A stretch of DNA of 6,523 nt from contig JACZXM010000183.1 in assembly GCA_022571615.1 (NCBI GenBank), forward strand, positions 1 through 6,523, given 5' to 3'. Each line of letters starts with the position of its first letter. Positions within the stretch are counted from its first letter, which is position 1. The stretch comes from Acidobacteriota bacterium (GTDB taxonomy: Bacteria > Acidobacteriota > UBA890 > WLXD01). The notes beneath the pieces were generated by a model that saw nothing but the letters and a program-made list of their open reading frames with translations, searched no databases and was not told the origin of the DNA. Both the position numbers and the translations under genes were made by a program. Shown piece by piece: positions 1 through 6,523 of the stretch.

Positions 1-101
1 TGTTCATCCAGCTGATGAAGCTCAAGAACACGCTGCGCTACATCGTGGGGGAGGATCAGATCACTCACCTGGGCGCCGATTATTATGAGTACTATCGGTA
101 G
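1..101 (+). CDS. 3' end of an unrecognised protein (partial)
   Basis: An open frame enters from the left edge (codons in phase with position 3) and stops at TAG 99-101. The 32 visible residues end in GADYYEYYR. The tail is mixed charged and aromatic, with no membrane segment or motif I can name. I do not recognise the family. That this is a real gene end is supported by the uninterrupted frame and by the tight convergent arrangement with the next gene, whose stop codon lies 3 bp away on the other strand. Too little is present to infer a function. Confidence 0.55.
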   Translation, partial: FIQLMKLKNTLRYIVGEDQITHLGADYYEYYR

Positions 102-104
102 GAC

Positions 105-1304
105 CTAGCGGCCGGCGTTGGCCGCGGTGACCGCGGGGCGAGTCGGTAGCAGATCGATCCGGTAACGGACGATCTGGGAGTTGCCTGCGAATTCCTCCAG
201 CCGGTAGATGTGGTCGCCGCGCGCCGCGTCCCAGCCCTGGAACGGGAGTGTGGCGTTGAGCAGTAGCTCGCCCTCGGGTGAATAGATATCGACCGGGAAG
301 CTACGGCGAGACTTCGCTTGGCGAACGTACGGGAACACATACAGGCGGCCGTGTCCGTCCGCGGCGATGTTGCTGAGCGCCGGGAAGTAGTCCGGCCAGC
401 CCTCGCTCTGGATGTTCGCGACATTGGTTCCCATCGCACGGCCGGCGCGACGGCTCCGCTCGAGCGACCGCTGGATCAGCTCCTCGGGGATCGGCTGCCG
501 CAGCCACGGCACTCGCACCGCCCATAGCGCGCTTCCAGCGGCGTCAAACGCGATCACTTCGTAGGCGTCCGTTCCGCTGACGTAAACGCGGCCGCCACCG
601 GCAGCGAAGGTGGGATCCGGCCACAGCGCGCGGGTCTCACGGTCAGCCGCCAATGCCTCAACCGTCGGTAGCTCGGCGATCCGGGCGATTTCTTCACCTT
701 CCGATGAAAGGGCTGACACCGTCGTCGGCAGCGGTCCGAATTCCATGAAACGTGCGATTACGAGGTGGGGCTCCAAGCCGACGAGAGTGCTCATGTACCG
801 GTCCATCTGACGGGCTCGCAGCCGCTCGCCGCTCAGGCTCCAGACGCTCAGGACGGGCGGAGTCAACAGCTCGGCCACGAACACCTCGTCTCCCGCGACC
901 GCCAACGCTGATGGTACCTCTAACTTGTCCTCACCCGTGTCTCCCCAACGGGCCACGGCTTCGCCTTCCGCATCGAAGACGAGCACCTGCCCCGCGGCCA
1001 TGTTCACCGTGTAGGTCCGGCCCGCATCATCGACACCCAGCCCGAGCCACAGCTCGGGCTCCTGGACCTCGGGAGCGATTGCAAGCTCACGCACCAGCGG
1101 AAGCCACACGCGTCGCAGATCGTCTGTGACCGGCGCAGCTTGCCGCAACGGAACGTCCGGGGGCGCCGGCAGGTTTGCCTCCAGGACTGCGGCGCTGCGA
1201 CTCGGTGCACCGCTCCTGTCACTGCAAGCGCCGGCGATCATTCCCAGGAACAAACCCCAGGTGGCGACGAGCAGATACAGTCGTCCGTTCGTGATTCTCA
1301 TCAT
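105..1304 (-). CDS. 6-bladed beta-propeller lipoprotein
   Basis: This 399-residue protein is probably an envelope lipoprotein. The N-terminus is a signal sequence (hydrophobic about residues 8-25) ending in IAGAC; Cys27 would be the lipidated residue and is the only cysteine in the protein. After a Pro/Ala-rich linker (about 30-60), about six repeats follow of the NHL/6-bladed propeller type, each with a 'D-x-x-G-x-x-Y/V-V' strand pair and an 'F-D/S-x-x-G-E' turn: about 88-121, 131-162, 175-209, 233-266, 311-354 and 361-385. Such proteins usually act as binding or scaffold domains; no catalytic residues stand out. The start is ATG 1302-1304 with GGGAG 11 nt upstream; a second ATG follows immediately at 1299-1301. 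It is the last gene of the leftward group but lies beyond a strong terminator, so it needs read-through or its own promoter in 1305-1372, where I see only weak candidates. Family call is good; function is unknown. Confidence 0.85.
   Translation of the reverse strand: MMRITNGRLYLLVATWGLFLGMIAGACSDRSGAPSRSAAVLEANLPAPPDVPLRQAAPVTDDLRRVWLPLVRELAIAPEVQEPELWLGLGVDDAGRTYTVNMAAGQVLVFDAEGEAVARWGDTGEDKLEVPSALAVAGDEVFVAELLTPPVLSVWSLSGERLRARQMDRYMSTLVGLEPHLVIARFMEFGPLPTTVSALSSEGEEIARIAELPTVEALAADRETRALWPDPTFAAGGGRVYVSGTDAYEVIAFDAAGSALWAVRVPWLRQPIPEELIQRSLERSRRAGRAMGTNVANIQSEGWPDYFPALSNIAADGHGRLYVFPYVRQAKSRRSFPVDIYSPEGELLLNATLPFQGWDAARGDHIYRLEEFAGNSQIVRYRIDLLPTRPAVTAANAGR
122..136. repeat. 15-bp perfect palindrome at convergent gene ends
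   Basis: CCGCGGT, one G, then ACCGCGG form a perfect inverted repeat inside the last codons of the beta-propeller gene, 20 bp from the stop of the convergent gene. With only a 1-nt centre it would fold as a 5-6 bp hairpin with a slightly opened loop. No T-tract follows on either strand, so it is not a classical terminator. It could be chance in GC-rich coding DNA. Confidence 0.35.
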
Positions 1305-1372
1305 ATGGTCGACGACTCCCTGCGGGGGCGGGCTGATCTCAGGGTAGCCTTCGAGGTGCCGGGTCCGAAGCC

Positions 1373-1408
1373 AAAAGCGCCCCGCCGCGCTGGGCGCGGC
1401 GAGGCGCT
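1373..1408 (-). terminator. Rho-independent terminator of the Cys-rich peptide gene
   Basis: Positions 1376-1390 and 1394-1408 form a 15-bp GC-rich inverted repeat with a 3-nt loop. On the minus-strand transcript the single non-Watson-Crick position (1402 against 1382) is a U.G wobble, while on the + strand it would be a C.A mismatch. The minus-strand stem runs into four U residues (1376-1373). Both signs assign the terminator to leftward transcription. It starts 25 nt after the stop codon of the peptide gene and lies 68 nt before the beta-propeller start, so it should separate expression of those two genes. Confidence 0.85.
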
Positions 1409-1433
1409 ATCGGTTCTTTGGTGCGGATTGTCC

Positions 1434-1631
1434 CTAGGGGCAAACCCGCCGGCATCCACTCCAGCAGGCGCTGACGTTGCCACCGTCCTGGATGCAGTAG
1501 GCAAGGCAGCTGCCGAGGCAGCCGTTGCCGCCCGCCTGGGCGGTGGTAGCGCTGAGCTGGATCATGCCGAGGATCGCCGCCGACGCGATCAGGACGACCG
1601 CAGCAATCCGCACAATTTTGCGGTTATTCAT
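1434..1631 (-). CDS. Small secreted six-cysteine peptide
   Basis: This 65-residue precursor has a basic N-terminus (MNNRKIVR), a hydrophobic core (about 8-25) and a signal peptidase site after residue 33 (AQA before GG). The predicted mature peptide has only 32 residues, with cysteines at 38, 42, 46, 56, 60 and 64. The spacing is symmetric: CX3CX3C, nine residues, CX3CX3C. Cysteines four apart fall on one face of a helix, so two short helices joined by a Gly/Asn turn (DGGN) and held by three disulfides is a natural model; a metal-binding Cys cluster is the alternative. The start ATG 1629-1631 has GGAG 9 nt upstream, and a strong terminator follows the gene; both support a real, separately expressed gene. 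Upstream on the same strand is a thioredoxin-fold protein that could oxidise, reduce or isomerise its cysteines. I do not recognise the family; a bacteriocin-like, structural or metal-binding role all remain possible. Confidence 0.78.
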   Translation of the reverse strand: MNNRKIVRIAAVVLIASAAILGMIQLSATTAQAGGNGCLGSCLAYCIQDGGNVSACWSGCRRVCP

Positions 1632-1640
1632 CCTCTGAGT

Positions 1641-1673
1641 CTCCGGGGAGGCTCCCCCTCAAGCGAGGGAGAG
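1641..1673 (-). promoter_or_regulatory. Leader hairpin and ribosome binding site of the peptide gene
   Basis: On the minus strand, positions 1673-1665 and 1660-1652 pair as a 9-bp stem with a 4-nt loop. One pair is a G.U wobble on this strand and would be a mismatch on the other. The hairpin ends 20 nt before the start codon and is followed by GGAG (1644-1641), which sits 9 nt before the ATG and fixes the start. No U-tract follows the hairpin, so a stabilising or translation-tuning role is more likely than termination. Confidence 0.4.
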
Positions 1674-1766
1674 GATGGAGGATGGAACACTAGACCTCAG
1701 AGTTGTCGGGTCCCCCTTTCGGCACATCTGGTTGGGGAGGTAGGGTCGCGCGGCCTGAATGCTGCT

Positions 1767-2435
1767 CTAGCGTCCGCCGTCTGTGCCTGACAGCGGCGCC
1801 TCACAGCAGTTCGGGTCTCCGGCCGGCGACCGGGACAACAAGGTCGGGACATCGGTGGGTCCCGCCTGCACCACAGCAAGCAGGTCCTCGGTTTCCCTGC
1901 GGGTCAAAGCCCCAAGCCACACCCTCGACACCGTGCCACCTTCCCGCACCAGAACGGTGTAAGGGACGCTTTGCACATTCAGGTTGAGCGCGGCCAGCGG
2001 GCTCTCGAGAACCCAGAGCGGCCACTGAATCTCGTGGGCAGCCGCGTATTCGCGCGTCAGCGGTTCGTCATGCAGGGACACGCCGACAAACGGCATGCCA
2101 CGATCTGCAGCGCGCGCGGCGATTTCGCCCCACGCGCGCAGCGTCTGCTCGCAGTACGGGCACGTGGTGGTGAGGAAAGCGACAACACCGCCCCCACCCA
2201 CCAGCTCGCGTAGGACCCGCCGATCGCCATCGAGCCCTAGCAGCGGGGTGTCGCCGACGAGATCCCCGACCCCAAGCAGGTTCTGCGGCGGAGCCGAGGC
2301 GGCTCGAATCTCGCTCAACTGCCGCTTGAGGGCCCGATTCTCGGTAGCCAGGCTCCATAGCAAGAACGCTACACCGGCCGCTCCTACGAGCAGCAGCGTA
2401 TTAGAGAGCCAATCCGGCACCAAGGGACGTTTCAT
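1767..2435 (-). CDS. Membrane-anchored TlpA/redoxin-like thiol-disulfide oxidoreductase
   Basis: This 222-residue protein has one N-terminal membrane anchor (about 11-30), a charged helical linker (31-48) and a periplasmic thioredoxin fold. Diagnostic features are the strand VVAFLTT leading into the active site CPYC (92-95), the VGVSLHD strand (117-123), and the cis-proline loop SVPYT (156-160). This matches the AhpC/TSA-Redoxin-TlpA group, including MauD-like proteins. An unusual Gly/Pro-rich C-terminal tail (about 190-222) carries a vicinal cysteine pair (Cys210-Cys211) that could exchange electrons with CPYC or bind a metal. The start is uncertain: I prefer ATG 2433-2435, close to the membrane segment and downstream of a plausible promoter; an in-frame GTG at 2463-2465 would add ten residues but has no Shine-Dalgarno sequence. 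The gene lies 135 bp upstream of the Cys-rich peptide on the same strand, which makes that peptide a candidate substrate. Family call is firm; partner is inferred. Confidence 0.85.
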   Translation of the reverse strand: MKRPLVPDWLSNTLLLVGAAGVAFLLWSLATENRALKRQLSEIRAASAPPQNLLGVGDLVGDTPLLGLDGDRRVLRELVGGGGVVAFLTTTCPYCEQTLRAWGEIAARAADRGMPFVGVSLHDEPLTREYAAAHEIQWPLWVLESPLAALNLNVQSVPYTVLVREGGTVSRVWLGALTRRETEDLLAVVQAGPTDVPTLLSRSPAGDPNCCEAPLSGTDGGR

Positions 2436-2477
2436 CTCCCTTGACGCTCTTTCCAATCTTTTCACGATGATTCAAAT

Positions 2478-2506
2478 CGTTTAGTTTCTTCAAATATCAG
2501 AGTCAA
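2478..2506 (-). promoter_or_regulatory. Candidate sigma-70 promoter for the leftward genes
   Basis: On the minus strand TTGACT (2506-2501; 5 of 6 to the -35 consensus) is followed after 17 nt by TAAACG (2483-2478; 3 of 6 to the -10 consensus). Transcription would start near 2471. That leaves almost no leader for the GTG at 2465 but about 36 nt for the ATG at 2435, which is one reason for choosing the latter start. The -10 box is weak, so this is tentative. Confidence 0.4.
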
Positions 2507-2628
2507 TCTGTTCTTGATTATTGCATAGGTCAGATGATGTCAACAGAGTCCAGAAATGTTTAACAATTTTTAACTATGTAAATCAAATTAGATCAAGTGT
2601 ATGCATAGTTATCCATATATTTTTCTAC

Positions 2629-2658
2629 GTTTTAATATATTTTGATAGGTTTTAATAT
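2629..2658. repeat. Direct repeat GTTTTAATAT, two copies with 20-bp period
   Basis: GTTTTAATAT occurs exactly at 2629-2638 and 2649-2658, so the copies begin 20 bp apart, about two helical turns, on the same face of the DNA. Both lie in the AT-rich block, 90-119 bp upstream of the sialidase-fold gene. Paired same-face sites suit a dimeric regulator, but repeats are also more likely by chance in AT-rich sequence. Confidence 0.45.
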
Positions 2659-2747
2659 CTTGTACTGATGTTAACTGTTCTTACGCTACGCCTCTCGAGC
2701 CTCCGCGCCGCCGTGTCGTTGACCTCGGCCCCGGAGTAGGGGAACAT

Positions 2748-4082
2748 TTGCCCCATCTGGTTGCGTCTCGTCTAGTGGAGAAAACCGCCTTGTCCGAATT
2801 TTTCCGATCCTCGTCGGCCATCGCCGTTGTGCTGATCGCCGCGCTTAGCGCCTGCGACTCTGTCGACCCGGGTCCAGCCTTCGCTGGCGACGCTCCGCTA
2901 TCCGACCCGGTGGCACTCCGCTCCCCTGCCGGGCCCGGAAGCGGCGAACCAAGCCTGTACACGACAGCGGATGGCCGCGTGCACATGAGCTGGATCGAGC
3001 CCGATGGGGCGGGCCACGCGATCCGTTTCGCGACCCTCGGGGCCGACGGATGGACCTCTCCGCGCACGATCGCCGACAGCGCAACCTTCTTCGTGAACTG
3101 GGCCGATTTCCCCTCGATCATCGAGCTGGCCGATGGCGCGCTGGCCGCGCACTGGCTGCAGCGAAGACCCGGCGCGGACTCACCCTACGCCTACGATGTC
3201 GTGATCAGCCTGTCGGCCGACGGGGGCGAGCACTGGCAACCCGGGCTGACTCCCCACCGCGACGGCACCGCCGCCGAGCACGGCTTCGTTTCGATGTTGC
3301 CGGAGACCGACGGCGGCTTGACCGCGGTGTGGCTCGACGGCCGGAACGCCGCGATCGCCGAGCCTCGCCCGGCAGGTCCAGGCCCCGACATGACGCTCCG
3401 CAGCGCCCATGTCAGCGGCTCGGGCGGCATCACTCAGGAAGCGTTGCTCGACCCTCGCATCTGCGATTGCTGCCAGACCTCGGCCACCTTTGTGGGTGAC
3501 ACACTCCTGGTGGCCTACCGCGATCGTTCAGCCGAGGAGATTCGCGATATCTATACCGTGCGCCGCGACGCTCAGGGATGGCACAAACCGGTGCGAGTGG
3601 CTCAGGATAACTGGATGATTCCGGGCTGCCCGGTGAACGGCCCCGCCATCGCCGCGCTCGAGGACGCAGGTGCTGTCGCCTGGTTCTCTCTCGTAGGCGG
3701 AGCGCCGGAGGTCAAGGTGGCTTTCACCGACAACCAGGGTCGCTCCTTCGGTGAGCCGCTGCTGCTGGAGCGCGCCGACGGCGAGTGGGCCACGCTCGGC
3801 CGGGTCGATGCCGAGTGGATCGATGCCGAGAACGTGCTGGTGACCTGGTTGGCGGCCAAGGGCAAACGCGCGGAGATCCGGTACCGCACTGCCTCTCGGA
3901 GCGGCGAGCTGGGCCCGGTCCGGGTGTTGGCCGAGACCAACCCCAGCCGTTCCAGCGGGTTTCCACGCATCACCCGGGCCGGCTCAGATTTGATCTTCGC
4001 CTGGACCCTGCCGGGAGAGCCCGCCACGATCAAGATGGCGCGACTTACTCTCGCCGCCGTCCCGCGGCCCGCGCTTCGGTGA
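2748..4082 (+). CDS. Sialidase-fold (BNR/Asp-box) lipoprotein with CxCC motif
   Basis: This protein of up to 444 residues has a lipoprotein signal (hydrophobic about 23-35, lipobox LSAC, lipid cysteine Cys36) and a beta-propeller body. An Asp-box is seen at SADGGEHW (156-163) and a second, degenerate one at TDNQGRSF (327-334), as in the sialidase/BNR superfamily. The middle carries DPRICDCCQT (235-244) and, further on, NWMIPGCPVNGP (288-299). I recall this pairing as typical of a subgroup often auto-annotated as exo-alpha-sialidase; the catalytic Arg triad of true sialidases is not evident, so glycosidase activity is doubtful. Cys239, 241, 242 and 294 could form disulfides or a metal site. 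TTG 2748-2750 has AGGGG 5 nt upstream; a second TTG at 2790-2792 has GGAG 9 nt upstream and gives a more usual short lipoprotein signal (MSEFFRSSS then the hydrophobic core), so the true start may be there. It is the first rightward gene after the AT-rich block and ends in TGA. Confidence 0.82.
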   Translation: MPHLVASRLVEKTALSEFFRSSSAIAVVLIAALSACDSVDPGPAFAGDAPLSDPVALRSPAGPGSGEPSLYTTADGRVHMSWIEPDGAGHAIRFATLGADGWTSPRTIADSATFFVNWADFPSIIELADGALAAHWLQRRPGADSPYAYDVVISLSADGGEHWQPGLTPHRDGTAAEHGFVSMLPETDGGLTAVWLDGRNAAIAEPRPAGPGPDMTLRSAHVSGSGGITQEALLDPRICDCCQTSATFVGDTLLVAYRDRSAEEIRDIYTVRRDAQGWHKPVRVAQDNWMIPGCPVNGPAIAALEDAGAVAWFSLVGGAPEVKVAFTDNQGRSFGEPLLLERADGEWATLGRVDAEWIDAENVLVTWLAAKGKRAEIRYRTASRSGELGPVRVLAETNPSRSSGFPRITRAGSDLIFAWTLPGEPATIKMARLTLAAVPRPALR

Positions 4083-4176
4083 CCTGGCGCAAGGCCGATA
4101 CGACCGGCGTCATGCGGAACCGAACAGCCCCATGCCTTGTGCCCGTTCGAGTACCGCTAGCACTGAGAATACGCTG

Positions 4177-5091
4177 ATGAAATGGAGCCCCGAATCGGAG
4201 CCGCTGATACGGCTTGCGGTGTTTTTTGGCGTGTTCCTGGTAATAACGCTGTGGGAGATCGCGGCTCCGTTCCGTGAGTTGAGCCTGCGCAAACCGCGTC
4301 GCTGGCTCCGCAACCTGAGCTTGGTGGCGCTCGACACGGTGCTTGTCCGGCTGGCGCTGCCGGCCGGTGCGGTCGGGATGGCGTGGCTCGCCGCCGATCA
4401 CGGCTGGGGCGTGTTCGCGCTCCTGAACGCGCCGTACTGGGTCGCTGTCGTGGGGTCGGTGGTGCTGCTGGACCTGACCGTCTACCTACAGCACGTCATG
4501 TTCCACGCCGTCCCGGCGCTTTGGCACGTGCATATGGTCCACCACGCCGACCTGGATTTCGATGTCACCACTGGCACTCGTTTTCATCCCATCGAGATCC
4601 TGATGTCGATGGGGATCAAGCTCGCGGTCGTGGCGCTGCTAGGAGCACCTGCATCCGCAGTGCTGATCTTCGAGCTGCTGCTCAACGCCACCGCGATGTT
4701 CAATCACGGCAACGTTCATTTGCCTGAGTGGATCGACGGCCCGCTACGCTGGGTGATCGTGACCCCCGACATGCACCGCGTACACCACTCGGCCAAGCGC
4801 ACCGAGTGCAACAGCAACTTCGGCTTCAACCTGTCATGGTGGGACCGCCTGCTGGGCACCTACATCCCCGAGCCGGCAGCTGGCCAAATGGGCATGACGC
4901 TCGGCGTGGGCCACGTTCGCGAGCCGCGCCAGACCTTGCCGTGGATGCTCGCCCTCCCCTTCCGCGCCGGCTCGGGCGGCTACCCTTTCGGTCGGCGCCG
5001 CCGCCACTCCCCGAAAGAACTCGCCAATGGGTCGGCGGAAGAATCGGATCCACGCCACCGTCCGACTCATGACGCGGCCGACAACCTGTAG
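4177..5091 (+). CDS. Sterol desaturase / fatty acid hydroxylase family membrane protein
   Basis: This 304-residue integral membrane protein has hydrophobic segments at about 11-30, 46-72, 86-103 and 144-172. The three histidine clusters of the family, which bind a di-iron centre for O2-dependent C-H hydroxylation or desaturation of lipids, are intact: HVMFH (106-110), HMVHH (119-123) and HRVHH (200-204), plus the FNHGN motif (175-179) and a C-terminal NFGFNLSWWDRLLGTY block (214-229). The substrate cannot be told from sequence; bacterial members modify fatty acyl, hopanoid, sterol or carotenoid-type lipids. The last 40 residues are Arg/His-rich and cytosolic-looking. ATG 4177 is preferred because MKWSPESEPLIRL matches the usual family N-terminus and a weak GAG lies 9 nt upstream; ATG 4132 would add 15 non-membrane residues and has no ribosome binding site. 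It follows the sialidase-fold gene by 94 bp in the same direction. Confidence 0.9.
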   Translation: MKWSPESEPLIRLAVFFGVFLVITLWEIAAPFRELSLRKPRRWLRNLSLVALDTVLVRLALPAGAVGMAWLAADHGWGVFALLNAPYWVAVVGSVVLLDLTVYLQHVMFHAVPALWHVHMVHHADLDFDVTTGTRFHPIEILMSMGIKLAVVALLGAPASAVLIFELLLNATAMFNHGNVHLPEWIDGPLRWVIVTPDMHRVHHSAKRTECNSNFGFNLSWWDRLLGTYIPEPAAGQMGMTLGVGHVREPRQTLPWMLALPFRAGSGGYPFGRRRRHSPKELANGSAEESDPRHRPTHDAADNL

Positions 5092-5226
5092 CCTGGATGA
5101 GGGTGCCGGAACGACGCGCACCGTTGCCGGAGGGGTAGATCGTGAGCGAGCCACAGTGGTAGAGATCTTTAGCGCTGGATGCTACTCCGACCGAGCTCCA
5201 GACGAGGCCACAACCAACGGTGCAAG

Positions 5227-6162
5227 ATGATCCGCGCGATCTTGAGCTCAGTGGCGCTCGTTGCGATCCTCCTGTGGCCCGTGAGCGCTGGGGCGCAGAT
5301 CTTCGGTCGCGGTGCACGCACCGAGTTCATCTCAGGGTTCGGAATCCGCACCTTCGTCAGTTTTCTGGAAGCGAGCCATCTACTCCGCAACGGCCAGGAA
5401 GTTGAAGATCCACTGGGGCGTAGATTCAGCGTCAGGGTGACGCCGTTCGTTGTCGCGTACGGGCTGCTGCCGCGCGTCAGTTTGATCGCCATGTTCCCCA
5501 TTGTCCGAAAGGAGCTGCGGCTCACAACTCCGACCGGCTCTGAGACCCTTGGTGGGGACACCGGGCTCGGCGACGCGACGCTGCTGGTGAAGTGGCGCTT
5601 TCTGAAACGAGACCGCGGCAGGGGCTCTTTCCAGCTTGCGGTCACGGCGGGCGTGAAGACACCCACCGGGCGTGATGATCTCCGCGACCGTAAAGGAAAC
5701 CTACTGCCAGCGAGTCTGCAGCGCGGCTCGGGCTCCTGGGACCCGACGGCTGATCTCAACCTCACTTTCGTACCTCCGTCAGGGCGCGGCCGATGGATCT
5801 TCACCGCCAACGTCGGTGCCACGCTCAGCACCGCAGCCAACGGACTCGAGCAAGGTGACCGCCTGGGCTATGACGGCATGGTCAAGTACCGCATCTTCCC
5901 GGCCCGGTATCCCGGTCGCGATACGTTCCTGTTGCTGGAGCTCAACGGCCGGTGGCAAGGTCGCTCACGGACGCTCGGTGTCCCGATCGAGAGCTCGGGC
6001 GGCCACCTGCTATACCTATCTCCGGGGTTGCAGTTCCTTCTGCTGCCCAATCTCGTCCTCGAGGCTGGGGTGCAATTCCCCATTCGCCGCAGTCTCAACG
6101 GCACGCAGCTAGCGCCGGGAGTCAATGCACTGGCGGGCCTGCGGTACATCATCGTCCCTTGA
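5227..6162 (+). CDS. Outer-membrane beta-barrel, Phenol_MetA_deg-type 'transporter' family
   Basis: This 311-residue protein has a clear Sec signal (MIRAILSS, hydrophobic 9-19, cleavage after AGA at 23). The rest is alternating beta-strands with aromatic and basic girdles and no helices, and it includes the block GDTGLGDATLLVKWRF (from about residue 116) typical of the Phenol_MetA_deg (PF13557) barrels that are usually annotated as putative transporters. The end, LAGLRYIIVP, looks like a final barrel strand although it lacks the usual terminal Phe. Family members are often found near metal or aromatic-compound genes, but the cargo is unknown. ATG 5227 is chosen because it begins a compact signal peptide; ATG 5179 would add a 16-residue hydrophilic stretch. 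The ribosome binding site is poor. The stop is TGA, and 48 bp later the HMA selenoprotein gene begins, which suggests an operon and an envelope-spanning function with that protein. Confidence 0.8.
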   Translation: MIRAILSSVALVAILLWPVSAGAQIFGRGARTEFISGFGIRTFVSFLEASHLLRNGQEVEDPLGRRFSVRVTPFVVAYGLLPRVSLIAMFPIVRKELRLTTPTGSETLGGDTGLGDATLLVKWRFLKRDRGRGSFQLAVTAGVKTPTGRDDLRDRKGNLLPASLQRGSGSWDPTADLNLTFVPPSGRGRWIFTANVGATLSTAANGLEQGDRLGYDGMVKYRIFPARYPGRDTFLLLELNGRWQGRSRTLGVPIESSGGHLLYLSPGLQFLLLPNLVLEAGVQFPIRRSLNGTQLAPGVNALAGLRYIIVP

Positions 6163-6195
6163 TCGCTGGCAGGCCGTGGTAGAGACCCACACCGC

Positions 6196-6201
6196 AAGGA
6201 G
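6196..6201 (+). promoter_or_regulatory. Ribosome binding site of the HMA selenoprotein gene
   Basis: AAGGAG lies 9 nt before ATG 6211-6213 and is the best Shine-Dalgarno sequence in the window. It shows that translation starts here and not by read-through of the preceding TGA, and that the short frame before the first internal TGA is the start of a real gene. Confidence 0.85.
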
Positions 6202-6210
6202 CAATCAAAC

Positions 6211-6523
6211 ATGCGCGCAACAAGCACACTGCCCAACGCCCTGATCATCGCGGCTGGCTTACTACTGGCCCTGGTAACGGCGCAGCCCGCGGCAGCCCAG
6301 GTTGTCAGGGTGGAGGTCGGCGTCGCCGGCATGACGTGAGGCCTGTGAGCCTACGGGATCAGCCGATCCCTACAGCGCCTGGAGGGCGTTGCCGACACCA
6401 AGGAAGACCTCGAGCGTGAGCTGATCACGGTCGTTCTGGACCCCGACGCCCGACTCGATCCCGCGCAGCTGCAGAAGGCGGTGCGCCGAGCCGACTTCAC
6501 CCCGACCGGGGTCCGTGTGTGGC
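6211..6523 (+). CDS. Secreted HMA-domain selenoprotein with UxxU metal-binding motif (3' truncated by window)
   Basis: Reading TGA as selenocysteine, at least 104 residues are encoded to the window edge. Residues 1-30 are a Sec signal (hydrophobic about 10-23, then QPAAAQ). From residue 31 the chain fits a heavy-metal-associated (MerP/Atx1/CopZ-like) fold: strand VVRVEVG, loop GMT-U-GL-U-AYG, helix ISRSLQRLEGV, strands ADTKEDLERE and LITVVLDP, helix DPAQLQKAVRRADF, last strand GVRVW. The family's MTCxxC cysteines fall exactly on TGA 6337-6339 (Sec43) and TGA 6346-6348 (Sec46). After the second TGA the frame is open for 58 codons and continues the fold, which decay by mutation would not predict. 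TGA is an ordinary stop for two neighbouring genes, so general code change is unlikely. A hairpin suited to SelB recognition follows. The likely role is periplasmic binding or transfer of a soft metal such as Hg, Cu or Ag, or redox chemistry through a diselenide. The gene sits 48 bp after the beta-barrel gene. No cysteine remains in the visible protein. A pseudogene is the main alternative. Confidence 0.85.
6339..6380 (+). promoter_or_regulatory. Candidate bacterial SECIS element
   Basis: The core is a perfect 6-bp hairpin, GGGATC (6355-6360) and GATCCC (6365-6370), with apical loop AGCC. A G in the first two loop positions agrees with known bacterial SECIS rules. The loop begins 21 nt after the first TGA, inside the usual range of about 16-37 nt, but only 12 nt after the second. 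A lower helix can form from 6339-6346 (AGGC, CTGT) with 6372-6380 (ACAG, GCCT), interrupted by one bulged C and separated from the core by an 8/1 internal loop. The structure therefore encloses the second TGA, and one element may serve both codons. Found by eye; no folding energy was calculated. Confidence 0.6.

Follow-up and report, generated by a model that had tools for sequence, protein, structure and literature searches.

A metal-binding protein of the HMA type, in which both cysteines of the CxxC loop are replaced by predicted selenocysteines (UxxU), is encoded at the end of the Acidobacteriota contig C188, whose 6523 bases are the whole stretch of DNA analyzed here (the window). The interpretation we regard as probable, based on sequence comparison, is an exported HMA protein whose two UGA codons are read by SelB and whose two selenocysteines hold a soft metal, likely mercury(II) or copper(I). 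Most likely, this protein would serve in the periplasm as a diselenolate carrier of mercury or some other soft metal. The annotated features are given by position and strand.

105-1304 (-), exported-looking protein, no Pfam match
2748-4082 (+), protein with a weak BNR repeat match (Pfam)
4132-5091 (+), fatty acid hydroxylase family protein (Pfam)
5179-6162 (+), outer-membrane beta-barrel-like protein, likely start 5227 (PF13557 Phenol_MetA_deg)
6196-6201 (+), ribosome binding site AAGGAG, 9 bases upstream of the ATG (from the sequence)
6211-6523 (+), UxxU HMA coding frame, ATG at 6211, open up to the contig end
6211-6297 (+), probable signal peptide as read by eye, covering residues 1-29 (AxA followed by Q)
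6322-6495 (+), HMA domain, residues 38-95 (PF00403)
6337-6339 (+), UGA 1, in-frame TGA, predicted selenocysteine at the first metal-ligand position
6346-6348 (+), UGA 2, in-frame TGA, predicted selenocysteine at the second metal-ligand position
6355-6370 (+), hairpin H1, GGGATC-AGCC-GATCCC, probable SECIS of UGA 1, loop 21 bases past UGA 1
6373-6391 (+), hairpin H2, 8 pairs with loop GGA, probable SECIS of UGA 2, loop 32 bases past UGA 2

Both TGA codons are in frame with the ATG and only nine bases apart; they replace the two HMA-loop cysteines, resulting in the loop MTUGLU, and no further stop occurs up to 6523. Translated with Cys for TGA, the frame matched the Pfam HMA model PF00403 with 46.3 bits (gathering 24.8). 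The first-pass annotation had described this arrangement, i.e., a TGA at each cysteine of an MTCxxC loop, an HMA fold, a strong ribosome binding site and no other stop to the window edge, and each of these observations holds. It had also proposed a signal peptide, with which the sequence agrees on a reading by eye: the translated N-terminus starts with MRATSTLPNA, continues through a hydrophobic stretch to an AxA ahead of Q30 (PAAAQ) and reads GVAGMTUGLUAYGI around the loop. Since the window is the whole contig, the frame ends by the contig end without a stop, and since the contig end cuts the gene, only 104 residues are seen. A search for the gene tail elsewhere in the same genome (71% complete, 527 contigs) with the protein of locus L101 as query matched only the window.

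With the window protein alone as query, two-TGA genes were found in 2 of 59 other genomes (G032, G025). A profile (A1) composed of the window, these two and the CxxC form of G007 recovered at least 12 UxxU genes besides the window (at least 13 including it) from 396 genomes of the phylum, own genome included, two of the 12 listed relatives (G032 and G025) being rows of the profile itself. The same profile gave CxxC and UxxC forms, so that the suggested search for HMA homologs with C or U at both sites returned all three variants; the one-TGA rows G196, G118, G234 and G334 were left out of the fetched matches. Complementarily, a DNA pattern in which 26 free bases connect the two TGAs to H2 was searched in the genome contigs of 84,980 species, each represented by one genome. 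This yielded 46 matches in 45 stretches, 42 of them within UxxU HMA proteins hosted by Acidobacteriota, Planctomycetota, Armatimonadetes and other bins; nine of these 42 genes are shared with the protein search. The other matches (L108, L109, L127 and L132) lie outside UxxU HMA proteins and look like chance. Searching by this pattern leads straight to the family and can reveal additional members, while in public protein records the family is hidden, because some records begin downstream of the UGAs, e.g., P0023, a 107-residue hypothetical protein representing the tail of the L101 gene. L101 is the closest aligned relative, with 55% identity over the shared part.

Taking all fetched loci together, the UGA pair sits at the same codons in 47 distinct genes from several phyla, and relatives keep open frames on either side of it. 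Judged by this recurrence, the UGA pair is neither a pseudogene relic nor a product of chance or read error, since relatives carry TGA at both of these codons. Two nonsense changes or sequencing errors in an ordinary CxxC gene were accordingly rejected as an explanation and carry practically no probability; the hairpins are conserved, sel genes are present, and no point in support was found. The first pass had considered two independent nonsense mutations very unlikely, and the refuting conditions it had named come out in favor of its reading: the sel genes are there, contigs from many species carry the TGA pair, and homologs retain it between open frames. Equally negligible, and also rejected, is the idea that this genome uses TGA as a sense codon, for Trp or another residue. 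TGA terminates ordinary genes of the window, e.g., at 6160-6162, closing the frame 5179-6162; the translated non-UGA homologs have Cys at both UGA positions, a tRNA-Sec with TCA anticodon is present, and nothing was found to favor the sense reading.

The machinery for selenocysteine insertion, the presence of which had been named as a check, is encoded in the genome of the window: selA, selB, selD and tRNA-Sec all scored above the curated cut-offs, and ARAGORN reported a tRNA-SeC with TCA anticodon. The presence of selA does not discriminate UxxU genomes, because it is as frequent in genomes from which only CxxC forms were fetched (6/6) as in UxxU genomes (10/12). The same genome holds a second HMA gene (locus L143, contig C113) with one UGA, GMTUGACALAV, i.e., a UxxC form. 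It is part of a Mer-like cluster (L143 5122-6972) of MerR-like, MerT-like, UxxC HMA and CopZ N-terminal metallochaperone genes, in which the MerT-like protein reached 36.8 of 150 bits and the CopZ N-terminal one 106.2 bits at a cut-off of 100. Two further loci were recorded with several HMA genes. The Planctomycetota contig L115 carries a group of three UxxU HMA genes in a span of about two kilobases; one of them (UMTU) has no H2 core. A UxxC HMA gene with the loop MTUGGC (L037 8179-8508, +) is located near a CxxC HMA-OB gene and its MerR in G007, a relative from the same order.

The hairpins H1 and H2 were first spotted in the window and then tested in the relatives. A published model of the bacterial SECIS specifies a loop of 3-9 and a stem of 4-16, a G within the first two loop bases, a spacing of 16-37 and an energy of at most -7.5 (PMC13188914). 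In the window, H1 fits this model from UGA 1 (spacing 21, -8.4, loop AGCC) and H2 from UGA 2 (spacing 32, -10.5, loop GGA), in line with the SECIS expected at first pass. An Rfam search of 6150-6523 gave nothing except a weak CRISPR repeat match (E 4.1). For the wider comparison it has to be considered that 42 of the 47 UxxU genes were chosen by a pattern containing H2, so that H2 statistics are unbiased only for the 13 protein-found genes; H1 is absent from that pattern. All six H2 core pairs were found in 13/13 of these genes (12/12 minus the window) vs 0/11 CxxC genes, one of which has five. With amino acids fixed and codons drawn by local usage, the chance probability of the H2 core is 0.02-0.07 per gene. 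H1 is weak by the same codon control, as its chance figure ranges from 0.00 up to 0.41 per UxxU gene; G313 lacks H1 by that rule.

Covariation was evaluated against shuffled alignments. In the 13-row UxxU alignment, 91.7% of cells pair, and both-side changes amount to 14 cells vs 3.8 (sd 1.8) after shuffling, a value reached by 0/500 shuffles; two further covariation measures were less striking (reached by 43/500 and 33/500). The 47-gene alignment is 87.6% paired, with 53 both-side cells vs 18.5 (sd 7.1) and 0/500 shuffles, the two weaker measures being reached by 33/500 and 263/500. The CxxC alignment showed 43.4% pairing, with no advantage over certain slid versions (32-43%); this was reached by only 7/500 shuffles, i.e., it also beats most of them, as related sequences can.

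Among the HMA genes of all fetched loci, H1 was present in 46/47 UxxU, 7/8 UxxC and 12/62 CxxC genes, under a rule that tries several registers and with ATPase domains and further distant HMA sequences counted among the CxxC rows; for H2 the respective numbers were 45/47, 1/8 and 0/62. The UxxC gene on C113 likewise has an H1-type hairpin and only 2/6 H2 pairs. H1 without full H2 therefore characterizes seven of nine single-UGA genes (six of the eight from fetched loci plus the own-genome gene), the exceptions being G130b with both hairpins and G376b with neither in full. Since UxxU genes have both hairpins, UxxC genes mostly H1 only and the CxxC genes seen no H2, there is probably one selenocysteine-insertion hairpin per UGA, H1 for UGA 1 and H2 for UGA 2. 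Cross-pairing is out of the model range in 47/47 genes: the distance is too long between UGA 1 and H2 and too short between UGA 2 and H1. That H2 alone serves both UGAs, with H1 as a mere spacer or helper stem, appears rather unlikely to us. Such a division would account for the published model fitting H2 from UGA 2 in 45/47 genes and H1 from UGA 1 in only 26/47 (15 of the 21 failures lack the G at the loop start, L101 included), and for G130b with its single UGA and two hairpins; against it stand the position of H2, 40-42 bases past UGA 1 and thus outside the published range, and the single-UGA genes that carry H1 without full H2. One hairpin for one UGA and two for two would make this family a test case for SelB serving UGAs only nine bases apart.

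Regarding protein architecture, most relatives are longer than the window frame and comprise a signal, an HMA domain and then a predicted OB-fold; 41 of the 46 aligned members, with starts set by a script rule, have 155-200 residues. The OB half is thus a prediction from relatives, as the window stops short of the C-terminal half. AlphaFold2 modeling of L101 with 38 sequences (Cys for Sec) resulted in a pLDDT of 86.6 and a pTM of 0.78, showing an HMA fold followed by strands and one helix; structure search aligned its HMA half with CopZ, MerP and domains of copper ATPases. The rows of VIA-align cover mainly the HMA half, and the C-terminal half was folded separately and compared by Foldseek only. 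On its own (L106), it reached a pLDDT of 83.9, and the top Foldseek rows were SSB and lysyl/aspartyl-tRNA synthetases, with a best E of 2.7e-3 and none at E<=0.001. SSB and lysyl-tRNA synthetase have the OB-fold in common. Pfam gave no family for the C-terminal half beyond three weak matches in 1-2 of 46 members, and querying the PDB sequences with a profile of this half gave 0 matches at E up to 0.1. The picture drawn at first pass was right about a UxxU HMA protein, and missed the longer HMA plus OB protein, the two hairpins and the conserved operon.

The operon around the UxxU gene is conserved. Neighborhoods of 50 loci (46 UxxU, 4 CxxC; L115 counted twice) were compared over up to 5 kb per side where the contig allows, with neighbor families defined as single-linkage clusters of open frames. 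The beta-barrel cluster is present in 46/50 loci. The barrel of the window matches PF13557 Phenol_MetA_deg with 40.9 bits (gathering 22), a domain found in 4/8 barrels of one test set and also in L037, but not in L039. Further neighbors are NHL repeat proteins (20 loci), further HMA or ATPase genes (19) and TlpA-like genes (18), the one in the window being located 4 kb off on the opposite strand; MerR (13), CopZ N-terminal (5), MerA-like (3) and RND-type efflux genes (3, RND by eye) are rarer. In L097, a CsoR-like gene, MerA (582 bits, cut-off 454), barrel, NHL and UxxU genes follow each other on a single strand. Elsewhere in the window, the frame at 1434-1631 (-) encodes a 65-residue peptide that looks exported, has six cysteines within its second half (CLGSCLAYCIQDGGNVSACWSGCRRVCP) and is without a Pfam or NCBIfam match, and an AT-rich region (2460-2680; 28% GC vs 64% window-wide) lies between divergent genes.

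With respect to the bound metal, TIGR02051 MerR was the top NCBIfam match of 6/6 MerR-like regulators tested, each below cut-off, and a three-cysteine pattern, which we take to be that of mercury, occurs in 6/12 MerR neighbor sequences. The MerR-like regulators of L106 and L123 show CxC plus a late single Cys, not the three-cysteine pattern. The metal is not fixed by these data: of two MerA-like neighbors tested one is above cut-off (L097), and the MerA-like proteins of the window's own genome stay below it (391 of 454 bits).

The neighborhood also bears on whether the protein is a redox enzyme. A UxxU pair cycling between diselenol and diselenide, in an exported oxidoreductase or a reductase partner of the TlpA-like thioredoxin, would suit the 18 loci with TlpA-like genes and the redox involvement assumed for most prokaryotic selenoprotein families (PMC9312934). 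We consider this unlikely, given a fold that is HMA and not thioredoxin, the placement of the pair on a metal-binding loop, and the MerR, extra HMA, CopZ N-terminal and MerA genes around some loci. A selenium-sensing switch, in which low selenium would cause a stop at residue 42 and sufficient selenium an exported protein, would make use of the position of both UGAs shortly downstream of the probable export signal; it leaves their exact placement on the metal ligands unexplained and is in our estimation very improbable.

For the preferred soft-metal carrier, we propose that SelB would read UGA 1 via H1, with its loop about 21 bases downstream, and UGA 2 via H2, about 32 bases downstream. The protein would be exported and bind its metal as Se-metal-Se in the periplasm, where the OB-fold half might dock the carrier on an operon partner, e.g., the beta-barrel or the NHL propeller. 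The selenols could be held reduced by the TlpA-like thioredoxin nearby in about a third of the loci. Two selenocysteines in one site would give soft metals a diselenolate ligand that is genetically encoded, of interest to specialists in mercury and copper handling.

UxxU HMA selenoproteins as a kind are already known. PMC13188914 and PMC9312934 list NF041115, a metal-binding protein with UxxU that is also named putative mercuric reductase; the former, a 2026 review, credits the family to a 2007 study of Olavius algarvensis symbionts. The question of previous description raised at first pass is answered by this, as the HMA-type UxxU protein is on record, although the branch of the window lies far below the cut-off of that family. 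NF041115 (UxxU_metal_bind) shares the HMA-type domain and selenocysteine at both ligand positions; in contrast to the HMA-OB relatives of the window branch, its model of 74 positions has no OB half. Among NCBIfam models it scores highest with the window protein, at 38.1 bits against a curated cut-off of 95 bits, which by our own scaling would correspond to an E near 2e-27. All 46 members match it at E<=0.001, with a best E of 3.4e-14. The UxxC gene of L037 is closer to NF041115 (75.8 bits) than the window gene.

MerP (TIGR02052), the periplasmic mercury-binding protein of mer operons, has a 92-position model without OB half and a Cys pair instead of a Sec pair; the window protein scored 36.6 bits (cut-off 92.55), and 45/46 members match with a best E of 6.6e-11. 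An assignment to NF041115 or MerP was discarded, as their cut-offs are not reached. The copper chaperones CopZ/Atx1 are cytosolic single-domain proteins with a Cys pair. Two other selenoproteins carry names that refer to the transport of mercury or heavy metals: NF045683, a MerT/CopZ fusion-like heavy metal transport selenoprotein, and a Sec-containing MerP from the Global Ocean Sampling survey, tabulated in a row that does not give the motif (PMC2398784). NF045683 differs as a MerT fusion, to which the window protein aligns with 29.3 of 375 bits. In PMC12013277, the sole Acidobacteriota test genome yielded no new selenoprotein gene, and among literature titles and abstracts no description of the HMA-OB branch, its operon or tandem bacterial SECIS was found.

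Since none of the 46 members comes near the NF041115 cut-off, the family of the window looks, by sequence comparison, like a new branch of the UxxU HMA selenoproteins. More tentatively, and short of calling it probable, this branch could represent a new type of double-Sec carrier with tandem hairpins as separate address labels and an exported HMA-OB protein serving a barrel operon, the diselenolate of which would likely be the tightest mercury or copper site possible.
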